Shown: piece by piece, positions 1 through 58,971 of the stretch
Position numbering within the stretch: position 1 is the first letter of the stretch
Layout: each line of letters begins with the position of its first letter
Source: Syntrophorhabdaceae bacterium
GTDB lineage: Bacteria; Desulfobacterota; Syntrophorhabdia; Syntrophorhabdales; Syntrophorhabdaceae
Assembly: GCA_036504895.1 (NCBI GenBank)
Contig: DASXUJ010000067.1
Location: forward strand, 1-58,971
Direction of reading: 5' to 3'
Length of the DNA: 58,971 nucleotides
Translations under genes and position numbers: made by a program
The notes under the pieces: generated by a model
What the model saw: only the letters and a program-made list of their open reading frames with translations
What the model was told of the DNA's origin: nothing
Databases searched by the model: none

Positions 1-258
1 CTCACAGACCACGAGAAGGAGGGATATGTCACCATAGGCAGAGCGACTTCTTCACTGATTACCCTATAAAAATCCCCTAAAATCAGGAAACAGAGCCACG
101 GGGAAAGTGATTGCTTCACGGGTTCCGTACTCGATGTACGGTGTAGCACCAAAGCGGAGTCAGGCGCCGGAGATGGGCCATTTCCTCCGATTCACCGGCC
201 GTCCAAGTGTATGATACGACCTGAAGCCCCCGTCCCAGGCCCGACCCTATCCCTGCTC
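1..258. other. intergenic, nothing recognised
   Basis: This stretch lies downstream of the ANTAR regulator gene and runs to the window edge. I see no reading frame with a ribosome binding site, no tRNA and no riboswitch that I can name. A terminator for the kinase/regulator operon would be expected here but none with a clear T tract is visible. Confidence 0.5.
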
Positions 259-822
259 CTACCCCATCATGGTGATTATTGCCTGGGCTACCTCTTTGAT
301 CGGGATATTCTTGTCCATGCTGATCTTCTGCATCCTCCTGAAGGCCTGCTCCTCTTTCAGGTGCTCCTTTTGCATGAGGAGGCCTTTCGCCCGCTCCACC
401 AGCTTTCGGGTCTCCAGCTCCTCCTTGAGCCTCGTAATCCTCTCCGACAGGGCCGACTTCTCCACGAAATGGCGCACTGCAAGCTCGATGGCCGGAGACA
501 GGCTCGCGCCCTGAAAGGGTTTGGTGAGATAGGCCATCACCCCCGCATCCCTCGCCTGCTCCACGAGGTGACGTTCCGAATAGGCGGTCAAAATGATCAC
601 GGGGTAGCGGTCTGCCACCTTTCTCGCCACGTCTATCCCGTTCAGCCGGGGCATCTTGATATCGAGAACGACCACGTCAGGATTCTTGACCTTGATCAGC
701 TCCAGGGCCTCTCTCCCGTCGACCGCCTCGGCAATCACTTCATGACCTATCCCTTCGAGAAGCTCCCTCAGGTCGATCCTGATAAGGGGCTCGTCATCCG
801 CAATCAATATCCGGAAGCTCAT
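259..822 (-). CDS. ANTAR-domain response regulator (antiterminator)
   Basis: A 187-residue two-domain regulator. Residues 1-118 form a receiver domain with the acidic pair D10/E11, phospho-acceptor D54 (in VVLDIKMP), T79 and K101. A short coiled-coil (about 120-140) leads to a C-terminal ANTAR domain with the typical ERAKGLLMQ helix (143-151). ANTAR domains bind paired RNA hairpins and prevent transcription termination, as in AmiR, NasR and EutV, so the output is probably RNA rather than DNA binding. The start codon overlaps the stop of the upstream kinase gene (ATGA), so the two are translationally coupled and almost certainly form one phosphorelay. Its RNA targets are not identified in this window. 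Family assignment is secure; regulon is unknown. Confidence 0.95.
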   Translation of the reverse strand: MSFRILIADDEPLIRIDLRELLEGIGHEVIAEAVDGREALELIKVKNPDVVVLDIKMPRLNGIDVARKVADRYPVIILTAYSERHLVEQARDAGVMAYLTKPFQGASLSPAIELAVRHFVEKSALSERITRLKEELETRKLVERAKGLLMQKEHLKEEQAFRRMQKISMDKNIPIKEVAQAIITMMG

Positions 823-3641
823 GCGTTTAAATTATAATAATTCTTCGGTAAAGGGAACATAATACGCGCGGTGGTTCCTCCTTTTCCATTTAATTGGAAT
901 CTACCCCTCAGGTCGTCTTTCACGAGGGTCCGCACAATAGTGAGCCCCAGGTTTCCGTCCTTTCCCGTGTCGAAACCGTCGGGCAGCCCCGCACCCTGAT
1001 CTTCGATCGTGACTACCACGTGATGAGCGGCCTGCCCGAGAGTGATCGCCAAGGATCCGTCGGTTCGCCCCTTGTAGCCGTGGCGCACCACGTTCTGGAT
1101 AAGCTCGTTCACGATGAGTGCGAGCGAAGTGGCCTCCCTGGACGGGATCATGCAGGAGGGTCCGGACAGGACAGCCTCCACTGTCGGCTCCACGTGACCG
1201 GACAGGCAGAGCTCGCACACGTTGTCGATGAGTCTCCTCAGATCGACCATTCCGATCTCACCCTGGCAGAGGGTCTCATGGACCACCGCAATGCTCATGA
1301 TGCGCGAAATGCTGTCGCTTAAGGCCTGCTCGGCGGATGTGCCTTCGAGACGCCTGATCTGGAGACGCAGGATGCTTGCCACATTTTGAAGATTATTCTT
1401 CACCCGGTGATGGATCTCTTTCAGGAACGTCGTATTTTTCTGAAGGTAACGGTTCTCGATGAACACCCCGAGCTGGCTGGTGATACCGGCCAGGAACTCC
1501 ATGCTTTCTTCGATCTCGTCACACTGGAATGGCGATTTCCGCTCTTTTCTCCAAAAAAGATTCATTATCCCCCGCATCTGTCCCTTGTAGGCAATGGGCA
1601 GGGAGACAAAACCTTTCGCAAAAGCGGCAGGCACATCCACGGGAGACCCTTCCCGGGGGGGATCGAAGACGGAGATGGGCCGGCAATTCTCTATCTGCCA
1701 TCTGGCAAGCCTCTCGTCGGCCTCCGCGCTTTTGAGCCCGGGCCGGGAGGCGCCTTCCACGGAAGAGGCTTCCTTTATGAGAAACTGGTGTGTGGGGTCT
1801 ATGAGCCAGAGGCTTGCAGTCGAAAGCCCGAGAATTCTCCTCACATGCCTCATGATATTCCTGAGTTTGGTATTTGCAGTGATGGACCTGGAGATCTCAT
1901 GGCTCAGGTGGTTCAGGATCTCGAGCTGCATGAGCTTATTCATGAGCCGCCTGTCTATCTCTATCCTGTGAAGACCCCTCGCCGTGAGCCTTCCTATCGT
2001 CCTGGCGAGCACCATATCCTCTTCATCGAGGAGTACGACGGAAGGCTTCTTTCTCAGGAGCAGGAGACCGAAACGCCTGCCGTGGCTGTCGAGGAAGATG
2101 GGGGTATACCCCGGAGGGGTAGCCTTTCCCTCTATTTCGGGCGGGAACCCATGGGGATTTTTTGAGCCCGCGAGGCTAAAATCCTTCGACCCGTCTCCGG
2201 ATAAGTAGAATTTCCAGTCCCCCCAGGGAAAGAGGCTGCTCAATTTGTCCGACAACTGGGAGAGGAGCCGAAGGGGATCGTCTTCCTCCTGTATGATGCT
2301 GTTGATCTTGCTCATGACCTTCATCTGGGTCTCTTTTTTATTGAGGCGGGACGTGAAGTCATGGTAGATCCGCTTCCCCTTGTACATGAGGGCAGTGACG
2401 GGGTTAAGCTCGTCGGAAAAGACCAGTGCCGAGACGGATTGATTCGAATAGACGGGAAGGCCGTCCTCGGAAACCCCCTGCTCTCCGAAGGTATAGCATC
2501 CGCACACCGGAGGCTTCGCTTTTCTGTAGATAAGGTCCACTTCCCTCGACCCGTTGGCGCCCATGAGACGCTTCCTCAAGGCGCAGGAAAGGATCATGGT
2601 AAAACAGGGTTTGCTCAAGCCCCCTTGCCTGAGGGCATTACTATAGGCAGTGAGCCCTGCCCGGACGACATCGTCTCCCGTGGCTTTCATGAGGGTAAGG
2701 ACCTGGTCGGTCCTCATAACCGGTCCGAACTGGATGGAGCCGTCGGGGACCACGCATTCCGGCACGTGGAGGAGTGAATTGCCATACACGTCGGTGGTGC
2801 CGAAGGGAAACTGGCTGAACCAGAGCACCCCGTCCCCCAGACGATCGACGGGCATTTCGAGAAGCTCGGCGCAGACCTCTATGGCCGGACGACCGTCCAG
2901 CTCTTCCACGAAATGGCCTGACGCTTTGGTGATAAGGGCGCGCTTGGTGGTAGGGGAGAAGCCGTGGGCCATGCCGAAGCCGAAGAGGATCTCGGCCTCC
3001 ACGAAAGCCAGGACGATCGCGTCCTTCACCACTGCGTCATTGAAGATCTGCGAGTTCGTCTCGAAATGGAAGTAATCGGCCGAGCTCCCTCCGAAAATGG
3101 GGATGCGGTTTACCGAGGCCTTTCGCAATTCCGTGTGGATATCGTGGCTTAACGAGACCTGGGTCTTGGTCGCACCGGGGGAAAAGACGATGACGAAGAC
3201 CGGAGAAACCCCCGTGCCTTTGGAAGTTGACATGCGGACCATCTGATGAAGGGGATGATCGGCGCTGAAGTAGTCGGTAGCCTCCGCGGCGGCAAGGGCC
3301 TGTCTGACCGCTTTCCTGTAATCGAGGCTCACCTCCCTTCCCATCCCTACCCGTACCCTGAGGTGGGGTGAGGCAATAATTGCCACCACCACACTTTTCA
3401 AGAGGTGTCCGTTCGCTATCTCCCCTGCCGTAGTCGTGCCGATGAGGGGACAGTCGCCTATGATCTCCCGTACGCCCCTGTGCACTGCCTCGATATCGAG
3501 CTCAGGCGAAACGAAAAGGACCGCAAGGCTCGGCGTGAACCGTTGCAGCCCGGAAAGGGCCTCTGCCGCCGCCTCCCTCCCCTTGTCCACGTCCTTGCCG
3601 GAAATCCCCTTACCAACTCCGGTTTCAATATAGACACCCAT
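819..3641 (-). CDS. FIST-domain sensor histidine kinase (HisKA_2 type)
   Basis: A 940-residue soluble kinase with no membrane segment. The first about 390 residues are a FIST N/C sensor module (motifs GTTTAGEI and IFGGSSADYF), a family proposed to bind small ligands such as amino acids. A GAF-like region follows (about 570-720). The transmitter is of the HisKA_2 class: EIHHRVKNNLQN near 742-753 with H744/H745, N-box near 845-850 and G-box DQGAG near 881. HisKA_2 kinases commonly pair with ANTAR regulators (for example EutW/EutV), and the next gene is an ANTAR regulator overlapping by four bases. The start has the SD AGGAAGG and a good upstream promoter. The ligand is unknown. Confidence 0.93.
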   Translation of the reverse strand: MGVYIETGVGKGISGKDVDKGREAAAEALSGLQRFTPSLAVLFVSPELDIEAVHRGVREIIGDCPLIGTTTAGEIANGHLLKSVVVAIIASPHLRVRVGMGREVSLDYRKAVRQALAAAEATDYFSADHPLHQMVRMSTSKGTGVSPVFVIVFSPGATKTQVSLSHDIHTELRKASVNRIPIFGGSSADYFHFETNSQIFNDAVVKDAIVLAFVEAEILFGFGMAHGFSPTTKRALITKASGHFVEELDGRPAIEVCAELLEMPVDRLGDGVLWFSQFPFGTTDVYGNSLLHVPECVVPDGSIQFGPVMRTDQVLTLMKATGDDVVRAGLTAYSNALRQGGLSKPCFTMILSCALRKRLMGANGSREVDLIYRKAKPPVCGCYTFGEQGVSEDGLPVYSNQSVSALVFSDELNPVTALMYKGKRIYHDFTSRLNKKETQMKVMSKINSIIQEEDDPLRLLSQLSDKLSSLFPWGDWKFYLSGDGSKDFSLAGSKNPHGFPPEIEGKATPPGYTPIFLDSHGRRFGLLLLRKKPSVVLLDEEDMVLARTIGRLTARGLHRIEIDRRLMNKLMQLEILNHLSHEISRSITANTKLRNIMRHVRRILGLSTASLWLIDPTHQFLIKEASSVEGASRPGLKSAEADERLARWQIENCRPISVFDPPREGSPVDVPAAFAKGFVSLPIAYKGQMRGIMNLFWRKERKSPFQCDEIEESMEFLAGITSQLGVFIENRYLQKNTTFLKEIHHRVKNNLQNVASILRLQIRRLEGTSAEQALSDSISRIMSIAVVHETLCQGEIGMVDLRRLIDNVCELCLSGHVEPTVEAVLSGPSCMIPSREATSLALIVNELIQNVVRHGYKGRTDGSLAITLGQAAHHVVVTIEDQGAGLPDGFDTGKDGNLGLTIVRTLVKDDLRGRFQLNGKGGTTARIMFPLPKNYYNLNA

Positions 3642-3674
3642 TCTGCCTTCCTCTCGAGATGACGCCCTTCAGGT

Positions 3675-3703
3675 GTAATACACTTCCGTCGCCTCCTTGT
3701 CAA
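3675..3703 (-). promoter_or_regulatory. sigma70-like promoter of the FIST kinase operon
   Basis: On the minus strand a perfect -35 TTGACA is followed after 17 bases by TATTAC. The predicted transcript starts about 28 bases before the kinase start codon and includes its SD. Confidence 0.6.
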
Positions 3704-3730
3704 TTTATGGAAGCGGTCTGTATGGAAAGG

Positions 3731-3761
3731 TGCGGGCCCTCCCTTTGCAGGAGGGCCCGCA
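3731..3761 (-). terminator. hairpin terminator after membrane-protein gene
   Basis: Twelve-base arms (TGCGGGCCCTCC and its complement) around a seven-base loop form a very stable hairpin about 75 bases beyond the stop of the minus-strand membrane-protein gene. The tail on the minus strand, CCTTTCC, is only moderately T-rich. Confidence 0.55.
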
Positions 3762-3837
3762 GCACCGGGCTATGGGGGCTGGAAAAGGTCCGCCCGGCAT
3801 TGACCTGTTGCGAGGGCTGAAGTCACGAATCCGTTTT

Positions 3838-4944
3838 TTACGCCTCCACTCTTGCCTCTTCGTTTTTCGGCATGGGCTCGGAAAGAGGCCAGAAGTTGAA
3901 TAGTCCCGTATAGACGGCGATCACGGGGAAAGTGATGGAGAGAAGGGCCGTGGCAATCCAGAGCTCGTGAAGGTAGAGGGGAGGACCGCTCGGCACTCCG
4001 CCGGCAATCAGATAACTGAACCACGTATAGAGGTAATACATCAGCATGGCGAGAAGGATGGAGATGATGATGAGGATGAACCCCTTCGCCGGCTGTTTCA
4101 TGGTCTGAACCGGCGCGGTCTGCATGAGGAGGAGCATGATGAACTCACCGAAGATCATGCAGATAGGCACCCGCACCGTATAAATGACCGGGTCCATTCC
4201 GAAGCCGTTCACGCAGATTGCGCGCAGGATAAAGGCGCATACCAGTATCCACACCGTAGCCATAAAGCCGAAGAGCGGCATCTTTCCCCACGCGGGCGCT
4301 CTTGCCGGTATGAGGCTCAGGGGCCAGAAATCGAGCTCGGCCATGGCAAGTATCACCGCCACGGTGCTTACGGCAAAGCCGATCACCACCCACGCGTTCA
4401 CCGGTCCGCCCGGATCGAGGGCCGCCTTATAGAAGGGCGCTCCCTGGAGGAAGCTGAAGTCCATAAGCGATTTATAGAAGATAATATCGAGGATGTAGAC
4501 AAGGATCAGGGTGCCGAAGCCTACGAAGGCCGGATGGGGGTGAATGGCGCTCATGGGCCAGCACTGCCACACGATCACCAGCCACAGGCTGAGCACCACC
4601 GAAAGAATGGTGAAAAATATGACGAAAGGCGTGGGCGGGGCCACAAAGCCGCCTATGGTGAAATGGGACAGAGAGGCCACGATAGTGCCTATAAAGAACG
4701 TGAAGAGAAGGAGATAGACCCCCTTCAGAGGCTGCTCCATTTTCGCCGCGGGCGGCGGATAGTTATGCTGCCATGCGAGCCCCACGATCACCTGGATAGG
4801 GATGACCGTCATGGCGAGGTAGCCGACCCAGGTGAGGAATGTATCCGTTTTAAACCATGCGATTATCCCCAGGGAAAAAACAAAGACAATGATTGTCGCC
4901 AGTATCCCCAACATGGGCTGTTTGATTCCGGTGTGCTCTTCCAT
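3838..4944 (-). CDS. polytopic membrane protein with internal repeats, unknown function
   Basis: A 368-residue protein with about nine or ten hydrophobic segments; I do not recognise the family. A motif of the form QP-x-x-G starts a membrane segment at residues 9-13 (QPMLG), 71-75 (QPLKG) and 284-288 (QPAKG), and a W-P-[ML]-S motif closes a segment at 129-132, 207-210 and 352-355. Residues 70-132 and 283-355 therefore look like copies of one four-helix-like unit, with a degenerate copy between. The start has a strong SD (AAAGGAGGG). It lies 99 bases downstream of the aldehyde dehydrogenase gene on the same strand and is probably cotranscribed with it, which suggests a membrane role in the same pathway, for example substrate passage; that is inference. 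Confidence 0.8.
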   Translation of the reverse strand: MEEHTGIKQPMLGILATIIVFVFSLGIIAWFKTDTFLTWVGYLAMTVIPIQVIVGLAWQHNYPPPAAKMEQPLKGVYLLLFTFFIGTIVASLSHFTIGGFVAPPTPFVIFFTILSVVLSLWLVIVWQCWPMSAIHPHPAFVGFGTLILVYILDIIFYKSLMDFSFLQGAPFYKAALDPGGPVNAWVVIGFAVSTVAVILAMAELDFWPLSLIPARAPAWGKMPLFGFMATVWILVCAFILRAICVNGFGMDPVIYTVRVPICMIFGEFIMLLLMQTAPVQTMKQPAKGFILIIISILLAMLMYYLYTWFSYLIAGGVPSGPPLYLHELWIATALLSITFPVIAVYTGLFNFWPLSEPMPKNEEARVEA

Positions 4945-5043
4945 AGATGAACCCTCCTTTTTTGGAATCGGTGCGTCGCCGCCCCTATGGCTGCCACGCG
5001 TTCACTGAAAACCTGCTCCCTTCCCCGACGCGCCGTAATCGGA

Positions 5044-6501
5044 CTAAAACGGGTACTGGCGCGGCGTGCGCTGCACGCTTATCCAGCGCAGCTCCGTAAA
5101 TTCTTCAAGGGCAGCCTTGCCACCGAACCTGCCCCAGCCGCTGTCTTTGATGCCTCCGAAAGGTACCTGGGGCTCATCATGAACCGTCTGGTCGTTCACA
5201 TGGACTATACCGGATTCGATGCGCTCCGCGATCTCCAACCCTTTCATAAAATCCCCCGTGAAGACGCTTGCCGAGAGGCCGTACATGGTATCGTTCGCAA
5301 TGGAGACCGCCTGTTCCACGCTCTCCACTTCTATGACCGATACCACGGGACCGAAAGTTTCTTCGCAGCAGAAAGGTGAGCCGAGCTTCACGTTCGTGAG
5401 GACCGTGGGGGAGCAGCAAAGGCCTTCATAGGCATTGCCGCAGACCACCTTGGCACCGTCTTTTATCGCCGACTCGATGCTCGTCTTCACCTTGTCGAAC
5501 TGCTGCCGGTTGATGAGGGGGCCGATGATCGTATCGGGCTCCTTGGGATTGCCGACCTTGAAGGCGGAGACCTTTTTTGCGAATTTCTCCGTAAATTCTT
5601 TTGCCGCCGCCCTCTCGACAATGATGCGTCGCGTTGACATGCATATCTGGCCCTGGTGAAGGAAGGCGCCGAAGGCCGCCGCATTTACCGCATTGTCGAT
5701 ATTCGCGTCCGCAAGAACGATCATGGGGTTCTGGCCGCCCAGCTCGAGGGCGACCCGCTTCAGGTATCTGCCCGCCTTTTCCGCCAGGATACGACCCACC
5801 TCGCTCGAGCCGGTGAGGCTGATGCGCCGCACTGCGGGGTTCTCGATGAACTCGTCCCCAATTTCTGCGCTCGCGCCGGGGCCGTTGGTCACGAGATTGA
5901 AGACGCCTTTGGGGAAACCCGCCTCATGAAAGACTTCGGCGAGGACCACGCCTCCCGCCACCGACGATTCGGTCGAGGATTTAAGTACCGTGGTGTTGCC
6001 GTAGGCTATGGGCAGGCAGATGGAGCGGAGCGACAGGATAAGGGGCGCATTCCAGGGACCTATGCCCGCCACCACGCCCACCGGTTGCCGGATTGCCATA
6101 TTGAAGGCGCCCGGGAGGTCCCCGGGGATTATCTCTCCAATAGGTCCGTGGACCTGGGCCGCCGCCTCACGAAGCAGCCCCGGGGTAAACATGGTCTGGA
6201 ACATGGCAAAGCCAAATGTGCATCCCGTCTCTTCCGCAAGGATTTCCACGATATCCATCTGTTTCTTTTCGAGGATATCGGCGGCTTTCAAAAACAGGGC
6301 CTGCCGCTCCGCGGGAAGGGTTTTAGACCAGGCCGGGAATGCCGTCCGGGCCGCGTTGATCGCGACCAGGGCATCGACCCGCTTCCCCGCCGGGACCTGG
6401 GCGAAAACTTCGCCCGTATAAGGGTTATAGTCGTCGTAGACCGCCCCATCCGACGCGCCGGTCCACTCGCCGTTTATGTACATCTTATACGCTCTCGCCA
6501 T
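5044..6501 (-). CDS. NAD(P)-dependent aldehyde dehydrogenase
   Basis: A 485-residue ALDH-superfamily enzyme oxidising an aldehyde to its carboxylate. It has the Rossmann motif GPWNAPLIL, FTGS-type SLTGSSEVG, the catalytic glutamate in LELGGQNP and the nucleophile cysteine in GQICMSTRR, and the C-terminal PFGGIKDSGWGRFGG. Overall it resembles vanillin/benzaldehyde/salicylaldehyde dehydrogenases, which would fit aromatic metabolism, but the substrate cannot be read from sequence. The start chosen (MARAYKMYI) follows AAAGGAGGAGAAA directly; an upstream in-frame ATG at 6528 has no SD. Just upstream lies a remnant of a short-chain dehydrogenase, an alcohol-to-aldehyde enzyme type that commonly neighbours such genes. 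Confidence 0.93.
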   Translation of the reverse strand: MARAYKMYINGEWTGASDGAVYDDYNPYTGEVFAQVPAGKRVDALVAINAARTAFPAWSKTLPAERQALFLKAADILEKKQMDIVEILAEETGCTFGFAMFQTMFTPGLLREAAAQVHGPIGEIIPGDLPGAFNMAIRQPVGVVAGIGPWNAPLILSLRSICLPIAYGNTTVLKSSTESSVAGGVVLAEVFHEAGFPKGVFNLVTNGPGASAEIGDEFIENPAVRRISLTGSSEVGRILAEKAGRYLKRVALELGGQNPMIVLADANIDNAVNAAAFGAFLHQGQICMSTRRIIVERAAAKEFTEKFAKKVSAFKVGNPKEPDTIIGPLINRQQFDKVKTSIESAIKDGAKVVCGNAYEGLCCSPTVLTNVKLGSPFCCEETFGPVVSVIEVESVEQAVSIANDTMYGLSASVFTGDFMKGLEIAERIESGIVHVNDQTVHDEPQVPFGGIKDSGWGRFGGKAALEEFTELRWISVQRTPRQYPF

Positions 6502-6571
6502 TTTCTCCTCCTTTTGTAAATTAGTCATTAATTCGAGTCATAAACTCCCCGATCCTCATTTTCGGGATCAA

Positions 6572-6670
6572 TTAATCCTTTCCTCCCTTGATCGCTCCCG
6601 CTCTCAATACAGGGAAAGCCCCGCCGTTATCGACGATCATCTGACCCGTGACAATTGCGCTGTCGTCGCA
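6572..6670 (-). pseudogene. 3'-terminal remnant of a short-chain dehydrogenase (SDR)
   Basis: Reading the minus strand to the TAA at 6572 gives DDSAIVTGQMIVDNGG followed by 16 residues. This matches the very conserved C-terminal signature of SDR enzymes (S-D-D/A-S-x-x-V-T-G-Q-x-x-x-x-D-G-G). Nothing SDR-like precedes it: the frame becomes nonsense just upstream and a terminator hairpin begins about 50 bases away. The remnant is on the same strand as the aldehyde dehydrogenase and ends about 70 bases before its start, so an SDR-ALDH operon has probably lost most of its first gene by deletion or recombination. Confidence 0.65.
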
Positions 6671-6720
6671 CGCTCGCCGCGCCCCGAATGGTCGAACCCA
6701 ACCGACAGAAAAAAAGGAAA

Positions 6721-6756
6721 AGGCCTCCTTTGCCCATCATTAGGCAAAAGAGGCCT
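6721..6756 (-). terminator. rho-independent terminator
   Basis: Fourteen-base arms (AGGCCTCCTTTGCC against its complement with one mismatch) surround an eight-base loop. On the minus strand the hairpin is followed by TTTCCTTTTTTTCT. No intact minus-strand gene now lies upstream, so it probably belonged to a gene lost or moved in the rearrangement that truncated the SDR. Confidence 0.65.
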
Positions 6757-6965
6757 CATTACCTCCGACTCCACGTGGATCCTTTTATGCAATATTATCC
6801 GTTTGCATGAAATCATGTCAAGAAAAAAACAGTCTCCCTCCGACCTTTCCCTAAAACCTTTACCCTTCGGCAGACATCCTGCCTTGAGAGAGTTTTTGGG
6901 GATTTCCCGGCAAATTCTCATTCGGCAGCAGAACCATACATATTCCAAAAATATATTTTGTACGC

Positions 6966-6971
6966 TATAAT
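6966..6971 (+). promoter_or_regulatory. -10 element before the AhpD/ArsS pair
   Basis: A perfect TATAAT lies 54 bases before the first start codon. The -35 region at 17 bases spacing is poor, so it may need an activator or be fortuitous. Confidence 0.35.
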
Positions 6972-7024
6972 TTTGAAAATTAATCCCTTTTTCAGCCGGC
7001 AGGGATATTCCGAGGAGGCATTTC

Positions 7025-7357
7025 ATGGGTGATTATTACGAGAAAAAAGATCTCGAAGATTTTCCGGATATAGGCGAATACGCGCCGGAGCTGGGAGAAA
7101 AGTATTTCGCATATTATGGTGAGGCGATGAAGGCGGGACTACTCACCGAGAGGGAAAAGGCCCTTATCGCCCTCGTGGTGGCGACGACCCAGAGATGCCC
7201 CTACTGCATTGACGCATATACTAATCAGTGCCTATCCTTAGGTATATCCCGGGAGGAAATGATGGAAGCCCAGCATGTGGGCGCCGCCATGACGGCGGGC
7301 ATCGTGCTGGCCCATACGACCCAGATGAGGAAAATCATCAGAAAAAAGGAAATGTAA
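7025..7357 (+). CDS. AhpD-like protein associated with ArsS
   Basis: A 110-residue carboxymuconolactone-decarboxylase/AhpD-fold protein. It carries the redox motif C58-P-Y-C61 in RCPYCIDAYTNQC and H84 in EAQHVGAA, the usual catalytic set of AhpD-like peroxidases. The one-base gap to arsS and the N-terminal pattern (DYYEKKDLEDFPDIGE) place it in the group described as arsenosugar-biosynthesis-associated peroxidase-like proteins. Some relatives are selenoproteins at this motif; here both positions are cysteine. SD GAGGAGG precedes the ATG. A role as thiol redox partner to ArsS is a reasonable inference, not shown. Confidence 0.9.
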   Translation: MGDYYEKKDLEDFPDIGEYAPELGEKYFAYYGEAMKAGLLTEREKALIALVVATTQRCPYCIDAYTNQCLSLGISREEMMEAQHVGAAMTAGIVLAHTTQMRKIIRKKEM

Positions 7358-7358
7358 T

Positions 7359-8321
7359 ATGGTTTGCATCGTGGCAGAACCCGCATTTGCTCAAAAGGTT
7401 CCGGGACTCCTGACGGCGGAGGGCATCGGGGTATTGCAGCTCAACCTGGGTTATCGCTGCAACCTCGCGTGCCGCCACTGCCATATCGGGGCGGGGCCCG
7501 AGCGGAAAGAAATTATGTCGGCCGGGACCATGAAGCAGGTCCTCGATGTACTCAAATCTCATCCCATTCCCCTGGTCGACATTACCGGAGGCAGCCCGGA
7601 GATGCACCCCGATTTAAGGGAGCTTATCGAAGAGTGTATCGCGCTCGGGCGTCGGGTCCTCGTACGGACCAACGGGGTGATCCTCCTGGAGGAGCCCTAT
7701 CGATCCCTTATATCCTTTTATGCATCGAAGGGAGTGGAGGTCGTCGTCTCCCTGCCTCACCTCGACCCCCATGTGACGGACCGCCAGAGGGGCGAAGGCG
7801 TTTTTTCGAGGGTCGTCGAGGTCCTTAAGAGGCTCAATGCCGCGGGATACGGACAGGAGGGAAGCGGATTGGTGCTCGACCTGGCCCACAATCCCGGAGG
7901 AGCCTATATGCCGGCTTCCCAGGCGAGTCTCGAATCATCGTACAAGAGGATTCTGCGGGAACGCCATGCCATCCGCTTCGATCACCTTTTCTGTCTTACC
8001 AATATGCCTATCGGCAGGTATAGGGAATATCTGAAAAAGACCGATAATTATGCGGAATATATGGCAGGCCTGGTGAGGGCCTTCAACCCTGCCACCCTGG
8101 ACAACCTCATGTGCAGGACCACCCTTTCCGTTGCCTGGGACGGAACGCTCCATGATTGTGATTTCAATCATATTTTAGGACTCCCCGTAAACCATGGCGC
8201 GCCCGACCATATCTCGGGATTCGACATGGAGAAGCTCGCCCATCGCAGGATCGTGGTGGGCGACCATTGTTACGGCTGCACGGCAGGAGGGGGAAGCTCA
8301 TGCCGGGGAGAGATCACATAA
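7359..8321 (+). CDS. arsS: radical SAM protein ArsS (arsenosugar biosynthesis family)
   Basis: A 320-residue radical SAM enzyme. The [4Fe-4S] motif is C34-N-L-A-C38-R-H-C41, followed by VDITGGSPEMHP. The C-terminal part has the family cysteine signatures LMCRTTLSVAWDG, DCDFN and HCYGCTAGGGSSC. The last is diagnostic for the ArsS/selenodomain radical SAM family, whose characterised members add the 5-deoxyadenosyl group to methylated arsenic in arsenosugar synthesis. No arsM methyltransferase, arsenite transporter or ArsR is nearby, so the substrate in this organism is uncertain. It is translationally coupled to the AhpD-like gene. Confidence 0.9.
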   Translation: MVCIVAEPAFAQKVPGLLTAEGIGVLQLNLGYRCNLACRHCHIGAGPERKEIMSAGTMKQVLDVLKSHPIPLVDITGGSPEMHPDLRELIEECIALGRRVLVRTNGVILLEEPYRSLISFYASKGVEVVVSLPHLDPHVTDRQRGEGVFSRVVEVLKRLNAAGYGQEGSGLVLDLAHNPGGAYMPASQASLESSYKRILRERHAIRFDHLFCLTNMPIGRYREYLKKTDNYAEYMAGLVRAFNPATLDNLMCRTTLSVAWDGTLHDCDFNHILGLPVNHGAPDHISGFDMEKLAHRRIVVGDHCYGCTAGGGSSCRGEIT

Positions 8322-8396
8322 AGAGCCCGTTTCCGCACTGAGGTCAGGAGCTCACCCGCGAGCACAGAAGAATTTAAAGGTTATTGCTTTCCGGAT

Positions 8397-8804
8397 CTAT
8401 TGTGCGGTCAGACGGGAGTGCTCTATTTTCATGCACTTGTCCATCACGAAAGGAATGCCCGCTTTCCCGGCAAGGGCCCTGGCCTCTTCGTTTACAATGC
8501 CCAATTGAAGCCAGATCGCTTTCGGTTTTATCTTAATTGCCTCTTCCACCACGGGAAGGAGTCTGTCTGCCCTCATGAATATATCGACCACATCTATTTT
8601 GTCCGGTATATCGGAGAGGGACTTGTATGATTTCTCCCCCAGGATCTCTTCATAACCGGGATTGACGGGGATTACCCGGAAGCCCGCTTTTTTCAGATAC
8701 CTCGCCACGCCGTTGCTCGGCTTCTCTTCCGAAGGCGAAAGCCCCACCATTGCGATTGTGTGCGATGTCCCGAGTATCTCCTTCGTTTTTTCTTCCTCTG
8801 CCAT
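8397..8804 (-). CDS. CoA-binding domain protein (YccU-like)
   Basis: A 135-residue Rossmann-fold CoA-binding protein (CoA_binding_2), with AMVGLSPSEEKPSNGVARYL near the N-terminus and a C-terminal PFVMDKCMKIEH. The start is fixed by AAGGAGGAGAAG immediately before MAEEEK; a longer in-frame version beginning at 8912 lacks an SD and adds a non-conserved leader. These proteins resemble the N-terminal domain of succinyl-CoA synthetase alpha and ADP-forming acyl-CoA synthetases but lack catalytic domains; their role is unknown. It converges with arsS. Confidence 0.9.
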   Translation of the reverse strand: MAEEEKTKEILGTSHTIAMVGLSPSEEKPSNGVARYLKKAGFRVIPVNPGYEEILGEKSYKSLSDIPDKIDVVDIFMRADRLLPVVEEAIKIKPKAIWLQLGIVNEEARALAGKAGIPFVMDKCMKIEHSRLTAQ

Positions 8805-9057
8805 CTTCTCCTCCTTAGCTGCGTTTACATCGACGACCGCCTCTCGACGCACCCTATGGACAGCCGCATTATTTGCTCTCTTTATGGTAATCATTAAACT
8901 CCCGCCTTTCAATCAGCCGACGGCAAAGGCCGACTTTGCCATAGATTGTGAAAATAGGCACTATTATCCCATCTCCGCCGAAGTCCGCCATCGGGCGATC
9001 TACCTGCGCTCCATGAAGAACAGGAGAGGGTCGAATCGGGCCATGTCGAATATTTAT

Positions 9058-9087
9058 TTGAATTTCGAGGTAAAAAACTGGTATAAT
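9058..9087 (+). promoter_or_regulatory. promoter of ruvX, predicting a leaderless mRNA
   Basis: TTGAAT, an 18-base spacer and a perfect TATAAT end nine bases before the ruvX ATG. Transcription should begin at about 9094, two bases before the start codon. There is no SD before that codon. Confidence 0.6.
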
Positions 9088-9095
9088 ACGTCAAA

Positions 9096-9512
9096 ATGCG
9101 AGTTTTATCTCTTGACGTGGGCGACAGAAGGATCGGGCTGGCCTTGTCGGACCCCACGCACACTTTGGCGCAAGCGCTGGAAGTTCTCACCAGGACCACT
9201 GCAAAAAAGGATCTCGAGGCGCTTAAGAAGATTGCGGTCGACCACGATGTGGGAGAGATCGTCGTCGGATTGCCGAAAGACCTGAGCGGGGCAATGGGAA
9301 AGAGGGGCCAGTCTGTGGCCGATTTCGCTGCCGAGATAGAGCGGGTGACCGGCCTCCCCGTGGTCCTGTGGGACGAGCGGTTCAGCACGAACGAGGCCAA
9401 CAGGATATTCGAGATGCACCAGGTTAACTCAAAGAAAAGAAAACCTTTTATCGATATGATGGCGGCACAGATCATATTGCAGGGATACCTCGATGGGAAG
9501 AAAAACCAATAG
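9096..9512 (+). CDS. ruvX: Holliday junction resolvase-like nuclease RuvX/YqgF
   Basis: A 138-residue RNase H-fold protein of normal family length. It shows the first acidic motif LSLDVGDRRIGLALSD (D7), GLPKDLSG, the second acidic site E94 in WDERFST and D120 in the C-terminal helix. YqgF proteins act in pre-16S rRNA 5' maturation and have been proposed as junction resolvases. The stop overlaps the start of mltG by 20 bases. No SD precedes the ATG; see the adjoining promoter. Confidence 0.95.
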   Translation: MRVLSLDVGDRRIGLALSDPTHTLAQALEVLTRTTAKKDLEALKKIAVDHDVGEIVVGLPKDLSGAMGKRGQSVADFAAEIERVTGLPVVLWDERFSTNEANRIFEMHQVNSKKRKPFIDMMAAQIILQGYLDGKKNQ

Positions 9513-10500
9513 ACCCGTTCTACTTGCGGCCCTCGCAGTTTTTCTCCTGGCCCAGTCCCTTTGCCTGGCGAATATTTCACAGGGCAAAGACAAAGGGTCT
9601 CACGAGTTTATTGTGAAAAGCGGAACGAGCGTCAGCGGAATAGCCCAGCAGCTCGCCGACGAGGGATTCATCCGTATACCCTACCTCTTCGTCGCCCTCT
9701 CCATTTTTTATAAAGGTAAGCTGATCGCGGGCGAATACGAATTGACTCCCGACATGGGCATGTTCCACATCCTGAGAAAAATGGCACACGGAGAGAGGAA
9801 CATCTATACCCTCCGGATCGTCGAAGGGAACAATATCTTCAATGTGGCTGATTCCGCAGAGAAAGCCCATATCATGAAAGCGGGAGATTTTCTCAGGATC
9901 CTGAAAGACCGTTCCCTCGTGACGGCCCTGGGCATACAGGCCGAATCATTGGAAGGCTACCTCGCGCCCGATACCTACTTTTACAGCCGGGAGATCGATG
10001 CGGAAAAGCTGGTCGAAAAAATCACCCAGAGGACCCTCGCGTATTTTTCCCGGGATGATGTGAAGCGGCGCATGGGCGAGCTACGCCTCTCCGTTCACGA
10101 TGTCCTGACCCTCGCCTCCATGATCGAAAGAGAGGCAAAACAACGGGATGAGAAGCCCGTAATCTCCGCTGTCTTTCACAACCGGCTGCGCAAAGGCATG
10201 TCCCTTGACTGCGATCCTACCGTGCTCTACACTGCCGACGGGGTGGCCGAGGGGCCCATCAGGAAATCGGACCTTACGGCACACACGCCCTATAACACAT
10301 ATACCTTAAAGGGCCTGCCAAAAGGACCGATCTGCAACCCCGACAAAAGCTCCATCAGCGCGGTCCTCAATCCTGCACGGGTCGATTTTCTTTATTTCGT
10401 CTCAAAGAATGACGGGACCCATGTCTTCTCCAAAGACATGAAAGATCATAATCGTTTTGTAACTATGTACCAAAGGACTAAGCAAACAAAAAAACAATAG
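9493..10500 (+). CDS. mltG: endolytic murein transglycosylase MltG
   Basis: A 335-residue YceG-like protein. One N-terminal membrane helix (about 8-28) anchors it to the inner membrane with the rest periplasmic. A LysM-like part (about 38-82) precedes the catalytic domain with LASMIEREAK (E212/E214, one of which is catalytic), VFHNRLRKGM, DPTVLYT and YNTYTLKGLPKGPICNP. MltG cleaves nascent glycan strands and sets strand length. RuvX-MltG adjacency is common in bacteria. It begins inside ruvX, so translation is coupled. Confidence 0.95.
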   Translation: MGRKTNRPVLLAALAVFLLAQSLCLANISQGKDKGSHEFIVKSGTSVSGIAQQLADEGFIRIPYLFVALSIFYKGKLIAGEYELTPDMGMFHILRKMAHGERNIYTLRIVEGNNIFNVADSAEKAHIMKAGDFLRILKDRSLVTALGIQAESLEGYLAPDTYFYSREIDAEKLVEKITQRTLAYFSRDDVKRRMGELRLSVHDVLTLASMIEREAKQRDEKPVISAVFHNRLRKGMSLDCDPTVLYTADGVAEGPIRKSDLTAHTPYNTYTLKGLPKGPICNPDKSSISAVLNPARVDFLYFVSKNDGTHVFSKDMKDHNRFVTMYQRTKQTKKQ

Positions 10501-10515
10501 GTCAAGGAGGAGGTT

Positions 10516-11697
10516 ATGGCAAAAGATGTTGCGGTTATCGGCGTAGGCCAGAGTAGCTTCGTCAGAGGCTATCCCGGCTCGATCAGGGAACTGGCTTTCG
10601 AAGCTTTCAGAGAAGCAATGCAGGACGCCGGCATCACTCAGAAAGATGTGGGCGCCTCCGTGTTTTGCTCCGCACCGGAGTATGACAAGCAGAGATCGCC
10701 TGCGGGCGTCCTTGCGGAATATCTGGGACTCATCCCCCAGCCCACCTTTTATGTCGAGACGGTCTGTTCCTCGAGCAGTACGGGCGTAAAAGTCGGATAC
10801 AGCATGATCAAAGCCGGCCTCCATGACGTGGTGGTGGTCTGCGGGTTCCAGAAGATGTCGGAAATTACCTCTGCGGAATCACAGGAAAGAATGGGCAGGG
10901 GCGCCGACATTCAGTGGGAAGCGCCTTTCGGCACCATGATGCCTGCCTATTATGCCCTCTATGCCAGGGCGTATATGGCGAAAAACGGCCTCACCCATGA
11001 CGATCTCATGAACGTAAGGCTGAAATCAGCCACCTACGGCCAGATCAATGAGAGAGCGGTCTATCGTAAGGGTATAAAGGCGGCTGATTTCGACGCCAAC
11101 AATCCGGAAGCGAAGATGGCAGGGCCGGTTGCCTGGCCTCTCAGGGTCGGCGACGCATGCGCCAACGCGGACGGCAGCTCATGCATCATCCTTGCCAATG
11201 CGGAAAAGGCAAAAGCCTTCAGCAAGAAACCCGTATGGATCATGGGTATCGGCGGGGCTTCGGAAGCCGTAAACATGGCGGCCCGTCCTGATTTTGCACA
11301 GGGTCTGAGCGTAGGATACGGCGCGGCAGCCGAAGCGTATAAGATGGCCGGCATCACCTCGAAAGACGTAAAGGTGGCCGAGGTCCATGACTGCTTCACC
11401 ATCGCGGAGATCATGGCATATGAAGGACTCGGATTCGCCAAGATGGGCGACGGCAAGGAGCTTATCCGGACAAAGGCGACCTACAAGGAAGGCAAAATCC
11501 CCGTGAACGTGGACGGAGGTCTTCTTTCCAAGGGTCACCCCATCGGAGCGACAGGTGGTTCCCAGATGAGGACTATCGTGTTGCAGCTGAGAGGTGAGGC
11601 AGGGCCCATGCAGGTAGCGGGCGACCCTGATATCGGTCTCGTTCACAACGTCGGCGGCGTCGGGCTCTACGGCAGCGTCACAATCTTTGGGAGGTGA
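10516..11697 (+). CDS. SCP-x type thiolase / acetyl-CoA acetyltransferase
   Basis: A 393-residue thiolase-fold enzyme of the lipid-transfer/SCP-x group. The nucleophile is C84 in YVETVCSSSSTGV; the other active-site motifs are EVHDCFT and SKGHPIGATGG. Such enzymes cleave or form beta-ketoacyl-CoA. The gene follows AAGGAGGAGGTT and is three bases from a DUF35 zinc-ribbon/OB-fold gene; this pair is a well-known unit in which the small subunit binds the thiolase and helps handle acyl-CoA. In an anaerobe with acyl-CoA ligase and dehydrogenase-like genes nearby it probably works in beta-oxidation of fatty or aromatic-derived acids. Confidence 0.93.
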   Translation: MAKDVAVIGVGQSSFVRGYPGSIRELAFEAFREAMQDAGITQKDVGASVFCSAPEYDKQRSPAGVLAEYLGLIPQPTFYVETVCSSSSTGVKVGYSMIKAGLHDVVVVCGFQKMSEITSAESQERMGRGADIQWEAPFGTMMPAYYALYARAYMAKNGLTHDDLMNVRLKSATYGQINERAVYRKGIKAADFDANNPEAKMAGPVAWPLRVGDACANADGSSCIILANAEKAKAFSKKPVWIMGIGGASEAVNMAARPDFAQGLSVGYGAAAEAYKMAGITSKDVKVAEVHDCFTIAEIMAYEGLGFAKMGDGKELIRTKATYKEGKIPVNVDGGLLSKGHPIGATGGSQMRTIVLQLRGEAGPMQVAGDPDIGLVHNVGGVGLYGSVTIFGR

Positions 11698-11700
11698 TCC

Positions 11701-12111
11701 ATGGGATTTGAAAAATTCGGAAGAAAAAGCTTTACGGCAATGACAAAAACGGGCAAGTTTGTCGACTTCCTCGTAGAAGGCAAAATCGAAGGGAGCGTCT
11801 GCAAGAAGTGCGGCGTCAAATACTTCCCCCCGAGAGCCGACTGCGCGTCATGTCTCTCCCCTGAAATGGACTGGTTCGATATGCCCGCAAAAGGGAAACT
11901 CGAAACCTTCACGACCGCTTATTACGCGCCCTTCGGTTTCGAAGCCGATCCCCCCTACACCATGGGAGTAGTCGACTTCGGCACCATAAAACTCTTCGCC
12001 AGGCTCGCGAAGGAGATCCCCATCGATCAGATTGCGGTGGGAATGGACGTAGGCATCAGGACCCTGAAGTATGATGACGGCCAGATGTCATTCGAGATAA
12101 CCAAAGCATAA
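11701..12111 (+). CDS. DUF35 zinc-ribbon/OB-fold partner of thiolase
   Basis: A 136-residue protein with an N-terminal rubredoxin-like zinc ribbon (C34-x2-C37 and C48-x2-C51) followed by an OB fold (about 60-136) in which TTAYYAPFGFEADPPY is family-typical. These proteins form complexes with SCP-x thiolases and HMG-CoA synthases and are thought to pass acyl-CoA substrates. The spacing of three bases after the thiolase stop, with SD GGGAGG inside that stop region, supports a two-subunit enzyme. Confidence 0.93.
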   Translation: MGFEKFGRKSFTAMTKTGKFVDFLVEGKIEGSVCKKCGVKYFPPRADCASCLSPEMDWFDMPAKGKLETFTTAYYAPFGFEADPPYTMGVVDFGTIKLFARLAKEIPIDQIAVGMDVGIRTLKYDDGQMSFEITKA

Positions 12112-12131
12112 ATTACAAAATGCCGTTATGA

Positions 12132-12159
12132 AAAGGGCTGCCCCATGGGGCAGCCCTTT
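12132..12159. terminator. bidirectional terminator
   Basis: A perfect 28-base palindrome, AAAGGGCTGCCCC and its complement around a two-base centre, lies between the converging thiolase/DUF35 and acyl-CoA ligase genes and has A/T ends on both strands. Confidence 0.85.
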
Positions 12160-12184
12160 CTGTTTCCTGTTTGAAGGTTTCTTC

Positions 12185-13792
12185 TTACTGGTGGTCGGCC
12201 CACTTGCCGTACTTCTCTCTCAGCATCCTGTGAAGTATCTTTCCCGCGCCGCTTCTCGGCATCTCCTCGTCCTTGATGAAGACGATGTTCTTCGGTACCT
12301 TGAAGCCTGCGATCTTACCCTTGCAGAAGCCGGTGATCTCGTCTGCCGTCGCCTCCTGGCCTTCATGGAGCACGACTACCGCCGTAACCTGCTCGCCCCA
12401 TTTCTCGTGGGGCACGCCGATGACGGCCACGTCCTTTACCTTGGGGTTGCCGCCCAGGCAGTTCTCTACCTCGGAGGGGAAGATATTCTCTCCGCCCGAT
12501 ATGATCATGTTTGCCTTCCTGTCGACGAGAATGATGTACCCGTCCTCATCGCGATAGGCCATATCGCCGGCGCTGAAGTATTCGCCCTTCATGGCTGCCG
12601 CGGTCTTCTCCGGGTCTTTCCAGTATTCTTCGAAAAGCATGGGGCTTCTCGAATAGAGCTCGCCCACCTCATTGGGCTTGGTTACGAGGTTTCCGTCCTC
12701 GTCATAGAGACGAATGAGGTCGGTGCCGATAACTTCCCGGCCGCATGAGCCGAGCTTGGTGAGCTGCTCGTTCGGTTTGAGGACGGTGACGATTCCTGCT
12801 TCCGTGGAGCCGTATGCCTCATTCAGCTCCGAATTGGGGAACATCTTGAGGACGCCGAGCTTCGTATCCCTTCGTGCCGGGGCGGAAGAGATGAGGAGTT
12901 TCTTTACTTTCGAGAGGTCATATTTCTGCTTCACCTCATCGGGCAGGGCAAGCATCATGATGTAATGGGTGGGTACGAGGGAGGTGAAGGTTACCCCGTG
13001 GTCCGAGAAAGTCTTGAGCAGGTTCTCGGGATTGAAGCTTACCATGTTATAGGCCATGACCGCCCCGCCGACCCAGGTTGCCACGAAGGAGTAGAAGAGG
13101 GAATTGACATGGCAGCACGGCATGACGAGGAGGTTTACGTCGTCAAAATTGAACTGGTGGTCGTAGATCTGGATGAAGTACTGGGCGAAGAGGTTGAGGT
13201 GGCTCTTTACCACACCCTTCGGTTTACCAGTGGTGCCGCCCGTATACATGATTACCCACGGGTCATCGGCATCGACGACGGTGGCGGGCTCGGTGGCGCT
13301 CGCCTTGGCGAGGGCTTCTTCGTAAGGTACGAAGCCGTCATAGGTCTCCTTTCCCAGGGCAAAGGAGAGATACCCTTTCACGGTGGGGATGTTTTTCTTC
13401 ATCTCCGTGACCATCTGTATCCAGGGGAATTCCTTCCCGTCGGCGCCGTCAACGCCGCCCTGAACGATGAAGACCTTGCATTCACTGTGATTGATGTTGT
13501 ACTCCATCTCCACGCCGGCGAGACGGAACATGAGGGGCACGCACACAAAGCCTCCCTTTGCGGCAGCACCGTATATCTCCATCCACTCCACGCAGTTATA
13601 TGCGAGCACGGCGAAGCGGTCGCCTTTCTTCATGCCCATATCGGCGAGGGCATTGGCGAGCCTGCACGCCCTCTCATCCCACTGCTTGAAGGTATAGCTC
13701 TTGTACAGGTCTTTTATGCCTATTTTATTCGGATACTTGAACCCATTTACCCTCAGTACGTCTTTTGCTGTCAACCAGTGCCCGTTCTTCAT
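12185..13792 (-). CDS. AMP-forming acyl-CoA synthetase
   Basis: A 535-residue ANL-superfamily ligase that activates a carboxylic acid to acyl-AMP and then acyl-CoA. Visible motifs are the P-loop MYTGGTTGKPKGVVKSH near residue 180, NEAYGSTEAG, YFSAGDMAYRDEDGYI with the AMP-binding aspartate, DRKANMIISGGENIFPSEVE hinge, and the catalytic lysine in RSGAGKILHRMLR near the C-terminus. The substrate may be a medium-chain or aromatic acid; sequence alone does not decide. SD AAGGAGGG precedes the ATG. It is convergent with the thiolase pair. Confidence 0.93.
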   Translation of the reverse strand: MKNGHWLTAKDVLRVNGFKYPNKIGIKDLYKSYTFKQWDERACRLANALADMGMKKGDRFAVLAYNCVEWMEIYGAAAKGGFVCVPLMFRLAGVEMEYNINHSECKVFIVQGGVDGADGKEFPWIQMVTEMKKNIPTVKGYLSFALGKETYDGFVPYEEALAKASATEPATVVDADDPWVIMYTGGTTGKPKGVVKSHLNLFAQYFIQIYDHQFNFDDVNLLVMPCCHVNSLFYSFVATWVGGAVMAYNMVSFNPENLLKTFSDHGVTFTSLVPTHYIMMLALPDEVKQKYDLSKVKKLLISSAPARRDTKLGVLKMFPNSELNEAYGSTEAGIVTVLKPNEQLTKLGSCGREVIGTDLIRLYDEDGNLVTKPNEVGELYSRSPMLFEEYWKDPEKTAAAMKGEYFSAGDMAYRDEDGYIILVDRKANMIISGGENIFPSEVENCLGGNPKVKDVAVIGVPHEKWGEQVTAVVVLHEGQEATADEITGFCKGKIAGFKVPKNIVFIKDEEMPRSGAGKILHRMLREKYGKWADHQ

Positions 13793-14108
13793 AAAAACCC
13801 TCCTTAATGTAGTGGTTTCGCGCCGCCTCTCGCGGCGGTGTGTTGATCTGAAAAGCGTGGTTTATAGGACAGCCGCACCAGATAAAATCCCGATCGTCCA
13901 TTCGGTCCCGTCCTTCCTCATGCGCCGCCCCTGAAAGGGGAGGGGCGGGTTTTCCCTCTCTGTCTGCAAGGTCTCCCTCGTAAGGACACTTCAGGCGCAC
14001 CCTTTACGGGCAGCCTGTCTCGGAACTGTTCTTTCGCGTGCTTCGGAAGAATCCCCGCCCGTCCCTTCTTTGCCCGAAAGGGGTGGGCGGGGATATATCA
14101 GTCTTCGC
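13793..14108. other. intergenic region with GC-rich hairpins
   Basis: This gap between the acyl-CoA ligase start and the Fe-S oxidoreductase end holds short GC-rich inverted repeats (for example GCCGCCTCTCGCGGCGG near 13830 and CCGCCCCTGAAAGGGG near 13924, the latter followed by TTTT). No coding sequence with an SD was seen; the ligase promoter should lie here but is not obvious. Confidence 0.5.
14051..14094 (-). terminator. hairpin after the Fe-S oxidoreductase gene
   Basis: Ten-base perfect arms ATCCCCGCCC/GGGCGGGGAT with further internal pairing lie 15 bases after the stop of the minus-strand gene. There is no T tract, so it may stop decay or act with Rho. Confidence 0.5.
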
Positions 14109-15377
14109 TTACTCTATAAGCTCCAGGTAGTGGTGTACCTTCTGGGGCATCTTGTTCTGCAGGACGTTGTCGATAAGGTTGATCATGCATCCCGGGCAGG
14201 CGGTCACCACGATATCGGCGCCCGTCGTCTTGATGCCGTCCATCTTTTTGAGCGCTATCTTCTTTGATAGATCATAGTGATAGACACTGAAAGAGCCGCC
14301 CATCCCGCAGCACATGTCGGCATTCGGCATCTCCACGTAGTTGAGCCCTTTCAGGGCCTTGAGGATCGCCCTCGGCTGTTCCTTTATGTTCTGATACCGT
14401 ACGAGGTGGCATGGATCGTGCCATGTCGCGGTCTTCCCCACGAATTCCTTTTTGAGCTTGAATTCCTCCGGGTTTATTTTCAGCACGTCGATGAGAAATT
14501 CCGTGCTGTCCTTCACCTTCTTTTCGAAGGCCTCGTACCTCTTTTGCTGATCTTCCGTGTCGGGAAGATACTTCTGGTAGTCCTTGAGGGTTGAGCTGCA
14601 CGTGCCGCAGCCCGTCACCACGTAATCGAAATCCTTGAAGGCCTCGATATTCTTTTCGGCGAGCATCCTCCCTGTTTCGAAATCGCCGCTGAAGTAGATG
14701 GCGGCGCCGCAGCAGTTCTGCTCCTCCGGAACGACCACCTCCACGCCGTGATTCGTAAGAACGTCTATCATTTTAAGGGCAATTTCGGGAAAAATGAAGT
14801 CCATGGCGCATCCCGAGAAGAAGCCGACCCTCATTACGGGTGCTTTTCCGTTCTTCGGCTTGTTCACCCGCTGCACCACGTCCCTCAGGAACTTGTCTGC
14901 GAGGGTGGGAATATTCCTGCCCGCGCCCAGGGCCTTGAGGAAATCGGGCAGATGGCGGATCTTACCCTCCGTGGTGGGCATCATCCACTGAAACGCCTTC
15001 GCCATCTTTACGTAACGTCCGAAAGCCTTCCTGTTTGACATCACCTTACGGAAGGCAAAGTTCTTGATGAAGCCGAGCCCCTTATTCTTGACCATCTGGG
15101 CTCGTGCGCCTACCACCACCCGGTCGATCTGGGTCTTGGCGGGACAGTTGGCCACACATCTCTTGCAAAGGAGGCACTTCCCGATAATGTTACCCATTTC
15201 GGGGGTAAACTTCTGCTCCCCCTTGAGGGCCTGCCTCACGAGATAGTTTTTCCCCCTCGCCACGGCAGTTTCCACCTTTTCTTCCTGATAGACAGGGCAG
15301 AAAAAGCTGCAAAAGCCGCATTTCATGCACTGGTCTGCATATTTTTCAATTTTTTTAAGTTCTTTTAGATCTTCCAA
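14109..15377 (-). CDS. (Fe-S)-binding oxidoreductase subunit, GlcF/HdrD-like
   Basis: A 422-residue electron-transfer protein. Two ferredoxin clusters are seen near the N-terminus (CMKCGFCSFFCP and CLLCKRCVANCP). Two CCG domains follow: GCAMDFIFPE...QNCCGAA and HDPCHLVRY...ADMCCGMGG, with CPGC near the end. This is the plan of glycolate/lactate oxidase subunit GlcF and heterodisulfide-reductase-like subunits. The start is TTG with the SD AAAGGGGG. It lies 20 bases downstream of the FAD subunit gene and surely forms a complex with it, passing electrons from a 2-hydroxyacid to a membrane or soluble carrier. Confidence 0.92.
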   Translation of the reverse strand: MEDLKELKKIEKYADQCMKCGFCSFFCPVYQEEKVETAVARGKNYLVRQALKGEQKFTPEMGNIIGKCLLCKRCVANCPAKTQIDRVVVGARAQMVKNKGLGFIKNFAFRKVMSNRKAFGRYVKMAKAFQWMMPTTEGKIRHLPDFLKALGAGRNIPTLADKFLRDVVQRVNKPKNGKAPVMRVGFFSGCAMDFIFPEIALKMIDVLTNHGVEVVVPEEQNCCGAAIYFSGDFETGRMLAEKNIEAFKDFDYVVTGCGTCSSTLKDYQKYLPDTEDQQKRYEAFEKKVKDSTEFLIDVLKINPEEFKLKKEFVGKTATWHDPCHLVRYQNIKEQPRAILKALKGLNYVEMPNADMCCGMGGSFSVYHYDLSKKIALKKMDGIKTTGADIVVTACPGCMINLIDNVLQNKMPQKVHHYLELIE

Positions 15378-15397
15378 GCGCGACCCCCTTTAATACC

Positions 15398-16777
15398 TTA
15401 ATCCCAAATCTTGCCTGGGTTCATTATGTTGTTCGGGTCGAAGAGATTCTTGACCCCCTTCATGAGATTGACGACCACAGGGTTCGTCACACGGTTGAAG
15501 AATTTCTGCTTCTCCAGACCTATGCCGTGCTCTCCTGAAAGGACGCCCCCAAGCTCTACCGCGCTTTCGATAATCTCGTCTATTGCCTTTATGGATCTTT
15601 CATAATGCTCTTTGTTCTTCATATCCGTCAAAACGGAAGGGTGGAGATTGCCGTCGCCCGCGTGGCCCAATACGCAGGATTCCACATTGTACTTCTTTGC
15701 GATCTCCTTTATCTTCTTGATAAGGGCGGGGATATTCCCCCTCGGGACCGTCACGTCCTCGGAGAGTACGGTGGGGGCTTTTCCGAAGACCGCCGCAAAG
15801 CCGGCCTTTCTCGCCATCCAGTACTTGTCCGCCTCCGCCTGGTCTTTCGCCACCCTTACATCCGATGCACCGTATTTCTTTACGATCTCGACGATCTTTT
15901 CGGTTTCTTTTTCCACGGTCTCCGGAATGCCGTCGCACTCGAAGAGGAGCACCGCGTCGGCATCCTTGGGAAGGCCCATAGGCGCCATCTCCTCGATCCT
16001 GTTGATGACCCAGTTGTCGAGAAGCTCTATTTTATCGGGAATTACGCCGTTTTCGAGGACCCGGTAGACGCTCTCACCTGCTACGGCCACATCCGCATAG
16101 ACGGCCATGATCGTCTTTTTCGCGGGAGGAAGGGGACGGAGCTTCAATTCCGCCTTCGTCACCACGCCGAGAGTCCCTTCGGAGCTGATGAAGATATGGA
16201 GAAGGTCGTAGCCGACCACGTTCTTCAAGGTCCTGCCCCCGAGATTTACGATCTCGCCCGTGGGAAGCACGGCCTCGATTCCAAGGATATACTGTTTCGT
16301 GACGCCGTATTTCACGCATGCAGGCCCGCCCGCGTTTTCGGCGATAATGCCGCCCATGGTCGCGCCGAGAAAGCTCTGGGGATCGGGCGGAAAGAAAAGA
16401 CCGTCCTTAGCCAGCTTCAATGTCAGATCCTGAAGCACCACGCCCGCTTCCACTGTGGCCGATAAATTTTCCTTATCGATTTTCAGGATGTTGTTCATCT
16501 TGGTGGTAACAAGGACGATTCCTCCCAACATGGGCACCGAGCCCCCGCTCACATTGGTGCCGCCGCCTCTCGGCGTTACAGGGATCTTTTCCTTGTTCGC
16601 GAGCTTGAGAATCTCCGATATCTCTCCCGCGGTTTTAGGGAAGACTACCACGTCAGGCTCGTGCTGCCAGCTCGTCGTGCCGTCATAGGAATATGCCTTC
16701 AAACCTTCCGGCGTGTTAAGGACATTTTCCTTGCCGACAATCTTCTGCAAATCAGTTAACACCGCTTCTCTTATCAT
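15398..16777 (-). CDS. FAD-linked oxidase, GlcD/D-lactate dehydrogenase-like
   Basis: A 459-residue flavoprotein of the FAD_binding_4 plus FAD-oxidase C family. The FAD motif is TPRGGGTNVSGGSVP (about 70-84), with AENAGGPACVKYG and NVVGYDLLHIFISSEGTLG; the C-terminal part has LGHAGDGNLHPS and SGEHGIGLEKQKF, which carry the metal and substrate residues. Family members oxidise D-lactate, glycolate or other 2-hydroxyacids. Together with the adjacent Fe-S subunit it makes a two-subunit dehydrogenase. The substrate is not determined by sequence. Confidence 0.93.
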   Translation of the reverse strand: MIREAVLTDLQKIVGKENVLNTPEGLKAYSYDGTTSWQHEPDVVVFPKTAGEISEILKLANKEKIPVTPRGGGTNVSGGSVPMLGGIVLVTTKMNNILKIDKENLSATVEAGVVLQDLTLKLAKDGLFFPPDPQSFLGATMGGIIAENAGGPACVKYGVTKQYILGIEAVLPTGEIVNLGGRTLKNVVGYDLLHIFISSEGTLGVVTKAELKLRPLPPAKKTIMAVYADVAVAGESVYRVLENGVIPDKIELLDNWVINRIEEMAPMGLPKDADAVLLFECDGIPETVEKETEKIVEIVKKYGASDVRVAKDQAEADKYWMARKAGFAAVFGKAPTVLSEDVTVPRGNIPALIKKIKEIAKKYNVESCVLGHAGDGNLHPSVLTDMKNKEHYERSIKAIDEIIESAVELGGVLSGEHGIGLEKQKFFNRVTNPVVVNLMKGVKNLFDPNNIMNPGKIWD

Positions 16778-16816
16778 CCAGACCCCCTATTTCAAAAATT
16801 GTGTGATATATTGTAC

Positions 16817-16845
16817 TAATAGCCTTTTCTCAATGAATTTGTCAA
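16817..16845 (-). promoter_or_regulatory. promoter of the FAD/Fe-S oxidoreductase operon
   Basis: On the minus strand TTGACA, 17 bases, then CTATTA. Predicted transcription start leaves a leader of about 30 bases containing the GGGGGT SD. Confidence 0.6.
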
Positions 16846-17010
16846 GGGAATATGACAGGCCTAACTCCGGGTTTGCTCTACAGAATCGCGCGGTTCGGCA
16901 ACGCCGAATCTTCCGGCCCCCCGGTCATTTGGTATACAATTATACCGCGTTTAAATCCCTTCTGCAACCATCCTGAAGGCATATATTTGTACTGGTGTTT
17001 TATGAAGGCA

Positions 17011-17835
17011 TCAGAACCGGGCGCCCAGGCCCTTCAGCTTCTCTACCACCGGAGAAATTCCGTATTTTTCCATATCGTAGCTTTCCACGATTATCTTGCC
17101 GCCATAGCCTGAATCGGCGAGGCCTTTCACGATCTTCCCCAGGTCCGCATCGGTTTCCATGAGCATGTGATCGTCTTTCGTGCCCCTGTTGCCGTGGAAG
17201 TGGACGTGTCTCAGGTGCTCGATGCCTATCCTGCCGATATCGTCGAGAATCGCTTCTTCCCGCCCGGAAGTTCCCTGAGTGGTTTTTGTGATAAAGGCAT
17301 GCCCGATATCCAGGGCGACGCCGAGGTCGGGGACTGCCTCCCGGAGGGCGACGAAATCACGCAGCTCGTAGAAGAGGAAATAAGGCATGTGCACGTTTTC
17401 CAGGGCGATCTTCACCCCCCTCTTGTCGGCATAGGCGGCGATTTCCGTCAGATCTTCGAGAAAATTGGTTCGCGTCTTCTCTTCGATGGCAGGGGCCTTC
17501 CCTGTAAGAAATGTATATCCCGGGTGGACGACGACGGGGTTTGCGCCGATCCTGGCGGCCACATCGAGGGCCCTCATCACCTTCTCTTTGGATAAGGCCC
17601 GTATATCTTCAAAAAAACTGCCGAGGTTGATTTCAAAAAAGGGTGCGTGCATGGAGAATTCAACCCCGTCCCTGCCGAGGCGCCCCAACTCTTTCACCGC
17701 CCCATTTCCCATGGAGAGGACGTGGGGGATCTCCATGGAGATCTCGAAAACCCGTACACCGTGGTCCATGGCCTCCGCGATTACTTCAAGAGGATTTTTT
17801 TTAATGAAAAAGTAAGTGGAAAAACCGAATTTCAT
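17011..17835 (-). CDS. sugar phosphate isomerase/epimerase-type TIM-barrel protein
   Basis: A 274-residue protein of the xylose-isomerase-like (AP_endonuc_2) superfamily. Typical metal-site strands are seen: FSMHAPFFEINLG, NPVVVHPGYT, KIALENVHMPYF, GVALDIGHAFI and LRHVHFHGNRG, and IIVESYDME. The start at MKFGFSTYFF has the SD AAGGAAGAG; a longer upstream frame is an extension without conserved sequence. Members include isomerases, epimerases and endonuclease IV; the cytosolic reaction here is unknown. It is the gene after adk on the same strand, 164 bases away. Confidence 0.85.
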   Translation of the reverse strand: MKFGFSTYFFIKKNPLEVIAEAMDHGVRVFEISMEIPHVLSMGNGAVKELGRLGRDGVEFSMHAPFFEINLGSFFEDIRALSKEKVMRALDVAARIGANPVVVHPGYTFLTGKAPAIEEKTRTNFLEDLTEIAAYADKRGVKIALENVHMPYFLFYELRDFVALREAVPDLGVALDIGHAFITKTTQGTSGREEAILDDIGRIGIEHLRHVHFHGNRGTKDDHMLMETDADLGKIVKGLADSGYGGKIIVESYDMEKYGISPVVEKLKGLGARF

Positions 17836-17999
17836 ATGGGTCTCTTCCTTCTGCGTCTGGTGTCTTCCTGTGAATTCCTGCCGAAAGGATGGCAGAACCC
17901 GCCCCCCCTTGGGCGCCGATGGCAATAATATAGAGTACGGATGGAGGGCAAGACAAAAATCCGGGGCCTGCCGCGACACGCCCCGGATATATAAAGGAT

Positions 18000-18647
18000 C
18001 TACTTCTTTAACGCAGCTTTCACCTGGGCTACGATCTCTTCACTGCTCAAGGAGGCTATGGTCTTCAGAAGACCTTCCTTCTCGTAGAAGGCGGCGAGAG
18101 GAGCGGTTTTCTCGTTGTAAGTCTCCAGTCGCTGGGTAATGGCTTCCACGGTCTCGTCCGCGCGCTGTACCGCGGGGGAGCCGCATTTGAGGCATTTGCC
18201 TTCGGGTGTTGGGGGCTTGCTCTTTATATTGTAGATCTCCTGGCAGTCAGGGTTCGAGCAGGTCCGGCGGGTGGTGAGCCGGTCGAGGATCACGTCCCTG
18301 GGCACATCGAGGTTTATCACCGCGTCGAGCTTGATCCCCAACTTGGCGAGGAGTGCCTTCAGGTCCTGGGCCTGGGGAATGGTTCGCGGGAAGCCGTCGA
18401 GGATGAAGCCTTTCGCGCAGTCGGGCTCCTGGAGCCTCGCTTCCATAATATCCATGATCAGCTTATCGGGCACAAGCTCGCCCCTCTCCATGTACCCCTG
18501 TGCCTCGAGTCCAAGCGCGCTTTTCGCCTTGACTGCGTTGCGCAGGATGTCACCCGTGGAGATCTGCACTGATCCGTCAAATTCGGTCAACTGCTTTGCC
18601 ACCGTACCCTTACCGGCACCCGGAGCCCCTAATAACACAATTCTCAT
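18000..18647 (-). CDS. adk: adenylate kinase (zinc-containing, long LID)
   Basis: A 215-residue adenylate kinase, AMP + ATP to 2 ADP. The P-loop GAPGAGKGT is at residues 7-15; DGFPRTIPQAQ marks the NMP site. The LID carries four cysteines in the pattern C-x4-C...C-x2-C (CSNPDC and CLKCGS), so it binds a structural zinc. SD AGGAGGG precedes the start. Standalone gene here, not in a ribosomal-protein operon. Confidence 0.97.
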   Translation of the reverse strand: MRIVLLGAPGAGKGTVAKQLTEFDGSVQISTGDILRNAVKAKSALGLEAQGYMERGELVPDKLIMDIMEARLQEPDCAKGFILDGFPRTIPQAQDLKALLAKLGIKLDAVINLDVPRDVILDRLTTRRTCSNPDCQEIYNIKSKPPTPEGKCLKCGSPAVQRADETVEAITQRLETYNEKTAPLAAFYEKEGLLKTIASLSSEEIVAQVKAALKK

Positions 18648-18699
18648 GGGCCACCCTCCTAATTTTATGAATTTTAATTTAGACCTAGAAAAACGTCAT

Positions 18700-18728
18700 A
18701 TTATACCCTCTTTTTCGGCAAATGGGAA
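18700..18728 (-). promoter_or_regulatory. adk promoter candidate
   Basis: Minus strand: TTCCCA, 17 bases, perfect TATAAT. The -35 is weak. The leader would be about 45 bases. Confidence 0.4.
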
Positions 18729-18841
18729 CTTAAATCGGGGCAAAGAGGCGGGAACATTGGTCCGTGATCGACTTATGTTTCATGCCCCGTGAGCGATAAT
18801 CCCAATGCATGGTTTTTAAATTATCGACTCCGGAGGTACGG

Positions 18842-20230
18842 GTGAAATTATTTAGAGGTAAATTTATGCTCATAGGTCTCCTGCTTGCGCTCATCATCGC
18901 AGGCCCGGTCCTGGCACAGACGATCACGGATGTAAGCGACGGCACCACTCTTAAACAGATCATCATCTTCGGCCGTCATAGCATACGGTCATCCGCAATT
19001 CCCGCGGACACACTGGCCACTTTTTCGACGAATACCTACCCGCCTTTCACCGGGGTCCCTGTGGGCTACCTGACTCCCCGCGGGCAGGAGGCGGCACGCC
19101 TGCTCGGCTCCTACTTCCGTGAATATCTGCTCAGCGAAGGGCTTCTCACGGGCAGCGCCTCCACGGACCTCTCCCGCTCCTATTTCCGCGCCAATTCGAT
19201 CCAGCGCTCCAACATTACGGCTTCCAAGATAGGCGAGGGGCTGATCCCCGGTGTCACCATACCGGTCCACTCCTACAGGATCGCCGATCCCAATACCAAC
19301 ACGCCTGCCGTGACCGATCCGGTATTCGATCCCGTTGCGGCGGGCTTCGTGACTATCGACAGCGATCGTGCGTTGATGGTGGTTCAGGGAAAGTACGGCA
19401 CCGCCGCGGCTCTGGCATCCGCATACAGCGCCGAGCTTGCCCTCGTTCGTAACGTGCTTGCCCCGGCAGGCTCGGTCGACCCGACCTCTCAGACCACCCA
19501 CCCCTTTACTCTCACGGCCTATTCACCTGTCACGAACGCGGGCCTCGCGATTAACATGGGTGGGCTGAGTACCACAACCGAGGCCACCGACCCCTTCGTC
19601 ATGCAATATACCGACAACTTCGCGCCCGGGGATGTGGGCTGGGGCAAATTTACGCCCGATACCCTTTCCCAGGAGACCCGGCTGGAAATACTGAAGATCA
19701 ATATCGCAATGCGCTCGCCCTATATCAACCAGGCGCAAAGCTCCAATGCCGCCTCCCACGTGCTTCGCTCCATGATGCAGGCCCATTCGAACACGAACCT
19801 GCGAGGGGCTTTCGGGGACCGTAAGTCACGGATTGTCGTGGTTACCAGCTCCGATTACTATGTCGCGGGGCTGGCGGGCCTTCTAGGTCTCCACTGGTCT
19901 TTGCAGAGCTATCAGCCCGATTTCTGCGCTCCCGCCGGAGCGCTTGTCTTCGAGCTGCGCCAGTCCAATAGAACAAAACAATACTTTGTCCGGGTCCATT
20001 ACACCGCCCAGACCTTCGACCAGCTGCGTAATTTGACGCCCCTGACTAGTGAGGTGCCTCCTGCCACAATGCAGCTCACCGTTCCGGGGGGCAGCACCTC
20101 GACCACGAACCTCGATGTACCGTGGCCGACTTTCAAAAGGCTTATGACGGAGGCGATCGGTCAGCAATACGTCCAGCCTTACGGGCAGGACTTCCCGCCC
20201 GGCGTGATTAGCAACGTTCCTTTGGATTAA
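18842..20230 (+). CDS. exported histidine-acid-phosphatase-like protein
   Basis: A 462-residue secreted protein. A GTG start at 18842 follows GGAGG at the right distance and gives a good signal peptide (FMLIGLLLALIIAGPVLAQ); an ATG at 18809 in the same frame lacks an SD. The mature protein begins with FGRHSIRSS, the position of the R-H-G-x-R-x-P catalytic motif of branch-2 histidine phosphatases (phytase, AppA, glucose-1-phosphatase), but with G to S and P to S changes. The distal His-Asp motif is replaced by SSDYYVAGL, so the aspartate is kept and the histidine lost. The fold is likely the same; catalytic competence is uncertain. Cell location is periplasmic. Confidence 0.75.
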   Translation: MKLFRGKFMLIGLLLALIIAGPVLAQTITDVSDGTTLKQIIIFGRHSIRSSAIPADTLATFSTNTYPPFTGVPVGYLTPRGQEAARLLGSYFREYLLSEGLLTGSASTDLSRSYFRANSIQRSNITASKIGEGLIPGVTIPVHSYRIADPNTNTPAVTDPVFDPVAAGFVTIDSDRALMVVQGKYGTAAALASAYSAELALVRNVLAPAGSVDPTSQTTHPFTLTAYSPVTNAGLAINMGGLSTTTEATDPFVMQYTDNFAPGDVGWGKFTPDTLSQETRLEILKINIAMRSPYINQAQSSNAASHVLRSMMQAHSNTNLRGAFGDRKSRIVVVTSSDYYVAGLAGLLGLHWSLQSYQPDFCAPAGALVFELRQSNRTKQYFVRVHYTAQTFDQLRNLTPLTSEVPPATMQLTVPGGSTSTTNLDVPWPTFKRLMTEAIGQQYVQPYGQDFPPGVISNVPLD

Positions 20231-20291
20231 TGGAAACCAACTGAAAACCGGGATCACCGATCTGTCTTACATGGGTGATCCCGGTTCAGGA

Positions 20292-21956
20292 TTAATTGAT
20301 CCTGAATGTAAGCCTGGCCGATTTAAGTATTCTGTCGCCCGCCGTTTCGACCTGTACCCTCGCCGCCCCTTTCCCGGTCACCATGGTTTCCGTTACCTGG
20401 ACCTGGAGCTGAATGGGGGAAACATAAGTCACCGGAAGTTCCGTCACGACGCGCCCCATGGTCCACCGGACTTTCGAAAGGGGGATAAAGTTCCTGCCCG
20501 TGAGGTTCAGGGTAAAGGCGGGCCCGCCGCTGGCGGCAGTACCCGGGTTGAGCCTGCTCAGCGCCGGTGACGGGTAGGAATAGACGAAAGTCTTGCCTGC
20601 CGATTCGCCGCAGCCCTGAGGGTTATAGACTGTAATGACCGCGCTCCCTTCGGAGCCTATTTTGGCGGCAGGGACGATGACTGTCATCTTCCTTGGATTC
20701 ACGTACGTGGCATCCAACGCCTCTCCGTTCCAGCGCACAATCGCATCGGGAGCCATATTTCTGCCCTTCACCGTCACTGTTACATTCGTACCCAGACCCG
20801 TCGCCTGACTTCTGGCAGGTGCGATGCCGGCCAGGGTGGGGCGGTGCGTGAGGGTACGCTGCGCCCGAATGGCATCCATCATCTGATGGGCGTAATCACG
20901 GCGCAGGGACGCATACTCGCCCTTGTTCCCCGTCTCCTTCTCATACGCCCAGTTGTGGATAAAGTTGAAACATGCCTCCCTGAGCGTGGGGCTTCCGACC
21001 ATGGCAATCAAAGGGGCATTCCAGTCTATGGGACAGTATTTACCCTCTCTCGCCATGCTGCGCCTCACCAGCTCTTCGTAGACGGCGATGCTCGCGTCGT
21101 CGCTGCGGTCCGTGCCGTTCCCGGAGCCGAATTCCACCCCATTCTCGTCATAATTTGAGGGATTGTTCCAATCGTAATAACAGGACTTCGGCTCCCGGTT
21201 CGGATCGAGAGTGGGCCAGCCGAAGAGTCCCGGCACGGTCGCCGACAATGCGAGGATGTCGGCAATGCAAAGGCGGTGGTGAATCGAATCGGCGAGCATG
21301 TGCAGGTAGGTACCGAAGGCCTCGAGCGAGCCGGGCTCCAGGCCTGTTTCGATGTTCATGGGCATTTGATAGTGGCAGACTCCCTCGATAGCCTCGGCGC
21401 CCTTGGTGCCCCACGAGAACGCGGCGTAACCCTTCAGAACCCTGGTTTCTCCCCACGCCCACTTTCGGGCATTCTCCAACTCGCCGTTGTCGGTACGCGG
21501 GAAATGAAAAAAAGGCCCGAAGAAGCCCGGACGGGCCAGGACACAGGGCTGTCCGTAGGTGGTCTGGCTGGGGTATAACGGAAAGATGAGGGCCCCTTCT
21601 CCTTTCCCGGACGGGCATATTGCAGGATCGTCGGGATTTGGGATAGGGGGATAGACGCCAGAGCAGTTGGTATAGTACACCATGCCGTTCGTTGAGCTGA
21701 ACCGCATCGAATCGGTAAGCTGATTGTAGATCGACATAATAGCCGCGTCCGCATCATTGAAACCGGCTGCCAGGGCCAGCGCACGGGCCAGCTCGGTGTG
21801 AACGGAGCTGACCTGTTCAATTCCTGCCACGCCCGTGAATGGATCCCTGAAGTAGAGGGGCTCCTCCGCAAACCCCCAGGCCGAGTGAATATTGATCGAA
21901 AGAAGACAGATGAAAATTCCAATCCACATAATCCGGTAAGTAAGTATGCCTATCAT
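20292..21956 (-). CDS. exported protein, phospholipase C/S1-P1 nuclease-like with two IPT domains
   Basis: A 554-residue exported protein. A signal peptide (to about WGFAEE) is followed by a 360-residue helical region with HTELARALALAAGF, FGTYLHMLADSIHHRLC and REACFNFIHNWAYE, whose spaced His/Asp residues recall zinc-dependent phospholipase C/S1-P1 nucleases. Residues from about 375 hold two tandem IPT/TIG immunoglobulin-like domains (GIAPARSQATGLGTNVTVTV and LNPGTAASGGPAFTLNL). The start at ATG 21956 has GGGGG seven bases upstream; a GTG lies six bases earlier. It converges with the histidine-phosphatase-like gene; both are exported and may release phosphate from organic compounds. The enzymatic call is tentative. 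Confidence 0.6.
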   Translation of the reverse strand: MIGILTYRIMWIGIFICLLSINIHSAWGFAEEPLYFRDPFTGVAGIEQVSSVHTELARALALAAGFNDADAAIMSIYNQLTDSMRFSSTNGMVYYTNCSGVYPPIPNPDDPAICPSGKGEGALIFPLYPSQTTYGQPCVLARPGFFGPFFHFPRTDNGELENARKWAWGETRVLKGYAAFSWGTKGAEAIEGVCHYQMPMNIETGLEPGSLEAFGTYLHMLADSIHHRLCIADILALSATVPGLFGWPTLDPNREPKSCYYDWNNPSNYDENGVEFGSGNGTDRSDDASIAVYEELVRRSMAREGKYCPIDWNAPLIAMVGSPTLREACFNFIHNWAYEKETGNKGEYASLRRDYAHQMMDAIRAQRTLTHRPTLAGIAPARSQATGLGTNVTVTVKGRNMAPDAIVRWNGEALDATYVNPRKMTVIVPAAKIGSEGSAVITVYNPQGCGESAGKTFVYSYPSPALSRLNPGTAASGGPAFTLNLTGRNFIPLSKVRWTMGRVVTELPVTYVSPIQLQVQVTETMVTGKGAARVQVETAGDRILKSARLTFRIN

Positions 21957-22097
21957 AAGCACCCCCGTATACTGATCGGATTTATTCTCTCATGCCCTAT
22001 AGTAACAATAGTAGCATAAATGATATATTTGTCTATAATAATACTTAAAAGAAGACAATAATATATTTTATTGACTGAAATCCCAGGCAGTTGTTTT

Positions 22098-22925
22098 TTA
22101 CTCTATGGCTTCAGTGGTGAGCGTCGTGGGGCGAAAGGGGTTATATCTGCCGAAGCGTATGACCCTGATCTCCCCGGGGGACGCAACAACGCCGCGAACA
22201 ATGATGCCCTCAGGGTCTTCGTCACTGAACAGGGCGAGAGAGACAAGAAAGCCGTCGGAGCCGATAAGGCCCGTCAACTGGCCCTCTCCCACCGGCCATG
22301 GCCCCCTGACGACGCGCCGGTTCGCGGTGGAGAGCCTGATCTCCGGGGCATCCTTGAAATGTTCATCGAAGAGGGACTTCCGGTAGCAGGCCCGCTCACC
22401 CGCGCTCCTTGCCCGGACGAACTGCGACGGGCACAGGACGAGGTTCGCGATTTCCATCTCCGCGATATGGTCCCGTAACTGTCGCGTATCTCCCTCCTTG
22501 TCGAAAAAGACAACAAAATCGACTCCCAGAATTGCGATCTTCATCCTCTTCAGAGCCCAACCGAAAGGGCCTTCCACCAGGCCCGTGGTATCGACGAGAG
22601 TCTGCCGGCCGGGGAGCCCGTCCATGATCCTGCGGAACCGGGTAAGACCGCCCTCGAGCTCCCTCACCACCCCGAAAGGTGAGATATTTCCCACGAAATA
22701 GAGGTATTGCACGCCTTCCGAAGTCCTGAGCCCGATAGTGGACGGTGGGCCGATAGTGGACGGTGGGCCGATAGTGGACTGGCCCATGTCGAGATCGATA
22801 TGGATGTAGGGTTTACCTGCGGCGATCAGTTCCCCGATTGCCTCTTTCACGAAAGTGCTCTTGCCCGTATCGATTCCGCCTACGCACATTATCGTGTTAC
22901 GGCCGCTGAATTGTTCGGTCACCAT
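22098..22925 (-). CDS. Clp1-type P-loop polynucleotide kinase/NTPase
   Basis: A 275-residue P-loop protein of the Clp1/Grc3 group. Walker A is GGIDTGKST (residues 16-24), followed by IHIDLDMGQSTIGPP and then VDTTGLVEG as Walker B-like motif. Archaeal and eukaryotic relatives phosphorylate 5'-OH ends of RNA or DNA. The start MVTEQF has GTGAGG as SD and sits eight bases after the stop of the phosphatase gene; an upstream in-frame ATG would overlap that gene and is less likely. A 6-residue PPSTIG unit is duplicated right after the DxGQSTIG motif. A role in RNA 5'-end metabolism is inferred. Confidence 0.8.
   Translation of the reverse strand: MVTEQFSGRNTIMCVGGIDTGKSTFVKEAIGELIAAGKPYIHIDLDMGQSTIGPPSTIGPPSTIGLRTSEGVQYLYFVGNISPFGVVRELEGGLTRFRRIMDGLPGRQTLVDTTGLVEGPFGWALKRMKIAILGVDFVVFFDKEGDTRQLRDHIAEMEIANLVLCPSQFVRARSAGERACYRKSLFDEHFKDAPEIRLSTANRRVVRGPWPVGEGQLTGLIGSDGFLVSLALFSDEDPEGIIVRGVVASPGEIRVIRFGRYNPFRPTTLTTEAIE
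22732..22779. repeat. 18-bp in-frame tandem repeat, 2.7 copies
   Basis: The unit CCGATAGTGGACGGTGGG is present twice exactly and a third time for 12 bases. It encodes repeated PPSTIG/STIGPP inside the Clp1-like gene. As the unit is a multiple of three, gain or loss of copies keeps the frame. Confidence 0.95.
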
Positions 22926-22932
22926 GGGGACC

Positions 22933-23355
22933 TCACGCGGATTTCGCCCTTGGGCGGGCCAAAAGCCCTTTTGCCTTATCAATACTGAGAATGAGATCGG
23001 GAAGGATCGACATGTACGGCTTTCTGGATGCGGCGAATTCGACGGCCTCTCCGAATCCGTAGTTTTCAATGCAACAAAGATAGGCGACCACGACGGACGG
23101 CGCCCGCCCTACTCCCGCGTTGCAGAAGACCATGATCCTGTGATCCGCTATATACTCCCGGATGAAACGGACTGCCTGAATTAGTTGCGGCGCGGGGATC
23201 GGCTGCATATCCTCCAGGGGGACTTTGCAGTAGAGGCGCCGCACGAAGGAGAGCTCTTTTTCTCCGGCCACACAGAGCAGGGCGTCGATATCAACGGCAG
23301 GGGCCGTCGCCTCGTCGAAATTGCCGATTGCCAGGTTCTCGAGGATGTAATCCAT
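22933..23355 (-). CDS. dual-specificity protein/RNA phosphatase (DSP family)
   Basis: A 140-residue cysteine-based phosphatase. The P-loop is VFCNAGVGRAPS, with C78 and R84 (C-x5-R), preceded by LIQAVRFIREYIADHRIMV and followed by VVVAYLC, as in small DSPs; the usual His before the Cys is Phe. The N-terminal YILENLAIGNFDEA is also DSP-typical. It is the first gene of a two-gene unit with the Clp1-like kinase. Members of this family include RNA 5'-triphosphatases (PIR1-like), which would fit the partner; protein substrates are equally possible. Confidence 0.88.
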   Translation of the reverse strand: MDYILENLAIGNFDEATAPAVDIDALLCVAGEKELSFVRRLYCKVPLEDMQPIPAPQLIQAVRFIREYIADHRIMVFCNAGVGRAPSVVVAYLCCIENYGFGEAVEFAASRKPYMSILPDLILSIDKAKGLLARPRAKSA

Positions 23356-23546
23356 ATCTCCTCCGGTCGTTATCTAAATGGTAATCATTCCTCTGAATCC
23401 GGCAACTCCCATATTCCGATGCGGGGACCGGGTCACCACCGGTTACCGATCCGGGTGCGTAAAATGAGGCACAGGGGCAATTTTATTATGCCCGGGGCTC
23501 TTGACTTCAATTTCATCACATCTTAGTTTTAGGTTTATAAGGGCTT

Positions 23547-23552
23547 TATAAT
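23547..23552 (+). promoter_or_regulatory. -10 element of the cold-shock gene
   Basis: TATAAT lies 23 bases before the start codon. No good -35 is seen at standard distance; TTGACT at 23501 is too far for this -10. The leader would be very short for a cold-shock gene. Confidence 0.35.
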
Positions 23553-23575
23553 ACTAAAATGAAAGAGGTATAACT

Positions 23576-23776
23576 ATGGCCAATGGAACGGTGAAATGGT
23601 TCAATGACGCAAAGGGGTTCGGTTTTATCGCCCAGGACGAAGGCAATGACGTGTTTGTGCATTACTCTGCGATCAGAACCAGCGGTTATAAATCGCTGAG
23701 CGAAGGCGACAGGGTAAGTTTCGAGGTCGTGGCCGGCCCCAAGGGTCCTGCCGCGGCGAACGTCGAAAGAGGGTAA
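23576..23776 (+). CDS. cold-shock protein, CspA family
   Basis: A 66-residue single cold-shock domain. RNP1 is KGFGFIAQ and RNP2 is DVFVHYSAI, both intact. It binds single-stranded RNA/DNA and acts as an RNA chaperone. SD GAAAGAGGT. A terminator follows directly. It is divergent from the RNA-kinase/phosphatase unit. Confidence 0.95.
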
Positions 23777-23807
23777 AGCCCGCTCGTAGCTGTCGGGCCG
23801 GGCTTTT
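23775..23807 (+). terminator. terminator of the cold-shock gene
   Basis: AAAGCCCG and CGGGCTTT arms with additional inner pairing end in TTTT just after the csp stop codon. Confidence 0.75.
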
Positions 23808-23967
23808 CGAAGCTCTTACCGCACATGAGAATCGAGTATAACCCGAAAATGCTTATGTGCAGGTTTGCGGACGATTTGTCCCGGCCCGGACAAGACAAAG
23901 AGGTTGAGGGCATCGGAGCCCAAAGGTCAACCTGAACATTTTCACCAAATGGGTGACAGGAGGCGCC

Positions 23968-24165
23968 ATGCAGCAACGCAAAGTAATGAGACCGTCAAAG
24001 GTCGACAAATCCGGAGGAGACAATACCAGACGCGCTATGGCCGCAAAAGCCTTTATGCGTTTTCAATGCACAGGCTGTAACCATTGCGTCTCTCCCGGGA
24101 TGTTTACTACTGAAGGTTGGGTAGCTTACAAACAGACAGGACTCTGCCCCGACTGTCAAAAATAG
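23968..24165 (+). CDS. small zinc-ribbon protein
   Basis: A 65-residue basic protein with a C-terminal C-x2-C...C-x2-C knuckle (CTGCNHC and LCPDCQK). The start MQQRKVM follows AGGAGG by four bases, stronger than the ATG fifteen bases upstream. I do not recognise the family. Position after a cold-shock gene and its size suggest a nucleic-acid-binding role; this is inference. Confidence 0.65.
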   Translation: MQQRKVMRPSKVDKSGGDNTRRAMAAKAFMRFQCTGCNHCVSPGMFTTEGWVAYKQTGLCPDCQK

Positions 24166-24551
24166 ACAGCGGGGACAGATGCCTGTCGGGGCGTCCGCCC
24201 TTGGAGTCGCTGCCCCTTTCCTCGGAAAGGCATTCAGTGGACCATCAAATCCATGAGGAGAAGCCCCCGAAATGAAGGGGGTGGAAAGCTCTCCGCCTTC
24301 ACTGTCATTTTATCCCCATGCCTTCCCCTGATATCCCTCCATGGCTTCATCTGATATTACCCTGTGCCTTCATGTGCCCTCGAGGCATCAGGGAACAAAA
24401 TGCAGCCAACCCGGCATACCATCGAAGCACCTGCTTCAGACCTCCTTCCGGCCGGCTCGAAAGGCGCCTCACCATCGCGGCGCGCCAATCATGATAGGCT
24501 TTTGCGCGCTCCTTGACTTGCGGTGCATAGTGGCGCATACTTTAAAACTGT
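24166..24551. other. intergenic, about 390 bases
   Basis: No convincing coding sequence on either strand. Several short hairpins are present, for example CCCCCGAAATGAAGGGGG near 24270. The last 40 bases hold the promoter of the helicase gene. Confidence 0.5.
24513..24541 (+). promoter_or_regulatory. promoter of the UvrD-like helicase, predicting a leaderless mRNA
   Basis: TTGACT, 17 bases, CATACT. The -10 ends ten bases before the ATG, so transcription would start within about four bases of it. No SD precedes the ATG. Confidence 0.5.
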
Positions 24552-26540
24552 ATGAAAAAATATACCCTCCACAAGGACGTGACGAAGGGCTCCTTTCATA
24601 TCCCCTACGAGCAGGAACTAAACGAAGAGCAGCTCCAGGTAGTCCTGGCTGAACCGGGTCCCGTGCTCGTCATCGCGGGGGCGGGCAGCGGCAAGACACG
24701 AGTGGTCACCTATAGGGTGGCACGCCTCCTCGAACAAGGTGTCTCTCCTTCGAGTATCCTTCTTCTCACCTTTACGAATAAGGCGGCCCGAGAGATGCTC
24801 CACCGGGTCGAGCACCTCATGAAGATCGACACGCGTTCCATCTGGGGCGGCACCTTCCACCATATCGGTAACCTCCTCCTCCGGAAACATGCGGAGCTCG
24901 TGGGCTTCAGGCGGAATTTCTCCATCCTCGACAATGAAGACGCCAAGGACTTGATCGAGGCGGCGGTAAAGGAGTCGAATATCGATCGTAAAGCCCGAAG
25001 GTTCCCTAAGGGCAGCGTGATAAAGGATATCATAAGTTATTCGGTAAATACGATGGCTGACGTGGAAACAGCCATAGATGAGAGGTTCCCCTACTTCGCC
25101 GACCTCACGGAAGAGATCGTCATGCTCCGCCGTAAGTATGAGGAGAAGAAACGGGCGGCGAATGCCATGGACTTCGACGACCTCCTCTCCTTCTGGCATA
25201 AGCTCCTCGCGGACCATGAGGACCTGAGAAAGTTCTATGCCATGGCCTTCTCCCATATCCTGGTCGATGAGTACCAGGATACGAACAGGATCCAGGCGGA
25301 GATTATCGATTTCATGGGCCTCATCAACAGGCAGGTCATGGTAGTGGGGGACGACGCCCAGAGTATCTACTCCTTTCGGGGGGCCGATTTCCAGAACATC
25401 CTCGAATTCCCGAAAAAATACCCGGAGGCGCGGGTATTCAAGCTCGAAACGAATTACAGGAGCACCCCGGAGATCCTCGGTCTTGCGAATAATTCCATTT
25501 CAAAAAACATGAAGCAGTTCGCAAAGGAGCTTCGAAGCGTAAAAGAGAGCGGCATCATACCGGCGGTTGCCCCCTCCCGGGACGTGATACAGCAGGCAGA
25601 GTTCGTGGCCCAGAGGATACTCGAGCTTCGGGACGAGGGGGTGCCATTGAGGGAGATCGCCGTCCTCTACCGCGCCCATTACCACTGCATGGAGCTTCAG
25701 ATGGAGCTTACCCGGAGGGATATCCCTTTTGAGATACGGAGCGGATTGCGATTTTTCGAGCAGGCCCATATCAAGGATGTGGTCTCCTTTCTCAGGGTCG
25801 TGGTCAACCCGGACGATGAAGTCTCCTGGAAAAGAATGCTCCAGCTCTTCCCGAAGATCGGGAAGAGGACCGCGGAAAGGATCTATGCCTATGTGAGGTC
25901 CTCTCAAAACCCCGTAGAGCTTCTCACCACGGGGAAACTGGGAGAAGTGTTCAAGAGCGTGCAGAAAGAAAGCGTGGCCACGTGGGCGAAGCTCTTCCGC
26001 GAGCTCTCCCGCCTCCACGAGCGGGAGGCCCCGGCGGACATGATCTCCGCCATCCTCGAGAACGGATACGGGGAGTATGTGAAATACAACTACCCCAACC
26101 ATGAGGCGCGGCTCGAGGATATCGGCCAGCTCATGAACTTCTCATCCCAGTATCACTCCCTCGAGACCTTTCTCGCCGAGCTTTCCCTTATGGGCGGCAT
26201 TACGGGCGAGGAGATCGAAAACGCGGGGGAAAAGGAAGACGAGCGGGTGATCCTGAGCACGGTCCATCAGGCGAAAGGGCTCGAGTGGAAGGCCGTATTC
26301 ATCATCTGGTGCGCCGAAGGAAGGTTTCCAAACCCGAAGGCGGTGGAGGAAGGGAGTATCGAGGAGGAGCGGAGGCTCTTCTATGTAGCCGCGACCCGCG
26401 CCATGGACGAGCTGTACCTCTGTTATCCCCTCATTGTCTTTGACCGTCAGGTAGGCCACATCATCACGAAGCCCTCGAGGTTCATCGCAGAGCTTTCCAG
26501 CAGGCATTACGAAGAGTGGCAAATCTCCGAATTCGGATAG
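24552..26540 (+). CDS. UvrD/Rep/PcrA-family ATP-dependent DNA helicase
   Basis: A 662-residue superfamily 1A helicase, 3' to 5'. Motifs in order: Q-motif region ELNEEQLQVV, Walker A GAGSGKTR (about 43-50), TFTNKAAREM, Walker B VDEYQDTN (about 238-245), GDDAQSIYSFRGAD, ETNYRST, STVHQAKGLEWKAVFI and VAATRAMDEL. It lacks the long C-terminal tail of E. coli UvrD and is nearer in length to Rep/PcrA. It unwinds DNA in excision repair or replication restart. Apparently a single-gene transcript. Confidence 0.95.
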   Translation: MKKYTLHKDVTKGSFHIPYEQELNEEQLQVVLAEPGPVLVIAGAGSGKTRVVTYRVARLLEQGVSPSSILLLTFTNKAAREMLHRVEHLMKIDTRSIWGGTFHHIGNLLLRKHAELVGFRRNFSILDNEDAKDLIEAAVKESNIDRKARRFPKGSVIKDIISYSVNTMADVETAIDERFPYFADLTEEIVMLRRKYEEKKRAANAMDFDDLLSFWHKLLADHEDLRKFYAMAFSHILVDEYQDTNRIQAEIIDFMGLINRQVMVVGDDAQSIYSFRGADFQNILEFPKKYPEARVFKLETNYRSTPEILGLANNSISKNMKQFAKELRSVKESGIIPAVAPSRDVIQQAEFVAQRILELRDEGVPLREIAVLYRAHYHCMELQMELTRRDIPFEIRSGLRFFEQAHIKDVVSFLRVVVNPDDEVSWKRMLQLFPKIGKRTAERIYAYVRSSQNPVELLTTGKLGEVFKSVQKESVATWAKLFRELSRLHEREAPADMISAILENGYGEYVKYNYPNHEARLEDIGQLMNFSSQYHSLETFLAELSLMGGITGEEIENAGEKEDERVILSTVHQAKGLEWKAVFIIWCAEGRFPNPKAVEEGSIEEERRLFYVAATRAMDELYLCYPLIVFDRQVGHIITKPSRFIAELSSRHYEEWQISEFG

Positions 26541-26616
26541 CCATATGCCGGCGCCTTCCGGTGACGGGCTGAAATATTCCGCGCAATAATTATCTTTAAC
26601 TATAGGCGAGAGTGAT

Positions 26617-27510
26617 ATGAAAGGTATTCCCATGCCCCGCGGGCAGACACTTTTCTCTTTCCCCAACCGGCAAAGATCGGCCCCCGGGACCGGGCTGCGG
26701 CTGATCGCGCTCTTACTGGGCTTGCTCCTGTGTACCACAGGATGCGCGGCCGGGGACATTTCCCCTACGGCAAATCACGAGAAAGAGCTCACCGGTTTTC
26801 TTCCGGTCCGCGATGTGCCCGACAGTGCCGCGCTGAATCGGGCCCCACCGGCCGGGACGTCAGCCGCTTTTGCGGCCGATGAGGAGGCATATCGGGCGAC
26901 ACGGAAGCTTCGGGGCACGCCGCGCTGGGATCTCGCGAGGACGGATGGGGACCTCAGGACCGCCGGGGCTCCGCATGCCTTTTCCTGCGCCATAGACGCG
27001 CCCATCACGGCCGAGGCAACTCCCCGGCTCTTCAACCTCATGGCGAGGGCACGGATCGATGCGAGCCGCACTGTCTCGCGCGCCAAAGACCAATACCCGC
27101 GAACCCGCCCCTTCATATTTTACGGGGATTCCACGTGCGCCCCCGCCGACCAGATCTATCTCAGAAGGAATGGCTCTTATCCATCGAGTCATGCGGCGGC
27201 GGGGTGGATGTGGGCCCTCATCCTTGCCGAGATCGTTCCCGACCGGGCGGAGAGGATCTTCGAGCGGGGTATCGCCTTCGGTGAAAGCCGCATGATATGC
27301 GGCGTCCATTGGCAAAGCGACGTGAATGCGGGTTTTATCCTGGGCGCGGCCGTGACGGCGAGGCTCCATGGAGACCCTGATTTCCTGAAGGAGCTCGCCG
27401 CCGCCCGTGAAGAGATCTCGGCCGCGCGGGCAAAGGGATTGAAGCCTTCCCGCGACTGCAAAGCCGAAGCCGCCGCATTAAGGCCCCCTGAGCCCCGGAT
27501 TGACCGGTAG
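26617..27510 (+). CDS. class A non-specific acid phosphatase (PAP2 fold)
   Basis: A 297-residue exported phosphatase. The N-terminus has a signal sequence ending CTTGCAAG, a possible lipobox. The catalytic signature of the PhoN/PAP2 type is complete: K-x6-R-P in AKDQYPRTRPF, P-S-x-H in GSYPSSHAAAG (Gly replaced by Ser), and S-R-x5-H-x3-D in ESRMICGVHWQSD. It should hydrolyse phosphomonoesters in the periplasm. An alternative start at the sixth codon (26632) has a better SD (AAAGG seven bases upstream). Confidence 0.88.
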   Translation: MKGIPMPRGQTLFSFPNRQRSAPGTGLRLIALLLGLLLCTTGCAAGDISPTANHEKELTGFLPVRDVPDSAALNRAPPAGTSAAFAADEEAYRATRKLRGTPRWDLARTDGDLRTAGAPHAFSCAIDAPITAEATPRLFNLMARARIDASRTVSRAKDQYPRTRPFIFYGDSTCAPADQIYLRRNGSYPSSHAAAGWMWALILAEIVPDRAERIFERGIAFGESRMICGVHWQSDVNAGFILGAAVTARLHGDPDFLKELAAAREEISAARAKGLKPSRDCKAEAAALRPPEPRIDR

Positions 27511-27550
27511 GGACCCTGAAAAAGGTGAATGGCGCGGCGTCAGGATTCCA

Positions 27551-27973
27551 TCACTTCGCGCAAGGCCCCAGGTATTTCCCCGACATCTTTCCATTCATCT
27601 TCATCGGCGGCTGGCCTTTACGGGTCATGGTGGTCACGCTTGTGCCTTCGAAGCTGTTGCCCTTGAAGGTCATCTTGCCCCCACTCTCCATAGTCCCCCC
27701 GTCCTTGCTCTTGCATTCCATGAGATAGGTGACCGTGTCTCCCGCGAGCTTCTGCTCTTTCCTCGTACATTCCGTGCCACCCGATCTGTTGGTGGGCATG
27801 GGGGTCATATCCTTCTTCGTAATGCACTGCTGCATGGTCGTGGCCGGGATATCCTTGGGCATCCCCGGCATATCCACCTTTGAGGTGATCTCCCAGAGCC
27901 CTTCTTTCCATTCGGCAGATACACTTCCGGTCCATACCACGAGCACTGCAACCGCGATCAACAGATTCCGCAT
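27551..27973 (-). CDS. DUF3617 exported protein
   Basis: A 140-residue secreted protein with a clear signal peptide (LLIAVAVLVVWTGSVSAEW). The mature part begins GLWEITSKVDMPGMP and contains four cysteines (QCITKKD, TECTRKE, MECKSKD and GPCAK), the pattern of DUF3617. Function unknown; relatives are widespread single-copy periplasmic proteins. SD GGGGAGG. Confidence 0.85.
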   Translation of the reverse strand: MRNLLIAVAVLVVWTGSVSAEWKEGLWEITSKVDMPGMPKDIPATTMQQCITKKDMTPMPTNRSGGTECTRKEQKLAGDTVTYLMECKSKDGGTMESGGKMTFKGNSFEGTSVTTMTRKGQPPMKMNGKMSGKYLGPCAK

Positions 27974-28067
27974 CGTTCTGACCTCCCCTTTTCCGGCATT
28001 ATGGCAGACACCAAAAAATTACCATCATCTCCGGTCCCGGTCAAAGAAAAAGTCATCTCCTCCCTCA

Positions 28068-28096
28068 TTTACTCCGGACCACGAAAAAGGTAGACT
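28068..28096 (+). promoter_or_regulatory. promoter of the TPR/Cys-cluster gene, predicting a leaderless mRNA
   Basis: TTTACT, 17 bases, TAGACT; the -10 ends nine bases before the ATG at 28106 and no SD is present. Confidence 0.45.
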
Positions 28097-28105
28097 GTTG
28101 CAGTT

Positions 28106-29443
28106 ATGAAGCTTACCCCGGGCCGACCCGCGAAAGAACATGAACAGGAGAAATCGATCGTTACCCACGAAGGGGGCCGGGACCCGTGGGGTCTCGAAGA
28201 AAAATATTTCCACAGCCTGGGCGCGGTACTTTGTGAAGAAGGGCGGTTTCAGGAGGCCGAGGAGGCCCTGCGCCGGGCGCTCCTTTACGAGGATACTCCT
28301 TACGCCCGTTATGACCTGAGTATGGCCCTCGCCGGCAGAGGGCAGATCGACGACGCCCTCGACGAGATTAGTCGCGCCATCGTTCTCGCGCCGGAGGTTG
28401 CAGATTATTATTACGAAAGGAGCCTCCTGAGACGTGCCGCGGGAGACCCGGAAGGCGCCTCTTCCGATCTCGGCAAGGCCATAAGCCTGGATGGTAATTA
28501 TGGCCGCATAGAGGAGCTAAGGGCAGCTATCCTGACCGTACGGAACACGTTCGACGACACGGAAATGGTTGAACGCCTTTCCGAGGCCCCCATAAAGAAC
28601 CGGGAGCTACGGCTATTGGCGGATCAGGTCGCCCGGTCCCTCAGGTCGGACCATGAGGCCCTCACCCGCTCATCGTGCCCCGTCGCAGGCTGCCCCGCCT
28701 ATTGCTGCCATTTCACGGGCCCCATGGTGCGCCACGGCGTGGTGATCGGCGCATGGAAGCTTCGTGCCATAAAGGAATATCTCCGGGAAAACTCCTTATC
28801 CTTCGATCAGTTCGTCGACCGGCTTCCTTTTTACGGCGAGGCCCACGTGAGGGAGCTCGTTCCCCCACCCTTTTTTATAAAAGAGGGTGAAGGGCATTCG
28901 GTCTTCTTCCCCGGCCGTTCCGATTCTTTTATAGAGAGGGCTCTGCTCCGGGACCTTCCCCCGGGGCCGGACTACCGGACCCTCATGTGGATCAACGAGA
29001 GCGCCAGGCCCTGCATGTTCCTGAGCCAAAAAAAGTGCATGGTTCACGATGCGGGCGATGAAGCAGGCCTCCCCGCATGTAAACAGTTCCTCTGCCTCAC
29101 CGGGACCGCCCTTGTTATTCTCGCCCATATGGGCATCGCCGGCGCCGCGTCCTTCGAAGGAATGACAATAGGAGAGCTCAACAAAATTGCCGTCGAATCA
29201 TTCCTTATCCTCTCGAGGGAGATCCATGGGAGAAGTGAAGTTGTTGCGCTCCGGAAGGCACGCGACGAGGGACTGAAGTCGGCGGTCCGGTCGGACAGGG
29301 CAGGAGACGGACCTGCCGTTGCGGCTGATATCGGGCGCTGCCGCACCCTCATCGATCAATACAACGAAATTCTGCAATTACGCAAGGAGTCCGCCCGGGC
29401 GGCAATAGAAAATCTCTTCCCCCGCACCGGTTCCGGCCGCTGA
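28106..29443 (+). CDS. TPR protein fused to a YkgJ-like zinc/iron-cysteine cluster domain
   Basis: A 445-residue protein. Residues about 30-135 hold three TPR-type helical pairs (YFHSLGAVLCEEGRFQEAEE and similar). From about 190 there is a cysteine-rich part with SSCPVAGCPAYCCHF, ARPCMFLSQKKCMVHD and ACKQFLC, resembling the CxxxCC...C...C pattern of YkgJ/Fe-S-cluster-type oxidoreductase-related proteins. The role is unknown; TPRs suggest protein binding. Its stop lies three bases from the converging ALDH gene's stop. Confidence 0.7.
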   Translation: MKLTPGRPAKEHEQEKSIVTHEGGRDPWGLEEKYFHSLGAVLCEEGRFQEAEEALRRALLYEDTPYARYDLSMALAGRGQIDDALDEISRAIVLAPEVADYYYERSLLRRAAGDPEGASSDLGKAISLDGNYGRIEELRAAILTVRNTFDDTEMVERLSEAPIKNRELRLLADQVARSLRSDHEALTRSSCPVAGCPAYCCHFTGPMVRHGVVIGAWKLRAIKEYLRENSLSFDQFVDRLPFYGEAHVRELVPPPFFIKEGEGHSVFFPGRSDSFIERALLRDLPPGPDYRTLMWINESARPCMFLSQKKCMVHDAGDEAGLPACKQFLCLTGTALVILAHMGIAGAASFEGMTIGELNKIAVESFLILSREIHGRSEVVALRKARDEGLKSAVRSDRAGDGPAVAADIGRCRTLIDQYNEILQLRKESARAAIENLFPRTGSGR

Positions 29444-29445
29444 AT

Positions 29446-30975
<1,530 letters not shown>

Positions 30976-31222
30976 GGATATCATCTCTTCGAACGAGCCC
31001 CGTCATTGTTCCAAAGGTCCGCTCCGGGCGCCTCCCTTGCGCCACACTCTATGGTCCTGCTTTTCTCATAACAAATACCTGTTACAATAGTAGGCACGAC
31101 AGGTGCGGATATCAAGAAGAATCCGTTGTTTCGGCCATTCGCAGCCGAAGCCTTGCTATTGGACGCAGCTACGTGTAAAATACTCTTCGTGCACAATAAG
31201 ATACATGAAAAGGAGTGAAAAG

Positions 31223-31669
31223 ATGTTGATGAAAAGACGCGACGGCTCAGCAGCACCCGACGATATTACCCTGCCCGCAAAAAGGGAATCGATACAGGAA
31301 CTGGTTGAATTCCTCGCCCACCAGGCATGGGAAGGCGGGTTCAACGACACGAAGATAGAGGCCCTGAGGCAAGGCACGATCGAGGTGATCGAGAATATCC
31401 TCCGCTTCTCCTGCGCCGACGGGGAAGGCGAGATCACGATCACGTGCGAGTTCGTCGACGCCCCTGCGCTCCTCGTGAACATTATCGATACAGGCAAACG
31501 GTTCAACATGCTCCTCGCCGGCAGCCCCTTCCCCGAAAGCGCCGACTTCGTGGAAGACGGTCCTCCCCCCTCACTGAAAGCCATAAAAAAAGCAGTGAGA
31601 AACATAGAGTACAGGAGAGACGCCAAGCAGTCGAGAAATATATTGGCATTGGTGATACCAAGTGAATAA
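31223..31669 (+). CDS. anti-sigma-factor-type ATP-binding protein (HATPase_c_2)
   Basis: A 148-residue GHKL-fold protein like RsbW/SpoIIAB. It shows LPAKRESIQELVEFLAHQAW, the N-box helix LRQGTIEVIENILRFSC and NIIDTGKRFNML in the place of the G1 box, then a C-terminal SLKAIKKAVRNIEYRRD. Start chosen by AGGAG seven bases upstream; two other in-frame ATGs lie within 18 bases. It is followed at once by the heptamer repeat array and has no neighbouring anti-anti-sigma gene. The divergent ALDH gene is the only partner in context. Confidence 0.75.
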   Translation: MLMKRRDGSAAPDDITLPAKRESIQELVEFLAHQAWEGGFNDTKIEALRQGTIEVIENILRFSCADGEGEITITCEFVDAPALLVNIIDTGKRFNMLLAGSPFPESADFVEDGPPPSLKAIKKAVRNIEYRRDAKQSRNILALVIPSE

Positions 31670-31673
31670 GGGC

Positions 31674-31792
31674 AGTCGCTAGTCGCTAGTCTCTAGTCTC
31701 TAGTCTCTAGTCGCTAGTCGCTAGTCTCTAGTCTCTAGTCTCTAGTCTCTAGTCGCTAGTCTCTAGTCTCTAGTCGTTAGTATATAGTAACT
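31674..31792 (+). repeat. heptamer tandem array, 17 units
   Basis: Seventeen uninterrupted 7-base units: mostly AGTCTCT and AGTCGCT, ending in AGTCGTT, AGTATAT, AGTAACT. It begins five bases after the stop codon of the anti-sigma-type gene. A shorter array of the reverse-complement units lies at 34131. The following bases to 31941 contain no gene; the last part (from about 31905) resembles, in inverted form, sequence near 35360-35400. Confidence 0.97.
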
Positions 31793-31941
31793 GCCAAAAG
31801 AGGCAATAAGTCAGCGATAGAAAGAAAGGCCGTTAGTAGTTAGTGCCATGTTAGCGGCGCCGGGTCATATTCTTTCTCATATCAAGGCGACAAGGAGGAG
31901 CCGACGAAGCCAACAGTAGGCGCTTTAAGCGGCGTACTCCA

Positions 31942-32082
31942 AAGTTCGCTCACCCTGAAGACCCAGAAGCGGAACATTTCGAGGCACACACCTCAAGCCG
32001 GGCCGACGTGATGTAGCTCGCACGGCGAGCGCGAGGGGGTGGCTTCGCGGGCTTTGCCCGTGGAGGGGGCGACGTGAGCCCC
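31942..32082 (+). repeat. 141-bp palindromic dispersed repeat, copy 1
   Basis: Starts AGTTCGCTC and ends GACGTGAGCCCC. The right 80 bases hold palindromes GCTCGCACGGCGAGC and GGGCTTTGCCC. Copy 2 lies 208 bases further right in the same orientation and related copies lie inverted beyond 35203. There is no credible coding sequence. Confidence 0.9.
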
Positions 32083-32149
32083 ATTAATTGCCGTCGAGGA
32101 GAGTGACGACGCAGGCAACGACGTAGCTGCGGAAGAATCCAGCCCGCGG

Positions 32150-32290
32150 AAGTTCGCTCGTCCCGAAAACAGTGAAGCGGAAAGCTGCAAGCGGTGTTCC
32201 TCACGCCCGGCCGGCGTGATGTAGCTCGCACGGCGAGCGCGAGGGGATGGCTCCGCGGGCTTTGCCCGTGGAGGGGGCGACGTGAGCCCC
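32150..32290 (+). repeat. 141-bp palindromic dispersed repeat, copy 2
   Basis: Same length and same ends as copy 1; about the last 75 bases are nearly identical. It ends one base before the cfa stop codon, so it forms the immediate 3' flank of that gene, where its hairpins might also end or stabilise the cfa transcript. Confidence 0.9.
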
Positions 32291-32291
32291 T

Positions 32292-33482
32292 TTAACTGCG
32301 GTAGACGTGGGAGCGGGTTAGGGGGTAGTTGTTATTCAGTCCGTTGGTAAAAAGGATCTGATAGAGCCTTAGCTCTCCTGCACGGAAGGCTGCTGCGCAG
32401 CCGTTGAGGTATAGCCGCCACATGCGGACGAATTTTTCGTCGAACATTTCTTTAATCTGATCCGCTTTCCGTTCAAATCTTTCTGCCCACTTATCGAGGG
32501 TCAATGCGTAATGAAGGCGCAGGTTTTCGATATCCTGGGGGACAAGCCCCTTTTTCCCCATTACTTCCACTATTGTGGGGAGGTTGGGGATATAGCCTCC
32601 GGGAAAGATATACTTCATGACCCAAGGGTCGCCGGGAGACGCCTGTTCCTTTCCGATCGTATGAAGGAGGCCCGCGCCTCCGGGTTTAAGCAGGGCCTTC
32701 ATTTTTTCGGTAAAGAGGGGGATAAACCCCTTCCCCACGTGCTCAAACATTCCGATGGAAACAAATTTATCGAAAGTGCCTTCCACTTCCCTGTAATCTT
32801 TGAGAAGGATCTCTACTTTCCCCTCTAATCCCGCCTCTTCCACCCGCTTTCGGGCAAGCTCGACCTGCTCCTTCGAGAGGGAGCATCCTGTGCCCTTTAT
32901 CCCGTACCGGGAGGCAGCATAAATTAGCATTCCTCCCCACCCGCATCCGATGTCCACCAGGGTCTCACCTTCTCTCAGGTCCAGTTTCCGGCATATGTGT
33001 TCATATTTCTGCGCCTGGGCCTCTTCAAGGGTATTTTCGGGAACATGGAAATAGGCGCACGAATAGGTGAGACTCTCATCGAGAAAGGTCTGGTAAAAGT
33101 CATTTCCCTTGTCATAATGATGAGTTATATTTCTCCTGGACCCTCGGGGGGTATTGAGCGATTTGATGTGTTGGGTCAGGAGGGCGAGTCGGGTCCCCAA
33201 AGAAAGCTTCATGTACTGAATGAGCGGGTCCATGCCGAGTCGCATGACCTCTCCGAAATCCCCTTCTATCATAATATTGCCGTTCATATATTCTTCGGCA
33301 AAACCTAAAGTCCCTTTTTGGAAAATACTCCGGGCCGACTCTTTTGTGCTGAAACGGAGCGTGAATGCCGGCTCGTCGCCGTTCAGGTTGAAATGCTCTC
33401 CGTCCCAGAACTGCACGGCGAAAGGGATTTCGGGTAGACTGCGGGAAAGGGCCTCAAGAAGCCGTCGAAGTGTCTCTTTCAT
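32292..33482 (-). CDS. cfa: cyclopropane-fatty-acyl-phospholipid synthase
   Basis: A 396-residue SAM-dependent enzyme that adds a methylene bridge to unsaturated acyl chains of membrane phospholipids. An N-terminal lipid-binding part (to about 110) precedes the methyltransferase: SAM motif LVDIGCGWGGMLIYAA, then GTGCSLSKEQVELA, and the family-typical THHYDKGNDFY, LTYSCAYF and EHVGKGF. SD GGGGGTAAAG, good promoter upstream. It is divergent from the thioredoxin gene, and its 3' end abuts a dispersed repeat. Confidence 0.95.
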   Translation of the reverse strand: MKETLRRLLEALSRSLPEIPFAVQFWDGEHFNLNGDEPAFTLRFSTKESARSIFQKGTLGFAEEYMNGNIMIEGDFGEVMRLGMDPLIQYMKLSLGTRLALLTQHIKSLNTPRGSRRNITHHYDKGNDFYQTFLDESLTYSCAYFHVPENTLEEAQAQKYEHICRKLDLREGETLVDIGCGWGGMLIYAASRYGIKGTGCSLSKEQVELARKRVEEAGLEGKVEILLKDYREVEGTFDKFVSIGMFEHVGKGFIPLFTEKMKALLKPGGAGLLHTIGKEQASPGDPWVMKYIFPGGYIPNLPTIVEVMGKKGLVPQDIENLRLHYALTLDKWAERFERKADQIKEMFDEKFVRMWRLYLNGCAAAFRAGELRLYQILFTNGLNNNYPLTRSHVYRS

Positions 33483-33547
33483 GACTTTACCCCCGGCAGG
33501 ATTAGGGTCGGCCTACAAGAAGGCCGCGAGACTGCCCCCTTACAATC

Positions 33548-33576
33548 AAGTTACGTCATGAAAACCATCTTGTCAA
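33548..33576 (-). promoter_or_regulatory. cfa promoter
   Basis: Minus strand TTGACA, 17 bases, TAACTT. It would give a leader of about 58 bases carrying the SD. Confidence 0.5.
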
Positions 33577-33622
33577 TTGTTTATAAAAGGGTACAATATG
33601 TGTGCTTCCTCCCCCACCTGAC

Positions 33623-33652
33623 TTGACATTGTAAAACGACTACCCATATTTA
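33623..33652 (+). promoter_or_regulatory. thioredoxin promoter, predicting a leaderless mRNA
   Basis: TTGACA, 18 bases, TATTTA; the -10 ends five bases before the ATG. Transcription should start at or one base from the start codon. No SD exists. Confidence 0.6.
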
Positions 33653-33657
33653 TAAAT

Positions 33658-34110
33658 ATGACCTCAAATTTTATTGTTCACTGTCCCCGTTGCGGAGCGA
33701 AAAACCGGATTCCCAAGGCAAGATGGGGGCAAAAGGCAGTATGCGGAAAATGCGGCTCCCCCCTTGCGCCCAAGGGGGCCTTCCCCGAAGGGGCTATCAG
33801 CGTGACCGACCGGAGTTTTAAAGAAGAAGTGACCGATTTTCCCGGTCCGGTTACATTGGAGTTTTACTCCCCCACCTGCGGCTACAGCCGAAAGCTTGCA
33901 CCCATTATGGAAGAATTCGTCGGTCGATACGCGGGCAGGGTCAAATTCGCCAGGATCGATATCACGACCAACCGCGCCATCCCCTCCCAATACCAGATCA
34001 CCGGCACCCCCACCCTGATCTTCTTCAGTAGCGGAAGATTAGTAAACCGTGTAAACGGCTTCGTCCCCAGAAACGAGATAGAAAGCCGCCTGAACTACCT
34101 CGCCGGCTAA
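33658..34110 (+). CDS. zinc-ribbon thioredoxin-fold protein with a monothiol CGYS site
   Basis: A 150-residue protein built like thioredoxin 2 (TrxC): an N-terminal zinc ribbon (C9-P-R-C12, C29-G-K-C32) and a thioredoxin fold from about 45. The active site, normally W-C-G-P-C, is here T-C74-G-Y-S77, so the resolving cysteine is serine; the cis-proline (TGTP118T) is intact. Such a protein cannot do normal dithiol exchange alone; it may act by a monothiol mechanism, bind clients or use a zinc-ribbon cysteine. No other start codon is possible without losing the ribbon. Confidence 0.88.
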   Translation: MTSNFIVHCPRCGAKNRIPKARWGQKAVCGKCGSPLAPKGAFPEGAISVTDRSFKEEVTDFPGPVTLEFYSPTCGYSRKLAPIMEEFVGRYAGRVKFARIDITTNRAIPSQYQITGTPTLIFFSSGRLVNRVNGFVPRNEIESRLNYLAG

Positions 34111-34130
34111 GCAGCCCCGCCTTTTCACGC

Positions 34131-34165
34131 AGTTACTATATACTATATACTAGTGACTAGAGACC
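34131..34165. repeat. short heptamer array, inverted relative to 31674
   Basis: AGTTACT, ATATACT, ATATACT, AGTGACT, AGAGACC: the reverse complements of the last types of unit in the left array. It runs into the end of the serine acetyltransferase gene, supplying its stop and last three or four codons. Confidence 0.85.
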
Positions 34166-35124
34166 GGTTCCTTCTTTTTTATAATCAATTCCGGCCGCTT
34201 CAGAAATACCTGCGTGTCAGGGGGTACGGTCTCGGTGAGCCAGACGTTGCCGCCTATGACGGAGCGGGCGCCTATTACCGTGGTGCCACCCAGTATAGTG
34301 GCATTGGCGTAAATGATTACATCGTCCTCGATCGTCGGGTGGCGTTTTCTCATTCTCAAATGCTCGACCTCTTCTTTGGGAAGGGAGAGGGCGCCTATGG
34401 TCACTCCCTGGTAGATCCTCACCCTGTTGCCGATGATCGTGGTCTCTCCGATAACCACGCCTGTGCCGTGGTCGATGAAAAAGCTCTCTCCGATCTCCAC
34501 GCCCGGATGGATGTCTATTCCCGTGAGGCCGTGGGCGTATTCAGTCATCATTCGGGGGATGAGGGGCACACCCTGCTCGTAGAGCTGATGGGCGATACGG
34601 TAGACGGTAATAGCGAAGAGGCCGGGGTAGCTGAAGATAATCTCATCGTAATATTTTGACGCGGGATCGCCTTCATAGGCCGCCACAATATCTTTGGAAA
34701 GCATACCCTGAAGGCGCGGAATATCATCGACGAAATTGAGGGCTGCCCTCTTTCCGCTTTCATCGCAACGGGCACAGTCGAGATCGAAGCGCATGCAGTC
34801 ATGCCTGAGGGCGAAGGTGATCTGCTCCGAGAGTATCTGAAAAAGCTCTATTACATGTTGCCCGAAGTAATATCGTACATTTACCTCGTCGAGATTCGTA
34901 TTGGAAAAATAGCCGGGATAGATGATTCTCATGGCCCTGCCGATGATGTCGATCACAGTGATTCTTGAGGGAATGGGCTCCAGACCGAGGTGACTGAACC
35001 GGCCCTCCTGATTGTGCGACGCCACGATGCGGTCTACTATGGGAGGGATTTCGCTCCTGAAGTCGTGGGCCGTCAGCATATCGGTCTTGCATTTTCCCTT
35101 GCCCTTCTCGTCAACCTCTCCCAT
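34150..35124 (-). CDS. cysE: serine O-acetyltransferase (EpsC/CysE type)
   Basis: A 324-residue hexapeptide-repeat acyltransferase making O-acetylserine for cysteine synthesis. The catalytic and binding region reads LTGIDIHPGVEIGESFFIDHGTGVVIGE, continuing through left-handed beta-helix repeats to GGNVWLTETVPPDT. A long alpha-helical N-terminal part (about 1-190) is typical of the SAT/EpsC group. Start at ATG 35124 with AAAGGAGG; an ATG at 35160 lacks an SD. The last residues (VSSH) are encoded by the heptamer repeat. Confidence 0.93.
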   Translation of the reverse strand: MGEVDEKGKGKCKTDMLTAHDFRSEIPPIVDRIVASHNQEGRFSHLGLEPIPSRITVIDIIGRAMRIIYPGYFSNTNLDEVNVRYYFGQHVIELFQILSEQITFALRHDCMRFDLDCARCDESGKRAALNFVDDIPRLQGMLSKDIVAAYEGDPASKYYDEIIFSYPGLFAITVYRIAHQLYEQGVPLIPRMMTEYAHGLTGIDIHPGVEIGESFFIDHGTGVVIGETTIIGNRVRIYQGVTIGALSLPKEEVEHLRMRKRHPTIEDDVIIYANATILGGTTVIGARSVIGGNVWLTETVPPDTQVFLKRPELIIKKKEPVSSH

Positions 35125-35202
35125 ACCCAGATCCTCCTTTAAATCACATTCTATGCCCATGTAATAGCACAGAATTGTTTAAGCTTCAAGTTATAAGGGG
35201 CT

Positions 35203-35241
35203 CACGTCGCCCCCTCAGCCGGCAAAGCCGGCTGAGCCTCC
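35203..35241 (+). repeat. 39-bp palindromic repeat, inverted relative of 32082/32290 ends, copy 1
   Basis: CACGTCGCCCCCTC followed by AGCCGGCAAAGCCGGCT (perfect hairpin) and GAGCCTCC. Together with preceding GGGGCT it is the reverse complement, with changes, of the right end of the 141-bp repeats; the next bases (GCTCGCGGTGCGAGC) also match in inverted form. Confidence 0.85.
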
Positions 35242-35244
35242 CCC

Positions 35245-35337
35245 TCTCGCTCGCGGTGCGAGCTACACGCGCGGGATGGATTCTCCTTGTCGTTCGTTCT
35301 GCGCTACGCGTAAATGTTACCGCGTGTCGCATGCTCA
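35245..35337 (+). repeat. 93-bp exact direct repeat, copy 1
   Basis: Starts TCTCGCTCGCGGTGCGAGC and ends CGTGTCGCATGCTCA. Identical over 93 bases to the copy at 35403, 158 bases away. The first 20 bases are a hairpin shared with the 141-bp family. Confidence 0.93.
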
Positions 35338-35402
35338 CTGCTAACTGGTGCCTCCCCCCGCTTAAGGCGCTGCTTAAGGCACCTACTTTTGGCTACTGTT
35401 GG

Positions 35403-35495
35403 TCTCGCTCGCGGTGCGAGCTACACGCGCGGGATGGATTCTCCTTGTCGTTCGTTCTGCGCTACGCGTAAATGTTACCGCGTGTCGCATGCTCA
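35403..35495 (+). repeat. 93-bp exact direct repeat, copy 2
   Basis: Identical to the copy at 35245. Exact identity in non-coding DNA points to recent duplication or conversion. The 65 bases between copies hold CGCTTAAGGCGC and a stretch resembling, inverted, the sequence near 31905-31945. Confidence 0.93.
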
Positions 35496-35502
35496 GTACT
35501 AA

Positions 35503-35541
35503 CACGTCGCCCCCTCAGCCGGCAAAGCCGACTGAGCCTCC
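35503..35541 (+). repeat. 39-bp palindromic repeat, copy 2
   Basis: Same as the copy at 35203 with one change in the hairpin arm (AGCCGGC/GCCGACT). It closes the right-hand repeat cluster; from 35542 to the BON gene no feature was recognised. Confidence 0.85.
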
Positions 35542-35768
35542 ATCCGCCTTAAGGCGCGTCTCGGGAAAGAAAGAGACCATTCCGCGAAAGAGCTTCGCGG
35601 GCTCTTTTGCCCAATCGAAGGAATATCTTTGAGAAAAAATGAATAAAATTGGTTGGAAAAGAGAAAGAACCGTTTAAAAAAGGGCACCGCCGTATTATAT
35701 TCTATAGTGGAGCCATGTTTTCAGACGGCGCAGCCGCCCAGGCTCGCTCTGCAAAGGAGAGACCGGAT

Positions 35769-36458
35769 ATGAAAAGCGACCTGAAAATCCAGCACGATGT
35801 ACTGAACGAACTCGACTTCGAACCCATGATCAATGCATCCCAGATCGCAGTAACCGTCAAAGGGGGAGTGGTGACCCTCCGCGGCGCGGTCCGGGACCTC
35901 CGTCAGAAATGGATCGCTGAATGGGGTGCAAAGAAAATAGCCGGCGTGAGGGCAGTGGTGAATGACATCGGAGTCCTTCTGCCTCCGCGGGATGAGCGAT
36001 CGGACCAGGAATTGGTCGCCGCCATAGCTTTCCACTTTGAATGGAATGTTGCCATACCGCCGGAAAGCATTCGTGCCACGGCAGCCAAAGGCTGGATCAC
36101 GCTGGACGGTACCGTGGAAGAGCAGCATGAGCGCCGGATCGCAGAAGAGATAGTACGCAGCTTACGAGGAGTAAAAGGCATCACGAACCAGATCGTGGTG
36201 CAGGCAAAACCTACTCCCATAGATGTCCGTTCCAAGATCGGCGAAGCCCTGAGCCGGCTTGTGGAGCTCGATGAGGACAATATTGAAGTGGAGGCACAGG
36301 ATGGGACCATCACCCTTTTAGGAGAAGTCCGCTCCTGGGCTGAGCGCGAAGAAGCGGAGCGGACTGCCTGGTCCGCCCCGGGTGTTTCACAGGTTCAAAA
36401 TAAGATCGTGGTAGTCGAGGCGAGTAAGATCGCCGGTCCCGGACCGTCGGACCTTTGA
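35769..36458 (+). CDS. triple BON-domain protein
   Basis: A 229-residue protein of three BON domains (about 3-70, 78-146, 153-218), each ending in the V-x-L-x-G-x-V...A...V-x-x-V-x-x-x pattern ([30 protein letters not shown]). Start at ATG 35769 with AAAGGAGAG upstream; a longer frame reaches back into repeat-like sequence. BON domains bind phospholipid or peptidoglycan-associated surfaces; three-domain forms without signal peptide are common and linked to stress. The adjacent convergent gene encodes a universal stress protein. Confidence 0.9.
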
Positions 36459-36488
36459 GCTTTTACCGCGAAAATAATTTTCCCCCCT

Positions 36489-36953
36489 TTACTCCCACGT
36501 ATGATGCCCTTTGACCAGCATGATGGAGCAGGGCATTTTCCTCACAATCTCATGCATGCTGCCGCTGAACAGGTAGTGCTCGAGTCGCCCCTCTTCATAA
36601 GAAACCATGATGATAAGATCGATCTTTTCCTTATGGACCATCCGCTCGACTTCCGCTACTATGGGTAAGTCCGTCACCGAAACTTCGACCTCCATACCGG
36701 GTGTCGTCTCTTTTTGGATAATGTCGTCAAGTACGGCCCTGTCCGTCTGGAGCGCCCTCAGGTAATCCTCCCGGAGGGCCTTGAGAGACGGGATAGGAAG
36801 GCCCCATCCTTCGAGATCGAAGGGGTCGTATTCGGAGTGAAACACGTAGAGCTTCGCGCCCAGTTGTTTCGCCAGGGTAACGCCGTAATGAACGGCTTTC
36901 TTGCAGGTGCTCGTTGACGTGCTCACTACCATAATCTTTTTGACATCATGCAT
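36489..36953 (-). CDS. universal stress protein (UspA family)
   Basis: A 154-residue alpha/beta Usp-fold protein. N-terminal KKIMVVSTSTSTCKKAVHYG is the first strand and helix; the C-terminal glycine-rich phosphate loop is EEGRLEHYLFSGSMHEIV, a degenerate form of the ATP-binding G-x2-G...G-S motif, followed by PCSIMLVKG. SD AAAGGAGAAAG. ATP binding is uncertain. It converges with the BON gene. Confidence 0.9.
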   Translation of the reverse strand: MHDVKKIMVVSTSTSTCKKAVHYGVTLAKQLGAKLYVFHSEYDPFDLEGWGLPIPSLKALREDYLRALQTDRAVLDDIIQKETTPGMEVEVSVTDLPIVAEVERMVHKEKIDLIIMVSYEEGRLEHYLFSGSMHEIVRKMPCSIMLVKGHHTWE

Positions 36954-37271
36954 GGCTTTCTCCTTTCTTTGACTTTTTTGCGAAAAGGGCCCCGATCCCT
37001 TCTTGTCATAAATCTAAGTACGGCTGCGACTAAATACAATAGGGACAAGAAGGCGGCGCCTTGGTGAAACGAGGCGATTGCCGGCCCGGCACGCCGGGGT
37101 AACCCTATCTCGACGGCGGAGAAGACCTTCGGGACCCCTGGGACGGGTGGAGGCCGGGGGAGGCAAAATAATCATTTCAAAAACCCTGATACGCGAAGAG
37201 ATAAACTATTGTGCCCTTTTCATGAAAAGGGAAGGGAACAGGCTCGGCCTCTACTCCTCCGAAATAAGAGG
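36954..37271. other. intergenic, GC-rich and structured
   Basis: About 320 bases between the usp start and the dinB stop. The middle (37050-37170) is GC-rich with several possible stems (for example CCGGCCCGGCACGCCGG) and could encode a structured RNA, but I cannot match it to a known class. A perfect palindrome CCCTTTTCATGAAAAGGG at 37214-37231 may end the dinB transcript. Confidence 0.4.
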
Positions 37272-38354
37272 TTAAACCCCGGGGGCCGCAAGTTTTTCCA
37301 CCCTCACCCCGATAAGTCGGATGGGCTTGCGCCCCGGGTTTTCACGGCCGTCGATAAAAGGCATGAGGAGCTTCATGGCTTCAAATTCCAGCCTTTGTTC
37401 CCGGGTTACCGGCTCAGGAAAGGTATGGGAACGGGTCCTGGTCTCGAAATCGGCAAAGCGAACGGTAATGACCACGGTCCTGAAAGAGGTGAAGCCGTCG
37501 GCGGCCACGGTCGAGAAGACACTTCTGCAAAGCCCGACGAGCTTTTCGAGGATGGTCGTCGCATCGAGGGTATCGTGGAGGAAAGTATCCTGCTCGCCTA
37601 TGGACTTGGTCTCCGATAGTTCCCCCAGGGGGGTATCGTCGAGGGCACGGACCTTCCGATAGAGGTCGGCGCCCCACTTGCCCATTAGCCGCTCGAGATC
37701 GGCAATGGTAAGCTTCCTCAGGTCCGCCACTGTTTTCACTCTCAGGCGCGCGAACTTCTCCTCGGCCTTGGGTCCTATGCCGGGTATCTTGCGTATGGGC
37801 AGGGGCTCAAGGAACGCTTCGGCCTCATCTTCCCTGACTACGGTGAGGCCGTCAGGTTTTTCACGGTCCGAGGCTATTTTTGCAATAAGCTTATTGGGTC
37901 CGATCCCCACGCTGGCGGTAAGACCCGTTGCCCTGATCTCCTCTTTTATGGCACGGCAGATCTTTTCCGCGGCTTCATAGGAGCCGGCGAAGGAAAGATC
38001 GAAATATGCCTCGTCTATGCTCGCCTGTTCGACGAGGCCGGAATATCGGCTCACGATCTCCATGATCTTTTTGGACGCGGCGGAATACCTCTTGAAATTG
38101 ACGGAGAGGAATATGGCAGGCTCGAGACCCTTTTTTCGCGCCTCTTCCGAATAGCGCCATGCCCATGAAATGGGCAGGGCGGAATGGATGCCGTATTCCC
38201 GTGCCTTGTAATTGGCCGTGGAGACCACACCCCTGCCTTTCCCCTCAAGTGGATCGGCCCCCACTACGATCGGTTTTCCGCGCCAGTCGGGATTTCCCCG
38301 TTCTTCGACGGCGGCAAAAAAGGCATCCATGTCCAGGTGGCCGACGATCCTCAC
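37272..38354 (-). CDS. dinB: DNA polymerase IV (Y family)
   Basis: A 360-residue translesion polymerase. GTG start gives RIVGHLDMDAFFAAVE with the first metal aspartate pair; the second catalytic site is SIDEAYFDLS. Steric-gate region and helix-hairpin-helix ASVGIGPNKLIAKIASDREKPDG and IPGIGPKAEEKF are typical, and a little-finger domain follows. No C-terminal beta-clamp motif was judged. It starts four bases from the preceding DUF4410 stop, so the genes are coupled. No LexA box was seen. Confidence 0.95.
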   Translation of the reverse strand: MRIVGHLDMDAFFAAVEERGNPDWRGKPIVVGADPLEGKGRGVVSTANYKAREYGIHSALPISWAWRYSEEARKKGLEPAIFLSVNFKRYSAASKKIMEIVSRYSGLVEQASIDEAYFDLSFAGSYEAAEKICRAIKEEIRATGLTASVGIGPNKLIAKIASDREKPDGLTVVREDEAEAFLEPLPIRKIPGIGPKAEEKFARLRVKTVADLRKLTIADLERLMGKWGADLYRKVRALDDTPLGELSETKSIGEQDTFLHDTLDATTILEKLVGLCRSVFSTVAADGFTSFRTVVITVRFADFETRTRSHTFPEPVTREQRLEFEAMKLLMPFIDGRENPGRKPIRLIGVRVEKLAAPGV

Positions 38355-38358
38355 CGGA

Positions 38359-39051
38359 TCAGAAACCCTGTGCCTTCATATACTCCAGAATCTTGTCCGC
38401 GATCCCTGTGCCGAGCTTCTTCACTTCCCGGTCAGGTGCATTTTTTGTCATCACGTACTTCGCTCCCGCCACGTAAGGATTCTTGGTGACCACCGCCCCG
38501 GGCATCCTGTTCTTGGAGCCCCCCACAGTGGAGTCGTAGATAGGACGCAATCCCCCGTCCATCACCTCACTCAGCCTCTCCCGCACCTCCATGGAGGCCG
38601 CGCCGCTGCCGAATCCGATAACCGCCCTCTTCAGGCGGTCTCCTTCGCCGTATTCGAGAAATTCACCCTCTAAGAGCCAGGCGCCGGAAGAGGGCTCCAC
38701 ACCCCGCGCGATTCTCGCGCCTTTCACCCCTTTCGCAATAAGCTCCGCCACGATGGAATCTGCCAGTGTGCTTGTGATCCTCTTCGCCTTGTCCTGGGGA
38801 CTCTCTTCCGGGCGGTCGACCATCTCACGCATGCGTTTTCTCACCTGGAGAGGCCCGTGGAGTCCCTTATCTGCCTTTTCGCCGGCACCGGCATCGAGGG
38901 AAAAATCACTCACCAGTATGACTGAGGGCCTTGCCGACGGTTTTACGCCCGTCCCATCCGGGCCTTCCGCGCCTCGGACAGGCGCGCAATAGACCAGAAA
39001 GATCAGGATCCCTGCCACACAGAACAGAATATAGGATATCGGTTTTTTCAT
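38359..39051 (-). CDS. DUF4410-like exported protein
   Basis: A 230-residue protein with an N-terminal signal or anchor (YILFCVAGILIFLVYCAPV; the cysteine might be lipidated). The mature part has VILVSDFSLD, a long helix KRITSTLADSIVAELIAKG, WLLEGEFLEYGEGDRLKRAVIGFGSGAASMEV and a C-terminal helix, the layout of DUF4410. Function unknown. It is the middle gene of a sirtuin-DUF4410-dinB unit, which may be only positional. Confidence 0.7.
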   Translation of the reverse strand: MKKPISYILFCVAGILIFLVYCAPVRGAEGPDGTGVKPSARPSVILVSDFSLDAGAGEKADKGLHGPLQVRKRMREMVDRPEESPQDKAKRITSTLADSIVAELIAKGVKGARIARGVEPSSGAWLLEGEFLEYGEGDRLKRAVIGFGSGAASMEVRERLSEVMDGGLRPIYDSTVGGSKNRMPGAVVTKNPYVAGAKYVMTKNAPDREVKKLGTGIADKILEYMKAQGF

Positions 39052-39063
39052 CTCTCGTCTCCT

Positions 39064-39834
39064 TCAGGCGCTCATCTTCCTGACATGCTCCATTATGGCG
39101 GCCATGGTCGAGCCCGCAGGACCGTTCAAAATCAAGTCGGCCATGCTGTCGCAGGCAGTCTCATCGCGATTGACGATCACGAGCTTCGCCCCTGCCCGCT
39201 TGGCGATCACCGGCATATAGGCCGCGGGGTGGACTACCAGGGAAGAGCCGATCACGATAAAAAGATCACACTCTTCCGACCTCCGCGAAGCTTCGGCCGT
39301 CTCCCATTCAGGCATCGACTGGCCGAAAGATATGGTGGCGGGTTTGAGAAGCCCCCCGCAGCCCCCGCAGCGCGGCGCCTTGTCTCCACGGGCAATTCGC
39401 TCCTGTACGGCATCTCTCTCATACCGGGCATGGCAGGAGAGGCAGGTCACGTGCATGGCCGTCCCGTGCAGCTCGAGGACCTTCTCTTCCGAATTGCCTG
39501 CCTTGAAATGAAGGCCGTCGATATTCTGGGTGATAAGGCAGTCGAGCTTTCCCATCCGCTCGAGCTCGGCGATCGCGAGATGGCCCGCGTTCGGTTTGGC
39601 ATCCCGCATGGCATCATACATCTCAGTTGCCATCTGCCAGTACTTTTCCCGGGATGATTCGTGGGAGACGAAGTTCTGAAAATAAAAATCCTCCGGGTCG
39701 TACTTGTCCCACACACCGCCGGGGCTCCTGAAGTCAGGTATCCCCGATTCGGTGCTCAATCCCGCGCCGACGAAGACGACGATGGTATTCGAGCCCGCGA
39801 TCCACTCCGCTACCTGCCGTATCTTTTCCTCCAT
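39064..39834 (-). CDS. NAD-dependent protein deacylase, sirtuin
   Basis: A 256-residue Sir2-family enzyme removing acyl groups from lysine using NAD. Motifs: GAGLSTESGIPDFRSPGG, TQNIDGLHFKAG with the catalytic histidine, zinc cysteines CLSCH and CGGCGG, FGQSMPEWE and GSSLVVHPAAYMP. Start with AAGGAGG five bases upstream of MEEKIRQ. In anaerobes rich in acyl-CoA it may reverse non-enzymatic protein acylation. First gene of a three-gene minus-strand unit. Confidence 0.95.
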   Translation of the reverse strand: MEEKIRQVAEWIAGSNTIVVFVGAGLSTESGIPDFRSPGGVWDKYDPEDFYFQNFVSHESSREKYWQMATEMYDAMRDAKPNAGHLAIAELERMGKLDCLITQNIDGLHFKAGNSEEKVLELHGTAMHVTCLSCHARYERDAVQERIARGDKAPRCGGCGGLLKPATISFGQSMPEWETAEASRRSEECDLFIVIGSSLVVHPAAYMPVIAKRAGAKLVIVNRDETACDSMADLILNGPAGSTMAAIMEHVRKMSA

Positions 39835-39891
39835 GACAGCCTCCTTCCGGGAAAATATCCAAAGCAAGAATAGTACGGTCCGGATGAGGAG

Positions 39892-40134
39892 TCAAGGCTT
39901 ACGGGAGTGAGAGCGTGCGCTTTCAGTCTCCGAATACTTCCGGGGATCAGGAGGAAATTTCTTCCAGAATCCGGCCCTTTCAAGCTGGGCATTTATCTCG
40001 CCCGGTGTTTTCGATTGGTCGTGCTTCAAATAGATGGTAAGAAGGATCGTCGGCTCGGACCTCTCCTCTTCACACCAGGAATCGGTTGCCACAAGAAGAG
40101 TGAGAATGAAAAGAAGGATCGTTGCGAGGGACAC
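39892..40134 (-). CDS. small exported protein, probably C-terminally truncated
   Basis: An 80-residue product from a GTG start with AAAGG upstream. A signal peptide (LATILLFILTLLVATDSWC) is followed by TIYLKHDQSKTPGEINAQLERAGFWKKFPP. From memory this resembles the first half of a family of about 120-residue small periplasmic proteins in which KHDQ-K-LDEI...GFW-x-FPP is followed by a conserved strand-helix part. Here only 20 unrelated polar residues follow, suggesting a frameshift or deletion. The resemblance is from recollection and is not proven. Confidence 0.5.
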   Translation of the reverse strand: MSLATILLFILTLLVATDSWCEEERSEPTILLTIYLKHDQSKTPGEINAQLERAGFWKKFPPDPRKYSETESARSHSRKP

Positions 40135-40233
40135 GATACGGACCTTTCCCGTGGAAGACCTCCTTCACCTGGGGGCTTGGACGGGTTCCCGTCCAGGGGG
40201 ACTATAGGTCCTCCGCCAGGGAAAATCAATCGC

Positions 40234-41115
40234 CTATCGCGTCTTCCGGTCTTTCGGCGTCGAGGTATAGAGGGAGGTGTAGAAGGAGTACCTGTACTCG
40301 GAAGAGACGGCGGCATCATGGGTCACGGGCGGGATGAACGGGGTGCCCGGCAGGGGCTTGTACTCTATCCTGTAGCTCCCCTTGCGGGTTGACTCATCCA
40401 CTGGAAGGCCGCAGACCGCCTCGCCGCTCTTTTTCCACTCCTTGCCCTCGACCCTCCACTGCGCGCCCGCCTGAATTGCCTCCTGGGGCTCGATAAGGAC
40501 CATGATGCCTGCGCTCTCGCACGGACCATTCGCCGGTTTAGCGCCGGCTTTTCGTGCCTCGCCCTCGGGTGCCTGGGCGCAGAGCTTTTCCATGAGGCCC
40601 TTTATGTCAGGCCCGGGCCGACGGCCCCGCACGTTGACCGCCTGCTCGACCAGGAGGGTTCCGTCGGAGCTGAAAAGGGCCATCTTTGCAAGATCATAGG
40701 TCATGGCCGCGCAATTCGCCTCGTGAAAGGAGTTGAAATACTCGAGAACACGGGGGTCTCTTCCTCCTTTCTCGACCATTTTCTGCCCTTCGGTAAAGAG
40801 TGTGTTATTTTTGGGAGGGGCAACGCGGGTCCAGAACTTGACGACCTTACGGTCCCCGCTTCGCTGCACATTTTTAGAATCATAATAAAGGGTTACTCCA
40901 TCCTTCGCCGAGCCGCAGGCGACCCACCGGTCCGGGTCCGCATCTTTGCGGGCGTCTTGTTTCGCCGGAGGGGACTTCGGCCGGGCGGACGGGGCCGGAG
41001 GCTTGGAAGGAGTCTCTCCGGTTCCCGGGCCCGAACATGAGGCGACCGACATGAAAGCCCATACGATTATAGCCGCCCCGGCACATGCGGCAAAGGTCCT
41101 GCCCGTCCGCTCCAT
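40234..41115 (-). CDS. lipoprotein with surface-adhesin-E-like domain
   Basis: A 293-residue lipoprotein. The start MERTGRT has AAAGGAGAAG upstream; the signal peptide ends in the lipobox VASC. A proline-rich linker (about 30-65) leads to WVACGSAKDGVTLYYDSKNV...VVKFWTRVAPP and an YLAKMALFSSDG-like second half, the layout of the surface-adhesin protein E-like domain of small outer-membrane lipoproteins. The remaining 100 residues (about 190-290) are unassigned. Function unknown. Confidence 0.7.
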   Translation of the reverse strand: MERTGRTFAACAGAAIIVWAFMSVASCSGPGTGETPSKPPAPSARPKSPPAKQDARKDADPDRWVACGSAKDGVTLYYDSKNVQRSGDRKVVKFWTRVAPPKNNTLFTEGQKMVEKGGRDPRVLEYFNSFHEANCAAMTYDLAKMALFSSDGTLLVEQAVNVRGRRPGPDIKGLMEKLCAQAPEGEARKAGAKPANGPCESAGIMVLIEPQEAIQAGAQWRVEGKEWKKSGEAVCGLPVDESTRKGSYRIEYKPLPGTPFIPPVTHDAAVSSEYRYSFYTSLYTSTPKDRKTR

Positions 41116-41337
41116 TCCTTCTTCTCCTTTCCCTGACAAGGGGATAAATCCGGGTGTACAAAACTATTATCGTCACTGCGGGCCGAAGGTTAATACTTTT
41201 TGGCACGAAGATTGCTGCGAAGATCACATAAAGGTAGATCGGAAGGGGAGAATGAGCCTTCTTTGACGGAAGTCGCTGTTTTCCGGCCTTCGGCCCGTCA
41301 GTCCCTTGACGGGGAATCGCCGCCACAGGGAGAACTC

Positions 41338-43749
41338 ATGGGTGAGTCGGGGACCCATCGGAATGGGAAGGATAAAAAGGCATACGACTTTCTCCGTACA
41401 GGACATCTCGCGGAGGCGGAGCACCTATGCAGGATGAGCCTCGCCGCCGATCCCGACAATGGGTCGGCCAGGCATATTCTCGCACTGGTCTTTGCAGCCG
41501 GGGCCGACTATGAGGCTGCCGAAGAGCAGACGGCCGGGGCAATACGTATCGATCCGGAGAACCCTCTCTACCATTGCACCATGGGGGACGTCTGTCGCAG
41601 CCTCGGGAGAAGCGCCGATGCCATGGACTTTTATGAGCGCGCGACAAGCTTCGACCCGGGGCTTGTGCCTGCCTGGATCAACCTCGGGATCACCTGTCAC
41701 GAGCTGGGCCTCTTCGAGAGGGCCCTTGGAAGCTTCGATCGTGCCGTCGGAATCGATCCCGGCTCCGGTATACCGTGGGCTTGCAGGGGAAATGTGCTAT
41801 TGGAGCTGGGGCGTTTCCGGGAAGGGACCTCCTCCTTTATCCGCGGCGCTATTCTTTCACCGGGATTAATGGAAGCTTACGGCTCCCTCTCAAGGGCGCT
41901 CATGGCGTCGGACGATATGAAAGAGGGGTTTGCCGGCTGCCTCGAAACTTTCGGGGCGGAATCGAATGGGATCGAGATATTATCGAATTTCGGGGCTGTC
42001 CTGCAGGAGGAGGGCCGCCTCGAAGAGGCAATAGAATGCTTTACCCGTATCGTAACGCAGGATCCGTCCCGCGCCGACGGGTTCAACAACCTCGGCCTTG
42101 CCCAAAAAAGAACCGGCCGCTACGAGGAAGCCTCCAAAAGCTTTGAACAAGCGATCGCGCTTAGACCCGATTTCGTGGAGGCTTATAATAATTTGGGCGT
42201 GGCCTGTTACGGGCGAGGCCTTTTCGAAGAGGCGAGAAGCCATTTCGAGACCACTGTGGGCCTGAGAGAGACCTACGCCACGGGATATACGAACCTTGGA
42301 ATGATTCTCGCCGAAGAAGGCCGTACCGAAGCAGCACGGGCCTGCTACGAAAAGGCGGATGCCATCGCGCCCGATCCGGGACTGAAAGTAGCGCTCGCGA
42401 CTCTCGTCCCCGTCATATGCCGCTCTCTTGAAGAGATCGATGCGACCCCTGTCCGTCTCAGGGAGAACCTTGCGGCCCTTCTGGATAGGGGCGTCGCAAT
42501 CGAAGACCCCATACGTCAGATAGGAAGGGCAAATTTCTATCTCCCATACCAGGGCGGCGACCGATCGCTCCAGGAAAAGCTCGCGGAATTCTATGGACAT
42601 ATATGCCCCGGTCTTCGATATACTGCCTCTCATTGCAGAGAAGAGCGCCGGCGGCCCGTGGGGAAAAAGATAAAGATCGCCATCGTTTCCCGCCATCTGA
42701 AAGAGCATACCATCGGTAATTATATGAAGGGCATCATTGCCCATCTCGACAGGAGCGCCTTCGAGATCCATACCGTCCTCTTCCCCAATCCCCGTGACGA
42801 GACGATCGAATTCATCGAAGCCCACTCCGATCGCACGACAGTTGCCCCCGAATCACTGCGTGAGCTGCGCCGGCTCATTGCGGAAATAGAGGCCGATATC
42901 CTCCTCTACCCCGACATAGGCATGGAGCCCTACACCTATTTCCTGGCCATGAGCAGGCTGGCGCCTGTCCAGTGCGTGTTCTACGGGCACCCCATCACTA
43001 CCGGCATAGGCTCTGTCGATTACTTTATCTCTCACGAAGACTGTGAGACCCCGGATAGCGCGGCCCATTATACGGAGAGACTCGTCGCCCTTCCGGCCCG
43101 CGTCGCCTACACCTATTATTATAAACCCCGAATAAAGGGTCCCCCTGCAAAAAAGGCAGATTTCTCCCTGCCCGACTCCGCCCACCTCTACCTCTGTTCT
43201 CAATCGCTCTTCAAAGTGCACCCCTATTTTGACGGGATTCTTGCCGCCGTCCTGTCCCGTGACCCGGAGGCCCTTATCCTCTTCTTTCATGGAAAACATG
43301 CAAGCTGGGCAGACCTGCTCAAGGCGCGCCTCGAAAAGACCCTGCGGATTATGTCGGAGCGCGTGAGGTTCCTGCCGAGATATGAGTACGACGACTACCT
43401 GAGACTCGTGGCCCTCGCGGACGCAGCCCTCGACACCACCCATTTCAACGGCGGCGCCACCACCTTCGATGCCTTCGCCGTGGGCACGCCGGTCGTCACC
43501 CTCCCCGGAGAATATATGCGCGGCCGCCAGACTTATGCGCTCTATAAGCGGATGGGCCTCCTGGAATGCGTGGCCGGGACTCCCGACGAGTACGCGGACA
43601 TTGCCCTGCGCCTCGGTAAGGATCCTCTTTTCCGGGGGGAGATTAAGGAAAAAATTCTCGCCCGCAACAATCTCATATTCGAAGACGAGAATATGGTAAG
43701 AGAGCTTGAAGTGCTTTTTAAGGGCATGTTCGCGAAGAGAGGCATTTAA
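41338..43749 (+). CDS. TPR O-GlcNAc-transferase-like (SPINDLY/GT41) protein
   Basis: An 803-residue cytosolic glycosyltransferase-like protein. About ten TPR units occupy residues 15-370 (for example AYNNLGVACYGRGLFEEARS and GFNNLGLAQKRTGRYEEASK). The C-terminal half is a GT41 two-lobed catalytic region with VSRHLKEHTIGNYMKGI, DILLYPDIGMEP, CVFYGHPITTGIGSVDYF, FLPRYEYDDYLRL and HFNGGATTFDAFAVGTPVVT. This family adds GlcNAc, fucose or other sugars to Ser/Thr or links glycans. GGGAGA six bases before ATG 41338 supports this start; a frame extends 46 codons upstream. Confidence 0.9.
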   Translation: MGESGTHRNGKDKKAYDFLRTGHLAEAEHLCRMSLAADPDNGSARHILALVFAAGADYEAAEEQTAGAIRIDPENPLYHCTMGDVCRSLGRSADAMDFYERATSFDPGLVPAWINLGITCHELGLFERALGSFDRAVGIDPGSGIPWACRGNVLLELGRFREGTSSFIRGAILSPGLMEAYGSLSRALMASDDMKEGFAGCLETFGAESNGIEILSNFGAVLQEEGRLEEAIECFTRIVTQDPSRADGFNNLGLAQKRTGRYEEASKSFEQAIALRPDFVEAYNNLGVACYGRGLFEEARSHFETTVGLRETYATGYTNLGMILAEEGRTEAARACYEKADAIAPDPGLKVALATLVPVICRSLEEIDATPVRLRENLAALLDRGVAIEDPIRQIGRANFYLPYQGGDRSLQEKLAEFYGHICPGLRYTASHCREERRRPVGKKIKIAIVSRHLKEHTIGNYMKGIIAHLDRSAFEIHTVLFPNPRDETIEFIEAHSDRTTVAPESLRELRRLIAEIEADILLYPDIGMEPYTYFLAMSRLAPVQCVFYGHPITTGIGSVDYFISHEDCETPDSAAHYTERLVALPARVAYTYYYKPRIKGPPAKKADFSLPDSAHLYLCSQSLFKVHPYFDGILAAVLSRDPEALILFFHGKHASWADLLKARLEKTLRIMSERVRFLPRYEYDDYLRLVALADAALDTTHFNGGATTFDAFAVGTPVVTLPGEYMRGRQTYALYKRMGLLECVAGTPDEYADIALRLGKDPLFRGEIKEKILARNNLIFEDENMVRELEVLFKGMFAKRGI

Positions 43750-43795
43750 GCCCTTTGGATCTTGTTTTTCTGAACGTCCCGCCCCGGCTTTTTGA

Positions 43796-43824
43796 TTGCA
43801 TTCAAACCCGATAAGCGCTATATA
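43796..43824 (+). promoter_or_regulatory. promoter of the methyltransferase gene, predicting a leaderless GTG start
   Basis: TTGCAT, 17 bases, TATATA ending six bases before GTG 43831. No SD precedes that codon or the alternative TTG at 43792. Confidence 0.45.
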
Positions 43825-43830
43825 ACGAGA

Positions 43831-44583
43831 GTGAGCCTTATCACTCAGAGTTATTCCGACCTGCCGGTCCATAAACTGATCGGCAGCCTGATAAGAAAAT
43901 ATTCCATAAACAAGGTGGACATACGCGATCTGGCCCTGGGCCTGGTCGATATGAGTGCGGTGCGGACTATACTCGATCTCGGCTCGGGGTATGGGTGGTT
44001 CGAACAGGCCCTTCACGGCCCTTTCAATCGTGTTATCGGAATCGATTGCCTCGAAGAGAACCGCGATGAATTCCTGAAGACCGCCGGGAAAATCACGAAG
44101 GAGGCAGTCTTCAGGAAAGTCCTGCTCCCGGCGCCCATCGATGGGCCCTCCGATTATTTCGATCTCGTGGTGGCTGCCTATTCCCTCTATTTCTTTCCCG
44201 GCATAATTGATGAGGTTGCGCGGGTGCTCCGTCCGGACGGGGTCTTTCTGATTATCACCCACAGCGAGGCCATGCTCCGGGAGGGGGAACGGTTCTTCTC
44301 CTTTTCCAATCTCAAAAAAGTGATCCAGGGTTTTTCCGCCGAGAACGGGGAAGAGATCCTCAGACCCCGCTTCACCCGCATTGCCTTCGCCGACTATGAA
44401 AATTCACTCGTCTTCGACCGGCGGGATAAGGAAGAACTCGCGCGCTACATCGATTTCAAGAGGTCCTTTATCTCCCGAGACGTGGCGCCCGGGGAAGCAA
44501 GGGATACCATACTCGCTGCCCTCGAGCGTGAAGGCAGGCTTGCTTTCAATAAAAACGACCGCATCTTTGTGGTGCGGAAATGA
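43831..44583 (+). CDS. class I SAM-dependent methyltransferase
   Basis: A 250-residue Rossmann methyltransferase. Motif I is TILDLGSGYGWFEQAL, motif II region VIGIDCLEEN, motif IV FDLVVAAYSLYFF, and RVLRPDGVFLIIT is the typical post-motif. Substrate unknown. The start is uncertain: GTG 43831 fits the promoter; TTG 43792 would add 13 residues and overlap the promoter. It follows the GT41-like gene by about 80 bases and overlaps the Nudix gene by ATGA, which suggests a shared task, perhaps glycan or nucleotide modification. Confidence 0.85.
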   Translation: MSLITQSYSDLPVHKLIGSLIRKYSINKVDIRDLALGLVDMSAVRTILDLGSGYGWFEQALHGPFNRVIGIDCLEENRDEFLKTAGKITKEAVFRKVLLPAPIDGPSDYFDLVVAAYSLYFFPGIIDEVARVLRPDGVFLIITHSEAMLREGERFFSFSNLKKVIQGFSAENGEEILRPRFTRIAFADYENSLVFDRRDKEELARYIDFKRSFISRDVAPGEARDTILAALEREGRLAFNKNDRIFVVRK

Positions 44584-45587
44584 AGGCGAGAATATTCTGC
44601 AGTTTTTGCCGCACAACCCTCGATACGGAAGTCCAGGAGGGTAAAGCGAGGCAGATCTGCCCGAACTGCGGACAGGTTTATTATGAGAACCCGCTGCCCG
44701 TTGCCTCTATAATCCTCGCAAACCGGGAGCGGGAGATCGTTCTCGTAAAAAGGGCGCGTGACCCCTTCAAAAATATGTGGTGCTGCCCCATCGGTTTTGC
44801 CGAGACAGGGGAGAGCATCGAAGACGCGGCCTTGAGGGAACTCAGGGAGGAGACAGGCATAGAGGGACGGATCGTCCAGCTCATCGACGTAAGCTCCCAT
44901 ACGAATGACTTTTATGGCGACCTGCTCATCGTGAGCTTCGAAGCGGAGAAGACAGGGGGCGCGGAGATCGCGGGAGACGATGCGCTCGAATGCCGGTACT
45001 TCCCCATAAGGAGCCTGCCGAAGCTCGCATTCGATTCTCAGACCGCGGCGCTCCGTAAATTCGTCGATCTGAAAAAAGACCTGTGGAACATGCACGATTC
45101 TTTCGAGACCTTCGTGGAGGAGACGGTGAAGGACCGCGCCGTCCCTGCCGGGAGGCTCCTCTCGGACGACCTGGCCCGGGCCGTCCAGGCGAATTCGGCC
45201 CGGATCATAGAGCTGTGGATCGACGACGTGAGCACGAACCCTTCGACCGGCTCCTTCCATAAACTCGACAGGGCAGAGCTGGGCCGGAGGGCAGGCTTCA
45301 TCTTTACCCAGTTCGAAGCATGGCTCATGGGGAAGAAGGAGGACGAGGGACTGAAAGGGTTTTACTCGGACCTCGGTATCCTGAGACATGAGAAAAGAAT
45401 ACCCATGATAGAGCTTATCAGCTCCCTTGCCATCCTCAAAAAACATGCCTGGATGTTCATGTATGCCTCAGGCGTATGGGACAAGGCGGTTGACATATAC
45501 CGCATGTGCGAGCTGGGAGAGCGCCTCGTCTACTTCTTTGACAAGGCCACCCATTACGCAGTCATGGGATACGATCGTAAGAAATAA
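44580..45587 (+). CDS. zinc-ribbon Nudix hydrolase fused to an RsbRD-like helical domain
   Basis: A 335-residue three-part protein. The N-terminus is a zinc ribbon (C7-x2-C10, C27-x2-C30) as in NudC-like and Nudix proteins. The Nudix fold follows with a complete box G-x5-E-x7-R-E-x2-E-E-x-G at 72-94. Residues about 165-335 form an all-helical domain with ANSARIIELWIDDVSTNPSTGSF and LGRRAGFIFTQFEAWL, resembling the N-terminal RsbRD domain of stressosome and kinase sensors. Nudix enzymes hydrolyse nucleoside diphosphates linked to other groups; the extra domain suggests regulation. Translation is coupled to the methyltransferase. Confidence 0.8.
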   Translation: MKARIFCSFCRTTLDTEVQEGKARQICPNCGQVYYENPLPVASIILANREREIVLVKRARDPFKNMWCCPIGFAETGESIEDAALRELREETGIEGRIVQLIDVSSHTNDFYGDLLIVSFEAEKTGGAEIAGDDALECRYFPIRSLPKLAFDSQTAALRKFVDLKKDLWNMHDSFETFVEETVKDRAVPAGRLLSDDLARAVQANSARIIELWIDDVSTNPSTGSFHKLDRAELGRRAGFIFTQFEAWLMGKKEDEGLKGFYSDLGILRHEKRIPMIELISSLAILKKHAWMFMYASGVWDKAVDIYRMCELGERLVYFFDKATHYAVMGYDRKK

Positions 45588-45601
45588 GTATAGGGTGAAT
45601 A

Positions 45602-46981
45602 ATGGATGAACAAGATCTGAAGACAACGCAAAAGTCGGTCCTCATCGTGGCCACCGTCTCCTCCTTTCTCACGCCCCTTTCCCTCGCCACGGTCAATGTC
45701 GCCCTTCCCCGCATAGGGAGGGCCTTTTCAGCCGATGCCATAACGTTAAACTGGGTAGCCACCATTTATCTCCTTACAGCAGCCATGTTCCTCGTGCCCT
45801 TTGGAAAAATCTCCGACATATATGGAAGAAGGAAAATATTCATTTACGGCATGTGGGTCTTCACCGTCTCGTCACTCTGCCTCGGCCTCGCGCCCTCCGT
45901 CGGAAGCCTTCTCGCGTTCAGGGCCCTTCAGGGGATCGGCTCCTCCATGGTCTTCGGCACGGGCGTGGCCATGCTTACCTCCGTCTATCCGCCTGGAGAG
46001 AGGGGGCATGCCCTGGGGATCAACATCGCCGCCGTCTATCTCGGTCTCTCGTGCGGTCCCTTTGTGGGGGGTCTTCTCACCCAGCACCTGGGATGGAGAA
46101 GTGTCTTCCTTTTTAACGTGCCCCTCGGCTTCTTCGTGATCTTTCTGAGCATCAAAAAATTGAAGCAGGAATGGGCGGAGGCACGGGGGGAATCCCTCGA
46201 TATCGCCGGCTCCCTCATCTATGCCCTCACTCTTCTCCTCCTCATGTATGGGTTCTCGCGCCTGCCGTCAGTGACAGGCCTTCTCTTCGTATTATCGGGA
46301 ATGGCAGCCATAGGGGCCTTTATATGGTGGGAATTGAGGACAAAGACGCCTATCCTCGAGATCAGCCTCTTTGTTACCAATAAGGTCTTCACCCTTTCCA
46401 ACGTAGCCGCTCTCATCAATTACAGCGCGACTTTTGCGGTAGGTTTTCTTTTGAGTCTCTACCTTCAGTACATAAAAGGGCTCACCCCGCAGAGCGCGGG
46501 TTTAGTCCTCGTATCTCAACCAATTGTTCAGGCCGCCTTTTCGCCCCTTGCAGGGAAACTCTCAGACAGGATAGAGCCGAGGCTGGTCGCCTCTGCGGGA
46601 ATGGCCCTTACCACCGTGGGACTTATCCTTCTTGCCCTGCTCACGGCCGCCACTCCCCTGCCCTACATTATTGCAAGTCTTGCGGTCCTGGGCTTCGGCT
46701 TTGCCCTCTTCTCCTCTCCCAATTCAAATGCGATCATGTCATCCGTAGAGAACAGGTTCTACGGCATCGCGTCGTCCACCCTTGCCACCACGCGGCTCAT
46801 AGGCCAGATGCTCAGCATGGGTATCGCCATGGTGGTCTTCGCGCTTTTTATCGGTAAAGTAGCGATTACCCCACCCTATTATGGCCTGCTGGTCAAGAGC
46901 ACGAAGATTATCTTCACTATTTTCGCGATACTTTGCGTGGGTGGAACCTTCGCATCATTGACGAGAGGCAACCTCCGCTGA
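45602..46981 (+). CDS. MFS drug/H+ antiporter-type transporter
   Basis: A 459-residue inner-membrane transporter with 12 to 14 hydrophobic helices. Motif A region FGKISDIYGRRKIFIYG between helices 2 and 3, motif C-like FRALQGIGSSMVFGTGVAM and GRSVF-like GWRSVFLFNVPLGFFV point to the DHA2 (EmrB/QacA) drug-export family. The N-terminal KTTQKSVLIVATVSSFLTPLSLATVNVALP matches its first helix. SD AGGGTG. It is 14 bases after the Nudix gene and probably in the same transcript. Confidence 0.9.
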   Translation: MDEQDLKTTQKSVLIVATVSSFLTPLSLATVNVALPRIGRAFSADAITLNWVATIYLLTAAMFLVPFGKISDIYGRRKIFIYGMWVFTVSSLCLGLAPSVGSLLAFRALQGIGSSMVFGTGVAMLTSVYPPGERGHALGINIAAVYLGLSCGPFVGGLLTQHLGWRSVFLFNVPLGFFVIFLSIKKLKQEWAEARGESLDIAGSLIYALTLLLLMYGFSRLPSVTGLLFVLSGMAAIGAFIWWELRTKTPILEISLFVTNKVFTLSNVAALINYSATFAVGFLLSLYLQYIKGLTPQSAGLVLVSQPIVQAAFSPLAGKLSDRIEPRLVASAGMALTTVGLILLALLTAATPLPYIIASLAVLGFGFALFSSPNSNAIMSSVENRFYGIASSTLATTRLIGQMLSMGIAMVVFALFIGKVAITPPYYGLLVKSTKIIFTIFAILCVGGTFASLTRGNLR

Positions 46982-47023
46982 ACCCTTCGCAACCCGGCCA
47001 TGGATGCCGGAGCGGCGCATGAT

Positions 47024-48847
47024 CTATCTGCCTTGCCCCGTGAGGTTCAGGAGAAGCGGTGTGGTGAGCCGTGCAGGGTCGTTCGAAGGTATCGTGAGGG
47101 ATGCCCTCCTCACCCCTTTTGCGCCGGGGCGAAAGGAGAGGCTAAGGACACACGGAACACCTCCCGTGCCCTGAGAGACAATGACGGGGCAGGTCCCGGA
47201 AAGGCTGAAATCTGAGGCATGGACGCCGTCTATCACCGGCACGCCGACAATAAGGTCGGACAGACCCGTATTCCTTACGGAAATATTCTTCGTGAGAGGC
47301 GTTCCACCGACGGGCGCGGCGCCGAACCTGAAGGCCCCGGGACTGACGCTCATTCTTGGGGGAAGGGCATTGCCCGAAAGAGGGACTGTAAGGCCCGCCT
47401 GTCTTTTCGGGTCATTCGATAAAATACGCATGGCAGCCGACTTTTTTCCATAAGAGATCGCCGTGAGACCCACATTCATGATGCACTCCCCTGCCGCCGG
47501 GACCCGGGCGCAGTCCGTATGGGAAAAATCAATGTAATCCCTTCCAAAGAGCGTGATCCCGTCGATCGAGAGCTCCCCTGTCCCAATATTACGCACCCTG
47601 AGGGACTTACGGCTCTCATTGCCTGCCTTTATGGGTCCGAAACTGAGGTTGGCGGGGGTAACAACCATGCGCGCGGGTAATTGAAAAGAGGCGCTTACGA
47701 CTTTGTCGCCCGTCAGCGTTACCGAGCAGACTGCGCCGTCCGTGGTGTCGCACCCGTTCCATCCATTAAAAACCACACGGGCCGAGCCCGCGGCTATTGC
47801 CGTTACAATCGAGCCCTCGGGATAACGGCCGGCTCCTCCCGCGGTCTTCCAGGCAGGACCGGACAAGGCCACCTTACCGCCCCCGGCCCCTTCTCCCACC
47901 TTATTTACCGTAAGGAGGTGCATGGGCTGAGTGGCGTACGCGATCGTATAGCTGCCGAAGGCCACGTTGTTCGTGAGCTCGGAATAGGCGATTCGAAAAA
48001 AACCGGCTTCCCCCCATTCCGCGCCCCAGCTGTTCTTCGCGATAAAACATTGCTCCCGGTCATCATAGCCTATTATCAATGGCGCGTGAAGACCCGCGAA
48101 GGCGCCGGTCGTATAGGAGTAAACTCCGGACACATAGGCAAAAAAGTCGTTGAATACCTTCATTGAAGTGACGACAGGCCCATACGCGATGAGAGCCGCT
48201 TTCAGCGCATCCACGGACGGCTCGGTGGAGACCACATAAGCCCAGCCGGTGATTTTCACGGTGCCGTCTCTCCAATCGGACTGGGCTGAGCTGCAGGCGC
48301 CGTCAGTGCCCGTGTAGGGATAGCATGTTTCGGGAGGCAGGCCGGTGGAAGCGAGGAAATCGGAGGTGCGGTCCATGTAGCCGCCGCTGCAGTTTCCTAC
48401 GAGGGGCCCGCCGCAGGAGACGAGGATCTGCTCCGCAAGATTAAGGTCGGTTCCCGGAGTTCCCCGGACTCTCAAATGGGCGGCCTCCAGGGCGGCCGTT
48501 GCTCCGAAGGCCCAGCAGGAGCCGCAGGCCCCCTGGTCTCTCGGGGGCGTGACGAAGTTGCCCCCCTCGTTTCTCCAGTCGAAGTGAGCGGGAAGGGACG
48601 CCGCCTCTGCGGCCCTCGCCCAGGCCGCTGAGGCTTCAGTCTGTTCCTCCGTGACTACAGGCGGCAACATGCCGAGACGGCTCCGTCTTTCTTCCTCCGC
48701 CATGCCCATAAGGGGTGTCTCCCCCGCGGTCCATGACGCGCGCTTCGCTCCGATGGCAGTCTTTATGTCGCCGACCTCATCCCCGTGCACGTTCTGGAGG
48801 AAGAGGAGGACCATCACCAACACGAAGATCAGGGAAAGGGGCTTCAT
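47024..48847 (-). CDS. secreted papain-like cysteine protease with anchor domains
   Basis: A 607-residue exported protease. A signal peptide (LSLIFVLVMVLLFLQNVHG) is followed by a short propeptide and a C1A papain domain with Cys111 in DQGACGSCWAFG, His254 in GLHAPLIIGYDD and Asn272 in AKNSWGAEWGEAGFF. After it come a divergent beta repeat (LLTVNKVGEGAGGGKV, FNGWNGCDTTDGAVC) and two HYDIN-like choice-of-anchor-D domains (LSFGPIKAGNESRKSLRVRN and FRFGAAPVGGTPLTKNISVRN). It follows the sensor kinase gene by 24 bases but has its own promoter. It may digest or bind extracellular protein. Confidence 0.9.
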   Translation of the reverse strand: MKPLSLIFVLVMVLLFLQNVHGDEVGDIKTAIGAKRASWTAGETPLMGMAEEERRSRLGMLPPVVTEEQTEASAAWARAAEAASLPAHFDWRNEGGNFVTPPRDQGACGSCWAFGATAALEAAHLRVRGTPGTDLNLAEQILVSCGGPLVGNCSGGYMDRTSDFLASTGLPPETCYPYTGTDGACSSAQSDWRDGTVKITGWAYVVSTEPSVDALKAALIAYGPVVTSMKVFNDFFAYVSGVYSYTTGAFAGLHAPLIIGYDDREQCFIAKNSWGAEWGEAGFFRIAYSELTNNVAFGSYTIAYATQPMHLLTVNKVGEGAGGGKVALSGPAWKTAGGAGRYPEGSIVTAIAAGSARVVFNGWNGCDTTDGAVCSVTLTGDKVVSASFQLPARMVVTPANLSFGPIKAGNESRKSLRVRNIGTGELSIDGITLFGRDYIDFSHTDCARVPAAGECIMNVGLTAISYGKKSAAMRILSNDPKRQAGLTVPLSGNALPPRMSVSPGAFRFGAAPVGGTPLTKNISVRNTGLSDLIVGVPVIDGVHASDFSLSGTCPVIVSQGTGGVPCVLSLSFRPGAKGVRRASLTIPSNDPARLTTPLLLNLTGQGR

Positions 48848-48853
48848 TTGGAA

Positions 48854-48882
48854 TTTATACTATAGAATCCCTCACCTGTCGA
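48854..48882 (-). promoter_or_regulatory. promoter of the protease gene, predicting a leaderless mRNA
   Basis: Minus strand TCGACA, 17 bases, TATAAA ending six bases before the ATG at 48847. It overlaps the last codons of the kinase gene. No SD before the ATG. Confidence 0.55.
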
Positions 48883-51800
48883 GCACCTCCCGCACCTTCC
48901 GCAGAAGCTCGAGGGGTGATACGGGTTTTGAGATGAAATCAAGCTCTTTCGCCTCAATCCCTTTGTCGAGGATCACGTCTCTCGTGTAGCCGCTGGTAAA
49001 GAGGACCTTTACGGACGGGTCTCTTCTGTTGATCTCGTTGTACGCCTGTCTGCCGTTTTTTCGCGGCATCACCGAGTCGAGTATGACGAGTGCGATATCC
49101 CTGCTCTTCGAGAATTGGTCTATCGCGTCCTCCCCGTCGATCGCTTCTATGACGGAATAGCCGCTTCCGGTGAGTACCGCATTGAGAAGAGAGCGCACGG
49201 TTTGATCGTCTTCCGCCACCAGGACCGTCTCAGTCCCGTGTTTTATCTCGGGAAGAGGGCCGGCCGCCTCTTTTGCCGGGCATTGGGAAAGGGGAAGATA
49301 GATGTGAAAGGCAGTGCCCACTTCCGGCTCGCTGTAGACGTAAATATAACCGTGGTGCTGCTTTACTATCCCGTAGACCGTGGACAGGCCGATCCCTGTG
49401 CCCCTCCCCACCGCCTTGGTGGTAAAGAAGGGATCGAATATCTTCTCTTTCATCGCCTCATCCATGCCGAGACCCGTATCGGTGACCGAAAGGAGGGCAT
49501 AGGCGCCCGGATTGTCGAAACCATGAATCCGGACGAACTCCTTATCCAGGGTCACCGGTTTCGTCTCGATGGAGAGGGTACCCCCTTCCGTCATTGCATC
49601 CCGGGCATTCGTGACCAGATTGAAGAGTATCTGGTCGATCTGGCTAGAATCGGCCATGACGATCATCTCCTCAGGGGAAAGCTTGAGCTTCACCTCGATA
49701 TCCTCCGTAAGAAGGCGGCCGAAGAGTTTTCCGGCGGTTCTTATGAGCTCGTTTATGTCGTGGGGCTCCAGGGCGAGGGGCTGTGTTCTGCTGAAGGCAA
49801 GGAGACCCCGGGTAAGGTTCGCCGCTTTCTGGGACGCGGTCATAATCCGGTCCACATACACCCTTAAGGGGTTTGAAGCTTCGGTGCGCATCTGGAGCAG
49901 ATTGGCGTAACCTATCAGCACCGTGAGGAGATTGTTGAAATCATGGGCAATCCCGCCTGCGAGGGTCCCGATAGCCTCCATTTTTTGGGATTGACGGAGC
50001 TGGGCCTCGAGAGACTTCTCCCTCGTGATATCGATCAGCGTTCCCGTAGCGGCAGGCTGCCCGTCGTAGACCATGGTGCCGCCCAGGACCTTCACGTTTA
50101 TGACCTTCCCATCCTTTTTCATGGTTCTGAATTCATATTCGATGAAATTCTGTTCACCGGAGAGCCTTTTCTTTATATTCTCCTCCACCAGATGCCTGTC
50201 TTCCGGTATCGCGTTGGCCACAGGGTTAAGGCGGCCCACTATCTCTTCACGCTCGTATCCGAAAATCTCGCAGAAGCCCCTGTTTACGAAACGGAATACC
50301 CCGTCCTGCACCACGTAGAAGCCCATGAGGGAGCTCTCCACCACGCTCCGGTATTTCTCCTCCGATTCCCTGAGCGCCTCCTCGGCGCGCTTGCGGTCGG
50401 TGATGTCGTGCATGACGAGGACCGCCCGGTCGATCTCTCCCGCTCCCATTATCGGTAAATAGGTGGCGTAGAAATCCCGCTCCCCCATTCCGGGGTAGGA
50501 TTGTTTCATTTCGATCTGGATTACATCACCTTTAAAGCATGCCTCGAGCAGGGTTTTTATGACCTTCTCGAAAAGCTCTTTTCCGATAATCTCTTCCACC
50601 CGACGGCCTATCACCTCTTCTCGGCTTATCATGCGGTATTTGAGATAGGACTGGTTGACGGCCCTGTAGCGATAGGACCTGTCGAGGACGATCATGATGT
50701 CCCGCGACCCTTCCATAGCTTTCTGATATTCCCTCAACTCCTCGTGGGCCCTCTTTTTCTCCGTTACATCCCGGAATATCCAGAGCCTTCCGAAGTGCTC
50801 CCCGTTCCTGCCGATTACGGGCGACGAATACCGGTCGACGGTGGTGCCGTCTTTGAGCTCCACCTCGTCGCGGCTCGTTTCGTCTTCATGGTCGGAGAGG
50901 TAACGGACCCGTTCCAGAAACTGCTCCGGGTCCTTTGTGAGGTCCGTAACCCATTCCAGAAAAGACGTATCTTCGTCGTCCGCGGTGATCGTCGCCGGGG
51001 CGCCTATTTTCTCGAGAAATAACCTGTTCTGAAGAATTCTTTTCCCCTTGTGGGTAACGAGGATTGCATCGGGCGATGCGTTGAGCTGTGCCTCGAGGAG
51101 GGCAGTCTTCTGAAGAAGCTCTCTCCCCTTTTCGTTTCTTTCCGTAATATCCTGGGCCGTTCCTTCATGGCGGACCACCCGCCCCTCCCCGTCACGTACC
51201 GCACGGGCATTGAACGATGCGAGAAAGGTACTCCCGTCTTTCCGGAAAAGCTCAACTTCGAATTGATTTACCTCCCCCTTTTCACTCAGCTCCTGCATGA
51301 AGGGCAGGCGCAATTCCGGATGGACGTAGGTATCTTCGATATGACGTACCGACGTCATCATCTCCTCGGGATTGTCATAGCCGTGCATATGGGCGAGGGC
51401 GGGGTTGGCCATGAGAAGGCGGCCCCCGGGGCTGGTCTGAAAAATGCCCTCTATGCTGCTTTCGAAGATATGGCGGTATTTCTCCTCCGATTCCCTGAGC
51501 GCCTCCTCTGCCCGCCTCCTCTTCTCTTCTTCGGCGATAATTCCCCCGGCGCGAAAACTATAATAGGAAAAAATAATGCTTCCCACCAGAAGGACCGCAA
51601 AAAGGAGGAGCAGCTTGTTGCGGAAGAGGACCATATCTTCCAATATCTCCTCTTCCGGGGTCCCCACCGCAATGGACCATCTGGCAGCCCCGACCGCGGC
51701 GGGCGCGTAGGCGACATGTTTCTTGAGGGCCGTCATGCGCTCCCCGTCCCGCTTGTGGAGATAATAGATGCCCGTACCCGTCTTTCCCGCCATCATTTCG

Positions 51801-52534
51801 CGGGCGAGGGAGATCATGCTCTGCGACCCGTTGGACGCTGCGCTGAGGGAACGGCCCATGTGGCCCGGAATGGGGCAGTAGATCTCCGTACCCCGGTCGT
51901 TGATCGCCCAGGCGCCTCCTGTCTTTGCGACCTTTATTCCGGACAAAAAGTCCTGCGAGACATGGTCGAAATCGATAAGCACTCCCACGGTACCCGCAAA
52001 ACGGCCGCCATCGAAGACGGGATAGTGATATGCAATGGTCTGGAAGCCCTGAATGGCGGTAAAAACCTCGCTTACCGCGGGTTCCCGTTTTGAGAGAACG
52101 TCCCGGATGTGGGGCTGGTGAGATATATCTTTCCCCGCCGTACCAATCGAATAAGGCACGGTATACACGATCCTCCCATACTCGTCGATTCGGGATACAC
52201 CTCTGACGTCGCGGCCCTGGGCGCGAAAGATCGTCTCCATGACCTCTTTCCCTTCCATGTTCAGACGGATAATGCGCCGGTCCGTGGAGAGAACTTTCAA
52301 GGTCCTCTCGTGCTGGGCCATGAGCTTTTCGATGCTCCTTGCCGCCTGTTTGGCGAGAACCATCTGCCGCTTATTGTATTCTTCTATGAGGTTGGCTTTC
52401 ACCTGACCGTAAAAGGAGAAGAAGAGGTATCCGCAAAGGAAGATGACAAGGGCCAGCAGCACAAAGCCGCCCTCTCTTTGAAGCCTTTTCCGTAGCCTTT
52501 TCAGGCAGGAGGCGTCAAAGCGGAACCGATTCAT
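48872..52534 (-). CDS. Cache/multi-PAS hybrid sensor histidine kinase with receiver
   Basis: A 1220-residue membrane sensor kinase. A first membrane helix (about 24-42), a periplasmic double-Cache-like sensor (about 50-300) and a second helix (about 306-325) precede four PAS domains (about 355-860). The HisKA segment has [17 protein letters not shown], the HATPase [14 protein letters not shown] and DTGLGMDEA...[12 protein letters not shown], and the C-terminal receiver has [10 protein letters not shown] and acceptor Asp in [12 protein letters not shown]. The start at ATG 52534 has GGAAG; ATG 52570 is an in-frame alternative. The periplasmic domain suggests sensing of a small organic molecule. 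The papain-like gene follows. Confidence 0.92.
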
Positions 52535-52570
52535 CTCATCTTCCGGACATGCCCTTTCGGCACGCGCCAT

Positions 52571-52992
52571 ATCTTGTTGCGACTTTCCCGGGGCTGTATC
52601 ATATTATTATTATCGGTTCCCGGGGTTTATCACTTAATGACATGCGGGCACGGTTTTTAAAGGTTGAGCTCATCCCGGGCATAGGGCAAGCCTGTCCCCC
52701 TTTTGTGAAATATTTTAACAAAGAGGGACGGGGGGCTGGACTTTTTCTCTCCCTCATGTTACTTTTAGGAGGTATTGGTTATGCTCCATTATTTGCATTA
52801 CCTTGCAGCATAATGATCCACATGCGAGAGGCATAAAACTAATGTATCAGTTTAGAAACAATATAAGCATTCTCAAGGTTTTAGCCTTCCGGTTGATTCC
52901 GTCTTTATCGCTGAAAGTTATCAATCCGGAAACAGGCCGGCGAATGAAGGTATTAAGAAAGGAGGGGGCTTGAATTCCCTGTCCCGAAAGTC
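52571..52992. other. intergenic leader of the acyl-CoA synthetase
   Basis: About 420 bases between divergent genes. It holds a tiny ORF with an ideal SD (see next entry), A/T-rich DNA to 52920 and, at 52959, AAGGAGGGGG 30 bases before the acs start, which instead precedes an eight-codon TTG frame ending at the acs ATG (TCATGA overlap). No gene of normal size was supported. Confidence 0.45.
52781..52813 (+). other. possible leader peptide ORF (10 codons)
   Basis: An ATG preceded by AGGAGG at eight bases spacing encodes MLHYLHYLAA. The stop TAA overlaps the ATG of another mini-ORF (MIHMREA). The repeated Leu-His-Tyr could allow ribosome-based control, but no terminator/antiterminator pair was found. 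Confidence 0.25.
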
Positions 52993-55095
52993 ATGAGCTA
53001 TCGAAATCTGAAGTCCCTTATCTCACCCCAATCCGTTGCCGTAATCGGCGCGACGGACAGTGTGGACAAGCCCGGGTATGCGGTTCTTTTTAACCTCATC
53101 AAGAGCGGCTTTCCGGGTAGAATTTATCCGGTAAACCCCGGCAAAGATGAACTTCTCGGCCTTCGGGCCTATAAAACCCTCGGGGAGATCGGGCAGCCCA
53201 TCGACCTTGCGGTAATCGCCATCCCCGCGAAGATGGTCCTCGACACCCTCGAGGTCTGCGGCTCACTCGGGGTCGGCTCGGTGATCATCATATCGGCCGG
53301 CTTCCGTGAAACCGGCCACGAAGGACTGGTCGCGGAGCACGGGATCGCGAATATCGCCCATCGGTATCAGATGCCCGTCCTCGGCCCCAACTGCCTGGGT
53401 CTCATCCATACCACCACCCCCTTGAACGTAACTTTTGCGGCGGGCATGCCGCCCCGGGGAGACATCGCCTTCATGTCCCAATCCGGTGCGCTCTGCACAT
53501 GTATTCTCGATATCTCCCTTGCCCAAAACGTGGGGTTTTCCAGTTTCGTGAGTCTGGGCAATAAGGCGGACCTGAATGAGATAGATTTTCTCGAAGCCTA
53601 TGCGGCGCTGCCCGAGGTAAAAGTGGTCCTTGCGTACCTCGAGGGGATCACCAATGGCAGCCGTTTCATTGAAGTGGCGAGGCAGTTCACGAAGAAAAAA
53701 CCGATCATCGCGATCAAGGCGGGCGTAACCGCGAGCGGCTCCAAGGCGGTGAGCAGTCACACGGGGGCCCTTGCGGGCAGTGAGCGCGCCTATGAAGCGG
53801 CATTCGCGCAAGCAGGTGTGATCCGGGCGGAATCGGTAGGGGAATTGTTCGACTACGCCATCGCGTTCTCGCGACAACCCTTGCCCCGTAACAATACCGT
53901 GGCGGTGGTCACCAACGCGGGTGGTCCCGGCATCATGTGTACCGATGCCATCGAACGCGCCGGGCTTCGCCTCGCGACCCTTACCGACGACACGATGAAC
54001 AGCCTCAAAGACGCCCTCCCTCCTGCCGCGAGCGTATTGAACCCCGTCGATCTTTTGGGGGACGCGGGAACCGAGCGCTACGCATCCGCCATAAAGACGG
54101 TGATGGCCGATCCGAACGTGGGGGCCCTTGTGGTGATCCTGACCCCCCAGTTCACGACAAAGATCGATGAGACGGCCGTGGTGGTGGCAGAGGCAGCCAA
54201 AGGCGCGAAAATCCCTATATTCACCTGCTTCATGGGTGAAGCATCCATACGGAACGCCGTAAGAACCCTGACCGATCATAGCATACCGAACTACATGATG
54301 CCGGAGCGCGCAATCGATGCGCTGGCGGTCATGGTCAGGCAGCGGGACTGGCAGGAAAAGGCTGCCCCTCCCTACGAGACCATCGACCTCGATACTCACA
54401 AAGTGCACGAAGTCTTCGAGAGGGTGAGGAAGGAAGGGAGGGTCACCATCGGCGACGCGGAAGCCCGGGATGTGCTCGAAGCCTACCGCATACCCATGCC
54501 TGCCTCCAAGCTATGCAAAACCGCGGATGAGGCGGTGGCTTTTGCCGATGAGATAGGCTATCCCGTGGTACTCAAGATCGCTTCTCCCGACATTCTCCAT
54601 AAAACCGATATCGGAGGGGTAAGGCTCAACGTGAGGACCGCCTCCGACGTGCGCGACTCCTTCGACCTCATCACCTTCCGGGCCGCCCGATATACGCCCC
54701 ACGCCGACATCTGGGGCTGTCTCGTGCAGCAGCAGGTCCATGGGGGAAAGGAAGTGATTATCGGGATGAACCGGGACCCCCAGTTCGGGCCGCTGGTCAT
54801 GTTCGGCCTCGGGGGAATTTATGTGGAAGCGCTTAAAGACGTGGTCTTTCAGATCGCCCCCTTCTCCCGCCAGGACGCCGTGGAGATGATCTCCAAACTC
54901 CGGTCTTCCAACCTTTTGATGGGAGTCCGGGGCGAGGCGAGGTCCGACCTTGGGGCAATCGCGGATACTCTCCTCAAAGTCTCCCAGCTCGTGGTCGATT
55001 TTCCCGATATCGTGGAGATGGATATAAACCCGTTGATGGTCTTCGAGGACGGCAGGGGCGCCATGGGCATGGACATGAGGCTGGTTCTCGCATGA
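52993..55095 (+). CDS. ADP-forming acetyl/acyl-CoA synthetase, single chain
   Basis: A 700-residue NDP-forming acyl-CoA synthetase that conserves energy as ATP from an acyl-CoA. Domains in order: CoA-binding Rossmann domain (about 8-130, SVAVIGATDSVDKPG), succinyl-CoA-ligase-like domain with the phospho-histidine H256 in SSHTGALAGSE, and a C-terminal ATP-grasp domain from about 470 (GYPVVLKIASPDILHKTD). Start ATG has no close SD; translation may be coupled to a short upstream frame. It is the usual ATP-yielding enzyme of acetogenic or syntrophic metabolism when phosphotransacetylase/acetate kinase are absent. Confidence 0.93.
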   Translation: MSYRNLKSLISPQSVAVIGATDSVDKPGYAVLFNLIKSGFPGRIYPVNPGKDELLGLRAYKTLGEIGQPIDLAVIAIPAKMVLDTLEVCGSLGVGSVIIISAGFRETGHEGLVAEHGIANIAHRYQMPVLGPNCLGLIHTTTPLNVTFAAGMPPRGDIAFMSQSGALCTCILDISLAQNVGFSSFVSLGNKADLNEIDFLEAYAALPEVKVVLAYLEGITNGSRFIEVARQFTKKKPIIAIKAGVTASGSKAVSSHTGALAGSERAYEAAFAQAGVIRAESVGELFDYAIAFSRQPLPRNNTVAVVTNAGGPGIMCTDAIERAGLRLATLTDDTMNSLKDALPPAASVLNPVDLLGDAGTERYASAIKTVMADPNVGALVVILTPQFTTKIDETAVVVAEAAKGAKIPIFTCFMGEASIRNAVRTLTDHSIPNYMMPERAIDALAVMVRQRDWQEKAAPPYETIDLDTHKVHEVFERVRKEGRVTIGDAEARDVLEAYRIPMPASKLCKTADEAVAFADEIGYPVVLKIASPDILHKTDIGGVRLNVRTASDVRDSFDLITFRAARYTPHADIWGCLVQQQVHGGKEVIIGMNRDPQFGPLVMFGLGGIYVEALKDVVFQIAPFSRQDAVEMISKLRSSNLLMGVRGEARSDLGAIADTLLKVSQLVVDFPDIVEMDINPLMVFEDGRGAMGMDMRLVLA

Positions 55096-55108
55096 CAAGG
55101 AGGCAGTA

Positions 55109-56185
55109 ATGGCTACAACTCTCTATGTAACATCGACCAAAAGGTTCTCGGGCAAGACCGCCCTCTGCATGGGCCTTGCCTACCGTTTTCAGAAAGCCGG
55201 CCTCGCGAGCGGCTATATGAAGCCCGTAAGCACCACCGCCCGCGCCGTGGGCGAGCAGATCATCGATGAGGACGCGGTCTTCATACGCGCCGCCCTCGGT
55301 CAGACCGATCCTCCCGAGATAATGGTCCCTCTCATTCTTTCCGAACAGGAGGCACGGGCAGCCCTCGAGCGCCCGGACCACAAGGAGATCGAGGCACGCC
55401 TCCTCGCCGCCCACCGCGTTGTGAGCGAGAACAAGGACGTGGTGATCATGGAGGGCGGCTCGAGCTTACGGGAAGGTTTTATCGTCAACCTCCAGGCCGC
55501 GAAGGTGGCGGAAGTCACCGGGGCCCGGACCGTCGTCATCGTACCGTACCAGAATACGCTCCAGACCATCGACGACCTTCTCGCAGCCCATGAATGGCTC
55601 GGGAGATCTGCCCTGGGGGCGGTCATCAACAGCGTGCCCCAGTACAACATGGGTCTCGTCCAGGAGAAAGTGAAGCCTTATATGGAAAAACGAGGCCTCC
55701 CCGTATTCGCCGTCATCCCCCGCAACAAAGCCCTCATGTCAATAAGCATTCGGGAGCTTGTAGATGAGCTGGGAGGCGAGGTGCTCTGCTGCCGGAATGC
55801 AGACGACGAGCTCGTGGAGACCCTTATGGTAGGCGCCATGAGCGCGGAGAGCGCCCTCACCCACTTCCGCAGGGGGGTGAACAAGGCGGTCATCACCGGC
55901 GGCGACAGGCCCGATATCCAGCTCGCGGCCCTGGAGACTTCCACGCGCTGCCTCATCCTCACGGGAAACCTGCGGCCTTCTTCCCTTATCATCGGCCTCG
56001 CCGAAGAAAGGGGCGTGCCCATTATCCTCTCCCATTACGACACCATGAAAACCATGGAGATCGTGGAGGGCTTCTTCGGCAAAACAAGGTTTCACCAGCC
56101 GAAAAAGGTTGAGCACTTCAAGGCCCTCCTCGATAAATATATGGATTTCACGGGCCTGGGAAAGGCCCTTGGGCTTCCCCTTTAA
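55109..56185 (+). CDS. BioD-like P-loop/DRTGG-domain protein
   Basis: A 358-residue protein with an N-terminal BioD/Pta-N-like NTPase domain (P-loop STKRFSGKTALCMGLA, VVIMEGGSSLREG as Walker B-like, NSVPQYNM) and a C-terminal DRTGG domain from about 215 (ELVDELGGEVLCC, GDRPDIQLAALETSTRCLILTGN). This is the regulatory half of long phosphotransacetylases without the catalytic PTA domain. The 13-base gap after the acetyl-CoA synthetase gene, SD CAAGGAGG, argues it modulates that enzyme or its acyl pools. Confidence 0.9.
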   Translation: MATTLYVTSTKRFSGKTALCMGLAYRFQKAGLASGYMKPVSTTARAVGEQIIDEDAVFIRAALGQTDPPEIMVPLILSEQEARAALERPDHKEIEARLLAAHRVVSENKDVVIMEGGSSLREGFIVNLQAAKVAEVTGARTVVIVPYQNTLQTIDDLLAAHEWLGRSALGAVINSVPQYNMGLVQEKVKPYMEKRGLPVFAVIPRNKALMSISIRELVDELGGEVLCCRNADDELVETLMVGAMSAESALTHFRRGVNKAVITGGDRPDIQLAALETSTRCLILTGNLRPSSLIIGLAEERGVPIILSHYDTMKTMEIVEGFFGKTRFHQPKKVEHFKALLDKYMDFTGLGKALGLPL

Positions 56186-56202
56186 GGTTAAAAGGTAAAA
56201 AC

Positions 56203-56232
56203 AGGGCCGCCTGTCATCCGGCAGGCGGCCCT
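56203..56232. terminator. bidirectional terminator
   Basis: AGGGCCGCCTG/CAGGCGGCCCT perfect arms with an eight-base loop, T-rich on both sides, between the converging synthetase operon and htrA. Confidence 0.85.
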
Positions 56233-56253
56233 TTCTCTTTCTTTTCCCCCGGT

Positions 56254-57729
56254 TCAGCCTTTCATTGTAATATAGAGGCTCGCGCTTCCGCGCTGCACGA
56301 GGAGCAGGAGGAGACCCTTGTCTCCTGCTTTCTGTGCTTCCCGCTTTACCTCTGTGACGCTCTTGACCGGTTTCCGGTTCACTTCGATAATCACGTCGCC
56401 CCTTTGGACGGATGCCTCGTCAGCAGGGCTTCCCGGCTCCACTCCGGCGACCACCACACCCTGGCTGATGCGTAGACCCATGCTCCGCGCGGTTTCGGGG
56501 CTCAGGTCCTGGAGCGTAAGCCCCCACGCCCCCTTCGTGGTTTCCTCTTCCTTCACGGTCTCGGTATCCGCGGACGCCAGCTTCCCGGTCTTTACCTTGA
56601 GGGTCATCTCTTTACCTTCCCTGAAGATGCGCAGAGATGTTACCTGGTCGACGGGGGTGGCTGCCACGGCGGAAGAAAGCTCGTGACCTTCTTTGATCTC
56701 TTTGCCGTCATAGGAGAAGATCACATCTCCCCGTTTTATCCCGCTTTTGTCCGCAGGGCTGCCTTCGACCACATCGCTTACCAGGACCCCCTTTACAGAT
56801 TTCATATTAAGGGAGGAGGCAAGGTTTTCAGTGAGGTTCTGAATGCTCACGCCGAGGTATCCCCTCGTCACCTGGCCCTTGGAAACGAGCTGGGGCAGGA
56901 GTGTCTTTGCGGTGTTCACCGGGATCGCAAAGCCGATGCCCTGGCCCTGGGGGATAATCGCCGTATTGATGCCCACTACTTCGCCTTTCATATTGAACAG
57001 GGGGCCGCCGGAATTACCGGGGTTGATGGGCGCGTCGGTCTGTATGAAGTCATCGTAAGGTCCCGCGCCGATGATCCTGCCCTTTGCGCTCACGATGCCC
57101 GAGGTGACCGTGTTGCTGAGGCCGAAGGGGTTGCCGATGGCGAGGACCCACTCGCCCACGCGCAGGGCCTCGGAGTTTCCCAGTACTGCCGCCTTGAAAG
57201 AGCCCTGCCCTTCGAGTTTCAGGACCGCGAGGTCCGTCTTGGGGTCTTTGCCTATGACACGTGCCTTGAACTCCCGTTTGTCGCTGAAGGTTACCACGAT
57301 CTCTTTCGCTTCTTCCACCACATGGTAATTGGTGAGGGCTACGCCGTCGGCGCTGATGATCACCCCCGAGCCCGCGCCCTGGGTCTTGTATGTCCCGCCG
57401 CCTTTCGGCATGTCACCGAAGAAATGGCGGAACATATCGCCGAAGGGCCCCTCCCTCATCTGTGAGGGATCGGAAAAGCCCGTCTTCTGGACCTTCGTGA
57501 CCTTTATGTTCACTACCGCAGGTCCAAGTCCTTCCGCAAGGTCCGCGAATGAGGGGAGGGAGTTGTGGCCTCCCTGAAGAGGGGCAGCGACCGCGGCCCG
57601 GGAGTACCCTGTGAGCTTCATGGAAGAGGCGAGGAGCATGCCGCCAAAGAGGAAGACTGCGGCGACCGCCGCCATGGCCGGATATCTGAATGTGCCTGTT
57701 CTGAAATAGGAACCTACACGGTGGATCAT
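56254..57729 (-). CDS. Do-family serine endopeptidase (HtrA/DegP)
   Basis: A 491-residue periplasmic protease-chaperone with a signal/anchor helix (MAAVAAVFLFGGMLLAS). The catalytic triad is H136 (NYHVVEE), D166 (KTDLAVLKL) and S240 (PGNSGGP). Two PDZ domains follow (GVLVSDVVEGSPADKSGIK and GVVVAGVEPGSPADEASVQ). Start MIHRVG has AGAAGGAGG. Envelope protein quality control. The two-component kinase upstream on the same strand is about 115 bases away and may control it, as Cpx does in E. coli; that link is inference. Confidence 0.95.
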   Translation of the reverse strand: MIHRVGSYFRTGTFRYPAMAAVAAVFLFGGMLLASSMKLTGYSRAAVAAPLQGGHNSLPSFADLAEGLGPAVVNIKVTKVQKTGFSDPSQMREGPFGDMFRHFFGDMPKGGGTYKTQGAGSGVIISADGVALTNYHVVEEAKEIVVTFSDKREFKARVIGKDPKTDLAVLKLEGQGSFKAAVLGNSEALRVGEWVLAIGNPFGLSNTVTSGIVSAKGRIIGAGPYDDFIQTDAPINPGNSGGPLFNMKGEVVGINTAIIPQGQGIGFAIPVNTAKTLLPQLVSKGQVTRGYLGVSIQNLTENLASSLNMKSVKGVLVSDVVEGSPADKSGIKRGDVIFSYDGKEIKEGHELSSAVAATPVDQVTSLRIFREGKEMTLKVKTGKLASADTETVKEEETTKGAWGLTLQDLSPETARSMGLRISQGVVVAGVEPGSPADEASVQRGDVIIEVNRKPVKSVTEVKREAQKAGDKGLLLLLVQRGSASLYITMKG

Positions 57730-57843
57730 GATGGAACCTCCTTCTGTCATTATATTTCAGGTCGGAGGGCTCTTTTCCCCTCGCGCCTTCTCACAATATA
57801 AAGGAAGAAGATTAAAGGAGTATTAATGGAAGATTAGAATTTT

Positions 57844-58971
57844 CTAATCTTTCGAAACAGCTTGTGCAGGGAGGTGTACGCGAAAGGTGCTTCCTTTTCC
57901 GGGCGAGCTCTCGAGCTCTATCTTGCCGTGGTGGGCATCGACGATGGACCTCACCATGGAGAGGCCGAGTCCCGATCCTCCGAATCCTCCGGAGCGGGCC
58001 TCGGGTGACCGGTAAAAACGCTGAAAGATCTTTTCCTTCTCCTCTTCGGCCACGCCGGGACCCGTATCCTCGACCTCGAGTACCGCCCATTCAGGCGTGA
58101 CCCCGAGCGAGAGCCGGACCGATCCGCCGGGACGGTTATACTTGATCCCGTTATCGACGAGGTTGAGAAGAAGCCGTCTCAGATGGGAGTAATCGCCCTG
58201 CACCTCTGCGGGCTCTATCCGGCCGAGCCCGAGGTTTACCGATTTGGCCTCTGCGAGGGGCGCCATCTTCCTCCGCACCTCTTCGATGAGAAATGCGAGC
58301 TCCACCGGAGCATGGTCCATTTTGAGGACACCGGCGTCGGAGCGGGCGAGGAGGAGGAGACCCTCCACGAGTTGAGAGAGACGCTCCACCTCTTCGAGGG
58401 CGCTTTCGAGTACTTCTTTGTATTCCTTCGGCTCCCTCCGCGACCGCAGCGCCACCTCCATCTCTCCCCGGAGTATAGTGAGAGGCGTCTGGAGCTCGTG
58501 GGATGCGTCGGCGGTAAACTGGCGCATCTCGGAAAAGGCTGCATCCAAGCGGCCGAGCATGTTGTTTATGGTCTCGGCGAGCCTGTCGAGCTCGTCCCGC
58601 GCCCCCGAAAGGGGAAGCCTCTCGTGGAGTCGGTTTGCGCCGATCTCGCGGGCTCCGGCAATCATCCTGTCAACGGGGCCCAGGGCCCGGTGGGCGAAAA
58701 ACCAGCCCCCTCCTCCTGCCAGAGCGAGGGCAAAAGGGAAGAGAAGGGCCATGGTAAGGAGGAACCTGGTCGCCGACCTGTAAAGGTTGATCCGGGACAT
58801 ACCCACACGGACCACCGATATTACCCTCTGCCCGTCCACGACCGGCCAGGTAAGTACCCTTACCGGATACGCCTCCACACCCGTGAGAGTTTCATAGGTC
58901 GCAATACCGGCTATGGCATTGCGTCTCGCCTCAGGCGTGAAAAGTATGCCTTTGGGCTCGTTAAACCCCGG
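57844..58971 (-). CDS. HAMP-domain sensor histidine kinase, partial (N-terminus outside window)
   Basis: A membrane kinase truncated by the window end: the frame stays open to the last base, so the visible 375 residues lack the N-terminus. From left to right in the protein: part of a periplasmic region, a membrane helix (FLLTMALLFPFALALAGGG), HAMP (ALGPVDRMIAGAREIG), HisKA with FTADASHELQTPLTILRGE, HATPase with NLVDNGIKYNRPGG, DTGPGVAEEEKEKIFQRFYR and GGSGLGLSMVRSIVDAHHG. It resembles CusS/heavy-metal or envelope-stress kinases. Its response regulator probably lies just outside the window; htrA is the next gene downstream. Confidence 0.92.
   Translation of the reverse strand, partial: PGFNEPKGILFTPEARRNAIAGIATYETLTGVEAYPVRVLTWPVVDGQRVISVVRVGMSRINLYRSATRFLLTMALLFPFALALAGGGGWFFAHRALGPVDRMIAGAREIGANRLHERLPLSGARDELDRLAETINNMLGRLDAAFSEMRQFTADASHELQTPLTILRGEMEVALRSRREPKEYKEVLESALEEVERLSQLVEGLLLLARSDAGVLKMDHAPVELAFLIEEVRRKMAPLAEAKSVNLGLGRIEPAEVQGDYSHLRRLLLNLVDNGIKYNRPGGSVRLSLGVTPEWAVLEVEDTGPGVAEEEKEKIFQRFYRSPEARSGGFGGSGLGLSMVRSIVDAHHGKIELESSPGKGSTFRVHLPAQAVSKD

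Follow-up and report, generated by a model that had tools for sequence, protein, structure and literature searches.

A divergent Clp1-family gene and a dual-specificity phosphatase gene are neighbors in a lineage-specific insertion of a Syntrophorhabdaceae bacterium

The window, by which we mean the whole stretch of DNA that was analyzed, covers positions 1-58,971 of contig DASXUJ010000067.1 (GCA_036504895.1) of a Syntrophorhabdaceae bacterium. On its reverse strand lie 2 closely spaced genes, the first encoding a dual-specificity phosphatase (DSP) of 140 amino acids (22933-23355; Pfam DSPc at E = 1.5e-11, exceeding the curated cut-off), and the second a protein of the Clp1/Grc3 family, a predicted 5'-OH polynucleotide kinase of 275 amino acids when read from its ATG (22098-22925; Pfam CLP1_P). 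Both family matches are far beyond chance. The DSP stop codon is separated from the Clp1 ATG by a spacer of 7 bases (22926-22932, reverse strand), with a GAGG overlapping the stop, and GGAGGAG is found upstream of the DSP start. An earlier interpretation made from the letters and their open reading frames, referred to here as the sequence-only reading, had put this spacing at eight bases, so that the closeness of the genes stands and the exact count is corrected by one. The open reading frame list starts the Clp1 gene at a TTG (23069), which would make it overlap the DSP gene by 137 bp; when aligned, relatives of the protein start close to its ATG. Because of the 7-base gap and the GAGG over the DSP stop codon, co-transcription and translational coupling of the 2 genes are plausible. 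A CspA-type cold-shock gene on the forward strand (23576-23776; Pfam CSD E = 3e-29) diverges from the pair, as had been described; its use as support for a function in RNA metabolism does not hold up, given that such genes form a common family and that this one lies inside the insertion discussed below and is uninformative about an RNA role of the pair.

The assignment of the downstream protein is firm. The CLP1_P match (E = 5.2e-20; 72.5 bits, cut-off 26.6) spans profile positions 1-187 of 188, and a profile constructed from 46 bacterial Clp1 relatives retrieves human Clp1 (1.5e-27), Caenorhabditis elegans Clp1 (8e-23) and NOL9 (3e-18). The AlphaFold model (pLDDT 89.8) reaches a Z-score of 25.9 to both human and C. 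elegans Clp1, and structures of Clp1, Grc3 and NOL9 top both structure searches (Z 25.9-17.5), with GTPases next at 11.8; the alignment to human Clp1 extends over 255 residues, compared with 146 residues for the best GTPase. An unrelated GTPase is thereby ruled out, and the P-loop protein is of the Clp1/Grc3 type, in agreement with the sequence-only reading. The Walker A lysine (K22), the aspartate of the DxDxGQ motif (D46) and the lid arginines (R178 and R182) are identical in 45 of 45 bacterial relatives, and D46 coincides in the profile alignment with the ELDVGQ aspartate of C. elegans Clp1. The eukaryotic clasp motif TxGW reads TTGL in this protein. Considering that the tryptophan position is occupied by leucine or phenylalanine in every bacterial relative aligned, the tryptophan is no marker of the bacterial branch. 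As the clasp residue is leucine here and leucine or phenylalanine in these relatives, we infer, rather than assert, that the protein is most likely a 5'-OH RNA kinase. It would transfer the gamma-phosphate of ATP to 5'-OH ends of RNA, and perhaps also of single-stranded DNA, with the Walker A lysine binding ATP, the DxDxGQ aspartate activating the 5'-OH and the lid arginines closing over the phosphates.

Among the bacterial Clp1 proteins that we collected, the window protein is an outlier. Its best identity is about 30%, and in the tree of the collected proteins its terminal branch measures 2.22 against a median of 0.28, a long branch on which the protein finds no firm placement. It keeps 24 of the 29 columns that are conserved at ≥90%, the fewest of all, while every relative keeps at least 90% of them; 5 otherwise near-universal residues are altered. 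In addition, Tandem Repeats Finder detected an 18-bp tandem repeat within the gene (22732-22779, reverse strand; 2.7 copies, 100% identity). One extra unit encodes the hexapeptide STIGPP directly after DxDxGQ, which is an insertion relative to the 45 relatives and lengthens the loop; the repeat-encoded stretch adjoins a low-confidence loop of the AlphaFold model (residues 63-71). The repeat represents either a recent duplication or an assembly error.

These features bear on 2 alternative readings. The Clp1 gene could be a decaying one, recently inserted and fast-evolving, in which an in-frame 18-bp duplication lies close to the active site and whose product is barely active or inactive. The long branch, the 5 altered residues and the exact repeat beside the low-confidence loop all fit such decay, but the frame is fully open, the catalytic residues are all kept and an assembly error could equally produce the repeat, and we therefore consider it unlikely. 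Alternatively, the divergent kinase may have changed its substrate to a small molecule or another hydroxyl, with the DSP resetting its product, so that the 2 genes would be a genuine kinase-phosphatase pair restricted to one lineage. The branch length, the low number of conserved columns kept, the leucine in place of the clasp tryptophan and the tight spacing of the genes would be in line with this; however, the defining residues of Clp1 chemistry, in the lid and the Walker motif, are intact, and leucine or phenylalanine at the clasp, being common to all aligned bacterial relatives, is not specific to the pair. We regard a changed substrate as distinctly improbable.

For the upstream gene, the identification as a small DSP by the sequence-only reading is borne out by the DSPc match and by intact catalytic residues. 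The protein carries the Cys-x5-Arg loop on a DSP fold (C78-NAGVG-R84), with D49 as the general acid, and the residue preceding the catalytic cysteine is phenylalanine, where histidine is usual. D49 is nearly invariant among the relatives, being conserved at ≥90% in the DSP alignment. The AlphaFold model (pLDDT 90.8) gives Z-scores of about 17 to human DUSPs, and the best matches in structure and profile searches are protein, lipid and glucan phosphatases; DUSP11 and MCE1 are not among the matches listed, an absence that carries no evidential weight. By these features, the protein would act as an ordinary cysteine phosphatase, with C78 as the nucleophile, assisted by R84 and the general acid D49. 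The RNA triphosphatases PIR1, MCE1 and BVP have no catalytic aspartate in the WPD loop (PMC9038691), whereas the window DSP has D49 and so differs from the PIR1 type.

The genomic surroundings of DSP relatives, which we defined at E < 1e-15 and found in 10 other genomes of the phylum sample, hint at sugars or glycans. The closest ones, at 50-55% identity, are encoded next to a sugar nucleotidyltransferase gene (L108), downstream of a UDP-sugar dehydrogenase gene (L133) and beside an MBL hydrolase gene (L109). In a second branch (34-41% identity), the DSP genes of L112 and L114-L116 are found beside glycosyltransferase-like genes, joined by GH130 where the flank extends to it, and in L117 the DSP makes up the C-terminal portion of a larger protein adjoining a clear glycosyltransferase; for several of these neighbors, the glycosyltransferase label is based on weak or missing Pfam scores combined with sequence resemblance. 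Because D49, absent in the PIR1 type, is kept, and because several relatives are encoded near sugar-metabolism genes, the proposal that the DSP is a PIR1-like RNA 5'-triphosphatase is unsupported, and a phosphosugar, glycan or phosphoprotein is more likely to be its substrate than an RNA 5' end. As a separate observation, the branch comprising L112 and L114 through L117 constitutes a recurrent glycosyltransferase-like/GH130 cluster and is a candidate glycan-linked family of bacterial DSPs. In 2 further DSP reading frames (L111 and L113, the latter adjoining an MBL-fold hydrolase gene), the catalytic cysteine is replaced by serine (FSSRG-SRPPS), and their products are likely pseudophosphatases.

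Both genes reside in a lineage-specific insertion of 5.9 kb (18648-24508) between adk (18000-18647) and uvrD (24552-26540), recognized from the adjacency of adk and uvrD in relatives. In addition to the DSP, Clp1 and cold-shock genes, it contains genes for a histidine phosphatase of branch 2 (His_Phos_2, 18809-20230, forward strand; Pfam E = 3e-14) and a large IPT/TIG-domain protein (20292-21962, reverse strand; Pfam E = 2e-9), as well as a small Cys-containing open reading frame. In 4 of the 8 relatives checked, adk and uvrD are directly adjacent and divergent, at a distance of 100-417 bp. The 4 others have different neighbors next to uvrD, and the site is therefore variable. DNA homology to L101 begins at 24509, the first base after the insertion. 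We considered several origins and roles for the inserted DNA. A foreign base composition was dismissed, with the GC content of 53-60% being similar to that of the surroundings, as was a phage or plasmid origin, with Clp1 giving no matches in phage and plasmid collections or viral contigs and the DSP none in plasmids. A defense system was likewise rejected, the P-loop protein giving just a weak PADLOC match (mad8, E = 4e-4). Elsewhere in the window, a 7-bp unit (AGTCTCT) forms a tandem array of about 15 copies (31674-31788), and the same genome carries 2 genes for RtcB RNA ligases (contigs C35 and C62) alongside the Clp1 kinase gene.

Among the genomes examined, the arrangement of the 2 genes was found in the window genome only. 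Of the 46 genomes of the class, this one alone carries the pair, or indeed the DSP by itself, and no strong DSP match was found in other genomes among 79 relatives. The only other Clp1 genes of the class are 3 distant ones, all in a single other family (f3), where the gene lies between uvrC and dnaA in 3 of 3 genomes. A DSP profile search of the flanks of 84 other Clp1 loci (82 distinct), which measure about 0.2 to 6 kb with many of just 1.5 kb, returned no DSP. Conversely, Clp1 does not occur within 1.5 kb of the DSP relative in any of the 10 other genomes that have one. More generally, a conserved partner for bacterial Clp1 was sought among its neighbors and dismissed, as these vary by lineage with no recurring RNA-processing partner seen. 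Separately, 4 Clp1 loci, some of different phyla, feature phosphoglycerate-mutase-like phosphatases of one cluster.

At the level of whole genomes, CLP1_P occurs in about 58 of 395 genomes (15%) of the phylum sample, which is more common than the 0.9% reported in 2019 (PMC6777427). A full CLP1_P gene is present in 6 of the 10 other DSP-bearing genomes, compared with 57/394 (hypergeometric p about 0.001), with the 2 genes on different contigs in every case and never linked. The 6 genomes stem from only 3 families, so that this p-value overstates the case and relatedness may explain the excess; we regard the co-occurrence as one loose hint of a link, confounded by phylogeny.

The sequence-only reading had proposed an RNA 5'-end processing module, in which the DSP would strip 5' (tri)phosphates from RNA and the Clp1 kinase would restore a 5' monophosphate. 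Such a phosphatase-kinase module would be notable if true, and the 7-base spacing, the solid Clp1 membership and the above-chance co-occurrence of the families speak for it. The evidence nevertheless goes against it: the genes are adjacent nowhere else, the DSP has the general acid aspartate that PIR1, MCE1 and BVP are without, structure and profile searches match it best to phosphatases of proteins, lipids and glucans, and several relatives of it are encoded amid sugar genes. That reading had itself named a lack of conservation as refuting the module, and the pair is missing from all other genomes of the class, from some 82 other Clp1 loci and from the loci of the DSP relatives. We judge the module very improbable. 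A broader version, in which a fast-evolving Clp1 and the DSP would have opposing actions on a single substrate, be it an RNA 5' end or another hydroxyl, as a lineage-specific pair, is quite improbable too; were it true, the unlinked co-occurrence elsewhere would reflect a functional link between the families.

Since the pair is adjacent in no other genome examined, it is better read as a strain-specific neighborhood than as a conserved RNA-end machine. Our preferred explanation, to which we assign a probability of roughly 0.6, is a singleton neighborhood in a lineage-specific 5.9-kb insertion, where a divergent Clp1 kinase and an ordinary, unrelated DSP may share one transcript. Counting against this singleton explanation, the spacing of 7 bases is suggestive of a genuine operon, the 2 families co-occur above chance, though unlinked, and many of the flanks covered extended over 1.5 kb only.

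Comparison with known systems places both proteins. A 5' kinase paired with a phosphatase is familiar from T4 Pnkp, the families of which are unrelated to those of the window pair. The same pairing occurs in the Pnkp1-Rnl-Hen1 RNA repair system (PMC4411300), again with unrelated kinase and phosphatase families, and the window pair has no ligase or methyltransferase gene beside it. For the adjacency of a DSP gene and a Clp1 gene, we found no report in the literature, so that the earlier description of the pairing as uncharacterized stands, whereas bacterial Clp1 itself has been characterized (PMC6777427). The DSP shares the Cys-x5-Arg phosphatase fold with PIR1/DUSP11, MCE1 and BVP, from which the WPD-loop aspartate separates it (PMC9038691). 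Its sequence matches include the phosphoglucan phosphatases LSF2 and laforin as well as DUSP22 and Tk-PTP, and AG-x-GRAP of LSF2 aligns with its CNAGVGRAP; compared with LSF2, laforin and other DSPs, it has no carbohydrate-binding module, and identity is about 20%. With eukaryotic Clp1 and Grc3/NOL9, the kinase has in common the fold (Z 25.9-17.5), the P-loop lysine, the DxDxGQ aspartate and the lid arginine; it differs in having leucine for the clasp tryptophan and in being without the N- and C-terminal partner domains (TSEN and Las1 partners). Bacterial Clp1 proteins are sporadically distributed, with CLP1_P in 0.9% of complete bacterial genomes as of 2019, and Ts-Clp1 of Thermus scotoductus phosphorylates 5'-OH RNA (Saito et al. 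2019, PMC6777427), the single bacterial Clp1 enzyme reported as assayed in the literature we found. Like the window protein, Ts-Clp1 has the CLP1_P kinase domain but not the N- and C-terminal domains of the eukaryotic enzymes; the window protein differs from it by its strong divergence, the extra hexapeptide after DxDxGQ and the DSP neighbor. Considering that bacterial Clp1 is known and that RNA 5'-OH kinase activity is proven for Ts-Clp1, the window protein is a very divergent new member of this group, and as such useful for comparing sequence with activity.
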